From Oceanotoga teriensis (GTDB lineage: Bacteria > Thermotogota > Thermotogae > Petrotogales > Petrotogaceae): a DNA stretch of 64,000 bases. The stretch covers positions 1 through 64,000 of the forward strand of contig NZ_QGGI01000015.1 of assembly GCF_003148465.1 (NCBI RefSeq). The letters are read 5' to 3'. Below the pieces are notes generated by a model that saw only the letters and a list, made by a program, of their open reading frames with translations, was not told where the DNA came from and made no database searches. How positions within the stretch are numbered: the stretch's first letter is position 1; each line of letters opens with the position of its first letter. Positions 1 through 64,000 of this stretch are shown here, one piece after another. The translations under genes were made by a program, and so were the position numbers.

Positions 1-122
1 TAACAATTTAATTATAACCTATGGAGGTAAATATCCCTTTTAACATCGTTTAAAATTACTTTAAATAAACGTTTTTAGAATTTAGAAAGATACTACTTTA
101 TATAAAAATAAGGAGGTAAATG

Positions 123-1148
123 ATGAAAATTCATGAATTTACAGGAAAGAAACTTTTGAGGGAATATGGTATAAATATCCCACAATCTCAATTAATAATA
201 GATAAAATTCCCGAAAAAAGATTGATACCCAGTGTTGCAAAATCGCAAGTTTTAGTTGGTGGAAGGATGAAAGCTGGTGGTGTATTATTTATAAAAAAAG
301 AAGATGAATATACAAATACTATAAATGAACTTCAAAATAAAGAAATAAAAGGAGAACTTCCTTATGGAATACTCGTTGAAGAACTTATAAATATAAAAAA
401 AGAATATTATATATCTATTTTAATAGACAGAGAAGATAGAGATATAAAATGGGTATTTTCTTATGATGGTGGTATAGAAATAGAGAGTTCAGAAAATATA
501 ATAAAAGGTACTTATAATGAAGTATTTCTTAAAGCACCGAGAAAAATAAAAGAAATAATGCCTAATTTATATAATCTCTTTATAGAGAAAGATTTAACAT
601 TATTAGAAATAAACCCGATAGTTGAAACACAAGATGATGAAATTTATGCACTCGATTGTGTTATGCATGTTGATGATAATGCAATATATAGACAGAAATG
701 GTCTCAAAGATTTCTTGAAAAAACAGATTATAATTTTCACTATGTAGAATTAGAAGGAGATATAGGGGTTATAGGATGTGGTGCTGGAATAGTAATGGCT
801 ACTATGGATACTGTTAGCAATTATGGATTAAAACCAGCCAATTTTTTAGATATAGGTGGTGGAGCAGATAAAGAAACTACATTAAAGGCTTTAAATCTTT
901 TAAAAGATAAAGGAATAAAAAATATAGTTATGAATATATTTGGTGGAATAACTCAATGCGATATAATAGCTCAATCTATAGTAGAATTTGAGAAAAAAAA
1001 CGAAGATATGAAACTTTTTATAAGGCTTACAGGTACTAATGAAGAAAAAGGAAATGAAATACTCTCTGAGAATAATTTGAAAAATTATGAAGATATGGAT
1101 ACTATGATAAAGGCTTTAAAAGGATATTTAAGGGAGTTGGAAATATGA
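123..1148 (+). CDS. sucC: Succinate-CoA ligase beta subunit-like (ATP-grasp)
   Basis: This is the ATP-grasp beta subunit of a succinyl-CoA synthetase-type acyl-CoA ligase, which couples acyl-CoA cleavage or formation to ADP/ATP. The N-terminus has the family pattern MKIHEFTGKKLLREYGI, then GGRMKAGGV, the equivalent of the SucC GGRGKAGG loop. The C-terminal CoA-ligase part has LDIGGGADKE and NIFGGITQCD. At about 341 residues it is shorter than usual SucC (about 390), with the loss mostly in the ATP-grasp part. AGGAGG lies at 111-116, so the second of two in-frame ATGs (123) has better spacing than the one at 120. It overlaps the alpha-subunit gene by ATGA. The substrate could be a different acid (malate, for example); the pairing makes the family call firm. 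Confidence 0.87.
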   Translation: MKIHEFTGKKLLREYGINIPQSQLIIDKIPEKRLIPSVAKSQVLVGGRMKAGGVLFIKKEDEYTNTINELQNKEIKGELPYGILVEELINIKKEYYISILIDREDRDIKWVFSYDGGIEIESSENIIKGTYNEVFLKAPRKIKEIMPNLYNLFIEKDLTLLEINPIVETQDDEIYALDCVMHVDDNAIYRQKWSQRFLEKTDYNFHYVELEGDIGVIGCGAGIVMATMDTVSNYGLKPANFLDIGGGADKETTLKALNLLKDKGIKNIVMNIFGGITQCDIIAQSIVEFEKKNEDMKLFIRLTGTNEEKGNEILSENNLKNYEDMDTMIKALKGYLRELEI

Positions 1149-1984
1149 TAAATGGAAAAGAAAGAGTATGTGTTCAAGGAATAACGGGAAAATATGGACA
1201 ATTTCATACAAAAAAAATGAAAGAATATGGAACTAATATAGTATGTGGTGTTTCAAAAAATGATCTCATAGATGAAGTGTATGACATTCCTGTATTAAAA
1301 ACTATGAAAGAAGCTGTTGAAAAATATAATACTGATACATCAATAATTTTTATTCCAGCTAAAAATGTAAAATCAGCTGTTTTAGAAGCTATAGAAAGTG
1401 GTATAAAAAAGATAATAATAATAACTGAACATGTACCAGTTCATGATATGCTTATAATAAAATCTAAAGCAGATGAAAATAAAGTTTTAATAATAGGACC
1501 GAATTGTCCAGGTATAATACTTCCAGAAAGATCTAAAATAGGTATAATGCCAGAAAAAGCTTTTAAAAAGGGAGATATAGCTATAATATCAAAAAGTGGT
1601 ACTTTGATGTATGAAATTGCAGATTATCTTTCAAATAATTCAACAGGTATAAGCATAGGGATTGGATTAGGTGGAGATATGATAATAGGAACTGGATTAA
1701 AAGAAGCTTTTGATTATATAATAGAAAATAAAATAAAAAAGGTTATAATAATAGGTGAAGTTGGTGGTAGTGAAGAAATAAAAGGAATAAGATATGCTTT
1801 AGAAAATAATTATGATGGCAAAATAAAAGCGTTTTTTGCTGGTCGAACAGCACCGAAAGGAAAAACTATGGGACATGCTGGAGCTATAATTGAAGGATAT
1901 GAAGGAAGTATAGAATATAAAGAAAAAGTATTGAGTGATTTAAATATAAAGGTTTGCAAGAGTATCAAAGATTTAATATCGTAA
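1145..1984 (+). CDS. sucD: Succinate-CoA ligase alpha subunit-like
   Basis: This is the alpha subunit that carries the phosphohistidine intermediate. It has an N-terminal Rossmann CoA-binding domain (GITGKYGQFHTKKMKEYGT) and IGPNCPGII. Its C-terminal ligase domain has GRTAPKGKTMGHAGAI, with the catalytic His at about residue 244. The length of 279 residues is near the family norm of about 290. The start overlaps the sucC stop (ATGA), so the two are translationally coupled and form the two-subunit enzyme. With fermentative AdhE elsewhere in the window, it could serve substrate-level ATP formation; that role is inference. Transcription ends at the hairpin shared with the convergent MFS gene. 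Confidence 0.9.
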   Translation: MINGKERVCVQGITGKYGQFHTKKMKEYGTNIVCGVSKNDLIDEVYDIPVLKTMKEAVEKYNTDTSIIFIPAKNVKSAVLEAIESGIKKIIIITEHVPVHDMLIIKSKADENKVLIIGPNCPGIILPERSKIGIMPEKAFKKGDIAIISKSGTLMYEIADYLSNNSTGISIGIGLGGDMIIGTGLKEAFDYIIENKIKKVIIIGEVGGSEEIKGIRYALENNYDGKIKAFFAGRTAPKGKTMGHAGAIIEGYEGSIEYKEKVLSDLNIKVCKSIKDLIS

Positions 1985-1990
1985 AACATA

Positions 1991-2030
1991 ATCCTCAAGT
2001 AGATTTAATTAACTTTATCTACTTGAGGAT
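1991..2030. terminator. Bidirectional terminator between sucD and MFS gene
   Basis: A perfect 14-bp stem (1991-2004 with 2017-2030) has a 12-nt loop. T-rich flanks lie on the plus side, with A-rich sequence on the other side. The stop codon and last residues of the minus-strand MFS gene lie inside this hairpin. Confidence 0.85.
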
Positions 2031-3265
2031 ATTTTAAATCTGAATATATTACTTATTAAAATGGAAAAAATGGATAAAACTATTAATGAAATACCGACAT
2101 TTGAAATGTCTGCTATCAAACCCATGAAAAATATCATTATGGCTGTAAAAATTGTTTCAAATTGAGATTCTGTTGATAAACCAGTTGCCATAGATTTTAG
2201 GTCAATTTCTTGAGAAACTTTTGAAACTGCTATTGGTTTTCTCAAATTTTCTATTATATATATTAAAAAGAAAAATATTGTGGATAAATAATAAAGTTCA
2301 AATACAAAAAATATACCGCTCATCATACCCGATAAAAGACCAATAATCATAGTTAAATTTAAAGGTTTTTCAAGTGTTTTATATTTTTTTACTATTTTAG
2401 AAGAATTTTTTGAAGAAATTGCAGTTAAAATATAAAGTATAAAATATACAATTCCAACAAATATAGAAACTCTTTTTTGATCATTTAAAAATAAAAATAT
2501 AGGAATATTTAGAGCCAACATCTTAATTATGGGCTGTAAAAAATCTTTCATGCTTTTATAATAACCTGCATAAAAAGATGAATTTATTATAGCTTTTAAA
2601 AATTCTTTATTTTTAAAAGAGTTAAAAATTCCTTTAAAAACATTTTTAAAATGTAATTTTATATCTTTTAAATTTATTTTTTGAATATCTCCATCAAGTT
2701 CTTTGGGATATGTAGAAAGATTTATTAAATCTATAAAATAAGGTATTATAGAAGCTAAAAATATCATAGAATAATTGCCAGCATATAAAACTAAAATGGC
2801 AGCAATTATAGATGAAATAGCTGATCCTATTTGTGACCATGATCTCGTATTTCCATAATATTCAACCTTATAATCTTTCCAGTTTTTAAGACTTAAGTAT
2901 TCCATTATCATAGCCTTATGTGTACCAGAACGAAATGTTTCTCCAAAAGAATAGAAAATCATAGCAAAAATAAATATAAAAAAAGACTTTGATACATAAA
3001 ATATAAAAAAAGATACTATGTATGATAAAAAAGAAAATATCATAGATCTTCTTCGGCCTAATCCATCTGCAACTATACCTGTAGGTATTTCTAATAGATT
3101 TATCAAAATTTCTCTTATTGCATAAAGAGAACCTATTTCTGTGAAAGAAAGACCTTTTTCCTTTAAAAATAACATGAAAAAAGGTTCAAAAAATCTCAAA
3201 TTCTTAAAAAAACCATACATACAGAACTTATAATATTGTTTATCTTTTTCGAAATTATTTTTCAT
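2015..3265 (-). CDS. Major facilitator superfamily transporter
   Basis: This is an inner-membrane MFS permease of 416 residues and about 12 predicted membrane helices. MFS motif A is visible as GIVADGLGRRRS at residues 63-74, between helices 2 and 3. The substrate cannot be told from sequence. Some drug-efflux members have similar length, so export of a small molecule is a guess. The start ATG follows a GGGAGG site. The gene stands alone: its 3' end lies in the shared terminator and its 5' end lies in a perfect 201-bp tandem duplication. The first 47 codons therefore occur a second time upstream, as a dead fragment. Confidence 0.85.
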   Translation of the reverse strand: MKNNFEKDKQYYKFCMYGFFKNLRFFEPFFMLFLKEKGLSFTEIGSLYAIREILINLLEIPTGIVADGLGRRRSMIFSFLSYIVSFFIFYVSKSFFIFIFAMIFYSFGETFRSGTHKAMIMEYLSLKNWKDYKVEYYGNTRSWSQIGSAISSIIAAILVLYAGNYSMIFLASIIPYFIDLINLSTYPKELDGDIQKINLKDIKLHFKNVFKGIFNSFKNKEFLKAIINSSFYAGYYKSMKDFLQPIIKMLALNIPIFLFLNDQKRVSIFVGIVYFILYILTAISSKNSSKIVKKYKTLEKPLNLTMIIGLLSGMMSGIFFVFELYYLSTIFFFLIYIIENLRKPIAVSKVSQEIDLKSMATGLSTESQFETIFTAIMIFFMGLIADISNVGISLIVLSIFSILISNIFRFKISSSR

Positions 3266-3525
3266 CTTTTCCTCCCGATGTATAATATAGATTAATTATA
3301 ATATATTTTTGTTATAATTAGTTAAAAGAGAACCTATTTCTGTGAAAGAAAGACCTTTTTCCTTTAAAAATAACATGAAAAAAGGTTCAAAAAATCTCAA
3401 ATTCTTAAAAAAACCATACATACAGAACTTATAATATTGTTTATCTTTTTCGAAATTATTTTTCATCTTTTCCTCCCGATGTATAATATAGATTAATTAT
3501 AATATATTTTTGTTATAATTAGTTA
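3124..3525. repeat. Perfect 201-bp tandem duplication (two copies)
   Basis: Copy 1 is 3124-3324 and copy 2 is 3325-3525. They appear identical over all 201 bases and abut directly. Each copy contains the first 47 codons of the MFS gene plus its RBS and upstream AT-rich promoter region. The absence of any mismatch suggests a very recent event or an assembly artefact. Confidence 0.95.
3296..3466 (-). pseudogene. Duplicated 5' fragment of the MFS transporter gene
   Basis: The second copy of the tandem duplication carries an intact RBS, the ATG and 47 codons identical to the MFS gene start. It then runs into the duplicated intergenic sequence and stops at TAA (3298-3296). It would encode a 56-residue peptide with only the first membrane helix and is a by-product of the duplication. 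If it is translated, ribosomes stop about 30 nt before the true MFS start. Confidence 0.8.
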
Positions 3526-3533
3526 TTGGGAGG
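3514..3533 (+). promoter_or_regulatory. -10 box and RBS of the 2H phosphoesterase gene
   Basis: TATAAT at 3514-3519 precedes the GGGAGG ribosome site (3528-3533) and the ATG at 3540, implying a very short 5' leader. The -10 box lies inside the duplicated segment, so a second copy is at 3313-3318. No good -35 box is evident. Confidence 0.5.
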
Positions 3534-3539
3534 GATTAA

Positions 3540-4076
3540 ATGAAAGCATTAATAAGCATATTATCAGAACCTCATTTTTATATAATAAACAAAATCTGGG
3601 ATGAACTTGAAGATAATTTTGGAGTAAAAAAAATAAAAGATATATTTCCATATCCCCATTTTACTTGGAATATAAGTGGAAATAAATTAGAAAATATAGA
3701 AGAAATTCTTTTGAATAAGATTTCAATTTTAGAACCTTTTGAAGTACAAACAAGTGGTTTAGGCATATTTACAGGAGATCGAAATGTTCTATATGTCCCA
3801 ATAAAATTGAGTAGAAAATTATATGCATATCATAAATATATTTGGGAAATATACGAAGATAAAAGTCAAAATGTTGAATATTATTCTCCCGAAGAATGGT
3901 TTCCACATATAACTCTCGCATCTGAAGACATAAATCGAGAAAATATAGGAAATATTGTCTCATATTTATCAAAAAGACAGTTGAATTTTAAAATAAAAAT
4001 AAACTCAATTTCTCTTATAGACGAAACTGAGCTTGGATTTAATATTATAAAAACTTTTAATTTTAAAATGAAATGA
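3540..4076 (+). CDS. 2'-5' RNA ligase / 2H phosphoesterase family protein
   Basis: This is a small cytoplasmic protein (178 residues) of the LigT/2H phosphoesterase superfamily. Members hydrolyse or form 2',5'- or cyclic phosphodiester bonds in RNA or nucleotides. The two signature HxT motifs are both visible: PHFTW (H40, T42) and PHITL (His near residue 122), set about 80 residues apart as in the family. The real substrate is unknown; many bacterial members are not RNA ligases in vivo. It is monocistronic, divergent from the MFS gene, and separated by only 2 nt from the end of the convergent LytTR regulator gene. Confidence 0.85.
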   Translation: MKALISILSEPHFYIINKIWDELEDNFGVKKIKDIFPYPHFTWNISGNKLENIEEILLNKISILEPFEVQTSGLGIFTGDRNVLYVPIKLSRKLYAYHKYIWEIYEDKSQNVEYYSPEEWFPHITLASEDINRENIGNIVSYLSKRQLNFKIKINSISLIDETELGFNIIKTFNFKMK

Positions 4077-4078
4077 AA

Positions 4079-4825
4079 TTAAAAATCAAGTTCATTTTTT
4101 AAAGAAGATAAATAACTTCTACCAACTTTTAGAAGAGTTTTGTTCTTATCTTTTAATTCTATTAAATATTCTCTTAGAAATAATTTTTGTATTTTATTTA
4201 TTTTATTCAATGAAACGATATAACTTTTATGAATTCTTATAAATTTTTCAGGATTTAATTTTTCTTCAAGTTTTTTTAAACTCGTATCGAAGAACATTTC
4301 TTCATCATAAGTGCATAAAAAAGTATATTTATCCTGTGCTTTAAAATAAAAAACATCATCTTCAGGAATGAGTATTATCTCATCATTATTTTTAATAGAA
4401 AATCTATTCATATAATTTTCTTTTTGCATTATTTTTTCTAATATATCTATCATTTTATTATCTACTTTTTGATTTTTTTCTTTAATTTTATCCAATGACT
4501 TTTTAACTCTTTCGGAATTAGTAGGTTTTAATATATAATCAACGGCATTTTCTTCAAATGCTTGAATTGCATATTTTTCATAAGCCGTTACGAATATTAT
4601 ATAAGGTTCATAATCAATTTCTTGTATGATTTCAAAGCCGGTTTTTCCTGGCATGTTGATATCTAGGAAGAGAAGTTCAGGAGACTTTTCTTTTATCAAA
4701 TTTAAAGCTTCATTACCATCAGAAGCCTGTGCGACTATATCTATTTCTTCAAATTCAGAAAGGATTTTAACCATTCTTGACATTGAATGTGGTTCATCTT
4801 CGGCTATTAAAGTTTTTATTTTCAT
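4079..4825 (-). CDS. LytTR-family response regulator
   Basis: This is a DNA-binding response regulator of 248 residues. The receiver domain covers about residues 1-125, with acidic residues AEDE (9-11), the phospho-acceptor Asp at 55 (LLFLDINMPG) and the conserved Lys in LKPT. The C-terminal LytTR domain (about 145-245) contains the pattern FIRIHKSYIVSLNKI. LytTR proteins bind paired short direct repeats upstream of target genes. It lies 19 nt downstream of the LytS-type kinase gene and is surely its partner. Targets cannot be read from the sequence; the adjacent envelope protein genes are plausible. Confidence 0.93.
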   Translation of the reverse strand: MKIKTLIAEDEPHSMSRMVKILSEFEEIDIVAQASDGNEALNLIKEKSPELLFLDINMPGKTGFEIIQEIDYEPYIIFVTAYEKYAIQAFEENAVDYILKPTNSERVKKSLDKIKEKNQKVDNKMIDILEKIMQKENYMNRFSIKNNDEIILIPEDDVFYFKAQDKYTFLCTYDEEMFFDTSLKKLEEKLNPEKFIRIHKSYIVSLNKINKIQKLFLREYLIELKDKNKTLLKVGRSYLSSLKNELDF

Positions 4826-4844
4826 AATTTTATTTCTCCTTTCA

Positions 4845-5888
4845 TTACTTATAAGGTATTGAAATAGAAACTGTTATACCATAATCTTCATTTTTTAAGA
4901 TTTTAAAAGAAGACTCATTAGAATAAAGAATTTTAAGTCTTTCTTTTACACTCGTAACACCGAATCCAAATTTAATATTTTCAGATTTAAAGCCTATACC
5001 ATCATCTTTTATAAGTATCTTTAATCTTTTATTTTCTTTAAAAACTTCTATGTTTATATGCCCTATCCCTATTTTCTTTGAAATCCCATGAATTATGGAG
5101 TTTTCAACTATTGGTTCTATTATCAATGGAGGAATTTTAAAATTTTTTAAATTATCTTCGATTTTTATGGTATATTCAAGTCTTTCGCCCAATCTAACTT
5201 TTTCTATATCTAAATATTTTTTTACGAGCTCTAATTCTTGATCAAGTGTATACAATTCTGTTTCTGAAGAATATAAAATTTTTCTGTAAATACTGGATAA
5301 ATTTATTATCATCTCTTCAACCTTTTCAGGAGAAGTATATACTAAATCTATAATCGTATTCAAAGTGTTAAAAAGAAAATGAGGATTTATTTTTGATTGT
5401 AAAGCGGCCAGCTCAGATTCGAGTTTTAACTGATTTAATTTTTCATTTTCTTTTATTTTTATCTCGATTTCTTTTTTTAATTTTCTATACACATAAATCA
5501 TGAAAAATGCCGTTATCAACAATATCATATTTGATATCAGTAGAAAATTTTGAAATGTTTTATCATAACTTATGAACTGTATTTTAAATATCATATTTGA
5601 AAGCAATACAGAAAGTTGAATACCGGTAAAAAGTGAAAAAGTACCTATGAAAATTTTTATTAAAATGTTGAAAAATTTAATTTCTATTTTATCATTTATC
5701 AGATTATTAATTATAGAACTTATAAAATAGTATATTAAACCAATAGTGTTTGAAAATAATAAAGCTATTTCAAGATTTAAAATAAAATTATAAAATGTTC
5801 CAGTATATAATAATATCAAAGCAGAAAGCATAAAAGCTGAAATCTGATTTATTATAATTATTTTGATAAACTTTTTAATTTTAAACAA
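4845..5888 (-). CDS. LytS/YehU-type sensor histidine kinase
   Basis: This is a membrane sensor kinase of the His_kinase (LytS/YehU) family, 347 residues. About four hydrophobic helices fill residues 8-134, followed by a coiled linker. The phospho-acceptor motif NPHFLFNTLN has His170, and the ATPase part shows EPIVENSIIHG and DDGIGF. No periplasmic sensor domain is evident, so the signal is probably sensed in the membrane. It starts with TTG directly after the TGA of the TPR gene, with a weak AAGGTG site, so it should be translated by coupling. Its regulator is the next gene downstream. Confidence 0.9.
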   Translation of the reverse strand: MFKIKKFIKIIIINQISAFMLSALILLYTGTFYNFILNLEIALLFSNTIGLIYYFISSIINNLINDKIEIKFFNILIKIFIGTFSLFTGIQLSVLLSNMIFKIQFISYDKTFQNFLLISNMILLITAFFMIYVYRKLKKEIEIKIKENEKLNQLKLESELAALQSKINPHFLFNTLNTIIDLVYTSPEKVEEMIINLSSIYRKILYSSETELYTLDQELELVKKYLDIEKVRLGERLEYTIKIEDNLKNFKIPPLIIEPIVENSIIHGISKKIGIGHINIEVFKENKRLKILIKDDGIGFKSENIKFGFGVTSVKERLKILYSNESSFKILKNEDYGITVSISIPYK

Positions 5889-6572
5889 TCATTTCACCTT
5901 CTGAATTCCAAGTAATAAATCTATAGATTTTTCTGCTCTCTGTGATTCTATAGTATTTGGAAATTCTTTTATTATTTTATTATAAATTTCAATAGCGGAA
6001 TAAAAATCTTTTTTCAATTCAAAAATTTTAGCGAGTCTTGAATAAATTTTTAATTTTTGATCATATATTTCAGATTCAAAATTTTCTAAAAGATATTTAT
6101 AATCCGTTATTATAGCATTTTCACAGAATTCAAATTCTAAAAGGTTATAACATGATTCCGCTCTTATGAGTCTGAATTCTATGTTATCAAATTCAAGATT
6201 TACAGCCATTTCCATTTCTTTAAAGGCTGTATTAACATACCATAGTTTAATTGGAGAAAACCATGTATATTCACTTATTTTAGCAAGAACACTACCATAT
6301 CTAAGATGTGCCTCATTTAAATCTTCATCAATTCTAAAAGCTTTTTCAAAAAGTATTTTTGCAGTTTCTAAAGATTCTCTATCACCATTTTTACCAAGTA
6401 TTTCATATAATTTTGCAAGTTCAAGAGTTGATATTGCATCATCTGGATTTATACTTATTATTTTTTCGTATTTTTGTATACCTTCTATTATTTCTACTAT
6501 GTTCAAAGAACCAGAAAAAGTTATCAATGTCGATGAAAATAAAATAAATATAAAAAAGTATTTTTTGAACAT
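5889..6572 (-). CDS. Secreted TPR-repeat protein
   Basis: This protein of 227 residues has an N-terminal signal peptide (FKKYFFIFILFSSTLITFSG) and helical TPR-like repeats through the rest. One example is the segment FYSAIEIYNKIIKEFPNT near the C-terminus. It is likely a periplasmic protein-interaction module. Its stop codon abuts the start of the LytS-type kinase gene, so it probably belongs to the same operon and might feed a periplasmic signal to the kinase (inference). No enzymatic motif is seen. Confidence 0.7.
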   Translation of the reverse strand: MFKKYFFIFILFSSTLITFSGSLNIVEIIEGIQKYEKIISINPDDAISTLELAKLYEILGKNGDRESLETAKILFEKAFRIDEDLNEAHLRYGSVLAKISEYTWFSPIKLWYVNTAFKEMEMAVNLEFDNIEFRLIRAESCYNLLEFEFCENAIITDYKYLLENFESEIYDQKLKIYSRLAKIFELKKDFYSAIEIYNKIIKEFPNTIESQRAEKSIDLLLGIQKVK

Positions 6573-6599
6573 ATAAATTCCCCTTTGGTATTTTAAGAG

Positions 6600-6621
6600 A
6601 AGGCGGTTAAATAACCGCCTT
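6600..6621. terminator. Hairpin after the barrel-like protein gene
   Basis: A GC-rich stem (AAGGCGGT with ACCGCCTT) lies between the genes at 6633-7277 and 5889-6572. The following T-run on the minus strand is weak, so it may attenuate rather than fully stop transcription into the kinase operon. Confidence 0.6.
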
Positions 6622-6632
6622 ATTGAATTTTA

Positions 6633-7277
6633 TTAATAACCAAAAACTATACCAGCAGATAATTCATAAAAGTTAATGCCTTTGTTTTCAAGACCTTTCA
6701 CTCTATCGCCAGATTCAAATTTCCATCCATCAAATGATACACCTACTGTATATTTTCCTTTTATAAAAAATCCAAAAAAATCTGTAGGTTTTAAGGTTAT
6801 GCCAATATAAGGAGATACGATAAAACTATCAATAGATATAGTATTTATATAAGGAGAAGATCCATCTATAAATCCTTCTTTATCTTTATTAACTCCATCT
6901 TGATAGACATCTATTTTTTGTGTAAATCCACCAAGTCCAAGTCCTGCATCTAATGAAACAAAGTTAAAAGTGTCATAAGAAGTACCTATTAAAAATGCTC
7001 CATAAGAAGCCGAAAATTTATATTTATCTTTTTTTGAAGAGTATCCATCAAAACCTTCTCCACCTAAAAATATAGGGCCAGAACCTATTCTTCCCATTCC
7101 ACCGCCACCAAAAGCAAAAATCCCTTCTGAAAAACCTAATTTAACAGTATCTTTTATAGGATTTAAAAGTTGATCTCCTGGAATATAACTAACACTTGGC
7201 CAACCACCACCAAATTTAAGAGAAAAAGCAGAAACCGCCATTAATGTTATCAATAATAATGTTATAACTTTTTTCAT
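6633..7277 (-). CDS. Exported glycine-rich protein, probable small outer-membrane barrel
   Basis: The signal peptide MKKVITLLLITLMAVSAFS is followed by a 195-residue mature protein. It is rich in Gly and aromatic residues, with alternating hydrophobic patterns and a C-terminal GIVFGY that ends in Tyr, as expected of an outer-membrane beta barrel. I do not recognise a named family. The gene starts 15 nt after the toastrack-like protein gene, with a good GGGAGG site, so the two are co-transcribed. A hairpin then separates them from the TPR/two-component genes. Confidence 0.6.
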   Translation of the reverse strand: MKKVITLLLITLMAVSAFSLKFGGGWPSVSYIPGDQLLNPIKDTVKLGFSEGIFAFGGGGMGRIGSGPIFLGGEGFDGYSSKKDKYKFSASYGAFLIGTSYDTFNFVSLDAGLGLGGFTQKIDVYQDGVNKDKEGFIDGSSPYINTISIDSFIVSPYIGITLKPTDFFGFFIKGKYTVGVSFDGWKFESGDRVKGLENKGINFYELSAGIVFGY

Positions 7278-7292
7278 TTTTTCAACCTCCCA

Positions 7293-7988
7293 TTAAAAAA
7301 ATTTTTTATTTATAAATATATTTTTAGAAGAGTAAAGATTAAGAGTTTTACCAAGGTTTGTATATAAATCTATACTTCCTCCTATACCAGTTATAGTCAT
7401 TTTTGAAGATATATCATCTTTAAATCTTATTATTCCATTTATTCCGACAGAATCTATGATAAAAATTTTATTATCATAAATATTAACATCTATATCCAAA
7501 CCAACTCCATTTATATTTATGTTATTTGAATTAAAATCACCCTTTAAAGAAATGCCAGTGCCACTTATATCTAGGTTTTTAGAATTAAAATTAGAATTTG
7601 AAATCAATTCATTTGTAGAAATTTTTATATTATCAGCAGAAATTTCTCCCGAAATTTTTAATTTCAAAGTATTTATTTCCACATCTTTAAACTTTTCTTT
7701 TGTTCCTATTATTATTTTTATTTCATCGGAAATATAATTTTCATCTGCATATATACTCAATGTATCATTTTCAAAATTTGTTTTTAATTTTGAATTATAT
7801 TCAATATCAGTTTTGTTTTCATCAAATTCTATTTTAAAATTGTTACCATATATTTTTAAGTTTTTAGGGGTATTTATTTTAATATCTGGATTTATAACTG
7901 CTTTATTTACATTAGGATATCTCATATTTCCTGATATTGTTATTAATATTACAACGATAAAAGGTATTATAAAATTTTTTAATTCCAT
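7293..7988 (-). CDS. Membrane-anchored toastrack-like (DUF4097/DUF2807-type) protein
   Basis: This protein has 231 residues. One N-terminal hydrophobic segment (residues 5-20) serves as a signal or anchor. It is followed by regularly spaced short beta strands such as NLDISGTGISLKGDFNSNNI and ININGVGLDIDVNI. This alternating pattern resembles the right-handed 'toastrack' repeats of DUF4097/DUF2807 adhesin-like proteins, which often sit near LytTR or PspC-type regulators. Function is unknown. It is the first gene of the pair with the small barrel-like protein. The RBS GGAGGAGA precedes the ATG. Confidence 0.55.
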   Translation of the reverse strand: MELKNFIIPFIVVILITISGNMRYPNVNKAVINPDIKINTPKNLKIYGNNFKIEFDENKTDIEYNSKLKTNFENDTLSIYADENYISDEIKIIIGTKEKFKDVEINTLKLKISGEISADNIKISTNELISNSNFNSKNLDISGTGISLKGDFNSNNININGVGLDIDVNIYDNKIFIIDSVGINGIIRFKDDISSKMTITGIGGSIDLYTNLGKTLNLYSSKNIFINKKFF

Positions 7989-8082
7989 AATATTCTCCTC
8001 CTTAAACTTTCATTTATATTATAATTTATATAAGCAATAAAAACAATAGCTATATGATAAAAAGTACAAAATAAAGAATTAA

Positions 8083-8112
8083 TTGGACTTTTTAGAAGTT
8101 ATTATATATAAT
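8083..8112 (+). promoter_or_regulatory. Sigma-70-like promoter of the coiled-coil/marR operon
   Basis: TTGGAC (8083-8088) and TATAAT (8107-8112) are separated by 18 nt, about 35 nt ahead of the ATG at 8147. An AGGAGGTG ribosome site follows. Confidence 0.6.
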
Positions 8113-8146
8113 TAATATAATAATAAAATTAACAGGAGGTGTTTTT

Positions 8147-9073
8147 ATGGAACTCGATGATAAAATAATAAAAACTAAGTACAGATTAGATGAAAAAAAT
8201 AAACTTTTAAAAAGAATAGAAAAAGCAGAGATGGAATTGAACAAAACTAAAATTGAATTAATAGACTATAAAGATAAACTTGATAAAGAGTATAAAGATG
8301 TTGAAAAATTAGAAAATCTATCCATAAGTTCTATATTTTATAATATAATAGGTAGCAAAGAGAATAAACTTCATGAAGAAAGAAAAGAATATCTTGAAGC
8401 AAAATATAAATATGAAACTTGTAAACATGAAGTTGAAAATATAAAAAGAGATATAGATTATATGAATAAATTGCTAAAAGATTATATTGGTATAGAAGAA
8501 GAGTATGAAGAACTTATAAAAGAAAAGACAGAGATCATTTCAAATTCGAATGATGAAAATTCAAAAAAAATTGAAGAAATTTTTGAAAGAATAAAAACTA
8601 ATAGTTCTTATATAACAGAATTAAATGAAGCGATAAAAGCGGGAGAAAATGCTTTAACCTCACTTGAAAAAGTTATAGATTCATTAAAAAGTGCAAGAAA
8701 TTATGGCCTATGGGACATGTTTGGTGGGGGAATGCTTTCTACAATGTTGAAAAGAAATAAGATGGATGAAGCCAATCAACTTGCTACATATGCTCAACAT
8801 GATATATTAAAGTTTCAAGCTGAAATGCAAGATGTAAATATAGCATTAAACTCGAGTTTTTCTTATGAAGGATTTGGAAGATTTGCCGATTATTTTTTTG
8901 ATGGTTTATTTGTCGATTGGATAGTTCAAAATGGAATAAATAAAACTTTAGATAATACAGTATATACATACAATGAAATAGAAAGACTTCTATCTGAATT
9001 AAGAATTAAATTAAAAGATGTAGAACAAAATATACAAAGACTTGAAGAAGAAAAAAATACTTTTATTAAATAA
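8147..9073 (+). CDS. Coiled-coil cytoplasmic protein, function unknown
   Basis: This protein of 308 residues has no signal peptide. Residues 1-115 and about 255-305 are highly charged heptad-like coiled coils rich in Glu and Lys. The middle part is Gly-richer (ARNYGLWDMFGGGMLSTMLK, residues 185-204) and looks like a short conserved structured core. I do not recognise a named family. It is followed 27 nt later by a MarR-family regulator gene in the same operon. Confidence 0.6.
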   Translation: MELDDKIIKTKYRLDEKNKLLKRIEKAEMELNKTKIELIDYKDKLDKEYKDVEKLENLSISSIFYNIIGSKENKLHEERKEYLEAKYKYETCKHEVENIKRDIDYMNKLLKDYIGIEEEYEELIKEKTEIISNSNDENSKKIEEIFERIKTNSSYITELNEAIKAGENALTSLEKVIDSLKSARNYGLWDMFGGGMLSTMLKRNKMDEANQLATYAQHDILKFQAEMQDVNIALNSSFSYEGFGRFADYFFDGLFVDWIVQNGINKTLDNTVYTYNEIERLLSELRIKLKDVEQNIQRLEEEKNTFIK

Positions 9074-9100
9074 TTTTGAAATTCCTGGAGGGATTTATTT

Positions 9101-9556
9101 ATGGATGATGGATATGACTGTAAAAAGTACTTTGGGAGATACATAAGCATAATATCCAGAAATTTATTTTATTATATTTCTAAAGAAATGAATGATATAG
9201 GTATAGGCAAAATAGATTTTGAAGTTTTAGTCTTATTATATGATAGAGAAGGGATATGTCAAGAAGGAATAGTAAGTATTTTAAAACTTGATAAAATGAC
9301 AGTTGCAAAATCAATAAAAAAACTCACTGAAATGGAATATATAATAAAAGTCAAAGATAGAGAAGACAAAAGAAAAAGTAGTATATATTTAACAAATAAA
9401 GGACTCAAAATAAAAGAAAAAATATGTTGTGTGAAAAAAGAAATAAATGATATCTTTTTGAAAGATTTTAATGAAACAGAAATAGAACTTTTTACGAAAC
9501 TTCTATATAAAATAAGTAAAAATGCAGTTGATGAAATATCAGAAACAAAGTGTTAA
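9101..9556 (+). CDS. MarR-family transcriptional regulator
   Basis: This winged-helix repressor-type protein has 151 residues. The central HTH reads GIVSILKLDKMTVAKSIKKL, followed by the wing KVKDREDKRKSSIYLT, the canonical MarR DxRxxR-type pattern. N- and C-terminal helices form the dimer interface. MarR proteins usually bind inverted repeats near their own promoter and respond to small aromatic ligands. It is preceded by the coiled-coil protein gene in one operon and ended by a strong hairpin. The targets are unknown. Confidence 0.9.
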   Translation: MDDGYDCKKYFGRYISIISRNLFYYISKEMNDIGIGKIDFEVLVLLYDREGICQEGIVSILKLDKMTVAKSIKKLTEMEYIIKVKDREDKRKSSIYLTNKGLKIKEKICCVKKEINDIFLKDFNETEIELFTKLLYKISKNAVDEISETKC

Positions 9557-9589
9557 AAAACTGATGTATAAATATATACATCAGTTTTT
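9556..9589. terminator. Bidirectional terminator between marR and the EAL gene
   Basis: A 15-bp perfect stem (9556-9570 with 9575-9589) has a 4-nt loop and A/T tracts on both sides. It serves the convergent MarR and PAS-GGDEF-EAL genes. Confidence 0.9.
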
Positions 9590-11957
9590 ATTTTATTATA
9601 AAAGATTTAAAAATATTTAATCTAACAGGGGGAGAAAAATAATATCCTTGTATTTCATCACAACTCTTCTCTTTCAAAAAATTAAGTTGAAAATCTGTTT
9701 CAACTCCCTCAGCAAGTACTTTTAATCTCATGTTTTTTGCCATTGCTATTATTGTGGAAGTTATTTCTTGAGAATTTTTATCCGTTTCGAGATCTTTTAT
9801 AAAACTCATATCTATTTTTAATTTATCTATTGGGAATTTTCTCAAATAACTCAAAGATGAATATCCAGTACCAAAATCATCTATTGAAAGTCGTATACCA
9901 AAACTCTTTAAAGTATCTAATTTTTTTATTACCATTTCAACATTCTCAACCATTATAGTTTCTGTTAATTCTAATTCTAAGAGATTTGGATCTATATTAG
10001 AATTCTCTATTTCATTTTTAATTATTTTTAAAAAATTTTTATTTTTAAAAAATGTATCTGATATATTTATCGAAATAGGAATCTTTATATTTTTTTCCAT
10101 GAAAGATTTTATTTCAGATGTAACTTCTTTTAAAACAAAAATATCTATATCTTGTATTAAGCCACTTTCTTCGGCAACTTTCATGAACATTCCAGGGCTT
10201 ACAGTACCAAGTTCTGGATGATTCCATCTTATGAGAGCTTCAGCACCAATTGGAATACCACTTTTTAAACTGACCTGTGGTTGATAGTATACTTCTAATT
10301 CTTTTGTTTTTATGGCTTCTTCAAGTTCATTTTCAATTTTAATTCTTTTTTGAATTTTATCGTATAAATTGGAAGAGTAAAAACTATAATTGTTTACACC
10401 ACTTCTTTTTGCCGCATAAAGAGCCATTCTTGCACTATTTATAAGCTCATTTATATCATTGCTATCATATGGTGAGGTGCTTATTCCTATATTATATTTT
10501 AAAATTATTTTATTTTTATCTATTACAAATGGATCTATAAGAATATTTAATAGTTCTAAAATAGTTTTATATAAATCTTTTTCCATATTATTCTTTGTGA
10601 AGATACAAAACTCATTCGTAGAAAATCTTGAAATAATAGCATCTTTACTCCAAAAATTCATAAGCCTTTTTTTTATAGCCTTTATTAATTTATCACCTTT
10701 TAAAAAGCCATAAGTATTGTTTATAGTGCTAAAATTTTTGATATCTATTAATAATAAAGCATATTTATTGAGTTTGTTTTCATTTATAAGCATTTGAGCT
10801 TTTTCTATAAAATATTCTTGATTCGGTAATTCTGTCAAAGGATCATATCTTTTAAATATTTCAAGTTCAGATTGAGCCTTTCTCTCGATAGTTATATCAT
10901 TAAATATACCTATATATCCATTAATTACTGAATTACTCTCTTTCAATTCAAATATATTAAACTTAAGAACTATCAATTCTCCATCTTTTCTTTTATCCCA
11001 TATAGTTCCAGACCAATATCCATTTTTTCTTATGCTCATCCACATATTTTCATAAAAATCTTTATCATGATAACTCGAACTCAAAACTTTAGGACTTTTA
11101 CCTATTATTTCTTCTCTATTGTATCCTGTGATTTTAGAAAATGCACCATTTACCCTTATTATTTGTTTAGAGGTATTTACGATCATTAGACCTTCACTAA
11201 TCTTTTCAAAAAAAGATTTATTCATTACAATATCTCTTTGAAGTTTTACAATATCTGTTATATCTTTTAAAAGAATTATAATACTTTCATGATGTTTTTG
11301 AGCCGTTACAGATAACCATTTTTCATTCTTACTTTCTATTTTTATTTTTTCTTCCCAATAATTGTATCTTTTCAAAGAATTTATCATTTTGCGATAAGAT
11401 TCTTTTAGATAATCAATATTATTAAATTCATTTTTTATTGCATAATTAATTTCCTCAAAATCAAAACCTATTAAGTCTTTCAGATTTGGCGAAGCTATTA
11501 TAGTATTATTTTGTTTATTTATTTCTATTATTGCCGATTTGTTTATAGTCATTGCAGTATCATACATATTTTTAATACCCGTAATAGTAACTTCTTTTTC
11601 AACCTTATCTGTCACATCGAGAATATATCCATCAACATAATCAGAATTGTTTTCGCTGAGTCTGTTATAATCATATACCCAAATATATTTACCATCTTTC
11701 CTTTTCAAACGAAAATAATCAAATTCATAAAAATTTTTTTCTTTTTTTTGAGCTTCAAAAACTTGATTTTCTACATGAGAAATATCATCTGGATGTATTA
11801 AATCCTTGAACCTTAAATTACCGTCTAGAAATTCTGAACTGTTGTATCCCAAAACTTCTTTAACATTTTGAGAAACAAAAAGTATAGGCCAATCATTATT
11901 TTTACTCCATCTGAATAGAACAACAGGCCCTTTTAGAAAAAAGTTTAAAATATTCAT
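9588..11957 (-). CDS. PAS-PAS-PAS-GGDEF(degenerate)-EAL c-di-GMP phosphodiesterase
   Basis: This is a cytoplasmic signalling protein of 789 residues. Three PAS modules cover about residues 5-120, 125-240 and 245-365. A GGDEF domain follows (about 370-520) and then an EAL domain (about 530-785). The GGDEF active site reads RFSTNEF instead of GGDEF, so cyclase activity is unlikely, and no RxxD inhibitory site is at the right position. EAL motifs are intact: EALIRW, ELTET, DDFGTGYSS, the Lys of KIDMSF and the Glu of AEGVET. The predicted activity is therefore c-di-GMP hydrolysis, possibly tuned by PAS ligands and by GTP binding to the degenerate domain. The gene is monocistronic with a GGCGGG ribosome site. 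Confidence 0.9.
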   Translation of the reverse strand: MNILNFFLKGPVVLFRWSKNNDWPILFVSQNVKEVLGYNSSEFLDGNLRFKDLIHPDDISHVENQVFEAQKKEKNFYEFDYFRLKRKDGKYIWVYDYNRLSENNSDYVDGYILDVTDKVEKEVTITGIKNMYDTAMTINKSAIIEINKQNNTIIASPNLKDLIGFDFEEINYAIKNEFNNIDYLKESYRKMINSLKRYNYWEEKIKIESKNEKWLSVTAQKHHESIIILLKDITDIVKLQRDIVMNKSFFEKISEGLMIVNTSKQIIRVNGAFSKITGYNREEIIGKSPKVLSSSYHDKDFYENMWMSIRKNGYWSGTIWDKRKDGELIVLKFNIFELKESNSVINGYIGIFNDITIERKAQSELEIFKRYDPLTELPNQEYFIEKAQMLINENKLNKYALLLIDIKNFSTINNTYGFLKGDKLIKAIKKRLMNFWSKDAIISRFSTNEFCIFTKNNMEKDLYKTILELLNILIDPFVIDKNKIILKYNIGISTSPYDSNDINELINSARMALYAAKRSGVNNYSFYSSNLYDKIQKRIKIENELEEAIKTKELEVYYQPQVSLKSGIPIGAEALIRWNHPELGTVSPGMFMKVAEESGLIQDIDIFVLKEVTSEIKSFMEKNIKIPISINISDTFFKNKNFLKIIKNEIENSNIDPNLLELELTETIMVENVEMVIKKLDTLKSFGIRLSIDDFGTGYSSLSYLRKFPIDKLKIDMSFIKDLETDKNSQEITSTIIAMAKNMRLKVLAEGVETDFQLNFLKEKSCDEIQGYYFSPPVRLNIFKSFIIK

Positions 11958-12067
11958 ATAAAAAATCCCGCCTTTAGTATATTATATAAGCTATATCCCT
12001 TAATTTTATTTTAATATAATATTGTTAATTATATATTTTAATTATTGAAAAATTTAAAATAAAAAAG

Positions 12068-12085
12068 GCCTGCATAAATGCAGGC
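12068..12085. terminator. Terminator downstream of the parvulin gene
   Basis: A GC-rich stem (GCCTGCA with TGCAGGC, loop TAAA) is followed on the minus strand by six T residues (12066-12061). It lies about 95 nt after the parvulin stop codon. Confidence 0.8.
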
Positions 12086-12178
12086 TAAAAATTTTTTGGG
12101 GATTTATATTCGGGGGGTAACTCTAGATTACCAACTCTGAATACATTTTAATATTTTAATCTTAATTCTTACTTAAAA

Positions 12179-12928
12179 TTATTTATTGATGATTACTTCA
12201 TATTTTTTTTCTAATTCTTTTCCTTTATTCATATATATTTCAGATTGTTTATAAACCATTAATTGTTGTTTGATATTATCCTTAACTTCATCAAATTTCA
12301 TTACACTTGCTTCTTTTTTATCTGTTAATTTTATTATATGGAATCCAAATTGAGTTTTTACTGGTTCACTTAAATCTTCTTTATTCATTTTAAAAGCTGC
12401 TTGTTCAAATTCAGGTACCATTTGTCCCTTTCCAAAGAATCCTAAGTCTCCACCATTGTTTTTTGAAGGACAAGAAGAATATTCTTTAGCAGCATCTTCA
12501 AATGATTTTCCATTTTCGAGTTCTTTTATTATTTCATTAGCTTTATCTTCTGAATCAACTAAAATATGACTTGCTTTTACTTGTTCGCCTTGTTGAAAAG
12601 CATTTGTATTTTCATCATAATAATTTTTTGCATCTTCATCTGTAACTTCTATAGTATCGAATAGTCTACCAATTGCGAATTGTTTTAAAATTTCTCTTTT
12701 TGCGAGTTCAACTTCTTTAAGAAATTGTTCATCTTTATCAAGATCTGTATCTAAAGCTTCTAAATACATTAATTCTTGATTTATGAGTTCTCTTAATAAA
12801 CTTTCTTGACCTTGAGGTGTTTGAAATTGAGCTGCTCTTTGAGGACCTATTCTTTGTAATAATATATCCACATCTTTTTGAGTTATTTCTTTACCATTAA
12901 CTGTAGCTAATACTTTGTTTTCTGACAT
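12179..12928 (-). CDS. Parvulin-type peptidyl-prolyl isomerase, cytoplasmic
   Basis: This is a PpiC/SurA-type foldase of 249 residues. A SurA-like N-terminal helical region (about 1-110) precedes one parvulin domain (about 115-215). That domain shows VKASHILVDSEDKA, SSCPSKNNGGDLGFFGKGQMVPEFEQAA and FGFHIIKL. The start is set at the internal ATG at 12928, because AAGGAGAG lies just upstream and the family pattern begins there. The longer reading from 13027 adds 33 residues with no RBS. No signal peptide or lipobox is present, so unlike PrsA and SurA it should act in the cytoplasm. It is monocistronic. Confidence 0.88.
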   Translation of the reverse strand: MSENKVLATVNGKEITQKDVDILLQRIGPQRAAQFQTPQGQESLLRELINQELMYLEALDTDLDKDEQFLKEVELAKREILKQFAIGRLFDTIEVTDEDAKNYYDENTNAFQQGEQVKASHILVDSEDKANEIIKELENGKSFEDAAKEYSSCPSKNNGGDLGFFGKGQMVPEFEQAAFKMNKEDLSEPVKTQFGFHIIKLTDKKEASVMKFDEVKDNIKQQLMVYKQSEIYMNKGKELEKKYEVIINK

Positions 12929-13077
12929 TAAAAACTCTCCTTTAATAAAAATTTGATTAAAATAATTATATTTTAATCTCAATATTTCTTTCCTTTTAAT
13001 AATAACAGAATTACATTGAATATTCAAAATATTTCTGTTATTAATAATTAAAAATATAATTTATTGAACAGAATAAA

Positions 13078-13109
13078 ATGCCGAACACAAGGTTTGATGT
13101 GATCGGCAT
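13078..13109 (-). terminator. Terminator after the PHP gene
   Basis: A hairpin with outer stem ATGCCGA/TCGGCAT (13078-13084 with 13103-13109) has a T-rich tail on the minus strand. It lies 16 nt after the PHP gene stop. Confidence 0.75.
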
Positions 13110-13124
13110 AGATTTAAGCATATA

Positions 13125-13796
13125 TCATATATCATTAATTTTATTTATAAACAATTTTGGATTTTTTTCCATTATTTCGATTAAATTTTCTTCTGAAATT
13201 CCAGAACCAAGACCTATTTTAAAAGCTTTCTCATAATTACAAAAATCATCTGGAGTATGTACATCACTGTTTATAAGTATTTTGGCGTTATTCTTAATTG
13301 CAAGTCTTGCTACATGACCATTTGTTAAGGCATGGCTTTTTCTTGTAGTTATTTCAATATAAATATCATTTTTTACTGCTTGTATAATATCTTCTTCTGA
13401 TATTAGACCTGGATGGGCTAATATATCCACATAATTAGATCTTACGGCATAATAATTTGTTTTTAGAGGAACAGGTTCTGAGATGGTTTCTCCATGTACT
13501 ACAACAATTTTTGCTCCTATATTTTTTGCATATTTTGCCATTTCATCTATCAAATTTGGAGGAACATGAGTTATTTCAATTCCAGCGAATATATCGATGT
13601 CTTTATAGAATTTTGATTCATTTTTTATGAAATTTAACAAATTTTTAATTATAAAATCTATATTTGAATAATCTGCATGATCTGTTAAAGCAATTGCAGA
13701 ATAATTGTTTTTAATAGCCCAACTTATTTGTTCTGAAGGGGTTAAAACTCCATCAGATAAAAGAGTATGGGTATGAAAATCGTACCTTTTCTTCAA
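13125..13796 (-). CDS. PHP-domain phosphoesterase (histidinol-phosphatase-like)
   Basis: This is a metal-dependent PHP-family hydrolase of 223 residues. Metal-ligand motifs are visible in order: DFHTHTLLSDG near the N-terminus, DHADYS, EITH, VHGE, AHPG and NSDVHTPDD. PHP proteins hydrolyse phosphoesters such as histidinol phosphate, 3',5'-bisnucleotides or DNA ends. No histidine biosynthesis gene is nearby, so the substrate is open. It starts with TTG overlapping the TGA of the DUF427 gene (TTGA), so translation is coupled to it. Confidence 0.85.
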   Translation of the reverse strand: MKKRYDFHTHTLLSDGVLTPSEQISWAIKNNYSAIALTDHADYSNIDFIIKNLLNFIKNESKFYKDIDIFAGIEITHVPPNLIDEMAKYAKNIGAKIVVVHGETISEPVPLKTNYYAVRSNYVDILAHPGLISEEDIIQAVKNDIYIEITTRKSHALTNGHVARLAIKNNAKILINSDVHTPDDFCNYEKAFKIGLGSGISEENLIEIMEKNPKLFINKINDI

Positions 13797-14170
13797 ATTA
13801 TATCATCGCCTAATACAACCTTATCCATTTTTTCTGGCAAAAAAGATATATAGTTTTCAAGTATTGTGTATCCATCATTTGGTTTTGAATATATAAAAGC
13901 GGCATTTTCAACCTTAGTATTTTCAAGTATTAGATCATAAAAATCTGATATACCTATAATTGGAGATGTATAATGTTTATCAGATTTTTTTAAATATTTT
14001 GTATGTACATTATTGAGATTTATAAAATAAATCGGAGTGAGATCTTTCTTTAAAATCTTTAGAGGTCTACTGCTTTTTGCAATTTCTTTTGAATCAAAGT
14101 ACACTATTATTTCTTTTTTTACAAGTTCAATTATTGGAGTTTCTGGATATTCTAATTTGTTTTCTAACAT
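13793..14170 (-). CDS. DUF427-like small protein
   Basis: This protein has 125 residues and no signal peptide. Its middle and end resemble DUF427 (NTP_transf_9): IIVYFDSKEIAKSSRPLKIL, then a Tyr-rich centre, then ISFLPEKMDKVVL, like the family's VAFYPxxVD ending. The biochemical function of DUF427 is not established. It overlaps the PHP phosphoesterase gene by 4 nt, which suggests a shared role. The RBS GGGAAAA precedes the ATG. Confidence 0.6.
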   Translation of the reverse strand: MLENKLEYPETPIIELVKKEIIVYFDSKEIAKSSRPLKILKKDLTPIYFINLNNVHTKYLKKSDKHYTSPIIGISDFYDLILENTKVENAAFIYSKPNDGYTILENYISFLPEKMDKVVLGDDII

Positions 14171-14481
14171 ATTTTCCCGTTATATAAAATTTACGATTGG
14201 CTCAAAATATTGGCTTTAGTAAACTTATAACGGTTTTCACCTTCCTTTCTAATATCAATTTTATCGAGATTTTTCTCTACTTTTTTAACTACTTTTTAAG
14301 TCTTTTAAACTAATACTAAGTATTAAATTTTTATATATTTAAAAAATAATTATAAATTTAATTAAGGAAGGAATATAGAAAACATCCATTATCATATTAT
14401 ATAATATTTTAAAGGTTTTACAAAATAGAATGAAGTTTATGATAAAATAGTCTTGAATTTATCTAAAAGAGGAGAAAGAAT
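14171..14481. other. Intergenic region, divergent promoters only
   Basis: This 311-nt AT-rich gap separates the DUF427 gene (minus) from the small membrane protein gene (plus). I see a possible plus-strand promoter near 14418-14450 (TTTACA, then an AT-rich -10) and a GAGGAGAAAG ribosome site before 14482. There is no ORF of note and no repeat. Confidence 0.5.
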
Positions 14482-14811
14482 ATGATAAAAAGAATTCTTA
14501 AATATAAATTATTTTATTTTGGAGTCATTGTTGAAAGTATCAGATTTATATTGAACTTATATATTACTTTTTACAATTTATTTTCCAATTCTATGATTTT
14601 TGGTGTAGATGTATGGCTAAACTTTGTAGTTTGGGGTATGGGAATATATGGGTTTTGGATTTTTAAAAGATGGTCTATAATAGTATTTACAGCTGTTCAA
14701 GTTTTGTTTCTATATAGTTCATTTGCCATGGGGGTTTTTAATATATTTAATTTCGTAATTCCGCTCTATGTAATAATAATGTCTTTTATATATAGAAAAG
14801 AGATGAATTAA
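14482..14811 (+). CDS. Small integral membrane protein, unknown
   Basis: This 109-residue protein is almost entirely hydrophobic, with about three to four membrane helices (roughly residues 10-30, 40-60, 65-85 and 85-103). It is rich in Phe, Trp and Ile. I recognise no family. A GAGGAGAAAG ribosome site and a terminator hairpin that overlaps the stop codon support a real single gene. Confidence 0.6.
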   Translation: MIKRILKYKLFYFGVIVESIRFILNLYITFYNLFSNSMIFGVDVWLNFVVWGMGIYGFWIFKRWSIIVFTAVQVLFLYSSFAMGVFNIFNFVIPLYVIIMSFIYRKEMN

Positions 14812-14822
14812 TCATCTCTTTT
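14796..14822. terminator. Bidirectional terminator
   Basis: An 11-bp stem (14796-14806 with 14812-14822) is flanked by A and T tracts. It overlaps the stop codon of the small membrane protein gene and abuts the stop of the convergent desulfidase gene. Confidence 0.85.
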
Positions 14823-16094
14823 TCAATTTCTTCCTTCAAGTATCGATATTATAAGTGTATCAAGTTTTTTCATTCCATTTAAATTCATTTTTTGTATATT
14901 TTTTATACTTTCACTGCAACAATTACCTATAAAGCCTTGATTAGTATCCACATAAAGCTCTTTATCTGCCATCAATGCCGATATATAAGCTTCATGTGCT
15001 GCAATTCCAACTCTAAATGCACAGCTTTCTTTTGCTCCATCACATATAACTCCAGTTGTGTTTGAAATCATAGTATCTATTGCACAAAGCATTTTTTTGA
15101 TGTTTTTATTCATTAAATAACTTATTCCAGCAGTAGCTCCAGCACCAGCTGAGTAAAAAGCACCACAAATAGGTGCAAGCTTTCCCACTATATATTTTAT
15201 ATATCCCGATAGGAAATGGCTAATTGCAACAGCTTTTGCGATTTCTTCATCTGTGTTTGAATTATTTCTTCCAAATAAATATACTGGAATAGTTGTTACA
15301 ATACCTTGATTTCCAGAACCTCCAGAACTCATTATGGTTATATCTGCGCCAGTCATTCTTGTAAAAGAAGCAGCTGAAGAAAACTTTCTTATTTTTTCTG
15401 ATAATATATCATCAGAAAAAATTTCACTCAATACAATCCCAGTTTTTTCTACAAATTTATCATTCTTATTTAAACAATAATTAGCAGCTTTCATGTTTAA
15501 GTCTATTCCTTGAAATATAAAATCAATGTCTTTTGAATCCATATCAGAAGAAATATTAATTATTTCTTCTAAAGATATATTTTCAAGATTATATTTTTCA
15601 AAAAAATTTTTCTTAATACTTCCCTCTGATTCAGAAGAAAATATAACTTTTGAATTTAATATAATTTTTTCTATACCAGTATGTGAATTACGTATTATAC
15701 ATTCTGATATATTATTATATATATCTTCAACAATAGCATGTATAAAAATTCCAGGTTCTTCACAATAATTTATTTTTACTCTATTATTTTTTATGAGATC
15801 CTGAGCGTCTTTTTTATCTTTTTCTTTTGAATAATAAAGAAGGTTTAGATCTAATAAATCTGGAGATATAACAGCACCTAAAGCAGCCGCTGTTTTGTTA
15901 CCTTTTAAACCTTTAGTTCCAGGAATTGAAACATATAAACCATTTTTATATATACTTTTGCTGACTATTACTTCCACTTTTGAAATTTTTTCTTTTAATT
16001 CTTTTTTTGCCCTTGCTACAGATAAAGCAACTGCAGCGGGCTCCGTACAGCCCATAGCTGGTTTTACTTCTTCTGTTAAATATTCTTTTATCAT
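14823..16094 (-). CDS. cyuA: L-cysteine desulfidase-like protein (CyuA/UPF0597 family)
   Basis: This cytoplasmic protein of 423 residues belongs to the serine dehydratase alpha-like / L-cysteine desulfidase family (CyuA/YhaM). Members use an Fe-S cluster to degrade L-cysteine to pyruvate, ammonia and sulfide. Visible motifs include KPAMGCTEPAAVALSVA at the N-terminus, MSSGGSGNQGI, LAPICGAFYSAGAGATAG, GVICDGAKESCAFRVG and IGNCCSES. The conserved cysteines in the last three probably bind the cluster. No cysteine transporter gene is adjacent. The RBS is GGGGA. It is a stand-alone transcription unit. Confidence 0.85.
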   Translation of the reverse strand: MIKEYLTEEVKPAMGCTEPAAVALSVARAKKELKEKISKVEVIVSKSIYKNGLYVSIPGTKGLKGNKTAAALGAVISPDLLDLNLLYYSKEKDKKDAQDLIKNNRVKINYCEEPGIFIHAIVEDIYNNISECIIRNSHTGIEKIILNSKVIFSSESEGSIKKNFFEKYNLENISLEEIINISSDMDSKDIDFIFQGIDLNMKAANYCLNKNDKFVEKTGIVLSEIFSDDILSEKIRKFSSAASFTRMTGADITIMSSGGSGNQGIVTTIPVYLFGRNNSNTDEEIAKAVAISHFLSGYIKYIVGKLAPICGAFYSAGAGATAGISYLMNKNIKKMLCAIDTMISNTTGVICDGAKESCAFRVGIAAHEAYISALMADKELYVDTNQGFIGNCCSESIKNIQKMNLNGMKKLDTLIISILEGRN

Positions 16095-16217
16095 ATTTAC
16101 ATCCCCAATCTTTTTATATTCTATATATACATTTTAAATACTTTTTACCTAATAGTCAATTTTATAATTTGATTAAAAATATGGTTTAAAGACAAATAAA
16201 ATCAAAATTATAAAAAA

Positions 16218-16254
16218 AGAACCTTTTAGATTAAGATTAAAACTAAAAGGTTCT
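16218..16254 (-). terminator. Terminator of the tldD-tldE operon
   Basis: A 12-bp stem (AGAACCTTTTAG with CTAAAAGGTTCT) is followed by a T tract on the minus strand. It starts 6 nt after the TldE-like gene stop. Confidence 0.85.
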
Positions 16255-16260
16255 AAAGAT

Positions 16261-17493
16261 TTAAAGTTTTTCAACTTTCATTTTAATTACATTTATAGTT
16301 TGATTATCATCAAACAGAGTATTATTACATGTTCCAAGATAATCTTTTCCATACATTTTATAAATATCAGAAGAAATATTTATTTCTGGTATCTTACCCA
16401 ATAAACTTTCACCATCTGTCAAATAAGCTGTTTGTACAGGAGATGCAAATACACCATCAGAAGTAAAATCTCCTCCTGAGGCTAAATGGCATAGTATTGC
16501 TTTTTTACCATTTAAAATATCTTTTAATGATTTGTGAGTATTTTTTATTTTAAAATTACAAGGAATAATTGAAGGAACTGAATCATACTCTCCACCGGCA
16601 CTTCCGGTTAATGGAAGATTGAATAATTTTGAAGATTTTTTATCTGTATAAGGAGATTTTAAAATTCCATTTTCAATTAAAGCTGTTCTAAATCCTACTT
16701 TTTCAAAAGTACCCTCTGAATCAAAAAAATGTGAGAAATTATTATCTTGAGGATTATTTGATTGATATAATGTAAAATTCTCTGCAAAAATTTTTTCATT
16801 CATTTTATTAGAAAATATAGAGCCTCCAGAACCAAATATCATTCCATGTAAATCATGATAGAATTTTAATTTTGGTAGACCTTCATTTTCAAAAAATATT
16901 ATAGGATAAGTCCCATTTTTTATATCGATGTTCTTTAAATGCGTTTTACATATTTTTTCTGTGATTTCATAAGCTTTATTAAAGTTATCTTCAAATCCAT
17001 CATATCCAGAAAAAGAATCCATTATATTAGAAGAATTTTTATCTTTAATCAAAAAGCCTAAAGAATAATAATTTAATTCTGATTTTAATTCAGTTTTTAA
17101 ATCATTTTTTAAATACTTTATTTTATTAATTTTTTTAATTCCAAAAGAAAAAATAAATTGTGGAATATTAGTTCTAAACTTTTCAAGAATTTCTTCTGTT
17201 TTTTCTAACAATAAATCATTTGATATTACATCTTTTCCAAATTTCAGACTTAAATTTTCGTTTTCAGTCAGTTTAAAATCATATGGTATTTTATAATTCA
17301 AAGCTTTTTCAGCTTTTTTAATCAATTCATCTTCTTCATAATTCCCCATTTTTCCAGCTATTCCTATAAAGCCATCATTATAAAGTCTTAAAGCATTTTC
17401 TTCAATTTGTTTTTTTCTAATAGATTCTACTTTTGTATCGGCTATTTTTATAAACGTTTCATTGATTTTTATTTTAAAAAACTCTTTAATCAT
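16261..17493 (-). CDS. TldE/PmbA-like protein
   Basis: This protein of 410 residues belongs to the TldD/PmbA family and is the non-catalytic TldE-type partner. It lacks the HExxxH motif and ends with the family's glycine-rich part (LPLTGSAGGEYDSVPS, LASGGDFTSDGVFASPVQTAYL). TldD and TldE form a heterodimeric metalloprotease that trims unfolded or modified peptides, known from microcin maturation and antitoxin decay. The gene follows the catalytic subunit gene by 11 nt with a GGGGG site and is the last gene of the operon. It is fairly divergent, so I rely on context and length. Confidence 0.8.
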   Translation of the reverse strand: MIKEFFKIKINETFIKIADTKVESIRKKQIEENALRLYNDGFIGIAGKMGNYEEDELIKKAEKALNYKIPYDFKLTENENLSLKFGKDVISNDLLLEKTEEILEKFRTNIPQFIFSFGIKKINKIKYLKNDLKTELKSELNYYSLGFLIKDKNSSNIMDSFSGYDGFEDNFNKAYEITEKICKTHLKNIDIKNGTYPIIFFENEGLPKLKFYHDLHGMIFGSGGSIFSNKMNEKIFAENFTLYQSNNPQDNNFSHFFDSEGTFEKVGFRTALIENGILKSPYTDKKSSKLFNLPLTGSAGGEYDSVPSIIPCNFKIKNTHKSLKDILNGKKAILCHLASGGDFTSDGVFASPVQTAYLTDGESLLGKIPEINISSDIYKMYGKDYLGTCNNTLFDDNQTINVIKMKVEKL

Positions 17494-17504
17494 AAAAATT
17501 CCCC

Positions 17505-18842
17505 CTATTGAACATTAAGTTCTTTAACCCTTACATAAGGACCACCAAATCCTACAGGTAAAGGCATTTGTTCTAACTTTCCACAACCACCCATAGAAAA
17601 AGAAAGTAGTTTGAATTCTTTTGAAACATTTTCAATTAAATTCAAAGTTTCAAAGACATTTCCAGTTACTACAGAAATTTTTACTGGTTCTGCAATTTTT
17701 CCATCTTTTATCAAATAAGACATATTTGGTGCCATAGTAAAAGTTGACATACCAGAACCATGAGATATACTATCTATAAAAATTCCTTCTTTTATATCAG
17801 AGATCAATTCTTCAAAAGATAATTTTCCCGGTTCTATATAGGTATTTGTCATTCTAACTATAGGCTCGTATTCAAAATCTAAAGCTCTTGCATTTCCAGT
17901 AGTTTCTTCTTCAAGATCAGCAGCCGTTGTAGAAGAATGTAATCTACCACTTAAAATTCCATTTTTTATAAGATAAGTTTTATGGGCTCTATTTCCTTCA
18001 TCATCAAAAGGTACGAATCCATTCCCCTTTTCATTTCCATCATCAACTATGCTCAATATACTACTCCCAACCTTTTTTCCTAACTTCCATTCTTTTTTCA
18101 TCTTTTCATCACCAATCATGAAATCTGCTTCTGATTTATGACCAAAACTTTCATGTGCAAAAATTCCGGCAGCTAAAGGTGAAAGTACAACTGTATATTT
18201 ACCAGGTTTTATGTTTTTCGAATTTTTAATGAAATCTATAGATTGATCTATTTTTTTTATGAGATCATCCTTTTTAAAACTCATAATACTATAGAAATTA
18301 TCAGAACCATCAAATATTTCAGAGAGTTTTTCATCTTTGAAAGAAAGGTTCCAACCAAATCTAAACCCGACTTTTTGATAATCAAAACTTAGATTAGACC
18401 CCTTGCTTGAATAAAATTCTTTATGTATATTCAAATCCATGTAATTAGCTTTCCATAATGTTATTAAGTCATAACTTTTTAAAATTTCAAAACATGATGA
18501 AAGATCTGATAATTTTTTTTCAATTGAAATATCCCTCACACTATTATCCTTATAAAAAGAGATTTTTTCTTTATTAGATTGAAGTTTCTTAACTATAGGG
18601 TTATCATTTATGTTCATATCTTTTGAAGCGAGTTTTGATAAAGAATCTATTTCTTCTTGAATTTTACTTATATCATTTAAAGAAGAATAAAACCATTTTT
18701 TACCATCAAAAATTCTGATAAAGGCTCCCGAATAGTCATTTTCTTTCATATTATCTAATCTTTCATTTGTGACTTCGATATTAGATTCAAATGTATTTTC
18801 TATTCTAACATCTGTGTATAAACCATCATGAAATTTGTACAT
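17505..18842 (-). CDS. tldD: TldD metalloprotease, catalytic subunit
   Basis: This is the TldD family zinc protease, 445 residues from the chosen start. The catalytic motif HESFGHKSEAD (HExxxH) lies about residue 222, followed by FVPFDDEGNRAHKTYLI and TGNARALDFEYEPIVRMTNT, both typical of the family. An ATG at 18842 preceded by GGGGGG is preferred; the longer reading to 18878 would overlap the upstream gene and lacks an RBS. Together with the TldE-like subunit it should form the peptide-cleaving tunnel complex. No substrate peptide gene is recognisable nearby. Confidence 0.9.
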   Translation of the reverse strand: MYKFHDGLYTDVRIENTFESNIEVTNERLDNMKENDYSGAFIRIFDGKKWFYSSLNDISKIQEEIDSLSKLASKDMNINDNPIVKKLQSNKEKISFYKDNSVRDISIEKKLSDLSSCFEILKSYDLITLWKANYMDLNIHKEFYSSKGSNLSFDYQKVGFRFGWNLSFKDEKLSEIFDGSDNFYSIMSFKKDDLIKKIDQSIDFIKNSKNIKPGKYTVVLSPLAAGIFAHESFGHKSEADFMIGDEKMKKEWKLGKKVGSSILSIVDDGNEKGNGFVPFDDEGNRAHKTYLIKNGILSGRLHSSTTAADLEEETTGNARALDFEYEPIVRMTNTYIEPGKLSFEELISDIKEGIFIDSISHGSGMSTFTMAPNMSYLIKDGKIAEPVKISVVTGNVFETLNLIENVSKEFKLLSFSMGGCGKLEQMPLPVGFGGPYVRVKELNVQ

Positions 18843-18858
18843 TCTATCCCCCCTTTTT

Positions 18859-19611
18859 TTAAGCTTTTTGAAAAGCATTGAGGAAAAGTTCTACAATATA
18901 ATCTTTTTCATGCTTATATTGTAAAGCACTTTGAGCTATAGTATAAAGTATTGTAGGTGAGTTTATTATCTTTCCCCTCTTTATTTTATCAGAAAAATCC
19001 TCTAAAAATTGTTTAATTTCATTTTTAAAATCATCAATATTTGGAACTCTATACATTTTTTCTAACTTTTCAATGGATTCTTCACTTATTACTATCAAAT
19101 GGTCAAAATCTTCATAATCTTCTATAAAATAGATTCTACCTATTTTATAAACGTTATTTGATTTTATAATGGAAAAGTTTAAGTTTTTGACCACTTCAAA
19201 TTTTAAATAATCCTCAACTATTTTTATCCCTATTAAAATATTTCCATCAACATTTTCAAGCTTAAAAACTTCTTTAATTATTTGATTTTTAATTCTATTT
19301 CTAACTTTTAAAACCGTATTATAAGAAACTTTTAGATCATCAGAAATATTTTTTAATAAAGTTCCTTCTGCAATTTTTTCGATTATTCTTAAAAAAGTTA
19401 AAGGTTTAATCCTTATATTTTCTAAAAGGGAATCTTTATATTTACTCCATTCACGTCTACATTTTTTACATTTTATATGATTTCTTCTAATATGATAAAT
19501 CTCTGTACTTCCACAATAAGGACATACTTCTTTATACTTTAAAATTCCCATATCAAGCATTTTATCCTCTGCTTCACTGTCAGAAGAAGCTTTGAAAAAT
19601 GGTTTATCCAT
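18859..19611 (-). CDS. Zinc-ribbon/HTH protein resembling the N-terminus of IS1595-type transposases
   Basis: This protein has 250 residues. An N-terminal zinc ribbon with CPYCGS and CKKCRREW (two CxxC pairs, residues 32-54) is followed by a helix-turn-helix-like segment (LLKNISDDLKVSYNTVLKVRNRI, about residues 85-110). The arrangement is like the DNA-binding part of IS1595/ISXO2 transposases. No DDE catalytic domain follows; instead there is a unique alpha/beta region of about 135 residues. It is likely a regulator, possibly derived from a transposase. It lies 16 nt upstream of tldD in the same operon and is divergent from the RND operon. GGAGGTGAT precedes the ATG. Confidence 0.6.
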   Translation of the reverse strand: MDKPFFKASSDSEAEDKMLDMGILKYKEVCPYCGSTEIYHIRRNHIKCKKCRREWSKYKDSLLENIRIKPLTFLRIIEKIAEGTLLKNISDDLKVSYNTVLKVRNRIKNQIIKEVFKLENVDGNILIGIKIVEDYLKFEVVKNLNFSIIKSNNVYKIGRIYFIEDYEDFDHLIVISEESIEKLEKMYRVPNIDDFKNEIKQFLEDFSDKIKRGKIINSPTILYTIAQSALQYKHEKDYIVELFLNAFQKA

Positions 19612-19663
19612 TTTAGATCACCTCCTATTTCTATTCTATCATCTTTAATAAGTATTAATTATC

Positions 19664-19756
19664 TGCCACCAAATCTTATTTATTTTGAAAGAATTTTGTA
19701 AACTAAAGGGTGTAAATTATGTATGAAAGAAAATGTGTTTACTATTTGCCACCAAA
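19664..19756. promoter_or_regulatory. Divergent regulatory region with 10-bp direct repeats
   Basis: TGCCACCAAA occurs at 19664-19673 and again at 19747-19756, 83 bp apart. This is in the 160-bp space between the zinc-ribbon/HTH gene (minus) and the RND operon (plus). The second copy ends right at the RND gene's AAGGAGG site. A regulator binding site is possible but unproven. Confidence 0.35.
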
Positions 19757-19771
19757 GGAGGAAGAAGCTTT

Positions 19772-22486
19772 ATGCACTTGAACAAGAAAAAGTCGTGGAC
19801 ATACATAATTTTATTTACTGTAGTAACTTTGTTTCTTGGAAGTTTTGCTCTTCAAGTAAGAGTAGAAGATGATATAAAAAAATATATACCACAAGACGAC
19901 CCACAAAAAATAATTTATGATGAGGTGTCAGAAAATTTTGGATTAAATACTCTTATTTTATCGGCAGTTGAATTTGAAGATGCTTCAAAACATTTGAATG
20001 ATATTCAAGATATATCTGATGAATTGAAAGAATTAGAGGGAGTAGACAATGTTATTTCATTGATTAATGCTCCAAGAATAAATTCAAATGAATTTGGAGA
20101 AATTTCCGTTGGAAATTTAAAATCATCTTTAGATTTAAAAGATTATGATTCAGATGAAGCAAAAGTAATGATAATGTCAGATGAAATGTTAAAAGGAAAA
20201 TTTATATCAGATGATGGAAATAATGTTTTGATAATAATAGGTTTAAAAGATGATGCTGATGGATTAATAATAGGGGATGAAGTAAGAGAAATATTTGAAA
20301 ATTCAAATATTAAATATCATTTACTTGGAACACCTCTTGCAAATGGTGAAATAGAATCCATAGTAAAAGCTAATCTAAGAACACTTGTTCCTTTAGTTAC
20401 ATTTTTAGTGGCTCTTGTTTTATTCTTTAGTTTTAGAACAGCTACTGGAGTAATATTACCTATAATATCTGTTGCGATAGCTGATATTTGGACAGTGGGA
20501 ATAATGGTTTTAAGTGGTCTTACATTTAATACAACTACTGCTGCAGTTCCCGTTGCTGTTGTTGGAATTGGTACAGCTTATGCAATTCATATAATAAGCA
20601 AATATTATGAAGAAGTACAAAAAGGACTTGTTGGAGAACAAGCGGTAAATGAAACAGTAAAAACAGTTGGAACAGCTGTATTATTGAGTGCATTTACTAC
20701 AATCGCAGGATTTTTATCACTTTTAACAGCGGATTTAAAACCTGTATGGCAGCTTGGAATATTTACATCCATAGGTATAGCTATTTCACTACTTTCAGCG
20801 ACTATTCTCGTACCATCAATTTTATTGATAATATCTCCAAAACCAAGAAAAAAGATGTCTGAAGAAGGAGAAAGTCCATTCTTAAAGAAAATAACTCATG
20901 GCATTGTTTATCATAGAGTTACAACATTTACTGTTATAGGAGTTTTCATTGTGTTATTTTCATTATATATCCCTAAAATAACAGCAGACACACAAATAGA
21001 AAATTTCTTAAATGATAAAACAGAAATAGTTCAGAGTTCAAAGTTCTTGAGAAACAATTTTGGAGGAAATGACTATATATTTATAGATTTTAAAGCTGAT
21101 GGAGATAATTCATTTAGAGATTTTTATTTTAACAGATCTTTAAGAGATATAATAACTTATTCAAAATCATTCAATATTATTTCTCAAACAACTGATATAT
21201 CAGAGGTTGTTGCTAAACTAACAAAAGGATTTACAGGTACAGAATATATACCAGGATCTAATGCAGCATTAGAACAAAATTATATGCTCATAGAAGGATC
21301 TGAAGGCATAGATAAAATATTAAAAGCAGAAGACAATGAATCAGTGGCTCAAATAATGGTTAATACAGAAGTATTTAATAGGGTTGAAAGTATATATGAA
21401 GAACTTTTAAAGTTTGAAAAAGAGTATATTTTAAAAGAATATTCTGTAGAAGATTTTGATACATCAAATTCAGACCATTTAAAAGCATTTGAAAATGAAA
21501 TAAGAAGATTTGTTTATGCAAGAGGCGGATCATACAAAGATACATTAACCCAAAACATAGTAGATGTAAAAAATATGAATGTTTTAAAAATAATAGATAA
21601 GATGAATTTTGATAAATTTTATAATGATTTTAATAAATATATAACTAATTATGGAGAAGAAGAAATAACTAAAGATGAATTAAAAGCATTTTTAATGGGT
21701 GGAGAAAATGATTTTCTATCTGAATATTTTGAATATTATACATTTGAAAATGAAGCAAAAATAAAATCGGATTTTGCATATTCAAAAATAAAAAATATAG
21801 ATGTAGGACTCAATGATGAACAAATAAAAGAATTATCTCAATATGTAAATGATTTACAGGTTCCAGTTCAAGGTGGAAATAACAAATTAGATGTAAGAAT
21901 AACAGGTATCCCTATACTTGCAAATGAAGTTAATGACATGATATTTGATAATCAAACAAAATCAATGATTTTAGCTTATTTATTTGTATTTATAATATTC
22001 TCAATTCAAATGAGATCTATATTTGTAGGATTATTATCTTTAATTCCAATATCATTAACAATACTATCAAATTTTGGAATAATGGGAATGACAGGAATAT
22101 CTTTAAATGCAGCTACAGTTACAATTGCATCTATAACAATCGGTGCAGGTATAGACTATACTATACATTATTTAACAAGATTTAAAATAGAGTATGCAAA
22201 TTTAGGAGATAAGTTTCAAGCTGCAGTAAAAACATCAGCTACATCTGGAAGAGCTATAATAATAAATTCATTAGCGGTAGTATTGGGATTTGCAACATTT
22301 ATATTCTCAGATATAGGTATGTTAAGACAATTTGGAATTTTAACTGCATCAGCTATGATAATAGCACCTATACTAACTTTAACTATATTTCCAATGGTTA
22401 TGACTTTATTGAGTGATAAAATTTTAGGAAAATTTTCAAAAGGATCAAAAATAATTAAGAAACTTAAAGATAAAGGAGGAAATTAA
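19772..22486 (+). CDS. RND superfamily (MMPL/HAE3-type) transporter
   Basis: This inner-membrane transporter has 904 residues. One N-terminal helix is followed by a periplasmic loop, a five-to-six-helix bundle (about residues 205-370), a second helix and large loop, and a second bundle (about 735-890). The pattern is the duplicated MMPL/SSD fold of hydrophobe exporters, including TVASITIGAGIDYTIHYLTRF with its proton-relay-type acidic residue. The start is at the ATG at 19772 after AAGGAGG; the upstream ATG has no RBS. It is followed directly by a LolA-like protein and a barrel gene, which suggests movement of a lipid or hydrophobic cargo across the envelope. Confidence 0.88.
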   Translation: MHLNKKKSWTYIILFTVVTLFLGSFALQVRVEDDIKKYIPQDDPQKIIYDEVSENFGLNTLILSAVEFEDASKHLNDIQDISDELKELEGVDNVISLINAPRINSNEFGEISVGNLKSSLDLKDYDSDEAKVMIMSDEMLKGKFISDDGNNVLIIIGLKDDADGLIIGDEVREIFENSNIKYHLLGTPLANGEIESIVKANLRTLVPLVTFLVALVLFFSFRTATGVILPIISVAIADIWTVGIMVLSGLTFNTTTAAVPVAVVGIGTAYAIHIISKYYEEVQKGLVGEQAVNETVKTVGTAVLLSAFTTIAGFLSLLTADLKPVWQLGIFTSIGIAISLLSATILVPSILLIISPKPRKKMSEEGESPFLKKITHGIVYHRVTTFTVIGVFIVLFSLYIPKITADTQIENFLNDKTEIVQSSKFLRNNFGGNDYIFIDFKADGDNSFRDFYFNRSLRDIITYSKSFNIISQTTDISEVVAKLTKGFTGTEYIPGSNAALEQNYMLIEGSEGIDKILKAEDNESVAQIMVNTEVFNRVESIYEELLKFEKEYILKEYSVEDFDTSNSDHLKAFENEIRRFVYARGGSYKDTLTQNIVDVKNMNVLKIIDKMNFDKFYNDFNKYITNYGEEEITKDELKAFLMGGENDFLSEYFEYYTFENEAKIKSDFAYSKIKNIDVGLNDEQIKELSQYVNDLQVPVQGGNNKLDVRITGIPILANEVNDMIFDNQTKSMILAYLFVFIIFSIQMRSIFVGLLSLIPISLTILSNFGIMGMTGISLNAATVTIASITIGAGIDYTIHYLTRFKIEYANLGDKFQAAVKTSATSGRAIIINSLAVVLGFATFIFSDIGMLRQFGILTASAMIIAPILTLTIFPMVMTLLSDKILGKFSKGSKIIKKLKDKGGN

Positions 22487-22488
22487 CA

Positions 22489-23250
22489 ATGAAAAAAATT
22501 ATAACAACTATTTTATTATCAGTATTCGCACTAAGTATGGCTTTTGCAGTTACAGGAAAAGAAGTTCTCGATATGGTGAAAGATGAACATGATGATTTTG
22601 ATAGCCAAAAATCACAAATAACAATGAAACTTATAGATGCCAATGGAAATGAAAAAGCAAGAGAGTTCGATATGTTCTTATTAAAAGAAAATGATGATTC
22701 TTTAGCTTTAGTTAGATTTAATACTCCAGCTGAAGTTAAAATGATAACTCTATTGACATTATCAGATGATGAAATATATATATATATGCCTGCATATAGA
22801 AAAACGAAAAGAATATCAGGTGGAGCAAAAAATGGAAATTTTGTAGGATCTGATTTAAAATATTCAGATATTTCATTATTATATAATGAAAAATCAGGAG
22901 ATTATACATCAAATTTGTTAGAAGATAATAATAATTTTTATAAAGTTGAAATAATTCCTGAAGATGAAGATACAGATTATGGAAGAATAGTAGCTATTGT
23001 AGAAAAAGAAAATATGCTTATAAAAGATGTTGATTTTTTTAATCAAAAAGATGAACATATAAAGACTATGAGTTTTACAAATTTAAAAGATTTTGAAGGA
23101 CATAAATTATATTCACATATAGAATTAACAGACTTAACTTCAAATCATTCAACAGTATTAGATATAAAAAAAGCAGACTTTGATATTGGAATTACAAATA
23201 GATTTTTTAATAAAATGAATATATCAAAACCAGTTTTAAGAATACAATAA
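22489..23250 (+). CDS. Outer membrane lipoprotein-sorting (LolA-like) protein
   Basis: This periplasmic protein has 253 residues. The signal peptide (MKKIITTILLSVFALSMAFA) is followed by the pattern VLDMVKDEHDDFDSQKSQIT, then LVRFNTPAEVKMITLLTLSDDEIYIYMP and RISGGAKNGNFVGSDLKYSDI. This is typical of the LolA-like family that is regularly encoded beside MMPL-type RND transporters. The half-barrel fold carries a lipid or lipoprotein through the periplasm. It starts 2 nt after the RND stop and has its own GGAGG site. Confidence 0.85.
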   Translation: MKKIITTILLSVFALSMAFAVTGKEVLDMVKDEHDDFDSQKSQITMKLIDANGNEKAREFDMFLLKENDDSLALVRFNTPAEVKMITLLTLSDDEIYIYMPAYRKTKRISGGAKNGNFVGSDLKYSDISLLYNEKSGDYTSNLLEDNNNFYKVEIIPEDEDTDYGRIVAIVEKENMLIKDVDFFNQKDEHIKTMSFTNLKDFEGHKLYSHIELTDLTSNHSTVLDIKKADFDIGITNRFFNKMNISKPVLRIQ

Positions 23251-23264
23251 GGGGAGGATAAAAG

Positions 23265-24761
23265 ATGAAAAAACTTTTAATAACTTTAGTCACTGTCTTA
23301 ACTTTAGCAACAGCTTTCTCATTTAATGGAACATTAGATTATCTATATGGTTATAATTTTTCTGAAGATGCTTCAACAACATATCAAGGGTTAAAAACGA
23401 CAATTGATCTTGAAAAACAAGTTGGAAGTATATACTTTAAGACTACTGGAGATCTTGTTTCAATAAATATAGGAAAAATGCCAGATATGATGGGAAATTA
23501 TTTAGGAAAATATAATACATATTTCAATAGTTTAAGCAATATATCAGAACCATATTTTTTATACAATATAAATGAAGCTTATGCATCTATTTATATGAAT
23601 TATGGTACTTTAAAATTTGGAAGATTTTTACCAGCAACAGGTAGTTCAACACTCTATAGTCCATCAGTAATTTTAGCAGCACATGATTTAATAAATCCTT
23701 TTGAAAACAATAAAGCTATTGCAATCGATGGATTAAACTATACAGGATTTTTAGGAAACTTTGCATATGAATTAAACTTTATTCCTAAAACAAATGATGA
23801 TATACCATCAGCATTGTTGTATCCACAAGCTTTAACAAATGAAATAAACAAAGGGGTTAATGAAAATATAGCTACTGAAGCGAAAAATGCAAAAGAAACT
23901 TTAAATAAAAAAGCATCAGCAATAGAAAGTACAGATCCTATGACAGCAGCTTATATAAAAAGTATTGCAAAAATAATTCCAACAGAATATGTTGTAAAAG
24001 ATATTGAAAAAACATATGAAAATGAAGATAAATTAAATTTAGCAAATTCAAATTATTCAGCAAAAGTTTCAACAAGTATTATGAATTTTGATGTTAAATT
24101 GGGTTATGCTTTCGATCATTATAAATTTTTAGTACCAAAAACAATAGATTATAAATATGATAAATTGGGTGAAGCAACATCAACAGTTCAATATTATAGA
24201 CCTTATAGAAATGTTGTTACATTAGATTATCAAGGAGTTTCAAACTTTATTGATTCAATTTCATACCATGGAGAAGCAGCTTTGATAATTCCAGAAAATG
24301 AAAATGTAGAAGTTAATATAGAAATTCCAACATATGACAAAGATTTAAAACCAATAGTAAAAAAATCAAAAGAAGATGTACAAATATTCGAAAAAGCTTA
24401 TGTAAAAACAGTACTTGGAGCAGAATATACAAAAGGTGAAGATTTGACTTTAGGTGCAGAATATTTCAATGGTCTTCCAAATGAAGAATTTAAAGATAAA
24501 ATTTCAATGGGTGGAGATTTATATATAAAATCAAATATAAAAGATTTTGCAGTTGAAGGTGCTGGAATAGTAGCATTCTCAAAAATAAATGATGAATGGA
24601 AACCTGGATATCAATTAAAAACCAAACTCTCTTATAAGGGAATAGATAATTTCGAACCTTCTATAGTTTTGAGCTATGCATATGCTGAAGATGATGCACA
24701 TGCTTTGAATGCTATGGAGAGTTTAAATTCAGTATCATTTGTGTTTAAAGCTTACTTTTAA
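23265..24761 (+). CDS. Outer-membrane beta-barrel protein of the RND operon
   Basis: This protein of 498 residues has a signal peptide (MKKLLITLVTVLTLATAFS). Its long mature part alternates short amphipathic strands with charged loops, and it ends FVFKAYF with a C-terminal Phe, the usual barrel-assembly signal. A charged helical insert (about residues 185-250) interrupts the strands. It follows the LolA-like gene by 14 nt in the three-gene operon. I infer a role as the outer-membrane acceptor or pore for the cargo of the RND/LolA-like pair; it is not a TolC homologue. Confidence 0.65.
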   Translation: MKKLLITLVTVLTLATAFSFNGTLDYLYGYNFSEDASTTYQGLKTTIDLEKQVGSIYFKTTGDLVSINIGKMPDMMGNYLGKYNTYFNSLSNISEPYFLYNINEAYASIYMNYGTLKFGRFLPATGSSTLYSPSVILAAHDLINPFENNKAIAIDGLNYTGFLGNFAYELNFIPKTNDDIPSALLYPQALTNEINKGVNENIATEAKNAKETLNKKASAIESTDPMTAAYIKSIAKIIPTEYVVKDIEKTYENEDKLNLANSNYSAKVSTSIMNFDVKLGYAFDHYKFLVPKTIDYKYDKLGEATSTVQYYRPYRNVVTLDYQGVSNFIDSISYHGEAALIIPENENVEVNIEIPTYDKDLKPIVKKSKEDVQIFEKAYVKTVLGAEYTKGEDLTLGAEYFNGLPNEEFKDKISMGGDLYIKSNIKDFAVEGAGIVAFSKINDEWKPGYQLKTKLSYKGIDNFEPSIVLSYAYAEDDAHALNAMESLNSVSFVFKAYF

Positions 24762-24768
24762 GTTCTAA

Positions 24769-24797
24769 AAAAACACGGGATTTAATCCCGTGTTTTT
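24769..24797. terminator. Strong terminator of the RND operon
   Basis: The stem AAAAACACGGGAT pairs with ATCCCGTGTTTTT across a 3-nt loop, followed by a long T tract. It is also suitable for the convergent lipoprotein gene. Confidence 0.92.
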
Positions 24798-24809
24798 TTT
24801 TATTTTTTA

Positions 24810-25349
24810 TTAATTACTAATTAAAGTAGCACTTGCCGTTACTTTTAATGTAAAAAGAGTATCGAGTGAATCATCAAATTCTATCTTTGACCATTCTTGA
24901 TTTGTTTCATATTTTTTTCCATCCATCACTATATTGATTTTATCTATTTTATAATTTTCAAGTGTGGTTACATGAATCAATATATATTCATAATTATCAA
25001 TAGGATACCATCCAATATTATCTATACCGGTGTTTTTAAATGTTGAAAAAGAAAAATTATAGAGAGCCCATTGAGCATAAGCTGTTATATCTTTATCTAT
25101 AATTGTTAATGCATCGATGTTGTAGCCTTTTCCATCAGGATTTGAATCCCAATGATCAAATTCTAAGCGACCTCTTTTAGGAGGTTCGGGAAGATTTATT
25201 ATAGGTTGACCTTTTTCTATTTTGATGGATTTTGGATTGGCTTCAACATAGCCACCATTTTTATCAAATGTTACAGTATATGATTCTTTATTCATATCTG
25301 GAGTACAAGAAACTAAGAATAATGTTAAAGATAAAGCGATTAAAAACAA
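24810..25349 (-). pseudogene. Lipoprotein with a Listeria-Bacteroides (InlB-type) repeat, start codon apparently lost
   Basis: The readable protein begins LFLIALSLTLFLVSC, a clean lipoprotein signal with its lipobox Cys. One Flg_new/InlB B-type repeat follows (VTFDKNGGYVEANPKSIKIE... FDHWDSNPDGKGYN...YAQW), then an 80-residue C-terminal part. No ATG or GTG lies in frame ahead of the hydrophobic core. The expected Met-Lys-Lys is read as Ser-Lys-Lys (TCA AAA AAA), an in-frame TAA lies two codons further upstream, and there is no purine-rich ribosome site. Only an internal TTG (25349) could start it. I call it a probably silenced gene; a sequencing error or an unusual start is the alternative. 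Confidence 0.5.
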
Positions 25350-25472
25350 TAATTTTTTTGATAAAAATTAATTAAAAATAATAATATTAACAATATTATA
25401 ACTCATATATCTGAAATATATCAAGTATAAAATATGATATAATTTATTTAACCTTTAGAAGGAGGAAGAATT

Positions 25473-27182
25473 ATGTATACTAATGAAAAAGTTGAACCAA
25501 GAGAAAGAAAATATTATGATGAATCTTTTAAAATTAAAACTCTTGAAGATTTAAAAAATGAGTACAAAAAGCTTGAAAATATGAATTTGAATGAAGAAAA
25601 AGAAGTTATAAAATTCATAGAAATTAAAGATGAACTTGAATCTATAATTTCTGAAGAGATGGCTTGGAAATATATAAAAATGTCATGTAACGCAGATAAG
25701 CCAGAAATACAACAGGAATTCAATAGATTTTATTCACAAGTGATAGCTCCTTCGGCAAGTTATGATTTTAAATTGAAAAAACAATTATATGATTCAAAAG
25801 GATTTAAACAACTTGATCATAAATATGATCATTTGAAGAATCTCATATCTAATTCTATAAATATATTTAGAGAGAAAAATATAGAATTAAATGCAAAAGA
25901 ACAAGAAATAAGTAGTAAATATGGAGAAATAATATCCAAAATTATTATAAATTTTGATGGTGAAGAAAAAACTTTATCTCAAATGGGAATATATTCTAAA
26001 AATCCAGATAGATCTATAAGAGAAAAAGCATTTATGAAATCATCAAAAGCAATTATAGAAAAAGAAGCCGAAATACAAGAAGTATTTGATCAATTATTAA
26101 AATTAAGAATAAATATGGCAAAAAATGCAGATTATGATAATTATAGGGATTATATGCATAAGGCAAAAGCAAGATTTGATTATACTCCTGAAGATTTATT
26201 TGAATTTCATGAATCAGTTGAAAAAGAAGTAATTCCATTTTTAAAAGAACTTTCAGAAGAAAGAAAACAAAAATTAGAAATAGAATCGTTAAGACCATGG
26301 GATATGAATGTTGATTTGGATGGAAAAATATTAAAACCATTTAAAAATAATGAAGAATTTGTTGAAAAAGCCATTAAAATTTTATATAAAGTAGATCCTC
26401 AATATGGAAAAAAACTTGAAATGATGAAAAATAGTGGTCATTTAGACCTTGAAAATAGAAAAGGAAAAGCTCCCGGTGGATATTCTTATCCTTTAAGTGA
26501 AAGTGGAGGTTCTTTTATATTTATGAATGCAATAGGACTAAACAATGATGTTAGAACACTTTTACATGAATCAGGCCATGCAATGCATGCTTTTGCCGCT
26601 CAAGACATAAGAATATCAGAGTACAGAGATGTACCAAGTGAAGTTGCTGAATTAGCCTCTATGTCTATGGAACTTTTAACTTTAGATTATTTATCTGAAT
26701 ATTATGATGAAAATAATGACTTAAAAAAAGCTAAGAGAGATCAATTAGAGGGTACTTTAAAGACATTACCTTGGGTAATGATAATAGATGCATTTCAACA
26801 TTGGATTTATACAAATCCTAATCACACAGTACAAGAAAGAAATGAATACTTTGCTTCATTAGTTGATAGATTTGATGAGGGAATAGATTGGTCAGATCTT
26901 GAAAAAGAAAAACAAATAAAATGGATGAGACAATTACATGTATTTGAAGTTCCTTTTTATTATATAGAATATGCGATGTCTCAATTGGGAGCAATAGCAA
27001 TATACAAAAACTATAAAGAAAATGGAAAAAGTGCTATAAAAATGTATGATGATTTTTTAAAACTCGGATATTCAAAGGGAATAAAAGATATATATGAAAC
27101 GGCTGGAATAAAATTTGATTTTTCAAGAGATTATGTAAAAAGTCTTGTCGAATTTATAAAAGGAGAGCTTTCAAATATATAG
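25473..27182 (+). CDS. pepF: M3 family oligoendopeptidase F
   Basis: This cytoplasmic zinc peptidase has 569 residues and the M3B (PepF) layout. A long helical N-terminal half precedes the active site LLHESGHAMHAF (HExxH near residue 364), with a downstream Glu in DVPSEVAELASMSMEL and the conserved His/Tyr part LHVFEVPFYYIEYAMSQLGA. It degrades short peptides, matching an amino-acid and peptide-fermenting lifestyle. RBS GGAGGA. The gene for a YaiI-type protein follows with no gap. Confidence 0.93.
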   Translation: MYTNEKVEPRERKYYDESFKIKTLEDLKNEYKKLENMNLNEEKEVIKFIEIKDELESIISEEMAWKYIKMSCNADKPEIQQEFNRFYSQVIAPSASYDFKLKKQLYDSKGFKQLDHKYDHLKNLISNSINIFREKNIELNAKEQEISSKYGEIISKIIINFDGEEKTLSQMGIYSKNPDRSIREKAFMKSSKAIIEKEAEIQEVFDQLLKLRINMAKNADYDNYRDYMHKAKARFDYTPEDLFEFHESVEKEVIPFLKELSEERKQKLEIESLRPWDMNVDLDGKILKPFKNNEEFVEKAIKILYKVDPQYGKKLEMMKNSGHLDLENRKGKAPGGYSYPLSESGGSFIFMNAIGLNNDVRTLLHESGHAMHAFAAQDIRISEYRDVPSEVAELASMSMELLTLDYLSEYYDENNDLKKAKRDQLEGTLKTLPWVMIIDAFQHWIYTNPNHTVQERNEYFASLVDRFDEGIDWSDLEKEKQIKWMRQLHVFEVPFYYIEYAMSQLGAIAIYKNYKENGKSAIKMYDDFLKLGYSKGIKDIYETAGIKFDFSRDYVKSLVEFIKGELSNI

Positions 27183-27623
27183 ATGAAAATATTAGTTGAT
27201 GCAGATGCATGTCCCGTAAAAGAAATAATAATAGAAATAGCAAAAAAGTTTAATATCAATGTAAATATGTATTTTGATGAATCACATATTATAAATTTTG
27301 AATACTCAAAAAATATAGTTGTTGCAAGTGGAAAAGATTCTGCAGATTTTAAAATAGTTAATGATTCCAATGATGGAGATATAGTTGTTACAAATGATTA
27401 TGGACTTGCATCAATGGCTTTAGCCAAAAAAACTTTTTGCATAGATTTTTATGGTAAAATAATAGATGAAAATAATATAGATATACTTATGATGAAAAGA
27501 TACTTAAATCAAAAACAATTAAAAAAGCATAAGAGAATAAAAGGACCAGCGAAAAGAACTTATGAAAATGATGAAAAATTTAAAGAAATTTTTTTAAATC
27601 TTATCAAAAAAAGAATAATCTGA
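27183..27623 (+). CDS. UPF0178 (YaiI/YqxD) family protein
   Basis: This protein of 146 residues opens with the family signature MKILVDADACPVKEII. Other conserved parts are VVTNDYGLASMAL and a basic C-terminal stretch (KQLKKHKRIKGPAKRT). The fold is PIN-like and its biochemical function is not established. Its ATG follows the pepF stop codon without a gap, and its AAGGAGAG site lies inside pepF, so the two are translationally coupled. Confidence 0.9.
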   Translation: MKILVDADACPVKEIIIEIAKKFNINVNMYFDESHIINFEYSKNIVVASGKDSADFKIVNDSNDGDIVVTNDYGLASMALAKKTFCIDFYGKIIDENNIDILMMKRYLNQKQLKKHKRIKGPAKRTYENDEKFKEIFLNLIKKRII

Positions 27624-27643
27624 TTTTTATATCAGATTGTTCT
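27611..27643 (+). terminator. Terminator of the pepF operon
   Basis: A hairpin with AATCTGAT/ATCAGATT stem (extended by AAGAA/TTCTT) is followed by a T-rich run. It overlaps the last codons of the YaiI-type gene. Confidence 0.8.
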
Positions 27644-27680
27644 TTTTTATTATGTTATAATTATATTAAGGGGGGATATT

Positions 27681-28394
27681 ATGAAAAAATATACTTTAAT
27701 TATTAGTATATTATTGATTTTAGTTACTTTAAAAGCATATTCATATGAAGAACTCAAACAAGAATTTTTACATGCAAACTCGTATAGAATTTTTGATGAA
27801 ATGAAAAATATAATAGAAAAAACTGCAGAAGAGACAAAAAATGCAAATATTATGGCTTTAAATGCCGAAGCTATGACAGAAATAGCTAATTGGGGATATC
27901 AAGAAAATGAAACAAGAAAAGAATTATATGAAAAAGCAGTTGAAAAAGCAAAAAAAGCTGTTGAAATTGAAAATAATACATATACTAACTATGTCGCTGG
28001 AGCAGCAGTAGGAAGATTAGCACAATTCAGTGGAATATTTGAAAGTATGTTTTTACTTGGAGATTTTGATAAATATTTTAAGCAATCCATAGAGTGTGAT
28101 TGTAAAAATTATGGTTCTTTAGTAGCTATGGGGATGAGATATAGAGATACGCCTTGGCCGATGAAAAATGATAAAAAGGCAGAAGAATATCTTTTAAAAG
28201 CCCTTGAGGCAGAACCAGCTTATATTAATACATATTATGAACTTGGAATATTTTACAAAAATAAAAATGATAAAGAAAAAGCGATAAAGATGTTTAATAA
28301 AGTTATAGAATTACCACCACATGAAAATTGGATAATTCAAGGAAAAGAAGCAAAAAAAATGTCAAAGATAGAATTGGAAAATCTTCAAAAATAA
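27681..28394 (+). CDS. Exported TPR-like protein
   Basis: This protein of 237 residues has a signal peptide (MKKYTLIISILLILVTLKAYS). Paired helices follow, including a clear TPR near the C-terminus: AEPAYINTYYELGIFYKNKN and KEKAIKMFNKVIEL. A central part with CDCKNYGSLVAMGMRYRDTPWP matches the pattern of secreted TPR proteins near outer-membrane systems, but I cannot name it. It is a single-gene unit with a GGGGGGA ribosome site and its own terminator. Confidence 0.65.
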   Translation: MKKYTLIISILLILVTLKAYSYEELKQEFLHANSYRIFDEMKNIIEKTAEETKNANIMALNAEAMTEIANWGYQENETRKELYEKAVEKAKKAVEIENNTYTNYVAGAAVGRLAQFSGIFESMFLLGDFDKYFKQSIECDCKNYGSLVAMGMRYRDTPWPMKNDKKAEEYLLKALEAEPAYINTYYELGIFYKNKNDKEKAIKMFNKVIELPPHENWIIQGKEAKKMSKIELENLQK

Positions 28395-28423
28395 TAAGAG
28401 AGAGTTTTAAACTCTCTCTTATT
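28393..28423. terminator. Bidirectional terminator
   Basis: A 14-bp stem (28393-28406 with 28410-28423) made of AATAAGAGAGAGTT and its complement lies between the exported TPR gene and the convergent adhE. Confidence 0.88.
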
Positions 28424-28424
28424 A

Positions 28425-31055
28425 TTATTTTTTATTTAGATTTTTTTTATTTTTTTTAACCTCTTTATTAGATTCAAAACAGGTTATATACATAGATTTA
28501 ATTTCACTTATTAAAGGATATCTTGGGTTTGCATTTGTACATTGATCATCAAAAGCATGTTCTGACATTTCATCGAGTTTAGTATAAAATTCTTCTTCTG
28601 AAACACCAGCATCTTTAATAGATTCTGGTATATCTAAATCTTTTTTCAATTTTTCAATTTCATCTATAAGTTTTTGAACCTTTTCATCTAAAGTATTTCC
28701 ACCTAAACCAAGATAATCTGCCACTTTAGCATATCTTTCTTTTGCAAGAGGATATTTATATTGTGGAAAAGCAGTTTGTTTAAGTGGTGCATCGGTTGAA
28801 TTATATTTAATAACTTCTGTTATCAATAAAGCATTAGCTAATCCATGAGGAACATGAAAAGCACTTCCGAGTTTATGTGCCATAGAATGACATACACCTA
28901 AAAATGCGTTAGCAAAAGCCATTCCAGCCATTGTTGAAGCATAATGTACTTTTTCTCTTGCTTTTATATCAGTTTGACCATCATTATAAACTCTTCTTAA
29001 ATATTTAAATAAAATTCTTATAGCTTCTAAAGATATACCATTTGTATAATCTGTTGCAAAAACTGATACATAAGCTTCTAAAGCATGAACAAGTGCATCA
29101 ATACCAGAATAAGCTGTTAGTTTTTTTGGCATGGACATTACAAGTTCCGTATCTATTATTGCCATATTAGGGGTTAGTTCATAATCTGCAATAGGATATT
29201 TTACTCCAGTTTTATCATCTGTTACTACTGCAAAAGGAGTTACTTCTGAACCAGTTCCAGATGTTGTAGGAATTGCAACCATTGAAGCTTTTTTTCCTAA
29301 ATGAGGGAACTTATAAACTCTTTTTCTTATATCCATAAATCTGAGAGCTAAACCTTCAAATTTAACTGTTGGATCTTCATACATTAACCACATTATTTTA
29401 GCGGCATCCATAGGAGAACCACCACCCATGGCAATTATAACATCCGGTTTAAATACATTCATTATACTTAAACCTCTTTCAATAGTATCAATTGTTGGAT
29501 CTGGCTTAACCTCAAAAAATACTTCGAAATCTATATTCATTGATTCAAGAACATTTGTAATTTTATCTGTATATCCTGACTCGTATAAAAATTTATCTGT
29601 TACTATGAAAGCTCTTTTTTTATCATTTAATTCTTCAATAGCTTGTGGAAGACAACCATATTTAAAATAAATTTTTGGTGGAACTTTAAACCAAAGCATA
29701 TTTTCCCTTCTTTCAGCGATAGTTTTTGTATTTAAAAGATGTTTAACACCAACGTTTTCGCTTACAGAGTTACCACCCCAAGAACCACAACCGAGCGTTA
29801 AAGAAGGTTCAAGTTTAAAATTATAAATATCTCCAATTGCTCCCTGTGAAGAAGGCATATTTATTAAAACTCTTCCAGTTTTTAATTTAGAACCAAAATA
29901 ATCAATTCTATCTTTGTTTAATTGATCTGTATATAGAACAGATGTATGTCCCATTCCACCAAATTCTACAAGACTTACGGCTTTATCAACAGCTTCTCTA
30001 AAATCTTGTGCTTTATACATTGCAAGAGTAGGAGAAAGTTTTTCATGTGCAAATGGCTCTGATTCTTCAATTTTAGAAGCCTCTCCTATAAGTACTTTGG
30101 CAGTTTCAGGAACTTTAACTCCAGCCATAGCAGCTATTTTAAATGCTGGTTGTCCTACGATATCTGGATTTAATCTTCCATCTTTTATTAAAACATTTCC
30201 AACTTTATCTTTTTCATCTTTGCTTAATATATAAGCGCCTCTATTTAAAAATTCTTTTTTTACCTCATCATAAATTTCATCTAAAACTATAACAGATTGT
30301 TCTGATGCACAAATCATACCATTATCAAATGTTTTACTCATCAAAACAGAATTAACAGCCATTTTTAAATGACATGTTTCATCTATTATTGCAGGTGTAT
30401 TACCAGCACCAACACCTATAGCAGGATTACCAGAAGAATAAGCAGCTTTTACCATTCCAGGACCACCTGTTGCAAGTATTAAATTAATATCTTTATGATG
30501 CATCAAATACTGACTCATCTCTATAGAAGGTTCATCAATCCAACCAACTATAAATTCTGGAGCTCCTGCAGCTATTGCAGCTTCTAAAATTATTCTTGCT
30601 GCTGCTATAGTAGATTTTTTTGCTCTTGGATGCGGAGAAAATATTATAGCATTTCTTGTTTTTAAAGCTAATAAAGCTTTAAAAATAGCAGTTGAAGTAG
30701 GATTTGTTGTTGGAACTATTCCTGCTATTATTCCAAGAGGTTCAGCAACTTTTTTAATACCATAAGTTTTATCATCGACTATAACACCACATGTTTTTTC
30801 ATCTTTGTACTTATTATATATATATTCAGCTGCAAAATGATTTTTTATAACTTTATCTTCAGTGATACCCATTCCTGTCTCTTTTACAGCTTCTTTAGCT
30901 AACCAAATTCTATAAGAATTTGCTGAAATAGAAGCTCTTCTAAAAATTTCATCAACTTTTTCTTGTGAGAAAGTTGCATAAATTTTTTGTGATTCTTTAA
31001 CTTTTTGTATCAACTTCTCAAGTTTTTCTACTGAATTAACCTTTTCAATACTCAT
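28425..31055 (-). CDS. adhE: Bifunctional acetaldehyde-CoA / alcohol dehydrogenase
   Basis: AdhE reduces acetyl-CoA to ethanol in two NADH-dependent steps and forms spirosomes in many fermenters. At 876 residues it has the usual length. The N-terminal aldehyde dehydrogenase domain (about 1-430) has FDNGMICASEQS with catalytic Cys near residue 249. The C-terminal iron-type alcohol dehydrogenase (about 450-860) has MGGGSPMDAAK, HALEAYVS and HSMAHKLGSAFHVPHG, which carry the metal ligands. RBS AAAGGAGG. A long 262-bp upstream region shared with the divergent small DNA-binding gene suggests control, possibly by redox. Confidence 0.97.
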   Translation of the reverse strand: MSIEKVNSVEKLEKLIQKVKESQKIYATFSQEKVDEIFRRASISANSYRIWLAKEAVKETGMGITEDKVIKNHFAAEYIYNKYKDEKTCGVIVDDKTYGIKKVAEPLGIIAGIVPTTNPTSTAIFKALLALKTRNAIIFSPHPRAKKSTIAAARIILEAAIAAGAPEFIVGWIDEPSIEMSQYLMHHKDINLILATGGPGMVKAAYSSGNPAIGVGAGNTPAIIDETCHLKMAVNSVLMSKTFDNGMICASEQSVIVLDEIYDEVKKEFLNRGAYILSKDEKDKVGNVLIKDGRLNPDIVGQPAFKIAAMAGVKVPETAKVLIGEASKIEESEPFAHEKLSPTLAMYKAQDFREAVDKAVSLVEFGGMGHTSVLYTDQLNKDRIDYFGSKLKTGRVLINMPSSQGAIGDIYNFKLEPSLTLGCGSWGGNSVSENVGVKHLLNTKTIAERRENMLWFKVPPKIYFKYGCLPQAIEELNDKKRAFIVTDKFLYESGYTDKITNVLESMNIDFEVFFEVKPDPTIDTIERGLSIMNVFKPDVIIAMGGGSPMDAAKIMWLMYEDPTVKFEGLALRFMDIRKRVYKFPHLGKKASMVAIPTTSGTGSEVTPFAVVTDDKTGVKYPIADYELTPNMAIIDTELVMSMPKKLTAYSGIDALVHALEAYVSVFATDYTNGISLEAIRILFKYLRRVYNDGQTDIKAREKVHYASTMAGMAFANAFLGVCHSMAHKLGSAFHVPHGLANALLITEVIKYNSTDAPLKQTAFPQYKYPLAKERYAKVADYLGLGGNTLDEKVQKLIDEIEKLKKDLDIPESIKDAGVSEEEFYTKLDEMSEHAFDDQCTNANPRYPLISEIKSMYITCFESNKEVKKNKKNLNKK

Positions 31056-31197
31056 AGTTAAACCTCCTTAAAGGTAGATAATAACTTTTATTATCGAATA
31101 ACATCAAAAATTGTCATTATATAACTGATTTCATTTATATTTTATATTATATTGATTAAGTTATTTATATCACATATGTAAAAAAATAATGAAATTT

Positions 31198-31217
31198 TTC
31201 ACAATATAACTTGTGAA
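31198..31217. promoter_or_regulatory. Inverted repeat TTCACAA-N6-TTGTGAA in the adhE upstream region
   Basis: The perfect 7-bp arms are 31198-31204 and 31211-31217, extending to 10 bp with one mismatch. The half-site sequence is like that of Rex (TTGTGAA/TTCACAA), but the two halves are in the opposite order, so a Rex call would be unsafe. It is about 145-160 nt upstream of adhE. Confidence 0.4.
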
Positions 31218-31253
31218 TAAAATTACAATTATATATATTAAAATTATTTTTTC

Positions 31254-31282
31254 TTGACAAAAACAAAAATTAATTGTATAAT
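31254..31282 (+). promoter_or_regulatory. Consensus sigma-70 promoter
   Basis: TTGACA (31254-31259) and TATAAT (31277-31282) are both perfect and separated by exactly 17 nt. They precede the small DNA-binding protein gene, with a predicted transcription start near 31289. It is the best promoter match in the window. Confidence 0.9.
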
Positions 31283-31283
31283 T

Positions 31284-31301
31284 ACAAGTAGAAGTACTTG
31301 T
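31284..31301. promoter_or_regulatory. Operator-like palindrome at the transcription start
   Basis: ACAAGTA-GAAG-TACTTGT is a perfect 7-bp inverted repeat with a 4-nt spacer. It sits directly on the predicted start site of the consensus promoter, an ideal position for a repressor. The downstream gene encodes a putative DNA-binding protein, so autoregulation is likely. Confidence 0.6.
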
Positions 31302-31317
31302 TATTGGAGGCGATAGT

Positions 31318-31866
31318 ATGAGTATGATGGAAAATGTTAAAACAAACTGGGTAGAGATTCACAATTTTATAAAAAAAGGTTATTCTTATGAAGAAATTGT
31401 AGAAATTATGAAAGCAAGAAATATAATGATATCTAAAAATAGTATTTCAAAATACAAAAAAGAATTAGAGAAAATTTTTGAAGAAGAATCGAAAAAAGAG
31501 AAAAAACTCAAAGAATATGAGAAGGAAAAAAATTCTGAAATACTTAAGAAAATAAGAAGACTTGAAGAAAAAATGGAACAATTTGAACATAAAACGAGTA
31601 AAAAAATTTCAGATCTTGAACTTGAAATGAACCCATCTGTTTTTGCGGATGAAAGAGAAGGAAATTTTATAATACCTTATAGAAATATGAATCCAAAAGA
31701 AAATTTTACATTTAGACTTCCATCTGAAGTAAAAGAGATGTTAAAAGAACTTTGTGGAGATGGAGCTAAAAATAAAGGGCTTTTAGACTTATCAAGAAAT
31801 GAATTTATAACTGGATTGATAGTAGATTTTTATAAGAATTTTAAAAAAAACAATAATGAAAAGTAA
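31318..31866 (+). CDS. Small DNA-binding-like protein: HTH, coiled coil, RHH-like C-terminus
   Basis: This protein has 182 residues. Residues about 18-48 (KKGYSYEEIVEIMKARNIMI) read like a helix-turn-helix of the resolvase/KfrA sort. They are followed by a very charged coiled coil (about 50-105). The C-terminal FTFRLPSEVKEMLKEL...LSRNEFITGLIVDF resembles a ribbon-helix-helix domain. I know no named family with this order. It is alone, with a perfect promoter and an operator-like palindrome, and is divergent from adhE. It could be a local repressor or a nucleoid or partition-type protein. Confidence 0.6.
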   Translation: MSMMENVKTNWVEIHNFIKKGYSYEEIVEIMKARNIMISKNSISKYKKELEKIFEEESKKEKKLKEYEKEKNSEILKKIRRLEEKMEQFEHKTSKKISDLELEMNPSVFADEREGNFIIPYRNMNPKENFTFRLPSEVKEMLKELCGDGAKNKGLLDLSRNEFITGLIVDFYKNFKKNNNEK

Positions 31867-31880
31867 TTTCATTATTGTTT
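31848..31880. terminator. Bidirectional terminator
   Basis: A 14-bp stem (31848-31861 with 31867-31880) has flanking A and T runs. It spans the stop codons of the convergent small DNA-binding gene and the GT2 gene. Confidence 0.88.
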
Positions 31881-34712
31881 TTTATCTTTATCTTCAAAAC
31901 CTATTCTTTCAAATTTTGACCAACCCATAGGTTTTTTTAGAGAATTATTAAAAGCATTTAATCTTACAAAACTCATGAACTGTCTTGGACCAAAATTTTC
32001 TAAAAATGAAAAAAGGATTAACAAAAAAGTTTCTTTTTTACTGAAATAATTAACTTCATCTTCGGCTATTATTAGAGAAGCTAAAGAAGTTGTTACACCT
32101 ATAAATATTGTTGTTAAAAACAATAAAAAACCCATTTTCAAACTTAAAATATTAAAAAATCCTGCTAATACTATCATAAGATATCCTTGTATTTCTATTA
32201 AAGGTCCTATTAATTCAAATATAAAAAAATAAGGAATAGATATGAATCCCATTTTTCCATATCGTGGATTAAACATTAGATTTCTATGAAAAATCAAAAT
32301 ATCTATAAGACCTCTATGCCATCTATCTCTTTGTTTATAAAGGTTTAAATAGCTTGGTGGTACTTCAGTCCAACAATTGGCATTGTATGAATAACCTATT
32401 TTATGTTTAATTTTTTTATCATACATATCTCTATTGATTCTTACTACAAGTTCCATATCTTCACCAACTGTATCTTTCTTGTACTTTCCTTGTTCAGATA
32501 AATATCCTCCAGCTTCTATAATTCTTTTACGATTAAAAAGACCAAAAGCTCCAGAAATTATCAACATTGAATTTATTCTTGCCCAGCCGAGCCTTCCTGC
32601 CATGAAAGATCTTATATATTCAACAGTTTGAAATCTTTCTATTGTTTTGAATGGTAGATTTATTTTTTCTATATATCCTTTACTAACTTTACAGCCATTC
32701 AAAGGTAAGATATTTCCACCAATTGCTATCATTTCATGATCTGTATCCATTTTTAAACTTGTTATTTTTAAAAGTGCATCAGATTCAAGTATAGAATCTG
32801 CATCTATTCCACAGAAGAATTCTTTTTTTGATATATTTAAACCAGTATTCAATGAATCAGCTTTTCCACCATTTTCTTTATCTACCACTATTAGTTTTGG
32901 AATAGATTTATTTATATATATACCTCTTATAGGTTTTGTATTCAAATTTTTATTTAATATATAATCTGTTTTTTCAAGATTAAAATAATCTATCAACTTT
33001 TCAAGAGTATCATCTGTTGAACCATCATTAACTACTATAACATCATAATCAGGATACTGTAAGTTTAAAAGTGCATTAGTACTTTCTATTATTATTTCTG
33101 TTTCATTATAAGCTGGAGCTATTATTGATATACCTGGAAGAATTTTAAAAGTATAAAGTAAACCTTTGAACTTTAAATTCCACATTTTTTCTTGATGAAG
33201 TTGTTCAAAGTATGAAATTATTACAAGAATTAAATAAATTGCATTTAATATTACGACATATATTATTAAATACCAATTGAAATCATATATATATAATTTT
33301 AAACCTTCAATAAAAGTTATATCTGGAATTATTTTTCCATGCCTTAAAACAAATAATAAAGGGAAAAATGTAAAAACACCTATTAAAATTTTAATTAAAT
33401 TTTCGATTTTATCTTTTTCTCTTTTAGTATCTTTTTTTGGAGGCTTTTGTATAATTCTTTTTAATGAAAGCTCATTTAAAATTCTTTTATTTATATATAA
33501 TTGAAACTCTTTTTTTATGTATTCATTTTTTTTAATTGCTTTTTTTAAATAAGGCAAAATAATTCTTTCAATTGGAATATTTTTATTTTTATTTAAAAAG
33601 TCTATTGTATCTCCTATTACATCACTCAATATTATGTTATATATTAAATTTGCATATTTATCTTTTTCATTCGTTAATAATTTAAAGAAAAAATATTCTA
33701 TCTTAATTGATATTACATTCGCTAAATTTTTTTTAATTTTATTGTTTTTTTCATTTTCAAATATATCTATTAAATACTCTAAAAATTTAGGGTTTTCTCT
33801 AAGAATATTAGAAAGAGAATATATGGCGTATTCATAAGTTTCATCATTTTCTAAAAATGGAATTAACTGATCTATATTTTCTTTTGTATTTATTTTAGAA
33901 AGTGTTTTTATTACAGTTTTTTGTATTTGCAAATCTTTATTGTATAAATAATATGCATCATTCAATATGTTAAAATAATTTTTTGAAAGACTTTGAACAG
34001 CTGCTCTTGATATTTCTATATTTTCGTCTCTTGATTTTGATATTAAATAACTTTTTAACTTTGTATCCATATAATGTGATGCAAAATATATTATCATCAT
34101 TTGTATTTCTATTTCTTTTCTGTCCAATATAGTTAGTATATAATCATGAAAATCATTTTCAAATTTTGACAACATTACTTGAATTTTTTCCTTGTAAGGT
34201 TTTGGAGAGTTTATAAGACTTTCAACTAAAATAGGTATAGAATTTTTATTATGTATTTTATATAAAGAGTAAGCTATATATAATTTTATTATATAATCAT
34301 TTTCATTTTCAAATTTTTCTTCTAAAACTAAGCGACATTCCTCAGTTCCTATTTCTCCGAGATAAACTATGGCTTGTATTAAATTACTTTTAATTTTTGA
34401 GTTTATTCTTTTTATATATTTTTTTTCTATATCATATTTTTTTATTAATTCCATGAATTCTTTTTTTGTTTTTTCATCGATCATTATAGATTGATTCATT
34501 TGTGCATATGCTTGCATAAAGTATTTAGGTTCTTCAATTTTAATTTCAAGGGGATTATTTATATTTTTTGATATTAAATTTTGCATATTATTTAATTTAA
34601 TTCTTTGATATTTTTTTAAATATTTTTCTAATATAATTCCTATTATCAAAAGTGTATCGATTATGGCAAAGAATATAAAAAGATTTATTATTATTTGTTT
34701 ATCTAAAATCAT
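31872..34712 (-). CDS. HEAT-repeat-fused processive family 2 glycosyltransferase
   Basis: This inner-membrane polysaccharide synthase has 946 residues. An N-terminal membrane helix (about 8-27) is followed by about 300 residues of HEAT-like helical repeats (about 100-410), then two helices (about 440-500). The GT2 catalytic domain has APAYNETE (about 533), VNDGSTDD (about 566), GIDADS (about 638), GED (751) and QRDRWHRG (QxxRW, about 796). More membrane helices close the protein. QxxRW marks processive enzymes such as PgaC, BcsA and HasA. The HEAT part is probably cytoplasmic and could dock a regulator. It starts 6 nt after the pseudoenzyme gene, with its AAGGAG site inside that gene's end. 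Confidence 0.85.
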   Translation of the reverse strand: MILDKQIIINLFIFFAIIDTLLIIGIILEKYLKKYQRIKLNNMQNLISKNINNPLEIKIEEPKYFMQAYAQMNQSIMIDEKTKKEFMELIKKYDIEKKYIKRINSKIKSNLIQAIVYLGEIGTEECRLVLEEKFENENDYIIKLYIAYSLYKIHNKNSIPILVESLINSPKPYKEKIQVMLSKFENDFHDYILTILDRKEIEIQMMIIYFASHYMDTKLKSYLISKSRDENIEISRAAVQSLSKNYFNILNDAYYLYNKDLQIQKTVIKTLSKINTKENIDQLIPFLENDETYEYAIYSLSNILRENPKFLEYLIDIFENEKNNKIKKNLANVISIKIEYFFFKLLTNEKDKYANLIYNIILSDVIGDTIDFLNKNKNIPIERIILPYLKKAIKKNEYIKKEFQLYINKRILNELSLKRIIQKPPKKDTKREKDKIENLIKILIGVFTFFPLLFVLRHGKIIPDITFIEGLKLYIYDFNWYLIIYVVILNAIYLILVIISYFEQLHQEKMWNLKFKGLLYTFKILPGISIIAPAYNETEIIIESTNALLNLQYPDYDVIVVNDGSTDDTLEKLIDYFNLEKTDYILNKNLNTKPIRGIYINKSIPKLIVVDKENGGKADSLNTGLNISKKEFFCGIDADSILESDALLKITSLKMDTDHEMIAIGGNILPLNGCKVSKGYIEKINLPFKTIERFQTVEYIRSFMAGRLGWARINSMLIISGAFGLFNRKRIIEAGGYLSEQGKYKKDTVGEDMELVVRINRDMYDKKIKHKIGYSYNANCWTEVPPSYLNLYKQRDRWHRGLIDILIFHRNLMFNPRYGKMGFISIPYFFIFELIGPLIEIQGYLMIVLAGFFNILSLKMGFLLFLTTIFIGVTTSLASLIIAEDEVNYFSKKETFLLILFSFLENFGPRQFMSFVRLNAFNNSLKKPMGWSKFERIGFEDKDKKQ

Positions 34713-34718
34713 AAAAAT

Positions 34719-36671
34719 TCAACTCCTTATTTTATTTTTTATTATTTCAAGGAGTTCACCAGTTGAATAAGGTTTTTTAAAAAAATAACTTATATCTAAA
34801 GCATAGGCTCTTTTGACATTTTCATAACTTTTTTCATAATCTATTATTATATACATTATTTCTTTTAAAGAAGAGTATTTTATCATCTCTTCTCTTACAC
34901 GAAAACCATCTATTTTTGGAAGCATTATAGATGTTATTACAAGATCTGGAAAGTTTTCTTTTATTAATTTTAAAGAGGTTTCTCCATCTGAACAAGTAAA
35001 AACGAGATAACCAAGATTTTCAAGTAATTCTTTAAGAGTTTTTTTATGCATTTCATCCGTGTCTACTATTAAAATCTTTCCTTTAGTATCTACAAATTTT
35101 TTGAGCATGGCATCTGAATAAACCATATTCATTCCTGTATTTTTAGCTATTTTAAGCCTTATCATTGCAAGATTATATATTTCATCTACCATTTCATCAG
35201 ATATTAATCTATTATCTTTTATTTCATCGGTTTCAACTACTGCAACAGATACAGTTATATGTTCTATAAACCTTTCAGATAAAGATATTGTATTTCTTAT
35301 TTCATCTGCAATTTCATAAGCCTTTTCTTTGGATATTTCTTGATCTGATATATAATAGGCAAATAAAGCCCCTTTTAATTTAAAAATATGATCTTGTGGC
35401 CTTTTTAAATCTCTTAAAATATAAGAAATTATTTTTAAGGTTTCATCACCAGCATCATTACCATAATCAAAATTTATTTTTGATAAATTATCTGTATCTA
35501 TGAATATAATATATCCTTTTTCATTATTTTTTTCCATTTTTGCTATTTCTGTATTTAAATAATTGAGAAAATATTTACCATTGTATAATTTTGTAAGAGG
35601 ATTGATTAAAGATCTTTTATGGATTTTATTTAATTCATCTTCAAGTTTTCTTTTTTCTTCTTTTAAATCTTCGATTTCTTTTTCATTTTTATATATGTAT
35701 GAATTAAATATTTCTGGAATTTCCATTTCAACAAGTCTCTCTTTTACTATGTCTTCAGCTATTATTAAATGTCTTACACCATAATTATGATAAATTATTT
35801 CTAAAAATAAATTTAATAATTTTTTTGAACTTGTTTTAGTTTTGATTATTTTATTATCTTTTATTTTTATTTCTGTGGATTTAAAAATATTTAAAAAACT
35901 CAATCCATAAGATTTTATATATAATTCTATTATTTCATTTATAGTGTTTAAAAATATATCATTTTTATTGTCTATATTCTTATGAAAATTTAATTTTCCA
36001 CATTTAAGATCTTTTAAAATTTCTAAATATAGATTTATATTTTCTTTTATAATTCCTCCATATGTCGGTAAAATCATTTGGATTTGCAAGTCTTTTAGTT
36101 TAAAATAAATATTTTCAAGTAAATCTTCTGAAGATATAAAATACTCGAGATATGATTTTATATATTTAATAGAATTTTTATTTGAATAAATTGAGAATTC
36201 TTTATTAAAACAAGAAAAAATATTTCCACTGAAAAGGAAATCATTATAAACACATATAAAATTTTCTGGATGAGGTGTATAAGGTATGGGCAAAAATTTC
36301 AATTGTTCTCCATTTTTCAAATTTAAATTATTTTTATTTTGATTTATAAAATAAAATTCGGATTTTAAATTGAATAATTTTATTGATTCACCAGTACGCC
36401 AATGTGTTATTATTTTACCTTTAAAACCATTATCTTCAAATTTGTTAATTGCAGAACAATTTGAAGTATCTCTCAATACTATATAATCTAAATCTTTGAT
36501 TTCAGATATTTCTGAGATTGATTTTTTTATAGAATCAAATTCTTTAATAGATCCACAACCAAAAAGTATTTTTTCTTCATCAAAATTTAGAAGATAAATA
36601 TTGTTTTGAAGATGATTTATTAATTTATCATTTCCAATTCTAAATATATGATCATTTATTTTATATATCAT
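34719..36671 (-). CDS. Pseudoenzyme: metallo-beta-lactamase (ODP)-like + GGDEF + receiver, all catalytic sites lost; probable c-di-GMP receptor
   Basis: This cytoplasmic protein has 650 residues. Residues 1-220 resemble the ODP/flavodiiron beta-lactamase fold (PHPENF at 133-138, FLFSGNIF, LPTYGG), but the HxExDH site reads RDTSNC (67-72), the bridging Asp is Asn150 and the last His is Tyr. A coiled linker leads to a GGDEF domain (about 355-520) whose active site is KGALF (433-437). The inhibitory-site motif RPQD (424-427) is kept at the exact five-residue distance. The receiver (about 528-650) has Ser581 in place of the phosphorylated Asp. It therefore probably binds c-di-GMP without making it and controls the co-transcribed glycosyltransferase, as PelD does for Pel. 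The c-di-GMP role is inference. Confidence 0.75.
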   Translation of the reverse strand: MIYKINDHIFRIGNDKLINHLQNNIYLLNFDEEKILFGCGSIKEFDSIKKSISEISEIKDLDYIVLRDTSNCSAINKFEDNGFKGKIITHWRTGESIKLFNLKSEFYFINQNKNNLNLKNGEQLKFLPIPYTPHPENFICVYNDFLFSGNIFSCFNKEFSIYSNKNSIKYIKSYLEYFISSEDLLENIYFKLKDLQIQMILPTYGGIIKENINLYLEILKDLKCGKLNFHKNIDNKNDIFLNTINEIIELYIKSYGLSFLNIFKSTEIKIKDNKIIKTKTSSKKLLNLFLEIIYHNYGVRHLIIAEDIVKERLVEMEIPEIFNSYIYKNEKEIEDLKEEKRKLEDELNKIHKRSLINPLTKLYNGKYFLNYLNTEIAKMEKNNEKGYIIFIDTDNLSKINFDYGNDAGDETLKIISYILRDLKRPQDHIFKLKGALFAYYISDQEISKEKAYEIADEIRNTISLSERFIEHITVSVAVVETDEIKDNRLISDEMVDEIYNLAMIRLKIAKNTGMNMVYSDAMLKKFVDTKGKILIVDTDEMHKKTLKELLENLGYLVFTCSDGETSLKLIKENFPDLVITSIMLPKIDGFRVREEMIKYSSLKEIMYIIIDYEKSYENVKRAYALDISYFFKKPYSTGELLEIIKNKIRS

Positions 36672-36711
36672 AGTAACTCCTCAATAATTTTAATTTATTA
36701 AATTATATCAA

Positions 36712-36735
36712 AATAGGGGCGATAGAGCCCCTATT
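36712..36735 (-). terminator. Terminator of the lipoprotein pair
   Basis: AATAGGGGC pairs with GCCCCTATT (loop 6 nt), followed by TTTT on the minus strand. It starts 11 nt after the downstream lipoprotein reading frame ends and separates this unit from the pseudoenzyme-GT2 unit. Confidence 0.8.
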
Positions 36736-36746
36736 ATATAAAATGA

Positions 36747-38137
36747 TTATTTCAACATTAATGTATAATATAATATTCCGGAATTTCCTGCCGCTAAGAG
36801 CATTAAAATTTTATTTTTATTATTTTGAAATGATTTAGTTTCTATGAAATTAGGAGATGCATCATATAGATTTTCTACATCTTTATAAACAGGATCTTCT
36901 TCATTCAATATTTCTGTTCCAATTAAATTTAGACTATTATTATCTAAAATTATTTCATGAATACTAAAGCCGGAAGATATTTTTTTATCTATATCTTCAT
37001 AAAAGAATGTATTAAAAGCAATTTTTTTATCATTAATTAATGAATATGAAACGCCATTAGAAGTTATTTTATTTCCATTCAATTCATCAAAAGTCATTTT
37101 TTTATTGCTCATATAGGAATAGTATCCAAACCCATTTTCTGACATTGAATATAAGAAATTAAAATTATCTGGCCAATAATTGCCAAAGAATTGTACAGTT
37201 GCTTTAGCTTCTGTATAGTTACCATTTTTATTTCCAAATCTTCCTATATCTTGAATTTTTTCTATTCTTGTTTCTCCATTGTTTAATCTAAATAATGTTC
37301 CATTGTCTCCAGATATTCCATAAATATAATTATCATATTTTGCAAGGTCTTTTATATCATCATATGAAATTATATAATTTACTTTGTTTAGCTGATTGTT
37401 ATATGCTGCTAAACCACCATATCTTGCAAGGGTGACATAATAAAATTGTTCATAAGATATACCTGTTACTGTATTAGGTGCAAGCAATAAATCATCCGCA
37501 TCTTTCATATTCCATGAGCCCGAATTTATATCTTTTGCATCTGATATATCATTTTTTACAAGTCTTAAATTATTTTCTATTTGATTTTTTATAGTAGTTT
37601 TATTCAAGCTAGTTTTATTAAAATAATCAAATTTACTTATAAAAGGTACTGAAACATTATCATCATTTAAAATATTTCCACCAAATACAATTTCATTTAA
37701 TTTTTTATTATAATAAAGTGTATTTATATCAGCATTATTAAATTTTATTTCTGTAAATATTTTTGGATTATTATCATTTGAAAAATCTATTATTTGAATG
37801 GCACCTTTTGCATCTTCTCCAGCAAGATTATAAGCTATAAACACTATATCATATCATTTTTGTTCATAATTATATCATTTGCTTGTACATTTACACCATC
37901 AATTTCAACAGGTTTTATATTTCCTCTATAATTAAGATTTATACCTGCATGAGTATTACTTTTTGTTGTTTGTAGGGTTATCGTAGAATCTTGCGTTTCA
38001 ATTTCTTGTTCTTCTAAGTTTATATCGATTTTATCAAATTTTGCATCATATCTTTTATAGTCTTGTTTTTTTGGTACACAAGATACAAATAATATGGATA
38101 TTATTGTGAGCATCGATATCAATAATATTTTTTTCAT
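36747..38137 (-). pseudogene. LVIVD/propeller-like lipoprotein, frameshifted by a 5-bp duplication
   Basis: The first frame (from an ATG at 38137) encodes a lipoprotein signal ending LFVSC. It runs to GVNVQANDIIMNKND and stops at once. The second frame continues as VFIAYNLAGEDAKGAIQIIDFS to the end at 36747. The intact upstream paralogue reads straight through the same place (VQANDITSYDNYSVIAYNTAGDDVKG). The break is a tandem pentamer, ATATC ATATC on the plus strand at 37846-37855; removing one copy restores a 460-residue-class protein. It may be a recent pseudogene, a phase-variable gene or a sequencing error. Unlike the paralogue, it lacks the last roughly 185 residues. Confidence 0.8.
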
Positions 38138-38161
38138 TTTTTTCACCAACCAATTTAAAAA

Positions 38162-40000
38162 TTAATTTTTATAAATATTTATTATTTCATCTAAAGGTTT
38201 TTCTTGATAATCGAATCTTAAAATGAAACTAACATTTTTATTTAAAATATTTTTGTATTTTAGATGAAATATTAATTGACCTTTTCCATCATTACCATCT
38301 TTATCATAATAAATGTCAAAATTATCAGAGTTTAAACCACTTACAGATGTATATGTCATATTGTTTTTAGAAATAAAACCATCTTCGATTATATATATTC
38401 CAAGATATTTATTCTCGCCATTAAAAGATTTTGAAAATGTTGATCCCATTTTTAAATGAATTCCTTTTTCGTTTCTTGAAATATTAGGTGATACTATTGA
38501 TTTTTCGTATTCTTTAGTATCTATTTCTTCTATTTTAGTAGGAGTATTTTCAAAATGTTTGAAAATTCCAAGCTCACTTGAAAAAAGACTATTTTCTTCT
38601 AAATATATAAAATTTAGTCCAACATTGCTTATATTTTCTTTGAATTCAATTTTTTTTGAAATTTTTTCAAAGTTATTGAAATTTGTATAATAATCTTTTG
38701 ATTTTTCTAAGTTTGTGTATGTAACTTCATAATTATATTTTATGGAATAAAAAAGTACTCCAGCATTTCCAGCAGCTGCAAAAGCATATTTATCAGTGTA
38801 TTCTAAAAGTCCATCTTTTTTATTATAATTTCTAACATATACAAAATTAGGTGATGCATTTTTTATTTCAGAACCATATTTATCAGAAGTAAAAATTTCA
38901 GATCCTACATTTTCAACTTTAAATTTTATTTCGCCATTTTCAACTATTAATTTAGGATAATAAATTTTAAATCCTGATTCTGTACCATTTGTATAAGATG
39001 CTAATATCAATCCTGGATCATAAGAAATGCTATTTACAGTATAATTATTTTCTTCAAATTTTGAATTTGTTTCATCAATTGGATTTAAAGTTTGAACTTC
39101 AAATCCATTATTTCCAAGTGAATAGGCAAAAGTTCCATTTTCTATTATTTCTAGAGTTGCTTTTCCATCTGTATCAAAAACTTTTGAATTTATTTCAGAT
39201 GATGAACTTAAATCTGAATTTATTTGATATATAACTCCTTTTTCACCTGATAATGCGTATATTTTTTGGTTTGAGATTTTCATATCTTTTATATCTTGAA
39301 AATCTTTGCTGTCTTTTAAATAATTTAAATTTGAGTCTAATTTTATTAAACCACCTTTTTTAGCTATAGACACAAAAATATTGGAATTTAATTCTACAAT
39401 AGAAGTTACAACATTATATTCATCGAATATTATTTCAGATTCAATATTATTTATATGATTTACATATCTTATACTATTTACTATATTTTCAGCATTTATA
39501 TCACTTAAATCAATTTTACCAACTATTGGTTCAGTATTTCCATTTTGCATTTTTGTTATCCCACCGAATATTATTTCATCAGTATTTTTATTATATTCAA
39601 TTGCATTGATTTCATGAGATGAGAAAGTAATTCTGTAATCAACAACAGGTTTGTTTGGGTTTGATACATCTATTATTTGAATAGCTCCTTTTACATCATC
39701 TCCGGCAGTATTATAAGCTATTACTGAATAGTTATCATAAGATGTTATATCATTTGCCTGTACTTTTACATCTTCTACCATCATTGAATTTATTTTTGCT
39801 TTATAATATATTTGATAATTGTCATCATTATCTCTTGATTTCGATTCTTCAATATAAGTTACAGCATTTTTTGGATTTTTTATTATATTTATACTATCAT
39901 ATTGTGTTATATCTTCATTAAATTCTTTTTTCTGTGGAAGACATGATACTAAAAGAATAGATGTTATCAAAATAGTCATTATTAAATAAATTTTTTTCAT
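38162..40000 (-). CDS. LVIVD/beta-propeller-like lipoprotein of the polysaccharide locus
   Basis: This exported lipoprotein has 612 residues, with signal MKKIYLIMTILITSILLVSC (Cys20). Residues about 80-420 form repeats with the pattern GAIQIIDVSNPNKPVV, close to the LVIVD repeat, and end YAFAAAGNAGVLFYS, so a beta-propeller is likely. A further region of about 185 residues (about 425-612) is unique to this copy. The tandem downstream gene is a shorter paralogue. The pair lies between the glycosyltransferase unit and the TPR-barrel gene. A surface or periplasmic role in polysaccharide retention or export is inferred from place only. Confidence 0.65.
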   Translation of the reverse strand: MKKIYLIMTILITSILLVSCLPQKKEFNEDITQYDSINIIKNPKNAVTYIEESKSRDNDDNYQIYYKAKINSMMVEDVKVQANDITSYDNYSVIAYNTAGDDVKGAIQIIDVSNPNKPVVDYRITFSSHEINAIEYNKNTDEIIFGGITKMQNGNTEPIVGKIDLSDINAENIVNSIRYVNHINNIESEIIFDEYNVVTSIVELNSNIFVSIAKKGGLIKLDSNLNYLKDSKDFQDIKDMKISNQKIYALSGEKGVIYQINSDLSSSSEINSKVFDTDGKATLEIIENGTFAYSLGNNGFEVQTLNPIDETNSKFEENNYTVNSISYDPGLILASYTNGTESGFKIYYPKLIVENGEIKFKVENVGSEIFTSDKYGSEIKNASPNFVYVRNYNKKDGLLEYTDKYAFAAAGNAGVLFYSIKYNYEVTYTNLEKSKDYYTNFNNFEKISKKIEFKENISNVGLNFIYLEENSLFSSELGIFKHFENTPTKIEEIDTKEYEKSIVSPNISRNEKGIHLKMGSTFSKSFNGENKYLGIYIIEDGFISKNNMTYTSVSGLNSDNFDIYYDKDGNDGKGQLIFHLKYKNILNKNVSFILRFDYQEKPLDEIINIYKN

Positions 40001-40021
40001 ATAAACCCCTCCCTAATTAAT

Positions 40022-40054
40022 AGTCTTTATTAAATTATACTTAATATATGTATA
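40022..40054 (-). promoter_or_regulatory. Putative promoter of the lipoprotein pair
   Basis: On the minus strand a TAGACT-like -35 and a TATAAT -10 are separated by 17 nt, upstream of the lipoprotein ATG at 40000, which has a GGAGGGG site. Confidence 0.4.
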
Positions 40055-40096
40055 CAAGTCTATTTGAAAGTAACATATTTAAATAATTTAAGTAAA

Positions 40097-40154
40097 ATAT
40101 AAGTAACGATAAAATTACTATTTTTTGTTATGGAAACTTAATCGTTACTTATAT
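40097..40154. repeat. 14-bp inverted repeat in the divergent promoter region
   Basis: ATATAAGTAACGAT (40097-40110) is the perfect reverse complement of 40141-40154, with 30 nt between. A further AAGTAAC half-site is at 40068-40074, 33 bp (about three helical turns) before the one at 40101. The right arm lies over the -35 region of the plus-strand promoter. A cooperative regulator site is likely. Confidence 0.65.
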
Positions 40155-40168
40155 GAAAAACAAAAAAT

Positions 40169-40177
40169 TGATATAAT
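40169..40177 (+). promoter_or_regulatory. Extended -10 promoter of the TPR-barrel gene
   Basis: TGATATAAT gives an extended -10 (TGnTATAAT) about 40 nt before the ATG at 40218. An AGGAGGG ribosome site follows. The right arm of the inverted repeat overlaps its -35 area. Confidence 0.5.
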
Positions 40178-40217
40178 ATATTGAAATCTTAAATTGAGAA
40201 GATAAGAGGAGGGAAAT

Positions 40218-41243
40218 ATGAAAAAAAATTTTTTGATTTTATTAATTTTTATTTTTAGTTTTATAAATGTTTTTTCTATAAATTATGATGAATTGACTCA
40301 AGAAGCAAGAGCTTTAGCTTGGAGTGGAGAATATAAAAAAGCTATAAATATATATGAGAATTTAATAAGAGAATATCAAAATAAAGAAGTTTATCTTGAT
40401 TATTCAAATGCACTTGCTTGGAGTGGAGATATAAAAAAAGCTATAAATCTTTTAAACTCTTTTGAGGGTGAAGATTCTGATATTGAAATGAGAAAAGCAA
40501 GATTTTTTTATTGGAATTTAAATTTTTCTGAAGCTTATAATATATTTTCAAAATATAAAAAAGATGAACTTGAAGAAAGTGATTTAGCTTTCATTAATTG
40601 GTATGAAGAATATAAACATTTTTTTATAAAAACTTCATATATCACTGATTTTTTGAAAGAGAATAGGGAGAATCAGTTTAATATATATATGGCTTATAAT
40701 TATTATGATGTTTTTTCTGTAGCATTAAAATTTGATAATTTCTTTTTTGATGATGAATACAGAGTTGGGAAATCTTTAATAGAATTTTATTATGATGATT
40801 TTTTTTCTTTATTGGGTATAAGTCATAATCAATATTATATAGCTGAATTTGGTTATGTTTTTAAACCATTTACTCTAGGGTTTAAATCTACAAAATACCT
40901 TGAGAATTATGATGAATTTATAAAAAGTACTTCTGTTAATGGAGGGTATTTTGTTTTTAATTTTGTGTTGGAAAATATAGAGTTTTTACTAAGAGCTAAT
41001 TTAGATTTTATTTATAAGGATTATTTTTATAAGGATCCTGAAAATGATTTAGTTTTTTCTTATTTGATTGGTAGTACTTATAAAAACTTTGGATTTAAAC
41101 ATTATTTTGATTTAAAAGAGTTGAATAAAAGTTTTATAGAATACAAGGATAATATTTGTGATTTTAATTATTCAATTAGTTTTTATTATGATTTTTTTAA
41201 GAAAAATTTTGGAGCGGGTATTTCTTTAGGATACTCTTTTTAA
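40218..41243 (+). CDS. TPR plus outer-membrane beta-barrel protein (PgaA/YaiO type)
   Basis: This protein has 341 residues. A signal peptide (MKKNFLILLIFIFSFINVFS) is followed by TPR-like repeats (about 25-130), in which LAWSGEYKKAINIYENLI and LAWSGDIKKAINLL are successive units. A beta-barrel part of roughly 200 residues ends GISLGYSF with a C-terminal Phe. This is a compact version of PgaA/YaiO-type proteins, in which periplasmic TPRs lead an exopolysaccharide to an outer-membrane pore. It is divergent from the lipoproteins and shares a TTAA stop overlap with the convergent glycosidase-like gene. Confidence 0.7.
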   Translation: MKKNFLILLIFIFSFINVFSINYDELTQEARALAWSGEYKKAINIYENLIREYQNKEVYLDYSNALAWSGDIKKAINLLNSFEGEDSDIEMRKARFFYWNLNFSEAYNIFSKYKKDELEESDLAFINWYEEYKHFFIKTSYITDFLKENRENQFNIYMAYNYYDVFSVALKFDNFFFDDEYRVGKSLIEFYYDDFFSLLGISHNQYYIAEFGYVFKPFTLGFKSTKYLENYDEFIKSTSVNGGYFVFNFVLENIEFLLRANLDFIYKDYFYKDPENDLVFSYLIGSTYKNFGFKHYFDLKELNKSFIEYKDNICDFNYSISFYYDFFKKNFGAGISLGYSF

Positions 41244-42247
41244 TCATAGTATATAAAATACTCCCAAATCCAGAAGCTATTTTCTACAGCTTCTGGATTT
41301 ATTTTTAAAAAATAAATTTCTTCATTTTGAAGTATTTTTTCATATAATGAATCATTTCTTTGTATATAAAAATCTTCTATTACAATCAATTTTTCAATCT
41401 TATAATGTTTTTGTTCATCAATATATATTTGTTTTGTTTTTGAATATAATGAATCTATGTTATTTATAGTTTTTATAAAATATAAATTTTGATTTCTATG
41501 TAATATTATTCCACTTTCAAGTGAATAAGAAATTTTATAATTTTTTGAATTAAAGTATTTTAAAAGGTTTTCAAGTCTATTTTCATTAAAATTCAATTTT
41601 AATTTATTCTCATGTAAATAATATCCAAAATCTTTTATATAAATCATAGGAACTAAAGTAGCATATTTCGATAATTCAGATTCGTCATAACCTCTGAGTG
41701 AATTTTCTTTTTCGTCCTCTATTATTGATGAGAAGAGAAAAAGTTTTTTTTCGCCTACGATTTTTTTTAGATTTTTTACGATTTCAATCATTTTTTTATT
41801 ATTTTGAAAATTTGAATTTAGATTTATCCATTCAAGATCTATTGCAATTCCATCATATTCTATGTTTGAATTTTCTAAAAATTTTAAGTTTTCTTTTGCG
41901 ATTGTCTCATAATTTTGATATATATATTCAAATTCTTCAGAACCATAACTATCTAAAAACCAAATATATTTTTTTGTTTTTAAATTGTCTAAAAGTGTTT
42001 TTAAATTTTCTTTTGAGGTTTTATAAAAGAATAAACTTCCTTTTTTATAAGCGGTTTCTTTTCCTAGGTGTATTATAGTTTCATCATAATTTTTGTTTAT
42101 ATGTTCTGCCATGTTTTTAAAGTATTGTGTATTTTCATCACGAAAAGTTTTTAGCATTATTGAATCATTTGCTATTATAATCCCTTTTGAGTATATTATT
42201 GTTTGTATTAATGATAAAAGTATTATTAAATATATACTTTTTTTCAT
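41240..42247 (-). CDS. Secreted TIM-barrel glycoside hydrolase-like protein
   Basis: This exported protein has 335 residues, with signal peptide MKKSIYLIILLSLIQTIIYS. The central segment IEYDGIAIDLEWI (Asp132, Asp137, Glu139) has the DxxxxDxE arrangement seen at the end of strand 4 in GH18-like and related (beta/alpha)8 hydrolases. LVPMIYIKDFG and a late barrel strand follow. A PgaB- or PslG-like role of trimming the polymer in the periplasm is inferred from context. Its start overlaps the aldehyde dehydrogenase stop (ATGA) and has only a weak RBS, so it is translated by coupling. Confidence 0.6.
   Translation of the reverse strand: MKKSIYLIILLSLIQTIIYSKGIIIANDSIMLKTFRDENTQYFKNMAEHINKNYDETIIHLGKETAYKKGSLFFYKTSKENLKTLLDNLKTKKYIWFLDSYGSEEFEYIYQNYETIAKENLKFLENSNIEYDGIAIDLEWINLNSNFQNNKKMIEIVKNLKKIVGEKKLFLFSSIIEDEKENSLRGYDESELSKYATLVPMIYIKDFGYYLHENKLKLNFNENRLENLLKYFNSKNYKISYSLESGIILHRNQNLYFIKTINNIDSLYSKTKQIYIDEQKHYKIEKLIVIEDFYIQRNDSLYEKILQNEEIYFLKINPEAVENSFWIWEYFIYYD
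41266..41300 (+). terminator. Terminator embedded in a convergent coding sequence
   Basis: A perfect 13-bp stem (41266-41278 with 41288-41300) has a 9-nt loop and is followed on the plus strand by ATTTTT. It lies 23 nt after the TPR-barrel stop codon but entirely inside the last 20 codons of the convergent glycosidase-like gene. Confidence 0.75.
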
Positions 42248-43620
42248 TTTAATAATTTTCTCAAAGTATCCAATTTACCAGAGTATGGAGGATATTTTAT
42301 TTTTATATCTGGCCAAAATCCTCTTTTCATTATACTCATATTATGGGTGAAAGTTTCAAATGAATATTTACCATGATACCCGCCCATCCCAGATGCACCT
42401 ACGCCACCAAATGGTAGATAAGGATTAGAAAGGTGCATTATAGTATCATTTATTACGCCCCCACCAAAAATTATATTGTTTAACACTTTTTCTTCTACTT
42501 CTTTATCATTTGTGAATAAATATAATGCGAGAGGTCTTGGTCTTTTATTTATTAGGTTTATAGTATAATCTAAATCTTCCCAAACGATTACTGGAAGAAT
42601 AGGACCAAATATTTCATTTTCCATGATTTTGTCTGTCCATTTTACATTATTTATTATTGTTGGTGATATATATTTTTCTTGTGAATCTTTTTCACCACCA
42701 TAATATATTTCTGCGTTTTCTATCAATGGAATTAACATATCAAAATGTTTAGAACTTATTATTCTTGGATAGTCTGGACTTTGTTTTGGATCTTGTGAAT
42801 AAAATTTCTCTATATAATAAACTATTTTTTCAATTAATTCTTCTTTTATATCTTTATGTGCAAGTAAATAATCTGGTGCTACACAAGTTTGACCAGCATT
42901 TAAATATTTGCCCCAAGCAATTCTCTTCGCAGTTTTGTCTATGTTTGTGTTTTTATCTACTATACAAGGACTTTTTCCACCAAGTTCTAAAGTTAATGGT
43001 GTTAAGTTTTCACAAGCTGCTTTCATAACTATTTTTCCAACGTTTGTACTTCCTGTAAAAAATATATAATCGAATTTTTGGTTCAGTATTTCTTTATTTA
43101 CTTCTATTTCTCCTTGCCATACTTTTATATAGTTTGGATTGAAATTTTCGTTTATAAGTTTTTCTATTATTTGAGATGTTCTTGGAGAATATTCAGAAAC
43201 TTTTATAAGTGAACAATTTCCACCTGCCATACTACCTATTAATGGTGCAAATGTTAGATTAAAAGGATAATTCCAAGGCGACATTATTAAAGTAACTCCA
43301 TATGGAACTTTTTTAATATAACTTTTAGCCGGAAAAGCTGTTATTGGTGTTTTTACTTTTTGCGGTTTTGACCATTTTTTTAAGTTTTTTATAGTGTGGG
43401 TTAATTCACTTAAGGTTATTCCTATTTCAGTTTCATAAGATTCAAAAAAAGATTTGTTTAAATCATCTTTTAATGCAACCATTATTTTTTCTTGATTTTT
43501 TTGTATTATATCCTTTAATTTTTCTAATTGATTTATTCTGAATTCAATACTTTTTGTTTGATTAGATGAAAAAAATTTTCTCATATTTTCTATGTCAGTT
43601 TTTATCTGTTCGATTTCCAT
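42244..43620 (-). CDS. Class 3-type aldehyde dehydrogenase
   Basis: This NAD(P)-dependent aldehyde dehydrogenase has 458 residues, like the class 3/CoxB-type enzymes that lack the long N-terminus. Visible motifs are MSPWNYPFNL, FTGSTNVGK, ELGGKSPCIVD and AGQTCVAPDY with the catalytic Cys near residue 242. Its C-terminus is KLDTLRKLLK, without a membrane anchor. It may detoxify medium-chain aldehydes. It lies 24 nt after the GNAT gene and overlaps the glycosidase-like gene, so the three appear to form one operon; the functional link is unclear. Confidence 0.92.
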   Translation of the reverse strand: MEIEQIKTDIENMRKFFSSNQTKSIEFRINQLEKLKDIIQKNQEKIMVALKDDLNKSFFESYETEIGITLSELTHTIKNLKKWSKPQKVKTPITAFPAKSYIKKVPYGVTLIMSPWNYPFNLTFAPLIGSMAGGNCSLIKVSEYSPRTSQIIEKLINENFNPNYIKVWQGEIEVNKEILNQKFDYIFFTGSTNVGKIVMKAACENLTPLTLELGGKSPCIVDKNTNIDKTAKRIAWGKYLNAGQTCVAPDYLLAHKDIKEELIEKIVYYIEKFYSQDPKQSPDYPRIISSKHFDMLIPLIENAEIYYGGEKDSQEKYISPTIINNVKWTDKIMENEIFGPILPVIVWEDLDYTINLINKRPRPLALYLFTNDKEVEEKVLNNIIFGGGVINDTIMHLSNPYLPFGGVGASGMGGYHGKYSFETFTHNMSIMKRGFWPDIKIKYPPYSGKLDTLRKLLK

Positions 43621-43644
43621 AATAATCCCCTCTTTTATAATTTT

Positions 43645-44160
43645 TTAGAGTTTTAATTTCATTATATCAACAATATGATTTTTATTTTTGATTTTCATAC
43701 TTATTTCATCTGTTTTTTTATATCCAATATTTTCCCAAAATTTAATTCCATCAATATTTTCTTCTATTACACCTATTCTAATTGATTTTGCATTGTTACT
43801 TTTAGCAAATTCTAGTAATTTATTATGAAACATTTTTCCAAAACCTTGTTTTCTTTTTGAAGGATCTATCAGGAATAATCCAATAATCCATTCATATTTT
43901 TCTGGAAAATTTTTTATTAAATCTATTACTCCAATTAAATTATCTTTCAAAAACATTCCAAATATAAATTTATCTTCAAGAGTTTTATTTGGTGGAAGTT
44001 TAAATAATAATTCATTTATATCTTCATTAGATGCTTTGGTATTAGAGCTTAAAATAAAATAATCAGAACATTTTTCATATAAGTTTTTTATTATTTCATA
44101 ATCAGTTTTATCAAGAATTTTAAGCTTATACTCATCAAAATTAAAAAAATCATGGTTCAT
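43645..44160 (-). CDS. GNAT-family N-acetyltransferase
   Basis: This cytoplasmic GNAT enzyme has 171 residues. The acetyl-CoA site reads FLIDPSKRKQGFGKMFHNKLLEFA (R/QxxGxG/A) and the C-terminal signature is KFWENIGYKKTDE. The substrate is unknown. RBS AAGGTGAA. It is the first gene of the GNAT-aldehyde dehydrogenase-glycosidase run on the minus strand. Confidence 0.85.
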   Translation of the reverse strand: MNHDFFNFDEYKLKILDKTDYEIIKNLYEKCSDYFILSSNTKASNEDINELLFKLPPNKTLEDKFIFGMFLKDNLIGVIDLIKNFPEKYEWIIGLFLIDPSKRKQGFGKMFHNKLLEFAKSNNAKSIRIGVIEENIDGIKFWENIGYKKTDEISMKIKNKNHIVDIMKLKL

Positions 44161-44250
44161 AGAAGTTCACCTTCTTTGAATAATTTTATATTATATAATA
44201 TAATTATATCAAATTAAATCATTTTATTTTTTAGATAGGGGGATAATTTT

Positions 44251-45285
44251 ATGTTTAAATGGATTTTGCGGATACTAATTTTTATATTTGTTTTAATAGC
44301 TATTTTTTTTGGTTATTATACTTTTATAGATTTTAAACCATCTGATTATCAAATTTTAAAAGTTGAAGAAAAAAATAAAACATATATTGATGATGAGTTT
44401 ACTATTGTATCTTGGAATATAGGATATGCTGGTATGGGGAAGAATATGGATTATTTTATGGATGGAGGTACAAGAAATAATCCTAATGAAGAAGAAAGTT
44501 TAAATAATTTTGAAAATATAAAAAAAATATTAGGAAGTATAAATGGTGATATAATTTTACTTCAAGAGGTTGATATTGATTCTAAAAGATCTTTTTATAT
44601 AAATCAATATGATGAAATAAAAGAAATATTTAAAGATTATAATTCATCAATGGGTTTTAATTATGTTAATCCATATATACCTTTTCCTTTTAATGATCCA
44701 ATAGGGAAAGTTAATGCTGGATTGGTTGAGTTTTCAAAATATAAGCCAATATTATCAGCAAGGTATAAGTTGCCAGGTGAGTATAAATGGCCTTTAAAAT
44801 TATTTCATCTTGATAGATGTATGCTTGAGATGAGATTTGCATTTAAAGATAGAGAAGTCATTGTTATAAATACTCATAATTCTGCTTTTGATAAAGGAAA
44901 TTTAAGAAAAGAACAGATGGAATTTATAAAAAATAAAGCTTTGAAAGAGTATGAAAATGGCAATTGGGTTATTATAGGTGGAGATTGGAATATGAAATTT
45001 CCAGAGATAACTGATGATTTTTTTGAATCCACTCAAGGAGTTCAAAGTTGGGTAAAAACAATAGATGAAAATTTAATGCCAGAAGATTGGAAATGGGTAT
45101 ATGACTCTAAAGTTCCAACTTCAAGATCTGCCGATATAGTTTATGAAAAAGGAGTAAACTATACAACTATATTAGATGGTTTTTTAGTTTCTCCAAATGT
45201 AGAAGTTTTAAATATTAGTGCAGATGATCTTCAATTTGAATTTACAGATCATAATCCTGTAAAAATAAAGCTTAAACTCAAATAA
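44251..45285 (+). CDS. Membrane-anchored endonuclease/exonuclease/phosphatase-family protein
   Basis: This protein has 344 residues. One N-terminal helix (about residues 5-25) anchors a metal-dependent EEP (DNase I-like) domain facing outward. Active-site motifs are SWNIGYAG (Asn), ILLQEVDID (Glu), INTHNSAFDKG (His), GGDWNMKF (Asp and Asn) and the terminal FTDHNPVKI (Asp and His). Such proteins cleave phosphodiesters or phosphate esters of nucleic acids, lipids or inositol. The substrate cannot be told. RBS GGGGGATA. Single-gene unit. Confidence 0.85.
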   Translation: MFKWILRILIFIFVLIAIFFGYYTFIDFKPSDYQILKVEEKNKTYIDDEFTIVSWNIGYAGMGKNMDYFMDGGTRNNPNEEESLNNFENIKKILGSINGDIILLQEVDIDSKRSFYINQYDEIKEIFKDYNSSMGFNYVNPYIPFPFNDPIGKVNAGLVEFSKYKPILSARYKLPGEYKWPLKLFHLDRCMLEMRFAFKDREVIVINTHNSAFDKGNLRKEQMEFIKNKALKEYENGNWVIIGGDWNMKFPEITDDFFESTQGVQSWVKTIDENLMPEDWKWVYDSKVPTSRSADIVYEKGVNYTTILDGFLVSPNVEVLNISADDLQFEFTDHNPVKIKLKLK

Positions 45286-45407
45286 GAGTTAATAGTGGAA
45301 AAATATATCCAATTATAAAATGCTTAAATGTCCATTATTCAAAATATTTATTCTTTCAGGTTATTTCATCGCAATTTCTTTTTATAAAAATTTATAAGTC
45401 AAATAAA
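45286..45407. other. Short intergenic stretch, nothing recognised
   Basis: No ORF, repeat or promoter stands out between the EEP gene and the DEAD-box gene terminator. The EEP transcript has no close hairpin of its own and may run to the one at 45408. Confidence 0.4.
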
Positions 45408-45438
45408 AAAATAGTGGAGATTTAATCTCCACTATTTT
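45408..45438. terminator. Terminator of the DEAD-box helicase gene
   Basis: A 14-bp stem (45408-45421 with 45425-45438) has a T-rich tail on the minus strand. It overlaps the helicase stop codon region and can also stop the convergent EEP transcript. Confidence 0.88.
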
Positions 45439-47179
45439 AGTTATTTGCTGATTTATTATAATTCCTTTTTGGTCTGTCTGAGCTGTTATTTTTTTTGTTA
45501 TAATTGTTTCTTCTATTGTTGTTATCATAATTTCTTGATGAATTTCTTCCATTACTTCTTCTGTCATTGTTTCTATTATCATTTCTATCATTATTATCTT
45601 TTTTCTCTTTTGCTCTTTCTATTAAAGGTTTTCTACCTTTAGATTTTTTCTTGAATATAGCTGTTATGATTTCTGCATCTTCAAAAGGAACTGTTATAAA
45701 GGAAAATTTCTCGAATACTCTTACATCTCTTATAATTCTTCCTGGAACTTTAGTTTCTTTTTCTATATAATCTACAAGTTTTTTTGGATTCATTTCATCA
45801 GCTCTACCAAGAGCAACAAATAATCTTGTTTTTCCTTTTTTGTCTATAGAAACTTCTTTAATTTCATTATAATTATTTGTTTCGAGTTCATCTTGATAAA
45901 CATTTTTTAGTACAGCAGCTATAATTTTTTCTGGTTCTTTAAACTCTTCTATTAGATCTTTTGCAAGTACTTCATATACATTGTTTATATTGTCAGACAA
46001 AGTACTTTTTATATCTTCTTTTATTTTTTGTTTTTTTGTATTTATTACATCTTTTATTTCTGGTATAGTAGATTTTTTAATTTCAGCTTTTGCAAATCTT
46101 TTTATAAAAAGTAATTTTCTATATTCTTCTGGAGTAACAAAAGTTATTGCAGTACCTTCATTTCCAGCTCTACCAGTTCTACCTATTCTATGTACATAAG
46201 ATTCTGGGTTTTGTGGTAATGAATAATTTATTACATGAGTTAAATTTTCAATATCTATACCTCTTGCGGCAACATCAGTTGCTACTAAGATATTTGAATT
46301 TTTAGTTTTGAATTTTTTTAATATTCTTTCTCTTTGATATTGTGATATATCACCATGTAATGCTTCAGCACTGTATCCTCTGTCTATTAATCTGTTGGCT
46401 ACTTCTTCAGCATCTACTTTTGTTCTTGTAAATACCAATCCATAAAAATTTTCTTCAACATCGATAATTCTACTCAATGCTTCAAATTTGTCACTTTTTC
46501 TTACTTCAAAATAAATTTGTTCAGCAAGATCTGTTGTTAATTGTTCCTCTTTTACAGAGATTATGTCGAATTCTCCCATGTATTTTTTTGCAAGTACCTT
46601 AATTTTAGAAGGCATTGTTGCAGAGAACATTAACATTCTTTTTTCATTATTTGTTTTGCTGAGAATTTTTTCTACATCTTCAATGAATCCCATGTTTAAC
46701 ATTTCATCAGCTTCGTCGAGTATGAAAAAAGATATTTTACTTAGATCGAGTGTTCCTCTATTTATATGGTCGATAACCCTTCCAGGTGTACCGACAATTA
46801 TATCTATACCTTTTTTCAACTCTCTTATCTGGGCCTCAATGGATGCACCGCCATATATAGGCATTATCTTTAGTTTTTTGTATCCTCTTAACGAGTTAAT
46901 TTCTTCAGATACCTGTACAGCTAATTCTCTTGTAGGTGTTAATATTAATGCTTGAACACTTCCAGGTTTTCTGTTGAGTTTTTCAACTAAAGGAATACCG
47001 AAGGCAGCTGTTTTTCCTGTTCCTGTTTGAGCCTGTCCGATTACATTTTTTTCACCAGATAAAAGGTAAGGGATTGTTTTTTCCTGTATTGGGGATGGTT
47101 CTTCAAATCCTTTTCTGGAAAGCGCTTTTAATGTATTTTCAGAAAGACCCAGCGATTTAAATTTTTCAAGTTTTTCCAT
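45437..47179 (-). CDS. DEAD-box ATP-dependent RNA helicase
   Basis: This RNA helicase of the CshA/DeaD group has 580 residues. In order it shows the Q motif (GFEEPSPIQEKTIP), AQTGTGKT, PTRELA, the DEAD box, SAT, FTRTKVDAEEV, HGDISQYQRERIL, VATDVAARGIDIE and HRIGRTGR. A DbpA-like RNA-binding fold covers about residues 430-505. The C-terminal tail of about 60 residues is almost only Asn, Arg, Lys and Ser, a disordered RNA-binding tail that may promote condensates. It helps unfold rRNA and mRNA, often in the cold. RBS AAAGGAG. Confidence 0.95.
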   Translation of the reverse strand: MEKLEKFKSLGLSENTLKALSRKGFEEPSPIQEKTIPYLLSGEKNVIGQAQTGTGKTAAFGIPLVEKLNRKPGSVQALILTPTRELAVQVSEEINSLRGYKKLKIMPIYGGASIEAQIRELKKGIDIIVGTPGRVIDHINRGTLDLSKISFFILDEADEMLNMGFIEDVEKILSKTNNEKRMLMFSATMPSKIKVLAKKYMGEFDIISVKEEQLTTDLAEQIYFEVRKSDKFEALSRIIDVEENFYGLVFTRTKVDAEEVANRLIDRGYSAEALHGDISQYQRERILKKFKTKNSNILVATDVAARGIDIENLTHVINYSLPQNPESYVHRIGRTGRAGNEGTAITFVTPEEYRKLLFIKRFAKAEIKKSTIPEIKDVINTKKQKIKEDIKSTLSDNINNVYEVLAKDLIEEFKEPEKIIAAVLKNVYQDELETNNYNEIKEVSIDKKGKTRLFVALGRADEMNPKKLVDYIEKETKVPGRIIRDVRVFEKFSFITVPFEDAEIITAIFKKKSKGRKPLIERAKEKKDNNDRNDNRNNDRRSNGRNSSRNYDNNNRRNNYNKKNNSSDRPKRNYNKSANN

Positions 47180-47255
47180 ACGTTTTTTAACTCCTTTGAT
47201 TTAACGTTTATTTTTGCTGTGGGTCACTTGTGGAGAAAGCTTATTTTTTCATACA

Positions 47256-47283
47256 CTCTTTTATTATAGCAATTCTGATTGCT
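47256..47283 (-). promoter_or_regulatory. Extended -10 promoter of the helicase gene with an overlapping palindrome
   Basis: On the minus strand TGCTATAAT (47271-47263) is an extended -10. AGCAAT-TCTG-ATTGCT (47268-47283) is a perfect 6-bp inverted repeat immediately upstream. The predicted leader is about 75 nt. Confidence 0.45.
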
Positions 47284-47331
47284 ATGACTTTGCAAAAAGG
47301 TTAAAATAAAAGAATATTGTGTTTCAACAAA

Positions 47332-47359
47332 AAATAATACCGATTATTCGGTATTATTT
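47332..47359 (-). terminator. Terminator of the HAD phosphatase gene
   Basis: A 12-bp stem (47332-47343 with 47348-47359) precedes a T run on the minus strand. The HAD gene stop codon lies in its stem. Confidence 0.88.
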
Positions 47360-48013
47360 GAATAAATCTAATAAATACTCGATGTTTATATTTTGAATGT
47401 TATTAACAACTCCATTTGCTATACTTAAATCTTGATTAGGAGAGTTTGGAGAATCATAAGCGATGGTTTTACATTTTGCTTTATTTGCTCCTTTTAATCC
47501 ATTATGTGAATCTTCTATTACAACGCATTCTTCTGGATATACATCAAGTCTTCTTGCAGCTTCGATGAATATATCTGGAGCAGGTTTTCCATTTTGAACT
47601 TCTTCACCACTTAAAATGACATCAAAATAATCTTTTATTCTAAGTCTTTTGGTTACAAGATTTATTAATTTTAATGGTGAGGACGATGCTAAAGCTATTT
47701 TTATTTTATTAACCTTTAATCCTTCTAAAAGATTTAATACTCCGTCTATAGGTGTATCAGTAAGATTTTTTTCCATATAATTATAACTCAAATCTTGTGC
47801 TTTTTTAATAAGCTCTTCCACAGATTGCTCTAAGTTGCATTCTTTTTTTATTATTGACCACATTTCGCCATTTGACATACCAATAAATGTTGAATATAAA
47901 TTTTTACTAAGTTTTATACCCAATTGTTCAAAAAAAATTTCATTTGATTTTTTATGAAGAGGTTCAGAATCAACTAAAACCCCATCCATATCAAAAATTA
48001 CAGCTTTTAACAT
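47354..48013 (-). CDS. HAD-family hydrolase, beta-phosphoglucomutase-like
   Basis: This cytoplasmic HAD protein has 219 residues. Motif I is FDMDGVLVDSEP, followed by a helical cap (about 20-85), motif II LASSSPLKL, Lys in GKPAPD, and motif IV VIEDSHNGLKGA. The second Asp and the cap match the beta-phosphoglucomutase or sugar-phosphatase subgroup. Either sugar-phosphate isomerisation or phosphatase activity is possible. RBS GAGGTGAT. Monocistronic. Confidence 0.9.
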   Translation of the reverse strand: MLKAVIFDMDGVLVDSEPLHKKSNEIFFEQLGIKLSKNLYSTFIGMSNGEMWSIIKKECNLEQSVEELIKKAQDLSYNYMEKNLTDTPIDGVLNLLEGLKVNKIKIALASSSPLKLINLVTKRLRIKDYFDVILSGEEVQNGKPAPDIFIEAARRLDVYPEECVVIEDSHNGLKGANKAKCKTIAYDSPNSPNQDLSIANGVVNNIQNINIEYLLDLFK

Positions 48014-48109
48014 TTAATCACCTCGAAAATTATACTATAATTACATATCGATTTTAACAATAATAGATTAATTCTATATTTAAAATTATTAAATATAAAA
48101 TATTTATAA

Positions 48110-48138
48110 AAAAAAGGCATATTAAAATATGCCTTTTT
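48110..48138 (-). terminator. Terminator of the first chemoreceptor gene
   Basis: The stem GGCATATT/AATATGCC is extended by A and T tracts and lies just after the chemoreceptor stop. Confidence 0.85.
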
Positions 48139-48145
48139 TGATAAA

Positions 48146-50122
48146 TTATAATTTAAAGAATTTTATTTGCTCTAATAATTGTTCAGAAAGTGCAGATAAT
48201 TCTTGAGCACTTGCACTGACATTATTTGAACCATCAGATTGATTATTAATTCCTTCAGAAGCTTCGGTTATTTGATCAGAAATTTCTTCTATTAATTTTG
48301 TTACATTGACCATAGCTGAACTCATTTCTTCTGCTGAGGCTGATTGTTCTTGACTACTTGCGGTAAGATTTTGAATTCCTGAATTCATTTCTTCAACACT
48401 TGTTTGTATTATTTCAAATTTACTTGATAAATCTATCATAGATGTTGAGATATTTTCTATTACATTTACAACATTTTTTGTTGAATTATCTACATCTATA
48501 GTTCCATTTTTTATGTCATTTAATATATCCCCTATTTTTTCAGTAGCTTTTCTTGATTCTTCAGCTAATTTTCTTATTTCATCCGCAACTACAGCAAAAC
48601 CTTTTCCTGCTTCTCCAGCACGAGCTGCTTCAATTGCAGCGTTTAATGCAAGTAAGTTTGTTTGTTCTGTAATTGAATTTATTGTTTCCACTATGCTACC
48701 TACATTTTCAGCGTTTGAAGATAGTTTATTTACATTTTTTTCTGTATTTTTTGATTCTGATACAGCTTCTTTTATTATTTCTTTTATTTTATCTATAGTT
48801 TTAGATCCTTCATTTGCAGATAATTCGGATTTTGATGCAGAATCATTTAATTCTTGAGCTGCTTGTGAAATTAATGTTGCAGAAGAGGCTACTTCTTCTA
48901 CTCCAGAACTAACTTCTTCAACATTTGCTGAAACATTTGAAGCTCCATCTCTTATACTTGAAACTTTTTCAGCGAGTTCTTGTGATGTTGTAGAAAATTC
49001 TACTGCTAATGCCGATAAATCTTCTGCTGATTTGTTTGTTTGTTCACCAGATTCGAGAATTGTAGATACTATTTTGGTTAAATTTGATTTCATTTCTTCT
49101 AATACATTAGAAATTTTTCCTATTTCATCTTTTGTTTTATAATCAAATACTGTATTTAAGTCACCTTTACCAAATTTACTTATCTTTTCAGATAAAATAT
49201 GTAGTGGTTTTGTTATAAATTTATTTGATGTGAATAATATAAATACTATTATTGCTATAGTTGTTATAACAGTTATAGACAAATTTATTATTAATGAGGA
49301 AGTAGGATCTTGCATTACCTCTTTTGAATCAACAACAGTATAATATATCCAATCTTTTACATCAGATTTTTCATAAAAAACAATTTTTTTATCTCCTTCA
49401 TATTCATATTCAATAAAACCCATCGGTTCGGTAGCTTTTTTAAATAGATCATTATCTGATATATCTCCACCGATTTTTGTCCTATCGGCATGTAATAAAG
49501 TTATTCCCCTTTCATTTAGTAAATATGAATATTGAGAGTTAAATTTTTTGTATTCTGTTAAAGCTTTAGCCAATTTATCCATTCTCAAATCAAAAGCTAT
49601 TACTCCTATAAAATTTCCACTTTGATCTGTAACATCTAAAGATAATGATATTAGTATTTGTTTTGAAGAAGCATCTTCATAAGGTTCTGAAATTTGAACA
49701 GTCCCTTTATTTTTTAAAGAATTGATATACCAAGGTCGTATTGTAGGATCATACCCATCAGGCATTTTTTGATCTGGTTTTATATAAAATCTTTTATCCT
49801 CTAATCCAATATAAGCATTTAATATATTTGTATGATTTTTAACTATATTATCAAATATTTTTAGCATCCAAGCATTTTCTTCATCTGTTTTTGAAAGAGC
49901 TCCTTTTACATTTGCATCATTGGCAAAAAAAGTCAATGATTCTGAAGTATTTTCAAAAAAATTTTCGAAATTACTTTTTATTAGTTGATTTGTTGAAGTT
50001 AGGAGTGTTTCAACATTTTCTCTTTTTGAATTATAAAAGCTTATATTACTAAATAATATTAATATAAATAATATTAATATACCTATGGATATGGATAAAA
50101 TGTTTTTAATTTTTATACTCAT
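48146..50122 (-). CDS. Methyl-accepting chemotaxis protein with dCache sensor
   Basis: This transmembrane chemoreceptor has 658 residues. Helices lie near residues 8-28 and about 278-300, and enclose a periplasmic double-Cache domain that includes [32 protein letters not shown], typical of amino-acid-type dCache_1. A HAMP domain (about 300-355) is followed by the signalling hairpin with tip [32 protein letters not shown]. There is no C-terminal CheR pentapeptide. The ligand is unknown. Single gene, RBS AGGAGATG. Confidence 0.93.
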
Positions 50123-50232
50123 ATTATCATCTCCTAAAATATTTTTATGTATAGTTAAAAATAAAAAAACAAATAATATTAACTGAATAGTAATTTAATT
50201 TTACTATATTTAACATAAAAAATCCAGTAAAA

Positions 50233-50262
50233 AAAGTGATTCTTTTAAAAAAGAATCACTTT
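50233..50262 (-). terminator. Terminator of ftsH
   Basis: A 14-bp stem (50233-50246 with 50249-50262) with A/T flanks lies directly downstream of the ftsH stop. Confidence 0.88.
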
Positions 50263-50272
50263 CTTATTTTAT

Positions 50273-52135
50273 TTATACAGATTCATCAAATTTAATTTTT
50301 GTTTCAAGAGAATACAAGTCCATTTCCATAAGTTCTTTAAATTTTTCACCACTTATATTTTCTACTTTATAGAGATAAGTTGCTATCAAATCTAATCTTT
50401 GTTTGTTTTCTTCAAGTATTTTTAATGCAAGAGTATAACATTTATTAATTATATTTTTAATTTCGCCGTCTATTGATTTGGCGGTTTCATCAGAATAATT
50501 TTTAGATCTGGTCAATTCTTTTCCCAAGAATACTTCATCATCATCATCTTGCCAGACCATAGGACCCATTTTTTCACTCATTCCAAGTTTAGATATCATC
50601 ATTTTGGCATATTTTGTAGCCTTTTTTAAATCATCACCAGCTCCAGTTGTTATTGAATCAAATATCAATTGTTCTGCAGCTCTTCCACCAAGGGCTATGG
50701 TAATTCTATCATATAGTTCGGATCTGCTAATCAAGAATTTATCTTCTTCTGGTAGTTGAAGAGTATATCCTAATGCAGAATGTCCTCTTGGAACAATTGT
50801 TATTTTATGAACAGGATCTGAATTAGGTAATAAATAACCCAAGAATGCATGTCCTAATTCATGATAAGTTAGTATTTTCTTTTCTTTTTCAGATATTATT
50901 CTTGATTTTCTTTCTGGTCCTGCCATAACTCTTTCAATAGCTTCTTCTAAATCTTCCATCGTTATATAAGTATTTTTATTTCTTATTGCCAATAAAGCAC
51001 CTTCATTTATGAGGTTTTCGAGATCTGCTCCAACAAATCCAGGAGTTCTTTTTGCTAGAGTTTTTAAGTCTACATCTGGAGCTATTTTCTTTCCTCTTAT
51101 GTGGACTTTTAGTATTTCTTCTCTTCCTTCTAAATCTGGACCATCGATAACAACTTTTTTATCAAATCTTCCAGGTCTTAATAGTGCCTTATCCAGTATA
51201 TCAGGTCTATTTGTTGCGGCCATTACGACTACGCCGACATCATCATCAAAACCATCCATTTCAACAAGTAAAGAGTTTAAAGTTTGTTCTCTTTCATCAT
51301 TTCCACCACCAAGTCCGGCACCTCTTTGCCTACCAACAGCATCTATTTCATCTATGAATATTATTGCTGGTGAATTTTCTTTAGCTTGTTTGAAAAGTTC
51401 TCTAACACGTGATGCTCCAACTCCCACATATAATTCAACAAAATCAGAACCACTTATATAAAAAAATGGAACACCAGCTTCACCTGCAACAGCTCTTGCT
51501 GTTAAAGTTTTCCCAGTACCAGGAGGCCCAACGAGTATTACACCTTTAGGCATTCTTGCCCCTAAAGTGTTGAATGATTTTGGATCTTTTAAATATTGTA
51601 CTATATCTTTTAATTCTTCTTTAGCTTCATCTATTCCAGCTACTTTATCAAAAGTTATTTTATTTTTTGAAGGATCGTACTTTCTTGCAAGATTTTTACT
51701 GAAAGGGAATCCTCCAGACTTTCCACTTCCACCCATCATAGGTTTTAGCATCCAGAACCAGAACAGTATTAATATTATTATAGGGAATAAAGAACTTATA
51801 AGTCCAACCCACCATGAAGAAGTTATACTTTTAGTATAGGTTACTTCTATACCTGTATTGGCCATAGCCATGACATATTCTTTATCATAAAGCATTGTTG
51901 GAGCGAATATATCATATTTTAATCCTTCTTTAGTTTCTGCCTTTACTATACCAGTATTTTCAATATTTAGCTTTACTATTTGATTATTATTAATCATTCT
52001 TATGAGTTGAGAATAATCAAGTTCTTGAATAGGAGATTTTGTAAGGCTATTTATAGCAAAGAAGAAAATGAGTATAAGAATTATATAGACCCATAATATA
52101 TTAAACATTTTTGGGTTGTTATTGTTTTCTGCCAT
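50273..52135 (-). CDS. ftsH: ATP-dependent zinc metalloprotease FtsH
   Basis: This membrane-bound AAA+ protease has 620 residues and degrades misassembled membrane proteins and regulatory proteins. Two N-terminal helices (about 13-28 and 110-132) enclose the periplasmic part. The AAA domain has GPPGTGKT (about residue 203), FIDEIDAVGRQRG and the second-region-of-homology Arg finger RPGRFDKKV. The peptidase site is HELGH, a small variant of the usual HEAGH, followed by the zinc-ligand region GGRAAEQLIF. RBS CAGGAGG. It is flanked by two chemoreceptor genes but independent of them. Confidence 0.97.
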   Translation of the reverse strand: MAENNNNPKMFNILWVYIILILIFFFAINSLTKSPIQELDYSQLIRMINNNQIVKLNIENTGIVKAETKEGLKYDIFAPTMLYDKEYVMAMANTGIEVTYTKSITSSWWVGLISSLFPIIILILFWFWMLKPMMGGSGKSGGFPFSKNLARKYDPSKNKITFDKVAGIDEAKEELKDIVQYLKDPKSFNTLGARMPKGVILVGPPGTGKTLTARAVAGEAGVPFFYISGSDFVELYVGVGASRVRELFKQAKENSPAIIFIDEIDAVGRQRGAGLGGGNDEREQTLNSLLVEMDGFDDDVGVVVMAATNRPDILDKALLRPGRFDKKVVIDGPDLEGREEILKVHIRGKKIAPDVDLKTLAKRTPGFVGADLENLINEGALLAIRNKNTYITMEDLEEAIERVMAGPERKSRIISEKEKKILTYHELGHAFLGYLLPNSDPVHKITIVPRGHSALGYTLQLPEEDKFLISRSELYDRITIALGGRAAEQLIFDSITTGAGDDLKKATKYAKMMISKLGMSEKMGPMVWQDDDDEVFLGKELTRSKNYSDETAKSIDGEIKNIINKCYTLALKILEENKQRLDLIATYLYKVENISGEKFKELMEMDLYSLETKIKFDESV

Positions 52136-52369
52136 GTGTTTTACCTCCTGAGTCTTGTTTACTTTCTTAGTAGTATTATTATTTATTTACTTTAATTTTT
52201 GATTAAAAAATTTGAACTAAATATATACACTTTATTATTATACAACATATTTCTATTTTTATTAAGTATTTTATCATTAATTTAATTTTAAAATCGTATT
52301 TTTAAGCTTAATTGAATTTAAAGAAATAATATGCAATTGTTTAATTATCGAATGATATAATAAAAAGTA

Positions 52370-52403
52370 TGAATTTATAAATCTTAATATTTGAATTTAT
52401 AAA
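52370..52403. repeat. Two 12-bp direct repeats ahead of the second chemoreceptor gene
   Basis: TGAATTTATAAA occurs at 52370-52381 and 52392-52403, with a period of 22 bp (two helical turns). It lies between a TATAAT-like box (52355-52360) and the RBS. It may be a regulator site or chance in AT-rich DNA. Confidence 0.4.
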
Positions 52404-52421
52404 CATTGGAGGTGGGTTAAA

Positions 52422-54098
52422 TTGATTAAAAGTGTTGGACAAAGAATATTTTTAGGCTTTTTAATAGTAATAGTAATTTTTTTGATTGGAGTGATAATAG
52501 ATTTAAGAGCTTTATATGATTCTAATAGATCATTTGATGAATTTAATTATATTTCTGATAAACTCGATATTTCAAATGAACTTAATTTTAGTTTTTTGAC
52601 AATTGAGGGTAAGATGAAAGACTTTTTTATAAATAAAGACGAAAATTCTAAATTAGAATTAAAAAAAGAATTTGATAATCTTTTAGATTCTTTGAATAAA
52701 GCAGAAATATTTTTAGCGAATGATTCAGAAGAGCTTTCTAATTTAAACAAATTTAAGAAATATATAAATGATTTTGAAAAATATTTTAAAGAACTTATGA
52801 ATGCTAAAGACAAAGAAAGTTTTGAAAAGTCAGTTGAAAATATGAAAGTTATAAGTAAAAAAGTTTCTGATTTTATTAATTTAGAGAATTCAAGACTTTT
52901 AAAAGAAAGAGAAAATATAGAAAATAATATAATAGACAATAATAATTCAACCATGAGAAATCTCATTATACTTTTTATAATTAGTATTTTAATAGCTTTT
53001 TTGACTTCTTTTTTTATAACTTATTACATAAGAAAACCATTAAAAAAACTTTCACAAAAAGTTATTAAATTTGGTAAAGGAGATCTTACAGTCCAATTTA
53101 AAAAAACTTATAATGATGAGATAGGAGATATTCAAGAATCTCTTTCTTTTATGGCTAACAATTTAAAAGAAGTTGTTAATTCTATAATGGACAGTGTAGA
53201 ATTTAATACAGAAAAATCTTCAGAATTGTCTTCAATGTCTCAAGAAAGTACGGCATCTATAGACAGAATAAATGATAAAGTTGATAATATAAGTACATCT
53301 TTACAAGATGCTACAGGAGCTATTGAAGAAGTTAACTCTTCTATGGAAGAACTTTCAGCGAGTGCAGAAACTTTGAGTTCTGTAGTAGAAAAGATAATGA
53401 ATATAGCTGAAAGTACTAAAGATAAATCTGATGAAGGTCAAGAAATAATAGATTTAACTGCTGGTTCTATAAAAGAAGCAGTTTTAAAGTCACAAGAAGC
53501 TGAAGATATTTCAACGAAAACATTAAAGGATGCAGAAGAAATAGTCAAAGTTGTCGAAGTTATAAGTTCTATAACAGAGCAAACAAACTTACTTGCATTG
53601 AATGCGGCAATTGAAGCAGCTCGTGCTGGAGAAGCGGGAAAAGGATTTTCAGTAGTTGCTGATGAAATAAGAGTTTTAGCGGATGAAAGTAAGAAAGCTA
53701 CAAATCAAATAGGAAATATAGTAGAAAATATAAGAAGTTCTATTTCTAATTCTAATAATAAAACATTTCAAACAAAAGAAAAGATATTAATCGTTGAAAA
53801 AAAATCTTTTGAAGTTATGGATAAATTTAAAAATATAAAGGAAGATATAAAAAAACTAGATGAAATAATAGAAAATGTTACAGCTTCTGCTCAAGAACAA
53901 GCATCAAGTGTTGAAAGTATAAATATTTCTATTGATGATATAACTAAACATGTATCAGATGTAAGTGAAAAACTTGAAAGTACTTCCGAAGATTTAGATA
54001 AACAAACTGATAATTTAAATAAAGAAAGTGAAAGTGCTGAAAAGTTATTGGAATATACAGTAAAACTTAAATCTTTAATAGATAAATTTGAAATATAA
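52422..54098 (+). CDS. Methyl-accepting chemotaxis protein, four-helix-bundle sensor type
   Basis: This chemoreceptor has 558 residues. Membrane helices lie at about 7-27 and 183-203. The ~155-residue periplasmic part is all-helical and charged, with no Cache motif, as in 4HB-MCP receptors. HAMP follows ([23 protein letters not shown]), then the signalling domain with the same tip ([32 protein letters not shown]) as the dCache receptor. It starts with TTG at 52422, well placed after GGAGGTGGG. Its own promoter and terminator make it a single-gene unit. Confidence 0.9.
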
Positions 54099-54132
54099 AA
54101 AAAGGAACAAATCTTTAGATTTGTTCCTTTTT
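54099..54132. terminator. Bidirectional terminator
   Basis: A 16-bp perfect stem (54099-54114 with 54117-54132) lies between the convergent 4HB chemoreceptor and ABC permease genes. Confidence 0.9.
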
Positions 54133-55799
54133 TAATCTTTACTCAAAAGTTTTTGTGTTTTATTTAATAATAATTTGTACAAAAAGATACTTATTGATAT
54201 ATTTAATATCAGAGAAATTATCGTTAATAGATTTGGAGATAAATTTTTAAGTATAGTTGCACCTATAAAAGATAATAAAGCACAATATCCAAATACTATT
54301 AACATAGCAAATAAACCATTTAAATTTCCTTTCATTGCTTTTTGTGGATTATCCCATTTCAAATTAGGATTTATTGTATCTACTATCATTTGTATTAAAT
54401 TTAAAGTTGTTACGATAGAAAAAGAGGTTATGAACATCATTAAAATTTTTATGAAAGAAAAAGATCCTATATAGCTTATTAAAATAGTAACGATTATTAT
54501 AGGGACAGAGGCAAATACATTTATATGTATTAATTTTGAATTTATTATTTGCATTGTTGATGCTGGAATGATTTTTAATTCTCCGAAAGAAGTCCCTTCT
54601 CTTGAAAAAATGGAATAAGAAATACCGTTTATAGATGCTGATAATGCAGCTAATATAGTTCCTATTGGTAAAATATAATTCCCTGCATTTTTAATCAAAT
54701 CTTGTATCATTTTTATATCTTGATCATCACTATTTTTAAAGACTAATGTAAATAGTATTAGCATTATTGGAAAAACGAGAATATTTGCAAATCCATTTAC
54801 TGAAAAAGATGGTGTTCTCATAAAATTATTCCATTCTCTTTTAAATAATGCGATAGTTTTACTATTTTCCTTTTTTAATGAAGAATTTTTATATTTTTTA
54901 TTTGATATTGAATGCCCTTTATTGGATTTTAAGAATTTAAAATAAAATGGTTTGCTTATTAAAATAGATAAATATAATAATGATATATTTAATAATATAT
55001 ATAAAAAAAGCCATATTATATTTATATTATCTGAGAATATTTTTGATATTAATATTACTGGAGGATAGTATAAAGAAATTCCTTGATTAATACTTTCAGA
55101 ATATTTTGACATATTTGAGAGATCTTGAGGTGAAATTAATTTTGAGTTTATATCTTGATTTATGATATAACTGATGAAAAATAAAGATATTATTATCAAA
55201 AAAGATACTATTAATATATAAAATTCTTTATTTTTTGATTTTATGAATATACCACTTGTTATCATCGAAACAATTGTTATTAAAGAAATTGCGAATATTT
55301 GAGATAATAAATATACTATTATCATACTTATATAAAAAAAGATATTGGCCTTTTCATTTATTCCATAATATATAAAAGTTGGTAATATTATTATTGTAGA
55401 TATTATGATTTGATCTAAATATGCTGTTGATAGTTTTGAAATGATGATTTCATTTTGAGTTATTGGAAGTGTTAAAAGTAAATTATTTTTTTTTGATAAA
55501 AATAAATTACCTGTAATAGTAAGCATACCCACAATTATTCCGATTATTCCACTCAACATAGATGCCATTGTTAACAATGATTCTGGAGAATTAATAGTTT
55601 TAAATACGGTATAATAACTTCGAAGTATTTGACTGTACAAAGGAATTATAGAGATTATTGATACTATTATTGCTACAGTTATGGCTATTAAATTGATTCT
55701 TTGGCTTTTTTCATTTTTGAATGAATAAATATTTTTTGATATAGAATAATGTGAATTTATCTCAGTCGAGATAAGAGAAATCAATTTTTTCGCTTTCAC
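54132..55799 (-). CDS. ABC transporter permease, 12-helix-like
   Basis: This membrane protein has 555 residues and about ten to twelve hydrophobic helices, the right size for an exporter-type ABC permease of the kind paired with CcmA-like ATPases. It starts with GTG at 55799, set by GGAGGTG 8 nt upstream. The start lies inside the 3' end of the ATPase gene, giving a 38-nt overlap and strong translational coupling. The substrate is unknown. It is the last of five genes led by the YtrA-type regulator. Confidence 0.75.
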   Translation of the reverse strand: MKAKKLISLISTEINSHYSISKNIYSFKNEKSQRINLIAITVAIIVSIISIIPLYSQILRSYYTVFKTINSPESLLTMASMLSGIIGIIVGMLTITGNLFLSKKNNLLLTLPITQNEIIISKLSTAYLDQIIISTIIILPTFIYYGINEKANIFFYISMIIVYLLSQIFAISLITIVSMITSGIFIKSKNKEFYILIVSFLIIISLFFISYIINQDINSKLISPQDLSNMSKYSESINQGISLYYPPVILISKIFSDNINIIWLFLYILLNISLLYLSILISKPFYFKFLKSNKGHSISNKKYKNSSLKKENSKTIALFKREWNNFMRTPSFSVNGFANILVFPIMLILFTLVFKNSDDQDIKMIQDLIKNAGNYILPIGTILAALSASINGISYSIFSREGTSFGELKIIPASTMQIINSKLIHINVFASVPIIIVTILISYIGSFSFIKILMMFITSFSIVTTLNLIQMIVDTINPNLKWDNPQKAMKGNLNGLFAMLIVFGYCALLSFIGATILKNLSPNLLTIISLILNISISIFLYKLLLNKTQKLLSKD

Positions 55800-56514
55800 T
55801 TTCTGTCACCTCCAAGAATAAATCTTCAAGGCTTTCATTTCCTTTATTTTCTTTTAATTGTTCAATAGTACCCATAAATATGATTTCACCTTTATTTATT
55901 ATAGCTATTCTATCGCAAACTTTTTCAGCTATTTCCATTATATGAGTCGAAAAAAAGACAGTTTTATTATTTTGCGTATGATTTTTCATCATTTTTTTTA
56001 ATATAAAAGCAGATTCTGGATCTAATCCAACTATAGGCTCATCTAAAATCCAAAGATCTGGATTATGAATTAATGTTGATATTAAAGATAACTTTTGTTT
56101 CATACCATGTGAATAAGAAGATATTGGGTTGTTTATAGCTTCTCCCAATTTAAAATGTTTTAGTAATTTTTCAAGTCTATTTTCTCTTTCTAAAGGTGGA
56201 ACTTCAAACATATCACAAATGAATTTTATATATTCAATACCTTTTAATTTTTCCATTAATAAAGGTTCATCTGAAACATATCCAATACTTTGTTTTATCT
56301 TTAAAGGGTCTTTTTTTATATTCAAACCATTTACAAAAATTTCACCTGAACTCGGCTGAATTATTCCAGTTATCATCTTTATTGTAGTTGTTTTACCAGC
56401 ACCATTAGGGCCTAAAAATCCAAAAATTTCACCTTTTTTTACTTCGAGATTCATATTTTTTACAGCTTTAAAGTTATTGTTATAAGTTTTTTCAAGATTT
56501 TTTATTTTTATCAT
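55762..56514 (-). CDS. ABC transporter ATP-binding protein (second pair)
   Basis: This CcmA/EcsA-type ATPase has 250 residues. Walker A is GPNGAGKTT (residues 35-43), the signature is SYSHGMKQKLS, Walker B is LWILDEP, and the switch His is in FFSTHIMEIAEKVCD. It should power the downstream twelve-helix permease. RBS GGGAGG. Confidence 0.93.
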   Translation of the reverse strand: MIKIKNLEKTYNNNFKAVKNMNLEVKKGEIFGFLGPNGAGKTTTIKMITGIIQPSSGEIFVNGLNIKKDPLKIKQSIGYVSDEPLLMEKLKGIEYIKFICDMFEVPPLERENRLEKLLKHFKLGEAINNPISSYSHGMKQKLSLISTLIHNPDLWILDEPIVGLDPESAFILKKMMKNHTQNNKTVFFSTHIMEIAEKVCDRIAIINKGEIIFMGTIEQLKENKGNESLEDLFLEVTESESEKIDFSYLD

Positions 56515-56529
56515 AGTTTTTACCTCCCT

Positions 56530-57273
56530 TTAAAAATCTTTTTTTTCAAAGATTTTTAATGAAAAAAATATTAAAAAAATAGAAAATAATATTGAAAGAA
56601 TTATAGGCAAAAAATCCATTTCATTTTTGATTATTAATTTTGGATCTAATATAAAATTATATGGTGTTTTTATTTTTACATTCGGTAAAAAATATAATGT
56701 AAGACATAAAAAAATTATTGTCAATGGGATAATAAAACTTTTTATTTGTGTTTGAGTAATTATAGAAATCAAAACTGCTATTGGAATTATTAATGAGCTT
56801 ATAATCGTTTGTTGGATAAAAATCTTAAAATAATCAATTATTTGAAAATCAAAACTACTCATAGATAATGTAATTATAGAAATAATAAAAAATATTATAT
56901 TAATCAAAACAAAGTTTATATATATAGAGGATACTTTTTTTATAAAAATATTTTTTCTTGATTTTCTTGTTATCAAAAAATCAAAAGTCTTTTTTTCAAA
57001 TTCTTTTGAAAAAACACTATAAGAAAATATTAAAGCTATTAAAGGTAAAAATTGTCCAAAGTTTTTTCCATACCATTGAGTTTTAATAAAAAAATCTAAA
57101 TTCCTAAGTTTTTCTATTTGAATCATACTTGAAAAAGCTTTTAATGCTTCTTTATTTTGATTTAAAACTTGTATAGTTTTTTCTTTAAATATTAATAATA
57201 AAAAGAAAAAAGATAAAAGTAAAGAAATAGATATTATTAATCTTCTTTTTGAATCTAAAAATTCTTTATACAT
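56530..57273 (-). CDS. ABC-2 type permease (first pair)
   Basis: This protein has 247 residues and six membrane helices, with the ABC-2/NosY-type layout and the segment YSVFSKEFEKKTFDFLITRKSRKNIFIKK between helices 2 and 3. The ATG at 57273 is favoured because AGAGGTGAA lies 6 nt upstream; a GTG three codons earlier lacks good spacing. It overlaps the end of its ATPase gene by 8 nt. The partner ATPase is the gene just upstream. Confidence 0.8.
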   Translation of the reverse strand: MYKEFLDSKRRLIISISLLLSFFFLLLIFKEKTIQVLNQNKEALKAFSSMIQIEKLRNLDFFIKTQWYGKNFGQFLPLIALIFSYSVFSKEFEKKTFDFLITRKSRKNIFIKKVSSIYINFVLINIIFFIISIITLSMSSFDFQIIDYFKIFIQQTIISSLIIPIAVLISIITQTQIKSFIIPLTIIFLCLTLYFLPNVKIKTPYNFILDPKLIIKNEMDFLPIILSILFSIFLIFFSLKIFEKKDF

Positions 57274-58039
57274 TATGTTCACCTCTTATCAGAGCTTCAA
57301 AGATTATGTCAAAAGAAATATTCTCATATTCTTCATTTTTTAATTGATCTTTTTTTACAATATAAACATTTGAATTTCCTGCTTTTTTATAAAAATATCC
57401 TTTTGGGATATTTGAAACTACTGCCACATAATTTTCTTTTAAATCATCTATTGATGAATTTTCAATTATTTTACCTTTATTCAGTATTATGGTTTTATCT
57501 GCTAATTTTTCTACTTCTGTTAGTATATGACTTGTATAAATTATTGATTTATTGTTAAAAGTTAAATCTCTAAAAAATTTAAAGATCATATTTCTTTTTA
57601 TAGTGTCTATATTATTTACTGGTTCGTCTAATATATATAAATCTGCATTTGTTGACAAAATTATTATATTGTATAGTATAGATCTATTTCCATTAGATAA
57701 ATTAATGATTTTATCATCATTTAATTCAAAAATATTTAAAAATTGTTTTGCTTTATTTATATCAAAACGATTATCATATTTTTGAAGTATTTTGAATATT
57801 TTCGAGATTTTATAATTTTCATAAAGAGATTTATTTTCTGGTAGATAAACAAAATTATCATTTATCGAAACTTCACCTTCGTATTTTTTTATCAAGCCAG
57901 TAATTATTTTCAATAAAGTTGTTTTACCAGCACCATTAGGGCCAATTATCGAAAGAATATGACCTGTTTCTATTTCAAAATTGATATTTTCTAATATAAT
58001 TTTATTATTATATTTTTTATTTAAATTTTTAATCTGCAT
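57266..58039 (-). CDS. ABC transporter ATP-binding protein (first pair)
   Basis: This ATPase has 257 residues. Walker A is GPNGAGKTTLLK (34-45), the signature is the unusual LSNGNRSIL in place of LSGGQ, Walker B is LYILDEP, and the switch is YTSHILTEVEKLAD. The ATG lies inside the end of the YtrA-type regulator gene (11-nt overlap). The set resembles the ytr/bcr-type loci that respond to cell-wall-active compounds (known for Bacillus); the ligand here is unknown. Confidence 0.88.
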   Translation of the reverse strand: MQIKNLNKKYNNKIILENINFEIETGHILSIIGPNGAGKTTLLKIITGLIKKYEGEVSINDNFVYLPENKSLYENYKISKIFKILQKYDNRFDINKAKQFLNIFELNDDKIINLSNGNRSILYNIIILSTNADLYILDEPVNNIDTIKRNMIFKFFRDLTFNNKSIIYTSHILTEVEKLADKTIILNKGKIIENSSIDDLKENYVAVVSNIPKGYFYKKAGNSNVYIVKKDQLKNEEYENISFDIIFEALIRGEHNV

Positions 58040-58406
58040 TATTATTCACATCCTTAAAAGTATCCTCAAGCACATTTTTCAATTTTTTGAAAGGAATACC
58101 AGAGTTTTTACAATTATGAGCTATTTTCTCAAACTCTTTGATTCTTTTACTTTGAAAGTCATCTTGATTCAAATCTTTTACTTTGTATCCTTTTCCCCTC
58201 ATAACCTCTAAGACTCCTTCAGCAACAAGTTCTCTATAAGCTCTTGCAACTGTATTCAGATTCACATCTAAATTTTTTGCATTTTCTCTTATAGAAGGGA
58301 TTTGATCATCTGGATTGAGTTTTTTGTTTATTATTTGTTCTTTGATTTTGTTTTTTATTTGTTGATAAACAGGAGTATTTGAATTAAAATCTATATAAAA
58401 CCACAT
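58029..58406 (-). CDS. GntR-family regulator, YtrA subfamily
   Basis: This short GntR protein has 125 residues. The N-terminal winged helix begins FYIDFNSNTPVYQQIKNKIK, with the recognition part DDQIPSIRENAKNLDVNLNTVARAYRELVAEGVLEVMRGKGY. It is followed only by a small helical dimerisation tail, as in YtrA. The ATG at 58406 fits the RBS AGAGGTGAGG and the family start; the reading from 58415 would use GTG inside that RBS. It leads the five-gene ABC operon and probably represses it through the palindrome over its promoter. Confidence 0.9.
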   Translation of the reverse strand: MWFYIDFNSNTPVYQQIKNKIKEQIINKKLNPDDQIPSIRENAKNLDVNLNTVARAYRELVAEGVLEVMRGKGYKVKDLNQDDFQSKRIKEFEKIAHNCKNSGIPFKKLKNVLEDTFKDVNNNAD

Positions 58407-58417
58407 TATCCTCACCT

Positions 58418-58454
58418 CTGTAATATTATACTATTACAGTATAAACTTTGTCAA
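58418..58454 (-). promoter_or_regulatory. Promoter and operator of the YtrA-ABC operon
   Basis: On the minus strand TTGACA (58454-58449) and TATAAT (58430-58425) are spaced by 18 nt. A perfect inverted repeat, CTGTAAT-N8-ATTACAG (58418-58439), covers the -10 box and the start site, the place expected for a YtrA-type repressor. Confidence 0.8.
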
Positions 58455-58516
58455 GTAATATCTAACCATATTGTTTTATTAAAAAATGATATAATTATAA
58501 AAATGGAGGTGAAAAT

Positions 58517-59899
58517 ATGAAAAAAATTTATAGTTTACTTGAAGATTTAAATGATTTTTTTAGAAAAAATGAAGAAATAAAAGCCGTTATTTATTACGGC
58601 GATACTATAAATAGACCAGATTATTTTAAAAATTTTTTTATCACAATTTATTCTGATAATTTTAATTTGAAAGAAGAAATTTTTTCTGATATAAAATATA
58701 GAATTAATGATTATTTTGATGTTATTTATAAAATTTTAGAAGAAGATAAAATATCTTTTTTTACAACGAGAAAAGAAAGGATAAATATTAATTTTAAATT
58801 TAAAAATAAATACTATGAAGATGTTTTTATGCTCGAGAGAGAAAATTTTATTATCGATGAAATAGTATATCTTAAGCGAGATATGACAGGACCTTTTTTT
58901 GATGAGGAAAATTATAATCAAAAATTGATAAATTCATTTTTAAACGAATTAGAAAATTTTTTTCTTCAACTTAATACAAACAATGTTATGGAATCTTATT
59001 TAATATATTCAAAATTAATAAACATTGTTTTTAATATTTATTCTATAGAAGATAAACTCGATTATGATCTTTGGTATAAAGATACAAATAAAGAAATTGT
59101 AAAGGATATAATGAATATTTCAGAAGGATTAGATATTAACTTAATAAATACTAAAATTTATAAATTGATAGATTTTTTCATGAAAAAAATAGAAAATGAT
59201 AAGAGTAAAAAAATAGAAAGAGTTGTAAACTATATAAGGACAAAATATCCAATATTTTTTAATTTCAGAGATATTTCAAGTGTTCCAAATGAAGCATCTT
59301 CAAATGTAATTTTAAATGATGGATATGTTTTTAGAAGCTCATCTTTAAGTAATTATGATGAAGTTTTTCTTGAAAGTTTTATGACAAAAAATAACATAAA
59401 AAAAATAATAGATTTACGTGGTGAACAAGAAATAAAGAGGTATATAAAAAGAAGGGGGAAAGATTATTCAGATAATTTTAAAGAAAAATATGTTGTGAAC
59501 CTGTATATGAATGATATTGAAGAAATAAAATATTATCCAGATAATATTAGACAAAATAACTATTATCATGTTTTAAAAGAATTTAGATATATAATAGGTG
59601 ATTTATTCAAAAATCATATTTCAAAAGCAGATGAAGAACATTTTATAATACATTGTGAAACGGGAAAAGATAGAACGGGGATAGTTATAGCAATATTATT
59701 AGATTTATTGGGTATTGATAAGTCTACCATAGTAAAAGACTATTTGAAATCTTTTCAAGATGTGAAAAAAGAAAACATTGAGTTTGTTATAGATAAACTC
59801 AATAATGAATTTGGTGGCAGTGAAAATTACCTTATAGAATTTTGTAATGTTGATAAAAGTATATTAGATAAAATAAAGAAAATATTTATTTTAATTTAA
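58517..59899 (+). CDS. Tyrosine/dual-specificity phosphatase with an unknown N-terminal domain
   Basis: This cytoplasmic protein has 460 residues. The C-terminal ~210 residues form a DSP/Y_phosphatase3-type domain: NFRDISSVPN, RSSSLSN, IIDLRGEQE and the P-loop IHCETGKDRTGIV (Cys-x5-Arg). The N-terminal ~235 residues start like a nucleotidyltransferase (AVIYYGD) but then lack the Asp pair, and continue as a helical region; I do not recognise them. Such phosphatases may act on protein tyrosine, lipid or inositol phosphates. Its 3' end overlaps the convergent STAS gene by 9 nt. RBS GGAGGTG. Confidence 0.75.
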   Translation: MKKIYSLLEDLNDFFRKNEEIKAVIYYGDTINRPDYFKNFFITIYSDNFNLKEEIFSDIKYRINDYFDVIYKILEEDKISFFTTRKERININFKFKNKYYEDVFMLERENFIIDEIVYLKRDMTGPFFDEENYNQKLINSFLNELENFFLQLNTNNVMESYLIYSKLINIVFNIYSIEDKLDYDLWYKDTNKEIVKDIMNISEGLDINLINTKIYKLIDFFMKKIENDKSKKIERVVNYIRTKYPIFFNFRDISSVPNEASSNVILNDGYVFRSSSLSNYDEVFLESFMTKNNIKKIIDLRGEQEIKRYIKRRGKDYSDNFKEKYVVNLYMNDIEEIKYYPDNIRQNNYYHVLKEFRYIIGDLFKNHISKADEEHFIIHCETGKDRTGIVIAILLDLLGIDKSTIVKDYLKSFQDVKKENIEFVIDKLNNEFGGSENYLIEFCNVDKSILDKIKKIFILI

Positions 59900-60241
59900 T
59901 TCATAAGATTTTAAGGCTTCTTCATAGTCTTTAAATATAGTCAAAACCTGATCTAATTTGGTTAGTGCAAATATTTTTAATATATTTGATTTTGGGGATA
60001 TTATACATAATTTTTTACTTAAAGAAGAGGTATTTTTTATCAATGAAATCAATGATCCAAGTCCAGAAGAGTCTATATAATTTAAATTTTTAAAATCAAG
60101 AATTATATATCTTGAGCCTTCTCTTTCAATTGCAGTATTTAAATCATCTTTAATTTGCTTATGAAAATAAACATCAAAATCACCAGATATTTTAACTAAT
60201 AAAACTTTATTATCCAATTTTTGTTCATATTCACATTTCAT
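59891..60241 (-). CDS. STAS-domain anti-sigma factor antagonist
   Basis: This is a single STAS domain of 116 residues, like SpoIIAA/RsbV. The switch region ILDFKNLNYIDSSGLGSLISLI carries the Ser that a partner kinase would phosphorylate. No anti-sigma kinase or PP2C phosphatase gene is in the window, so its partners lie elsewhere or it acts in a different output. RBS AAGGGGTG. Single gene. Confidence 0.9.
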   Translation of the reverse strand: MKCEYEQKLDNKVLLVKISGDFDVYFHKQIKDDLNTAIEREGSRYIILDFKNLNYIDSSGLGSLISLIKNTSSLSKKLCIISPKSNILKIFALTKLDQVLTIFKDYEEALKSYELN

Positions 60242-60309
60242 ACAATCACCCCTTATGTCGGTATATATTTTTATTTTACCATAAATTAAAATAAGAAAGG
60301 AGATTTTTT

Positions 60310-60876
60310 ATGAATAAAGAGTTAGAAAATATGATTCAAGGCAAACTTTACAGATCTGGAGATCCTTTTTTAATTCAAGCAAGAAGAAATGCAAGACTTT
60401 TGTTTGAGGAATATAATAAAACATCTATAGATGAGTTTCAAAAGAGAAAAGAAATATTAAAAAAATTGTTGGGTAAAACAGGAGAAAATTTTTATATAGA
60501 ACCTGATTTCAAAGTTGATTATGGTTTTAATATTTTCATTGGAGAAAATTTTTATATGAATTATGATTGTGTGATACTCGATTGTTCAACTGTGAAAATT
60601 GGAGATAATGTGATGTTTGGTCCTGGAGTACATATATATACTGCATATCATCCATTAGAATTTAAAAAAAGAAATTCTGGTTATGAACTTGCAGCTCCAA
60701 TAGAAATAGGAGATAATGTTTGGATTGGTGGTGGAGCTATAATAAATCCTGGAATAAAAATTGGAAATAATTCTGTAATAGGTTCTGGAAGCGTAGTTAC
60801 TAAGGATATTCCAGATAATGTTTTTGCGGCTGGTAATCCATGTAAGATTATAAAAGATATAAAAAATGATGTGTAA
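60310..60876 (+). CDS. maa: Sugar O-acetyltransferase (maltose/galactoside acetyltransferase-like)
   Basis: This left-handed beta-helix (hexapeptide) acetyltransferase has 188 residues. An N-terminal maltose-transacetylase helical segment (MIQGKLYRSGDPFLIQARRNA) is followed by hexapeptide turns, the catalytic-type His in IYTAYHPLE, and GDNVWIGGGAIINPGIKIG and VVTKDIPDNVFAAGNPCKII. It acetylates simple sugars with acetyl-CoA, perhaps to discard non-metabolised ones. RBS AAAGGAG. Its transcript may run on toward the short hairpin-ended region downstream. Confidence 0.93.
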   Translation: MNKELENMIQGKLYRSGDPFLIQARRNARLLFEEYNKTSIDEFQKRKEILKKLLGKTGENFYIEPDFKVDYGFNIFIGENFYMNYDCVILDCSTVKIGDNVMFGPGVHIYTAYHPLEFKKRNSGYELAAPIEIGDNVWIGGGAIINPGIKIGNNSVIGSGSVVTKDIPDNVFAAGNPCKIIKDIKNDV

Positions 60877-60904
60877 TTTTATTTTTTTGTAACAAATAGA
60901 GTAT

Positions 60905-60990
60905 ATAATTGTATTATAAAATGAATGTTTTTTAGCGTTGGACCAAACCCCTGTAATAAAAAAGCCCTTTTAAAAGGGGCTTTTTTTAAT
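60905..60990 (+). ncRNA. Possible short leader or small RNA ahead of the Xaa-Pro peptidase gene
   Basis: A TATAAT-like box (near 60904-60909) is followed about 40 nt on by a distinctly G/C-richer stretch containing TTGGACCAA (a 9-nt palindrome) and CCCC. An intrinsic terminator then ends at about 60987, 60 nt before the next gene. No coding frame is evident. It could be an attenuated leader or a small RNA; I know no matching riboswitch. Confidence 0.25.
60957..60987 (+). terminator. Terminator between the acetyltransferase and Xaa-Pro peptidase genes
   Basis: AAAAAAGCCC pairs with GGGGCTTTTT across an AT-rich loop, followed by a T run. Confidence 0.85.
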
Positions 60991-61049
60991 TTGATTTATG
61001 ATATATAATATTTATTGTATTAATTATTTAATTAAAGGGGGCGAATTTT

Positions 61050-62120
61050 TTGAACAAAAGAATGGAAAAATTGTTAAAAGCAATGAATGAAAATAAAGTT
61101 TCTCAGATTTTGTTAACATCTCCATATCATATAAAGTATTTTACTGGAAAGATGATAGAGCCTGGAGAAAGATTTTTAGGAGCACTCATAACAAAAGAAG
61201 GAAAGTGTGATATATTTTTAAACAAACTTTTTAGTGTTGAAGAAGTTGAAGGATTTAATGTACATATATATGAAGATAAAAATGATCCTGTAAATCTTAT
61301 ATGTGAATTTATAGAAAAAAATAATATTTTATATGTAGATAATGAATTAAAATCAAGATTTTTAGTGAAAATTATAGAAAAATTAAAAAATATTGAAATC
61401 AAACTTGGAAATTATTTGATAGATAATTTAAGAGTTATAAAAGATTCTGATGAAATAAATTTGATGAGAGAATCATCCAATATCAATGATCTTGCAATGG
61501 AAGATATGATAAAACTCGTTCCTGAAATGTTACCAGAAAAACTTTTAGCAAGAGCAGTTGAGGCCAATTTAATGAAACATGGTGCATCTGGAAATTCATT
61601 TACGCCTTTAATAGCTTATGGTAAAAATGCAGCTGAACCACATCATGATTCAGATAAAACACCTTTGAAAAGTGGAGTTAATGTTTTAATAGACATGGGT
61701 GGTGTATACAAAGGTTATTGTTCAGATATGACAAGAACTGTATTTTTTGGAGACCCTGGTCAAAAAGCAAAAGATATTTATAATATAGTTTTAGAGGCAA
61801 ATCTTAAAGCCATAGAAATGGTTAAACCAGGTATGAAATTCTCAGAAATAGATGCAGCAGCTAGAGATTTTATAACTAAAAAGGGATATGGAGATTTTTT
61901 TACTCATAGAACAGGTCATAACATAGGAATTGAAGTTCATGAATGGCCAGATGTAAATGAAAATATTGATATACTTTTAAAACCTGGAATGATATTTTCT
62001 ATAGAACCAGGTATTTATTTAAAAAATATACTTGGAGTTAGAATAGAGGATCTTGTTTTAGTTACTGAAAATGGTGTTGAAGTTCTAAATAAATATGATA
62101 AAGATTTATTAATTATATAA
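61050..62120 (+). CDS. Xaa-Pro aminopeptidase (M24B family)
   Basis: This metallopeptidase has 356 residues and a creatinase-like N-terminal domain (about 1-125). The pita-bread domain has all five metal ligands: Asp in VLIDMGGVYKGYCSDMTRT (two), His in HRTGHNIGIEVHE, Glu in FSIEPGIY and Glu in VRIEDLV. It removes N-terminal residues before proline, such as in dipeptide catabolism. The start is TTG at 61050 after GGGGGCG. It probably shares a transcript with the DMT exporter gene 8-14 nt downstream. Confidence 0.94.
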   Translation: MNKRMEKLLKAMNENKVSQILLTSPYHIKYFTGKMIEPGERFLGALITKEGKCDIFLNKLFSVEEVEGFNVHIYEDKNDPVNLICEFIEKNNILYVDNELKSRFLVKIIEKLKNIEIKLGNYLIDNLRVIKDSDEINLMRESSNINDLAMEDMIKLVPEMLPEKLLARAVEANLMKHGASGNSFTPLIAYGKNAAEPHHDSDKTPLKSGVNVLIDMGGVYKGYCSDMTRTVFFGDPGQKAKDIYNIVLEANLKAIEMVKPGMKFSEIDAAARDFITKKGYGDFFTHRTGHNIGIEVHEWPDVNENIDILLKPGMIFSIEPGIYLKNILGVRIEDLVLVTENGVEVLNKYDKDLLII

Positions 62121-62134
62121 TTTAGGAGATGAGT

Positions 62135-63028
62135 ATGGTGAGTTCGCAACTAAAAGGGTGGGTATATCTGTTAATAACAGTTTTTTTCTTCAGTACCATA
62201 GAAGTTGTTACAAAACCTTTTGCAGGGGTATTTGATCCTCTTCAAATAACTTTTTTAAGATTTTTCTTTGGAGGACTTGTTTTATTAATATTTTTATTGA
62301 TATCAGGAAAAATGAAAACTTATAAACTTACAGTTAAATCATTAGTTTTAATGGGATTAATAGGAAGTTTAAACTCTGTATTATCTATGTCTCTTTTACA
62401 ATTATCTGTAAAGTTTTCAAATGCTTCTACGGCAGCAATCTTAATATCGGCAAATCCAATTTTCGTTGTTATTCTTGCTTCTTTAATACTGAAAGAAAAG
62501 ATAACATTAAGAAAGGTTGTATCAATGGCTGTTGGAGCTTTAGGTATAATCATTATATTGATGTCCAATTCTTCTGGAGATAGTACTTTAGGACTTTTAT
62601 ATGGGGTGCTTGCTACGATAAGTTTTGCACTTTATACAGTTTTAGTAAAAAAATATGTTAAAGAAATACCTTCTATAATATTTGTAACTTTTTCATTTTT
62701 ACTTTCATCAATTATATTTTATATAGTATTGCTCATATTCAAAATACCTGTTTTCACATTTGAAATTGAAAGCTTTAATGTTATATGGATGTTGGCATAT
62801 ATAAGTATATTCGTAACTGGTATTGCTTATATAACTTTCTTTAAAGCTTTTGAAGTATTAGATGCATCAAAAGGTTCTTTTTCATACCTTTTGAAACCAG
62901 TTATTTCTATGATAATGGCTTATTTATTTTTAAATGAAATTCCAAATAATATGAAATTAATAGGAACTGTTTTTATAATACTATCTGTAGCAATAATAGC
63001 TTTAAAAGGTAAAAAAAATAAAATTTAA
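62135..63028 (+). CDS. DMT/EamA-family transporter
   Basis: This membrane protein has 297 residues and ten helices in two EamA repeats. The first repeat ends ANPIFVVILASLILKEKITLRKVVSMAVGALGIIII and the second has SYLLKPVISMIMAYLFLNEIPNNMKLIGTVFIIL. It probably exports metabolites or amino acids. The ATG at 62135 fits the AGGAG site at 62124-62128; the earlier in-frame ATG at 62129 is too close to it. Confidence 0.92.
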   Translation: MVSSQLKGWVYLLITVFFFSTIEVVTKPFAGVFDPLQITFLRFFFGGLVLLIFLLISGKMKTYKLTVKSLVLMGLIGSLNSVLSMSLLQLSVKFSNASTAAILISANPIFVVILASLILKEKITLRKVVSMAVGALGIIIILMSNSSGDSTLGLLYGVLATISFALYTVLVKKYVKEIPSIIFVTFSFLLSSIIFYIVLLIFKIPVFTFEIESFNVIWMLAYISIFVTGIAYITFFKAFEVLDASKGSFSYLLKPVISMIMAYLFLNEIPNNMKLIGTVFIILSVAIIALKGKKNKI

Positions 63029-63031
63029 AAT

Positions 63032-63060
63032 AAAAACTCCTTATTAAATAAGGAGTTTTT
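63032..63060. terminator. Bidirectional terminator
   Basis: The stem AAAAACTCCTTAT pairs with ATAAGGAGTTTTT across a 3-nt loop, followed by a T run. It lies between the convergent DMT exporter and M16 genes. Confidence 0.92.
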
Positions 63061-63061
63061 T

Positions 63062-64000
63062 TTAATTTAAATCAATTATATCGATATCTATACCATTTTT
63101 TTGAAATTCAGGTAAGATTTGTTCTTTGTTTCCAACTATAACTGTAAAGAATTTTTCAGGATAAGTATTTTCCACAAAAGACTTTTGTACTTTTTCAGCA
63201 TTCAATTTATTATATTCATTTATAAAATAATTCATATAATCCAATCTTTCTTTATTTAAATCTAAAGATGAAATTATAGATCTTATAATTGAAATCTTAT
63301 CATTGAGAGAAGAAGGTAAAAGAGCATTATAAATATTAACTATCTGGAAAACCTCATCTTCATTTATAGGATTCTTATTTTCTTTAATATCATTCATTAT
63401 TTTTATTATATCTTTTCTTGCTTCAAAAGTTTTTTCAGGCCTTACTGTAGTAGAAATTGAAAAAACTCCATCATTTATATTTTCTGTAAAATTTGAATAT
63501 ACTCCATAAACAAGACCTTTATTAGTTCTGAGTTCTTTCATAAGTCTACATTGAAAATCACCTGAACCATATATTTGATTAGCTATTGTAAAAGGAATGC
63601 GATCTTTAAATTCATTTTTTTTGTAAAAATTATATCCCATTATTATATTAGCTTGAGTTGAATCTGGTTTATTAATTAAAAGAATTTTATTATTTAGCTG
63701 AGAATTATCTTTTCTTTCGAATTCTGGGATTTTTGAACTCTTTTTATTCCAATCTGAAAATGAATTTGATATATAATTTAGCATTTTTTTAGTTTCAAAA
63801 TCACCTGAGATAGCAACTATTATTTTATCTGGAGAAATACTTTTATTATAATGAGCCATGATTTTATCTGGGGTTATAGTTTGTATATTCATTAAGATTT
63901 GGTTTAAATCATATTGATAACTGTATGGTATATCATTATAAATATTTTTATAAAAATACATTTTTGATATAGAATCTTCATTTGTTCTTGCTTGCATTAA
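63062..64000 (-). CDS. M16-family peptidase, C-terminal part (gene runs off the window)
   Basis: About 312 residues of an insulinase/processing-peptidase-like protein are visible, in one open frame to the window edge. The segment SPDKIIVAISGDFETKKMLNYI closes the first M16 domain. FTIANQIYGSGDFQCRLMKELRTNKGLVYGVYSNF is the typical R/Y motif of the second, inactive-type domain. The zinc-binding HxxEH half should lie beyond position 64000, so activity cannot be judged, and the ATG at 63997 is not the real start. Confidence 0.88.
   Translation of the reverse strand, partial: LMQARTNEDSISKMYFYKNIYNDIPYSYQYDLNQILMNIQTITPDKIMAHYNKSISPDKIIVAISGDFETKKMLNYISNSFSDWNKKSSKIPEFERKDNSQLNNKILLINKPDSTQANIIMGYNFYKKNEFKDRIPFTIANQIYGSGDFQCRLMKELRTNKGLVYGVYSNFTENINDGVFSISTTVRPEKTFEARKDIIKIMNDIKENKNPINEDEVFQIVNIYNALLPSSLNDKISIIRSIISSLDLNKERLDYMNYFINEYNKLNAEKVQKSFVENTYPEKFFTVIVGNKEQILPEFQKNGIDIDIIDLN

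Follow-up and report, generated by a model that had tools for sequence, protein, structure and literature searches.

A HEAT-repeat glycosyltransferase paired with a degenerate ODP-GGDEF-REC protein in a putative exopolysaccharide system of Oceanotoga teriensis

Gene content of the locus

The window analysed here, a stretch of 64,000 nucleotides from Oceanotoga teriensis (contig NZ_QGGI01000015.1), contains the genes and the control region listed in Table 1.

Table 1. Features of the locus, with positions in the window
Feature	Position	Strand	Properties
HEAT-GT2 synthase	31872..34712	-	946 aa; Pfam Glycos_transf_2 (1.5e-17) and HEAT_2 (9.1e-8)
Regulator, ODP + GGDEF + REC, all degenerate	34719..36671	-	650 aa; no TM segment; Pfam ODP 3.4e-24 (PF19583), GGDEF 4.2e-18, REC 8.7e-17
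Lipoprotein 2, paralogous to lipoprotein 1 and in tandem with it	36747..38149	-	split by a frameshift near 37844
Lipoprotein 1	38162..40000	-	612 aa; first gene of a putative operon; facultative partner
Divergent control region	40001..40217	.	perfect 14-bp inverted repeat, arms 40097-40110 / 40141-40154
TPR-barrel protein, candidate outer-membrane exporter	40218..41243	+	341 aa; signal peptide, TPR to ~132, then ~14 predicted beta-strands
Secreted GH18-fold (chitinase-like) protein	41240..42247	-	335 aa; TIM barrel by structure model

The preliminary description of this locus had reported a GT2 domain with a QxxRW motif fused to HEAT repeats, and Pfam matches to both domains were found, with the motif reading QRDRW (residues 794-798). 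The synthase starts with an N-terminal TM segment, followed by the HEAT repeats (residues ~35-430), two TM segments, the GT2 domain (~525-800), and a C-terminal TM cluster. D563, D637/D639, E751-D752, and QxxRW (794-798) showed no variation across 13 homologues. With the D, D(x)D, ED, and QxxRW elements and flanking TM helices of processive GT2 enzymes, the protein would be a processive synthase with a polymer as its product. Its nearest curated family was PgaC/IcaA (TIGR03937), with a score of 115 bits that did not reach the cut-off of 422; the synthases of relatives scored 113-130 bits against the same profile (cut-off 422), and PgaC/IcaA was the top curated family for all four synthases scanned. 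BLAST analysis revealed 26.5% identity to E. coli PgaC (E 9e-24) and 21% identity to BcsA (E 4e-4).

The regulator gene is separated from the GT2 gene by a 6-nt gap, a spacing that points to co-transcription. ODP is a di-iron metallo-beta-lactamase-like domain, and the window regulator matches this family and fold. Against the PDB, the regulator profile matched 6qrq best (E 2.3e-37); 6qrq and 6qnm are both oxygen-binding di-iron proteins. None of the three domains of the window regulator has the catalytic or ligand residues expected of it: the GGDEF position reads KGALF, the REC Asp57 position is occupied by Ser, and the ODP ligand motifs are largely lost, as they are in the nearest relative (G038, of the same family). 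A residue survey of 25 aligned sequences, comprising the window protein and 24 relatives, revealed no GG(D/E)EF motif in any of them. Asp57 was replaced in 22 (by Glu in 19) and kept in three, while the putative di-iron motifs were complete in 15, lost in five, and short of one motif in one, with no ODP domain seen in the remaining four. Judged by these residues, the regulator belongs to a family built of enzyme-like domains stripped of their catalytic residues. In the window protein the sequence RPQD, five residues ahead of the place of the GGDEF motif, is in register with an I-site, but RxxD was found at the I-site of none of the 24 relatives, including G038. The three-domain protein proposed beside the GT2 gene is thus present, but its I-site is not a kept feature, and c-di-GMP reception is not supported as the defining control, the site being unique to the window protein among the 25 aligned.

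The two lipoproteins described as tandem are indeed tandem paralogues, but the second is not an intact gene in the assembly, where the frameshift leaves fragments at 37844-38149 and 36747-37844. The divergent arrangement around a palindromic control region was borne out by the 14-bp inverted repeat, which lies upstream of a TATAAT preceding the TPR-barrel gene and was found once in the 2.79-Mb genome.

The structure model of the secreted TIM barrel (mean pLDDT 61) shows a GH18 fold, with a Foldseek match to 5jh8 (E 1.8e-7) and structural Z values of ~13-15 with GH18 proteins; the glycosidase-like protein of the preliminary description thus gains a more specific assignment by fold. The DxxDxDxE site reads DGIAIDLE, with the final Asp and Glu retained and the middle Asp absent, and Asp137 and Glu139 are conserved. 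A beta-barrel is probable for the TPR protein, on a low-confidence model; both models were built on two-sequence alignments.

Conservation of the gene pair and its neighbours

Conservation of the neighbourhood in relatives had been set beforehand as a check. In 27 of 28 testable loci, drawn from Thermotogota, Bacillota, and Spirochaetota, the HEAT-GT2 and ODP-GGDEF-REC genes lay next to each other in unchanged order, which agrees with the proposal of a synthase-dependent polysaccharide system with regulatory parts of its own. In Bacteroidota and some spirochaetes, REC, HEAT, GT2, and TPR protein are encoded by separate neighbouring genes, so the fusion unites known partners. The separate HEAT protein, encoded between the receiver-domain gene and GT2 in Bacteroidota and Spirochaetota, is membrane-anchored, and an N-terminal TM segment was present in all five split HEAT proteins. 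The fused HEAT profile matched the split HEAT proteins of two spirochaete loci (L125, 3.4e-12; L124, 3.6e-9) and gave no match to those of Mesonia. Molecular phylogenetic analysis placed the fused HEAT-GT2 form on one side of a branch and GT2-only relatives on the other (support 100/99). The conserved gene pair, the fusion or fission of HEAT and GT2, and the loss of catalytic residues are established at the level of sequence, and the family, in fused or split form, occurs mostly in anaerobes and spans at least four phyla.

These split loci also bear on the claim that the HEAT domain is the docking surface of the receptor, which gains indirect support from the position of the separate HEAT gene and from the homology in L124 and L125. 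Joint loss of the ODP motifs and of a four-Cys insert in HEAT was rejected as evidence of a redox relay: in all 13 loci that have the insert and a full-length regulator the ODP motifs were intact, but the insert falls in a single clade of the tree and so represents one event.

The remaining genes showed a patchier distribution. Lipoprotein homologues adjoin GT2 cassettes in two distant loci, L122 (phmmer 4.2e-12; this homologue matches LVIVD repeats) and L123 (5.4e-6), and are unlinked to the pair in G038; the lipoproteins are therefore optional parts of the system. In G038 the pair has a GH18-fold and a TPR-barrel gene on its flanks, arranged otherwise than in the window: the GH18-fold homologue lies directly 5' of the regulator, and the TPR-barrel homologue adjoins the synthase. 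Within the phylum set (103 genomes), GH18-fold and full-length TPR-barrel proteins occurred in only two genomes, both of which hold the pair and both proteins. No homologue of the window GH18-like protein was found in the Bacillota loci, and no TPR-barrel was recognised there. The large Bacillota partner (~1055 aa) was considered as a homologue of a known hydrolase and set aside, as it had no Pfam or PDB sequence match.

The window TPR-barrel protein scored 19.9 bits against curated PgaA, whose cut-off of 366.65 was not reached, and gave no YaiO match. TPR proteins adjoin the synthase in several spirochaetes, and one of them exceeds the YaiO barrel cut-off. No homology was detectable among Petrotoga-group, spirochaete, and YaiO barrels, hhalign performing no better than with a reversed control, and the window barrel was accordingly dropped as a homologue of spirochaete or YaiO barrels. 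What stands of the proposed TPR-barrel component is a counterpart in position and architecture.

Proposed mechanism and rival explanations

We consider it fairly likely that the locus encodes a synthase-dependent exopolysaccharide system in which a PgaC-like synthase is served by a pseudo-enzyme adaptor docking on the HEAT repeats, with a candidate TPR-barrel exporter and a GH18-fold protein. The GT2 domain would build the chain from a sugar nucleotide, probably that of an amino sugar, and pass it through the membrane helices of the same protein. The HEAT repeats would be anchored by the N-terminal helix, lie beside the GT2 domain at the cytosolic face, and serve as docking site for the soluble regulator (ODP, pseudo-GGDEF, and pseudo-REC), which may act as an allosteric adaptor through protein contact and not as an enzyme. 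The case for docking rests on the gene fusion and the neighbourhood. The TPR-barrel protein would take the polymer through the outer membrane; trimming or releasing the polymer may be the task of the GH18-fold protein.

Ancestrally, the signal was probably oxygen or redox state, sensed by the ODP di-iron domain; this input would later have been lost or replaced several times. The di-iron motifs are largely lost in the window regulator, so a different input would now act; c-di-GMP at the lineage-specific RxxD, the abundance of a partner, and transcription via the palindromic divergent region are possibilities. It is a tentative possibility, somewhat short of even, that the whole synthase family is gated directly by oxygen or redox state, passing from the di-iron ODP through two dead domains to HEAT with no second messenger, and that the window lineage was rewired to a new input.

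Several other readings were weighed. The product could be a beta-glucan, cellulose-like or mixed-linkage, and not an amino-sugar polymer, as a GH16 of the lichenase/BglS type adjoins the Acetobacterium loci and weaker GH16 matches adjoin several spirochaete loci; given that PgaC/IcaA was nearest for all four synthases, that the window synthase is closer to E. coli PgaC than to BcsA, that the window holds a GH18 fold, and that polysaccharide-deacetylase-like neighbours occur in L105 and L125, we regard this as the less probable product, though one of the better-placed alternatives. It is far less probable that the synthase glycosylates a lipid or surface protein without processive polymer synthesis. 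GT2 is a broad family, and the synthase has weak similarity to single-transfer enzymes, but the invariant QxxRW and the TM arrangement resemble those of processive synthases, the neighbours are exporter- and hydrolase-like, and the best match was a polymer synthase.

We think it unlikely that the window regulator is a true c-di-GMP receptor like PelD (PMC8461298) or BcsE (PMC7439463), in which RPQD of the degenerate GGDEF domain binds the messenger and activates the synthase. The motif lies exactly in the I-site register, and the genome has 17 GGDEF-domain matches and a PilZ protein, so a c-di-GMP network is present; against this, RxxD is missing from all 24 relatives despite the conserved gene pair, and a single motif in a single protein may come from drift. 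That the lipoproteins, GH18-fold protein, and TPR-barrel protein are chance neighbours of a unit consisting of the pair alone seems more doubtful still: the unlinked lipoprotein homologue in G038 and the Bacillota loci without a detected GH18-like homologue favour it, but the flanking genes recur around the pair in G038 in another arrangement, are otherwise nearly absent from the phylum set, and lipoprotein homologues stand beside GT2 cassettes in two further genomes.

Comparison with known systems

c-di-GMP is the switch in those synthase-dependent exopolysaccharide systems that have been studied best. Pga and Ica (PgaABCD, IcaADBC) are poly-N-acetylglucosamine systems, and PgaB carries a deacetylase and a hydrolase. 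The window shares with them a processive GT2 of the PgaC/IcaA kind, a TPR and predicted barrel protein, and a secreted putative sugar hydrolase, but differs in the synthase score (115 vs 422 bits), the fused HEAT repeats, and a regulator not found in Pga; neither PgaD nor a deacetylase was seen in the window.

BcsE of enterobacterial cellulose systems is a cytosolic NTD-REC-GGDEF regulator that binds c-di-GMP by RxxD (PMC7439463). Like our regulator, it combines a receiver and a GGDEF domain, both degenerate, with one more domain at the N-terminus; the family described here differs in its order, ODP-GGDEF-REC, and has RxxD in the window protein only. PelD is membrane-bound, with GAF and a degenerate GGDEF carrying a conserved RxxD, and Pel uses a soluble GT4 (PMC8461298); both pair a polysaccharide synthase with a degenerate GGDEF as its control, in the window a proposed role, but the window has a regulator without a TM segment and a GT2 instead of the GT4. 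The E. coli NfrB-NfrA-YbcH system, in which NfrB has a fused MshEN c-di-GMP domain (PMC8669469), likewise combines a GT2 with a TPR/beta-barrel outer-membrane protein and has an EPS synthase with its own control domain; NfrB gave only a short, non-significant BLAST match to the window GT2 (E 0.04). The Romboutsia ilealis mixed-linkage glucan synthase was rejected as the same system, RiGT2 having a PilZ domain (PMC10374906). ODP is known from the chemotaxis of Treponema denticola, where it is the di-iron sensor of oxygen (PMC7666581), whereas the window ODP, with most ligand motifs lost, forms a fusion with GGDEF-REC whose gene neighbours that of a polysaccharide synthase.

No description of a HEAT-GT2 or YaiO-GT2 system was found in the open-access literature searched, and the synthase family is apparently undescribed. 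The family seems to use a pseudo-enzyme protein adaptor, which in most fused members includes an oxygen-sensor domain. If true, matrix production in anaerobes would be tied to oxygen exposure, and the family would offer a clear example of how two signalling enzymes became structural adaptors; because it exists in both split and fused versions, HEAT docking is directly testable.

Gene content of the window

The preliminary description tentatively assigned the sequence to Thermotogota; its AT richness, the make-up of its GTDB family, and the 103-genome phylum set are consistent with a member of the Petrotoga group. The open reading frames named in the preliminary description all lie in the window where it placed them, and Pfam matched both domains claimed for the synthase and all three claimed for the regulator. 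Of the two tandem lipoproteins described there, the first stands, but the second is not an intact gene, its frameshift being possible as either a mutation or an assembly error. The palindromic region proposed between the divergent genes holds a perfect 14-bp inverted repeat that has no second copy in the 2.79-Mb genome. Inside the GH18-fold gene, at its 3' end and near where it runs convergently into the TPR-barrel gene, lies a strong 16-pair terminator-like hairpin (41265-41301, minus strand).

The secreted protein, previously called TIM-barrel glycosidase-like, had no Pfam match, and its best profile match was to GH18 chitinases (E 0.015). Its model (mean pLDDT 61, two-sequence alignment) matched GH18 structures with a Foldseek E of 1.8e-7 and a structural Z of ~13-15 across the whole top 50, narrowing the predicted identity to a GH18-type fold. 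The TPR protein model showed TPR helices followed by 14 strands, the strand half being of low confidence (two-sequence alignment). TPR proteins also adjoin the synthase in several diderm loci, one exceeding the YaiO barrel cut-off, and no homology was detectable between their barrels and that of the window. The lipoproteins are optional partners of the system.

Features of the window and of the split cassettes in Mesonia
Feature	Position	Content	Evidence
Synthase	31872-34712	GT2 + HEAT	Pfam
Regulator	34719-36671	ODP + GGDEF + REC	Pfam
Second lipoprotein	36747-38149	gene split, frameshift near 37844	
TPR protein	40218-41243	TPR	Pfam
Secreted protein	41240-42247	GH18 fold	profile match + structure model
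Mesonia sp. K7 cassette	L031:6273-10598	REC, HEAT, GT2, TPR-YaiO barrel as separate neighbours	
Mesonia sp. K7 cassette	L122:2983-7552	REC, HEAT, GT2, LVIVD-repeat lipoprotein as separate neighbours	

Conservation and ancestry of the regulator-synthase pair

Regulator and synthase were both full length in 3 of the 103 phylum genomes, namely the window organism, its family member G038, and G050. In G038, the GH18-fold, regulator, synthase, and TPR-barrel genes are contiguous; the GH18-fold and TPR-barrel families are nearly absent elsewhere among the 103 genomes. Acetobacterium, Anaerobium, Thermoclostridium, Syntrophomonadaceae, and others carry the pair as well, as do ~10 genomes reached via a spirochaete locus. 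The pairing of regulator and synthase within the proposed neighbourhood proved conserved: the regulator lies directly upstream of the synthase on the same strand in 27 of the 28 fused loci whose upstream flank was long enough to test, related genomes being non-independent samples in these counts. Many of these neighbours overlap by 4 bases, and in the sole exception (L030) the gene is broken.

Phylogenetic analysis separated the fused synthases from their GT2-only relatives (support 100/99) and nested the synthase of G050, a member of Thermotogota, in the Bacillota clade, which suggests inter-phylum transfer. The GT2-only relatives represent either the ancestry of the fusion or else its breakup. 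Mesonia (Bacteroidota) carries two split cassettes, the lipoprotein of the second being related to those of the window, and REC, TPR protein, HEAT, and GT2 genes are consecutive in the spirochaete loci L123, L124, and L125. The fused-HEAT profile matched the separate HEAT proteins of L125 (3.4e-12) and L124 (3.6e-9) and gave no match to those of Mesonia. All five split HEAT proteins have an N-terminal membrane helix, as does the fused protein.

A four-Cys insert in the HEAT region (CxxC...C...C), possibly metal-binding, is confined to one clade (L018:7824-10853, other Bacillota HEAT-GT2 proteins, and L016:3035-6064) and absent from the window and spirochaete proteins. In many Bacillota, the gene immediately 3' of the synthase encodes a ~1055-aa GH-like protein (L018:10850-14017 and homologues) without a known Pfam or PDB family; the synthase of L113 carries a homologous piece as a fusion, and G050 retains a remnant (L016:2208-2861). 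Similar spirochaete gene pairs, one gene of ~450 aa and a polysaccharide-deacetylase-like one of ~610 aa, adjoin one fused and one split locus (L105:11135-12964 and L125:2392-4224).

Signal input of the regulator

Alignment of 25 regulators, including the window copy, revealed a GGDEF motif in none. The RxxD I-site for c-di-GMP, which the preliminary description considered kept, was confined to the window protein, and 22 had another residue in place of REC Asp57 (19 Glu, 2 Ser, 1 Gly). Putative ODP di-iron motifs were complete in 15, lacked one element in 1, and were lost in 5, among them the window and G038 proteins; the remaining 4 have no ODP domain. One of the latter (L113:5427-7637) carries a C-terminal DivIVA domain instead, possibly linking it to cell poles or septa. 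The GGDEF-like/REC-like module is therefore the constant part, with a variable sensory part.

ODP is known to serve Treponema denticola chemotaxis as an oxygen sensor (PMC7666581), and the best PDB matches of the regulator are oxygen-binding di-iron proteins, which speaks for an adaptor that originally responded to oxygen or redox. In the window lineage alone, c-di-GMP may play a role, given 17 GGDEF matches and a PilZ protein in the genome. As an adaptor, the soluble regulator could dock at the cytosolic face, where the two helices separating HEAT and GT2 would place both domains.

Product and relation to known systems

The functions of all parts are inferred from sequence. The GT2 catalytic residues are invariant, so the synthase is probably active. 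PgaC/IcaA was the nearest curated family for every synthase scanned and, together with the GH18-fold hydrolase of the window and deacetylase-like genes near L105 and L125, points, with some uncertainty, to an amino sugar as substrate; in Acetobacterium and some spirochaetes, GH16 genes adjoining the loci instead suggest, also uncertainly, a glucan.

No description of the HEAT-GT2 family was found in the open-access library searched. Membership of Pga was ruled out by the curated cut-off, and a c-di-GMP I-site system by lack of conservation. BcsE, whose REC and GGDEF domains form a degenerate tandem (PMC7439463), is the closest parallel to the regulator, which differs from it in domain order, in input domain, and in an RxxD without conservation in its family. 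In overall plan, the HEAT-GT2 system would work along the lines of Pga, Pel, Bcs, and NfrBA.

Follow-up and report, generated by a model that had tools for sequence, protein, structure and literature searches.

The gene at 34719..36671 on the minus strand of the window (the 64,000-nucleotide stretch of Oceanotoga teriensis DNA analysed here) encodes a 650-aa protein that joins an ODP, a GGDEF and a receiver domain and has lost the catalytic residues of all three. We consider it rather probable that this protein, without enzymatic activity and independently of phosphorylation, regulates an exopolysaccharide synthase that the adjoining gene encodes, probably by docking on the HEAT-repeat arm of that synthase. 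This explanation draws on what was directly established, namely the domain composition, the loss of catalytic residues, the conservation of that loss in relatives and the strict pairing with a HEAT-GT2 gene. Few systems (PelD, BcsE) are known in which a degenerate GGDEF protein regulates a polysaccharide synthase, and the locus points to an apparently undescribed type of synthase, with a HEAT arm and receiver input, in many unrelated bacteria.

Residue losses in the regulator and its relatives

The regulator gene runs from 36671 down to 34719 as an open frame of 650 codons, and the plus strand of the same interval contains 55 stops. The original prediction had located the gene correctly, leaving out the strand, and the residues that it quoted (RDTSNC, Asn150, KGALF, RPQD and Ser581) proved exact in every case, the replacement of the final His being Tyr204. 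The ODP domain, a diiron domain of the beta-lactamase fold, occupies residues 21-205 (36057..36611) and matches Pfam PF19583 over the entire profile (positions 1-194 of 194, 3.4e-24). It is followed by a degenerate GGDEF domain at residues 357-515 (35127..35603; PF00990, 4.2e-18) and a degenerate receiver domain at residues 533-644 (34740..35075; Pfam Response_reg, 8.7e-17), all on the minus strand; the three matches are far beyond chance and well above the Pfam cut-off. No hydrophobic or TM segment was found in the protein, nor any GAF domain by Pfam, and the single-sequence AlphaFold model had a pLDDT of 35.

The extent of the losses differs from what had been listed at first. In an alignment with 17 intact ODP proteins, which read HHQDP[DN]...PYxH...SxD...PQHG, the window protein reads RDTSNC, PYTP, GNIF and PTYG, with every ligand of the metal-binding His/Asp set replaced: RDTSNC (residues 67-72; 36456..36473) stands where intact members read HHQDPD, Asn150 (36222..36224) replaces the bridging Asp, and Tyr204 (36060..36062) replaces the last metal His of PQHG. 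The site had been judged against HxExDH, which we take to be the standard of flavodiiron proteins; it is indeed lost, but the intact sequences in this ODP group have HHQDP[DN], that is HxDP[DN]x, and normally do not have the last His of HxExDH. The GGDEF position carries KGALF (433-437; 35361..35375) instead of the GG[D/E]EF of diguanylate cyclases. In the receiver, Ser581 (34929..34931) occupies the place of the phospho-acceptor Asp that a phosphorylatable response regulator has, as previously noted, and the damage reaches further, since Thr538 has replaced the second acidic residue and Asp611 (34839..34841) the Thr/Ser of the switch, with Lys633 retained. The protein thus shares the receiver and GGDEF families with PleD-type REC-GGDEF response regulators, but lacks their catalytic and phospho-acceptor residues and has the reverse domain order.

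A search for orthologues in 103 genomes of the phylum yielded two further full-length relatives, G016 and G004, each ~35% identical, so that the exact ODP-GGDEF-receiver architecture is known from three proteins, a small number. The GGDEF motif is gone in all three (KGALF in the window protein, QGASF and KGSLF in the relatives), and the replacement is itself conserved, in the form KLKGALFAYY, RLQGASFACY and KLKGSLFAYY. The phospho-acceptor position is Ser in the window protein and in G004 and Glu in G016, although the receiver is the best conserved of the domains, with 39-46% identity between relatives against 27-40% for the GGDEF domain and 29-33% for the ODP domain. The earlier claim of a consistent loss in all three domains therefore holds for GGDEF and receiver throughout, but not for the ODP domain, whose metal site is whole in G016. 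Since the GGDEF and phospho-Asp losses are common to all three proteins at ~35% identity, all with open frames, the simple decay of one copy can be rejected, as had been proposed, and the regulator, as far as can be read from these alignments, is kept by selection as a conserved pseudoenzyme. In the window protein and in G004, Ser stands at the phospho-acceptor position and Asp at the Thr/Ser switch, which looks like a transfer of the negative charge from one side of the pocket to the other; in G016 the corresponding residues are Glu and Ser.

The adjoining HEAT-GT2 gene and related modules

The partner gene (31872..34712, minus strand) starts 6 bases past the regulator stop and encodes a protein of 946 aa in which an N-terminal TM segment, HEAT repeats (about residues 95-425; 33438..34430, minus strand; Pfam HEAT_2) and more TM segments are fused to a PgaC/IcaA-like GT2 synthase. 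A profile built on stand-alone HEAT proteins from 12 other genomes recognises the HEAT region in each of the three fused synthases, with E values of 1e-12 to 1e-20. The GT2 domain itself reaches 115 bits against the PgaC equivalog NCBIfam TIGR03937, whose cut-off is 422, and therefore falls outside the PgaC/IcaA poly-GlcNAc synthases as defined by that model; neither a PgaD nor an MshEN domain was found in the synthase by Pfam. The HEAT-GT2 gene is present in exactly the three genomes that bear the regulator (3 of 103), with a chance of ~6e-6 of hitting the same three, and in all of them the regulator lies directly upstream, with a gap of 6 bases in the window and overlaps of 4 bases in G016 and 17 in G004. 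This adjacency and co-occurrence make the proposed link to the GT2 gene real and stronger than originally claimed.

Further along the window, a TPR protein that is probably an outer-membrane exporter (40218..41243, plus strand) has a homologue flanking the G004 locus, and a secreted protein of 335 aa without Pfam family (41240..42247, minus strand) has one (37%) immediately upstream of the regulator in G004. No pel-like neighbours occur in the annotated stretch. Upstream of the regulator gene, positions 36747-38149 of the minus strand hold a second, diverged copy of a 612-aa lipoprotein (38162-40000), split by a frameshift into frames of 101 and 365 aa, which may reflect real inactivation, phase variation or a sequencing error. 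In G016, the HEAT-GT2 protein (L047, 3038-6064) carries a cysteine-rich insert inside its HEAT region (SCSNCMYATPGESEDIRTCPYYGTVKPDYYCGKYK), which, next to a regulator with an intact ODP site, is possibly a metal site.

When the synthase alignment was used to search 390 genomes, most of them from outside the phylum, 15 further strong GT2 matches were recovered, each in another genome and from different families. A HEAT gene lies directly upstream of the GT2 gene in 14 of these, and a gene with a receiver domain adjoins the HEAT-GT2 pair in 11: ten times upstream of HEAT (once with a TPR gene between receiver and HEAT) and once divergently, downstream of GT2. On a Paenibacillus plasmid HEAT is followed by GT2 without a receiver. 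The window locus likewise contains a receiver gene, HEAT and GT2 in adjacency and, given also the HEAT profile match to the fused synthases, can be described as a fused and rearranged form of this receiver-HEAT-GT2 module. Among regulators with a central GGDEF domain beside HEAT in two further lineages, the motif is dead in all seven (NGEDL, GWEGF, GGAQF, GEQEF twice, GNDDF and GEKEL), and a paralogue away from HEAT in G252, whose phylum offered two searchable genomes only, has an intact GGEEF. The L099 regulator beside HEAT reads EPVMF, together with RPTD, and that of L092 reads GGDDF and may or may not be active. Dead motifs beside HEAT in separate lineages indicate that loss of cyclase activity next to the HEAT-GT2 synthase is recurrent.

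Most receivers nearest to HEAT in these other lineages have the phospho-Asp, the dead receiver being the exception. Judging from these residues, phosphorylation is probably the usual input of the module, dropped in the lineage of the window. The same finding weighs against our explanation, since the role of a dead receiver may differ, as do the distance of the GT2 domain from the PgaC equivalog cut-off and the three known cases of the exact architecture. We would give an even chance to the broader proposition that a class of exopolysaccharide synthases exists in many bacterial lineages in which receivers, frequently fused to dead GGDEF domains, control the GT2 directly, with HEAT repeats as the adaptor; this control would depend on phosphorylation in most lineages but not in that of the window. 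Nothing relevant to a HEAT-GT2-receiver system was found in open-access papers, an absence that is no proof of novelty. A direct scan of genome contigs with the regulator protein gave a single match, to the receiver only, and no match was obtained in viral contigs; on plasmids the regulator query was nowhere covered to 80%, the plasmid matches being Fusobacteria ODP with pieces of a split GGDEF and the HEAT/GT2 cluster of Paenibacillus. EmbRS of Rubrivivax was considered as a precedent and rejected, because the receiver there belongs to a DNA-binding regulator of the LuxR type.

A contact between regulator and HEAT repeats is suggested by the adjacency and co-occurrence of the genes and by the order of the domains. 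According to the mechanism that we favour, the synthase would be a membrane-bound GT2 polymerase bearing a HEAT-repeat arm, and the receiver and GGDEF domains of the regulator would serve as binding modules, most likely docking on that arm; the regulator would thus set synthase activity by protein contact, without phosphorylation and without producing c-di-GMP. The partner synthase resembles the c-di-GMP-controlled GT2 synthases PgaCD and NfrB in its PgaC/IcaA-like GT2 and in the TPR outer-membrane protein nearby, but it has a HEAT arm in place of PgaD. BcsE, the cellulose secretion regulator of E. coli, offers a parallel for the regulator, being a non-enzymatic protein with a degenerate receiver-GGDEF tandem and an extra N-terminal domain that serves a GT2-type synthase and binds partner proteins through its dead GGDEF domain (PMC7439463). 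However, its order is NTD-REC-GGDEF and not ODP-GGDEF-REC, it has a working RxxD (RTGD), and it acts via BcsQ/R/F and BcsA, whereas the partner in the window is a HEAT-GT2 fusion. PelD of P. aeruginosa also combines a degenerate GGDEF domain with a position beside a polysaccharide polymerisation complex, and the window copy shares the RxxD; unlike the window protein, PelD is membrane-bound, has a GAF domain and needs R402 in addition to RxxD (PMC8461298). Of the known systems, PelD and BcsE offer the closest analogues, but the window regulator belongs to neither type.

Possible nucleotide binding by the degenerate GGDEF domain

The original prediction had envisaged a c-di-GMP receptor of the PelD kind, which would switch the GT2 on upon binding the dinucleotide at an intact RxxD I-site, an event that could also provide the input signal in the explanation that we favour. 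We hold this to be possible, if on the unlikely side. RPQD (424-427; 35391..35402, minus strand) does stand at the exact I-site spacing, five residues before the GGDEF position, the host genome has 17 GGDEF matches that include intact GGDEF proteins, and PelD and BcsE are precedents for such a receptor. Nevertheless, the I-site consists of R359, D362 and R390, together with R313 from the neighbour (PMC7288161), and R402 of PelD is absolutely required (PMC8461298); at this third basic position (PleD R390, PelD R402) the window protein has Glu457 (35301..35303, minus strand) in an alignment made to PleD and not to PelD itself, so that to call the site intact was too strong. Moreover, the relatives, which keep the losses at the KGALF and phospho-Asp positions, do not have RPQD but EENT and EEKH, and both have Arg where PleD has Arg390. 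A complete I-site is therefore found in none of the three, the window protein having RxxD without the third Arg and its relatives the third Arg without RxxD. Some intact cyclases vary at the third position too, and Glu457 accordingly counts as evidence against binding, not as proof. RxxD is kept in six of the seven dead-GGDEF regulators beside HEAT in the two other lineages and in L099 (seven of eight in all), which makes a c-di-GMP role possible for the wider module. As regards the window copy, c-di-GMP is a possible input, through a predicted site that is incomplete.

It is improbable that the GGDEF domain senses GTP or another nucleotide, in the manner of the degenerate GGDEF domain of C. 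crescentus CC3396 (PMC7288161). In its substrate pocket the window protein does retain DxD and GD (IDTDNLSKIN, AGDETL), but its relatives differ at the same residues (NVNNLSEIN; VNEIL and KIR) and the pocket is not conserved.

History of the ODP domain and possible oxygen input

The ODP domains of the three proteins have fared differently. That of G016 retains the whole metal set (HHQDPD, PYLH, SSD and PQH), whereas in G004 the ligands are lost as in the window protein. In a tree of 20 ODP proteins the three group together with support of 98/95, with branch lengths of 3.6 and 4.2 for the window protein and G004 and ~0 for G016; long branches make the finer branching order unsure. The G016 locus adjoins rubrerythrin-like and desulfoferrodoxin-like genes, named from reading their sequences, which fit a living oxygen input in that genome. 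Within the mechanism favoured here, the ODP domain of G016, with its diiron site, would probably feed the oxygen or redox state into the regulator, and in the window protein and G004 this input would have been lost, leaving a domain that may be structural or may bind something else.

It appears very improbable that the window protein itself continues to sense oxygen or redox state by means of its ODP domain. The idea can call on the metal ligands and neighbouring genes of G016, and on ODP domains elsewhere that are fused either to an intact GGDEF or to a domain resembling class III cyclases. Against it stand the window protein and G004, which have no metal ligand left and whose ODP domains sit on very long branches. 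With ODP oxygen sensors and ODP-GGDEF cyclases the window protein shares the N-terminal ODP domain and the order ODP-GGDEF of the intact proteins, but it lacks the metal ligands and GGDEF residues and has an extra C-terminal receiver. A reasonable history, as suggested by these comparisons, would be that the GGDEF domain became inactive in an ODP-GGDEF sensor cyclase of a kind that other lineages still have intact, that the protein acquired a receiver and an association with the synthase, and that the ODP site was later lost in two lineages. The proteins at hand form a natural series, from the intact oxygen-sensing cyclase (ODP-GGEEF) through a living ODP domain with dead GGDEF and receiver (G016) to the fully dead form (window, G004), on which the conversion of enzymes into scaffolds, and the way in which two-component signals may reach a polymerase directly, can be tested. 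The fast evolution of the ODP domain in the window protein and in G004 might also be read as a former ODP-diguanylate cyclase decaying without present role, but the 650-codon open frame, the identical losses in two relatives with their conserved replacement motif, the receiver conserved at 39-46% and the strict pairing with the synthase leave this scarcely credible. Overall, the original observation of a protein with dead domains was confirmed, and its interpretation is supported only in part.

Elsewhere, three loci (L060, L061 and L062, at about 1465-3123) encode ODP domains with intact metal motifs joined to class III nucleotide cyclase-like domains (VMFINIRGFTEWS; recognised by eye), which suggests oxygen-controlled cyclic nucleotide synthesis. 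An ODP relative occurs on three plasmids of Fusobacteria bacterium ZRK30; on one of them (L049, 2968-4487) a GGEEF cyclase domain, split in the annotation into two further short genes, comes after the ODP gene.
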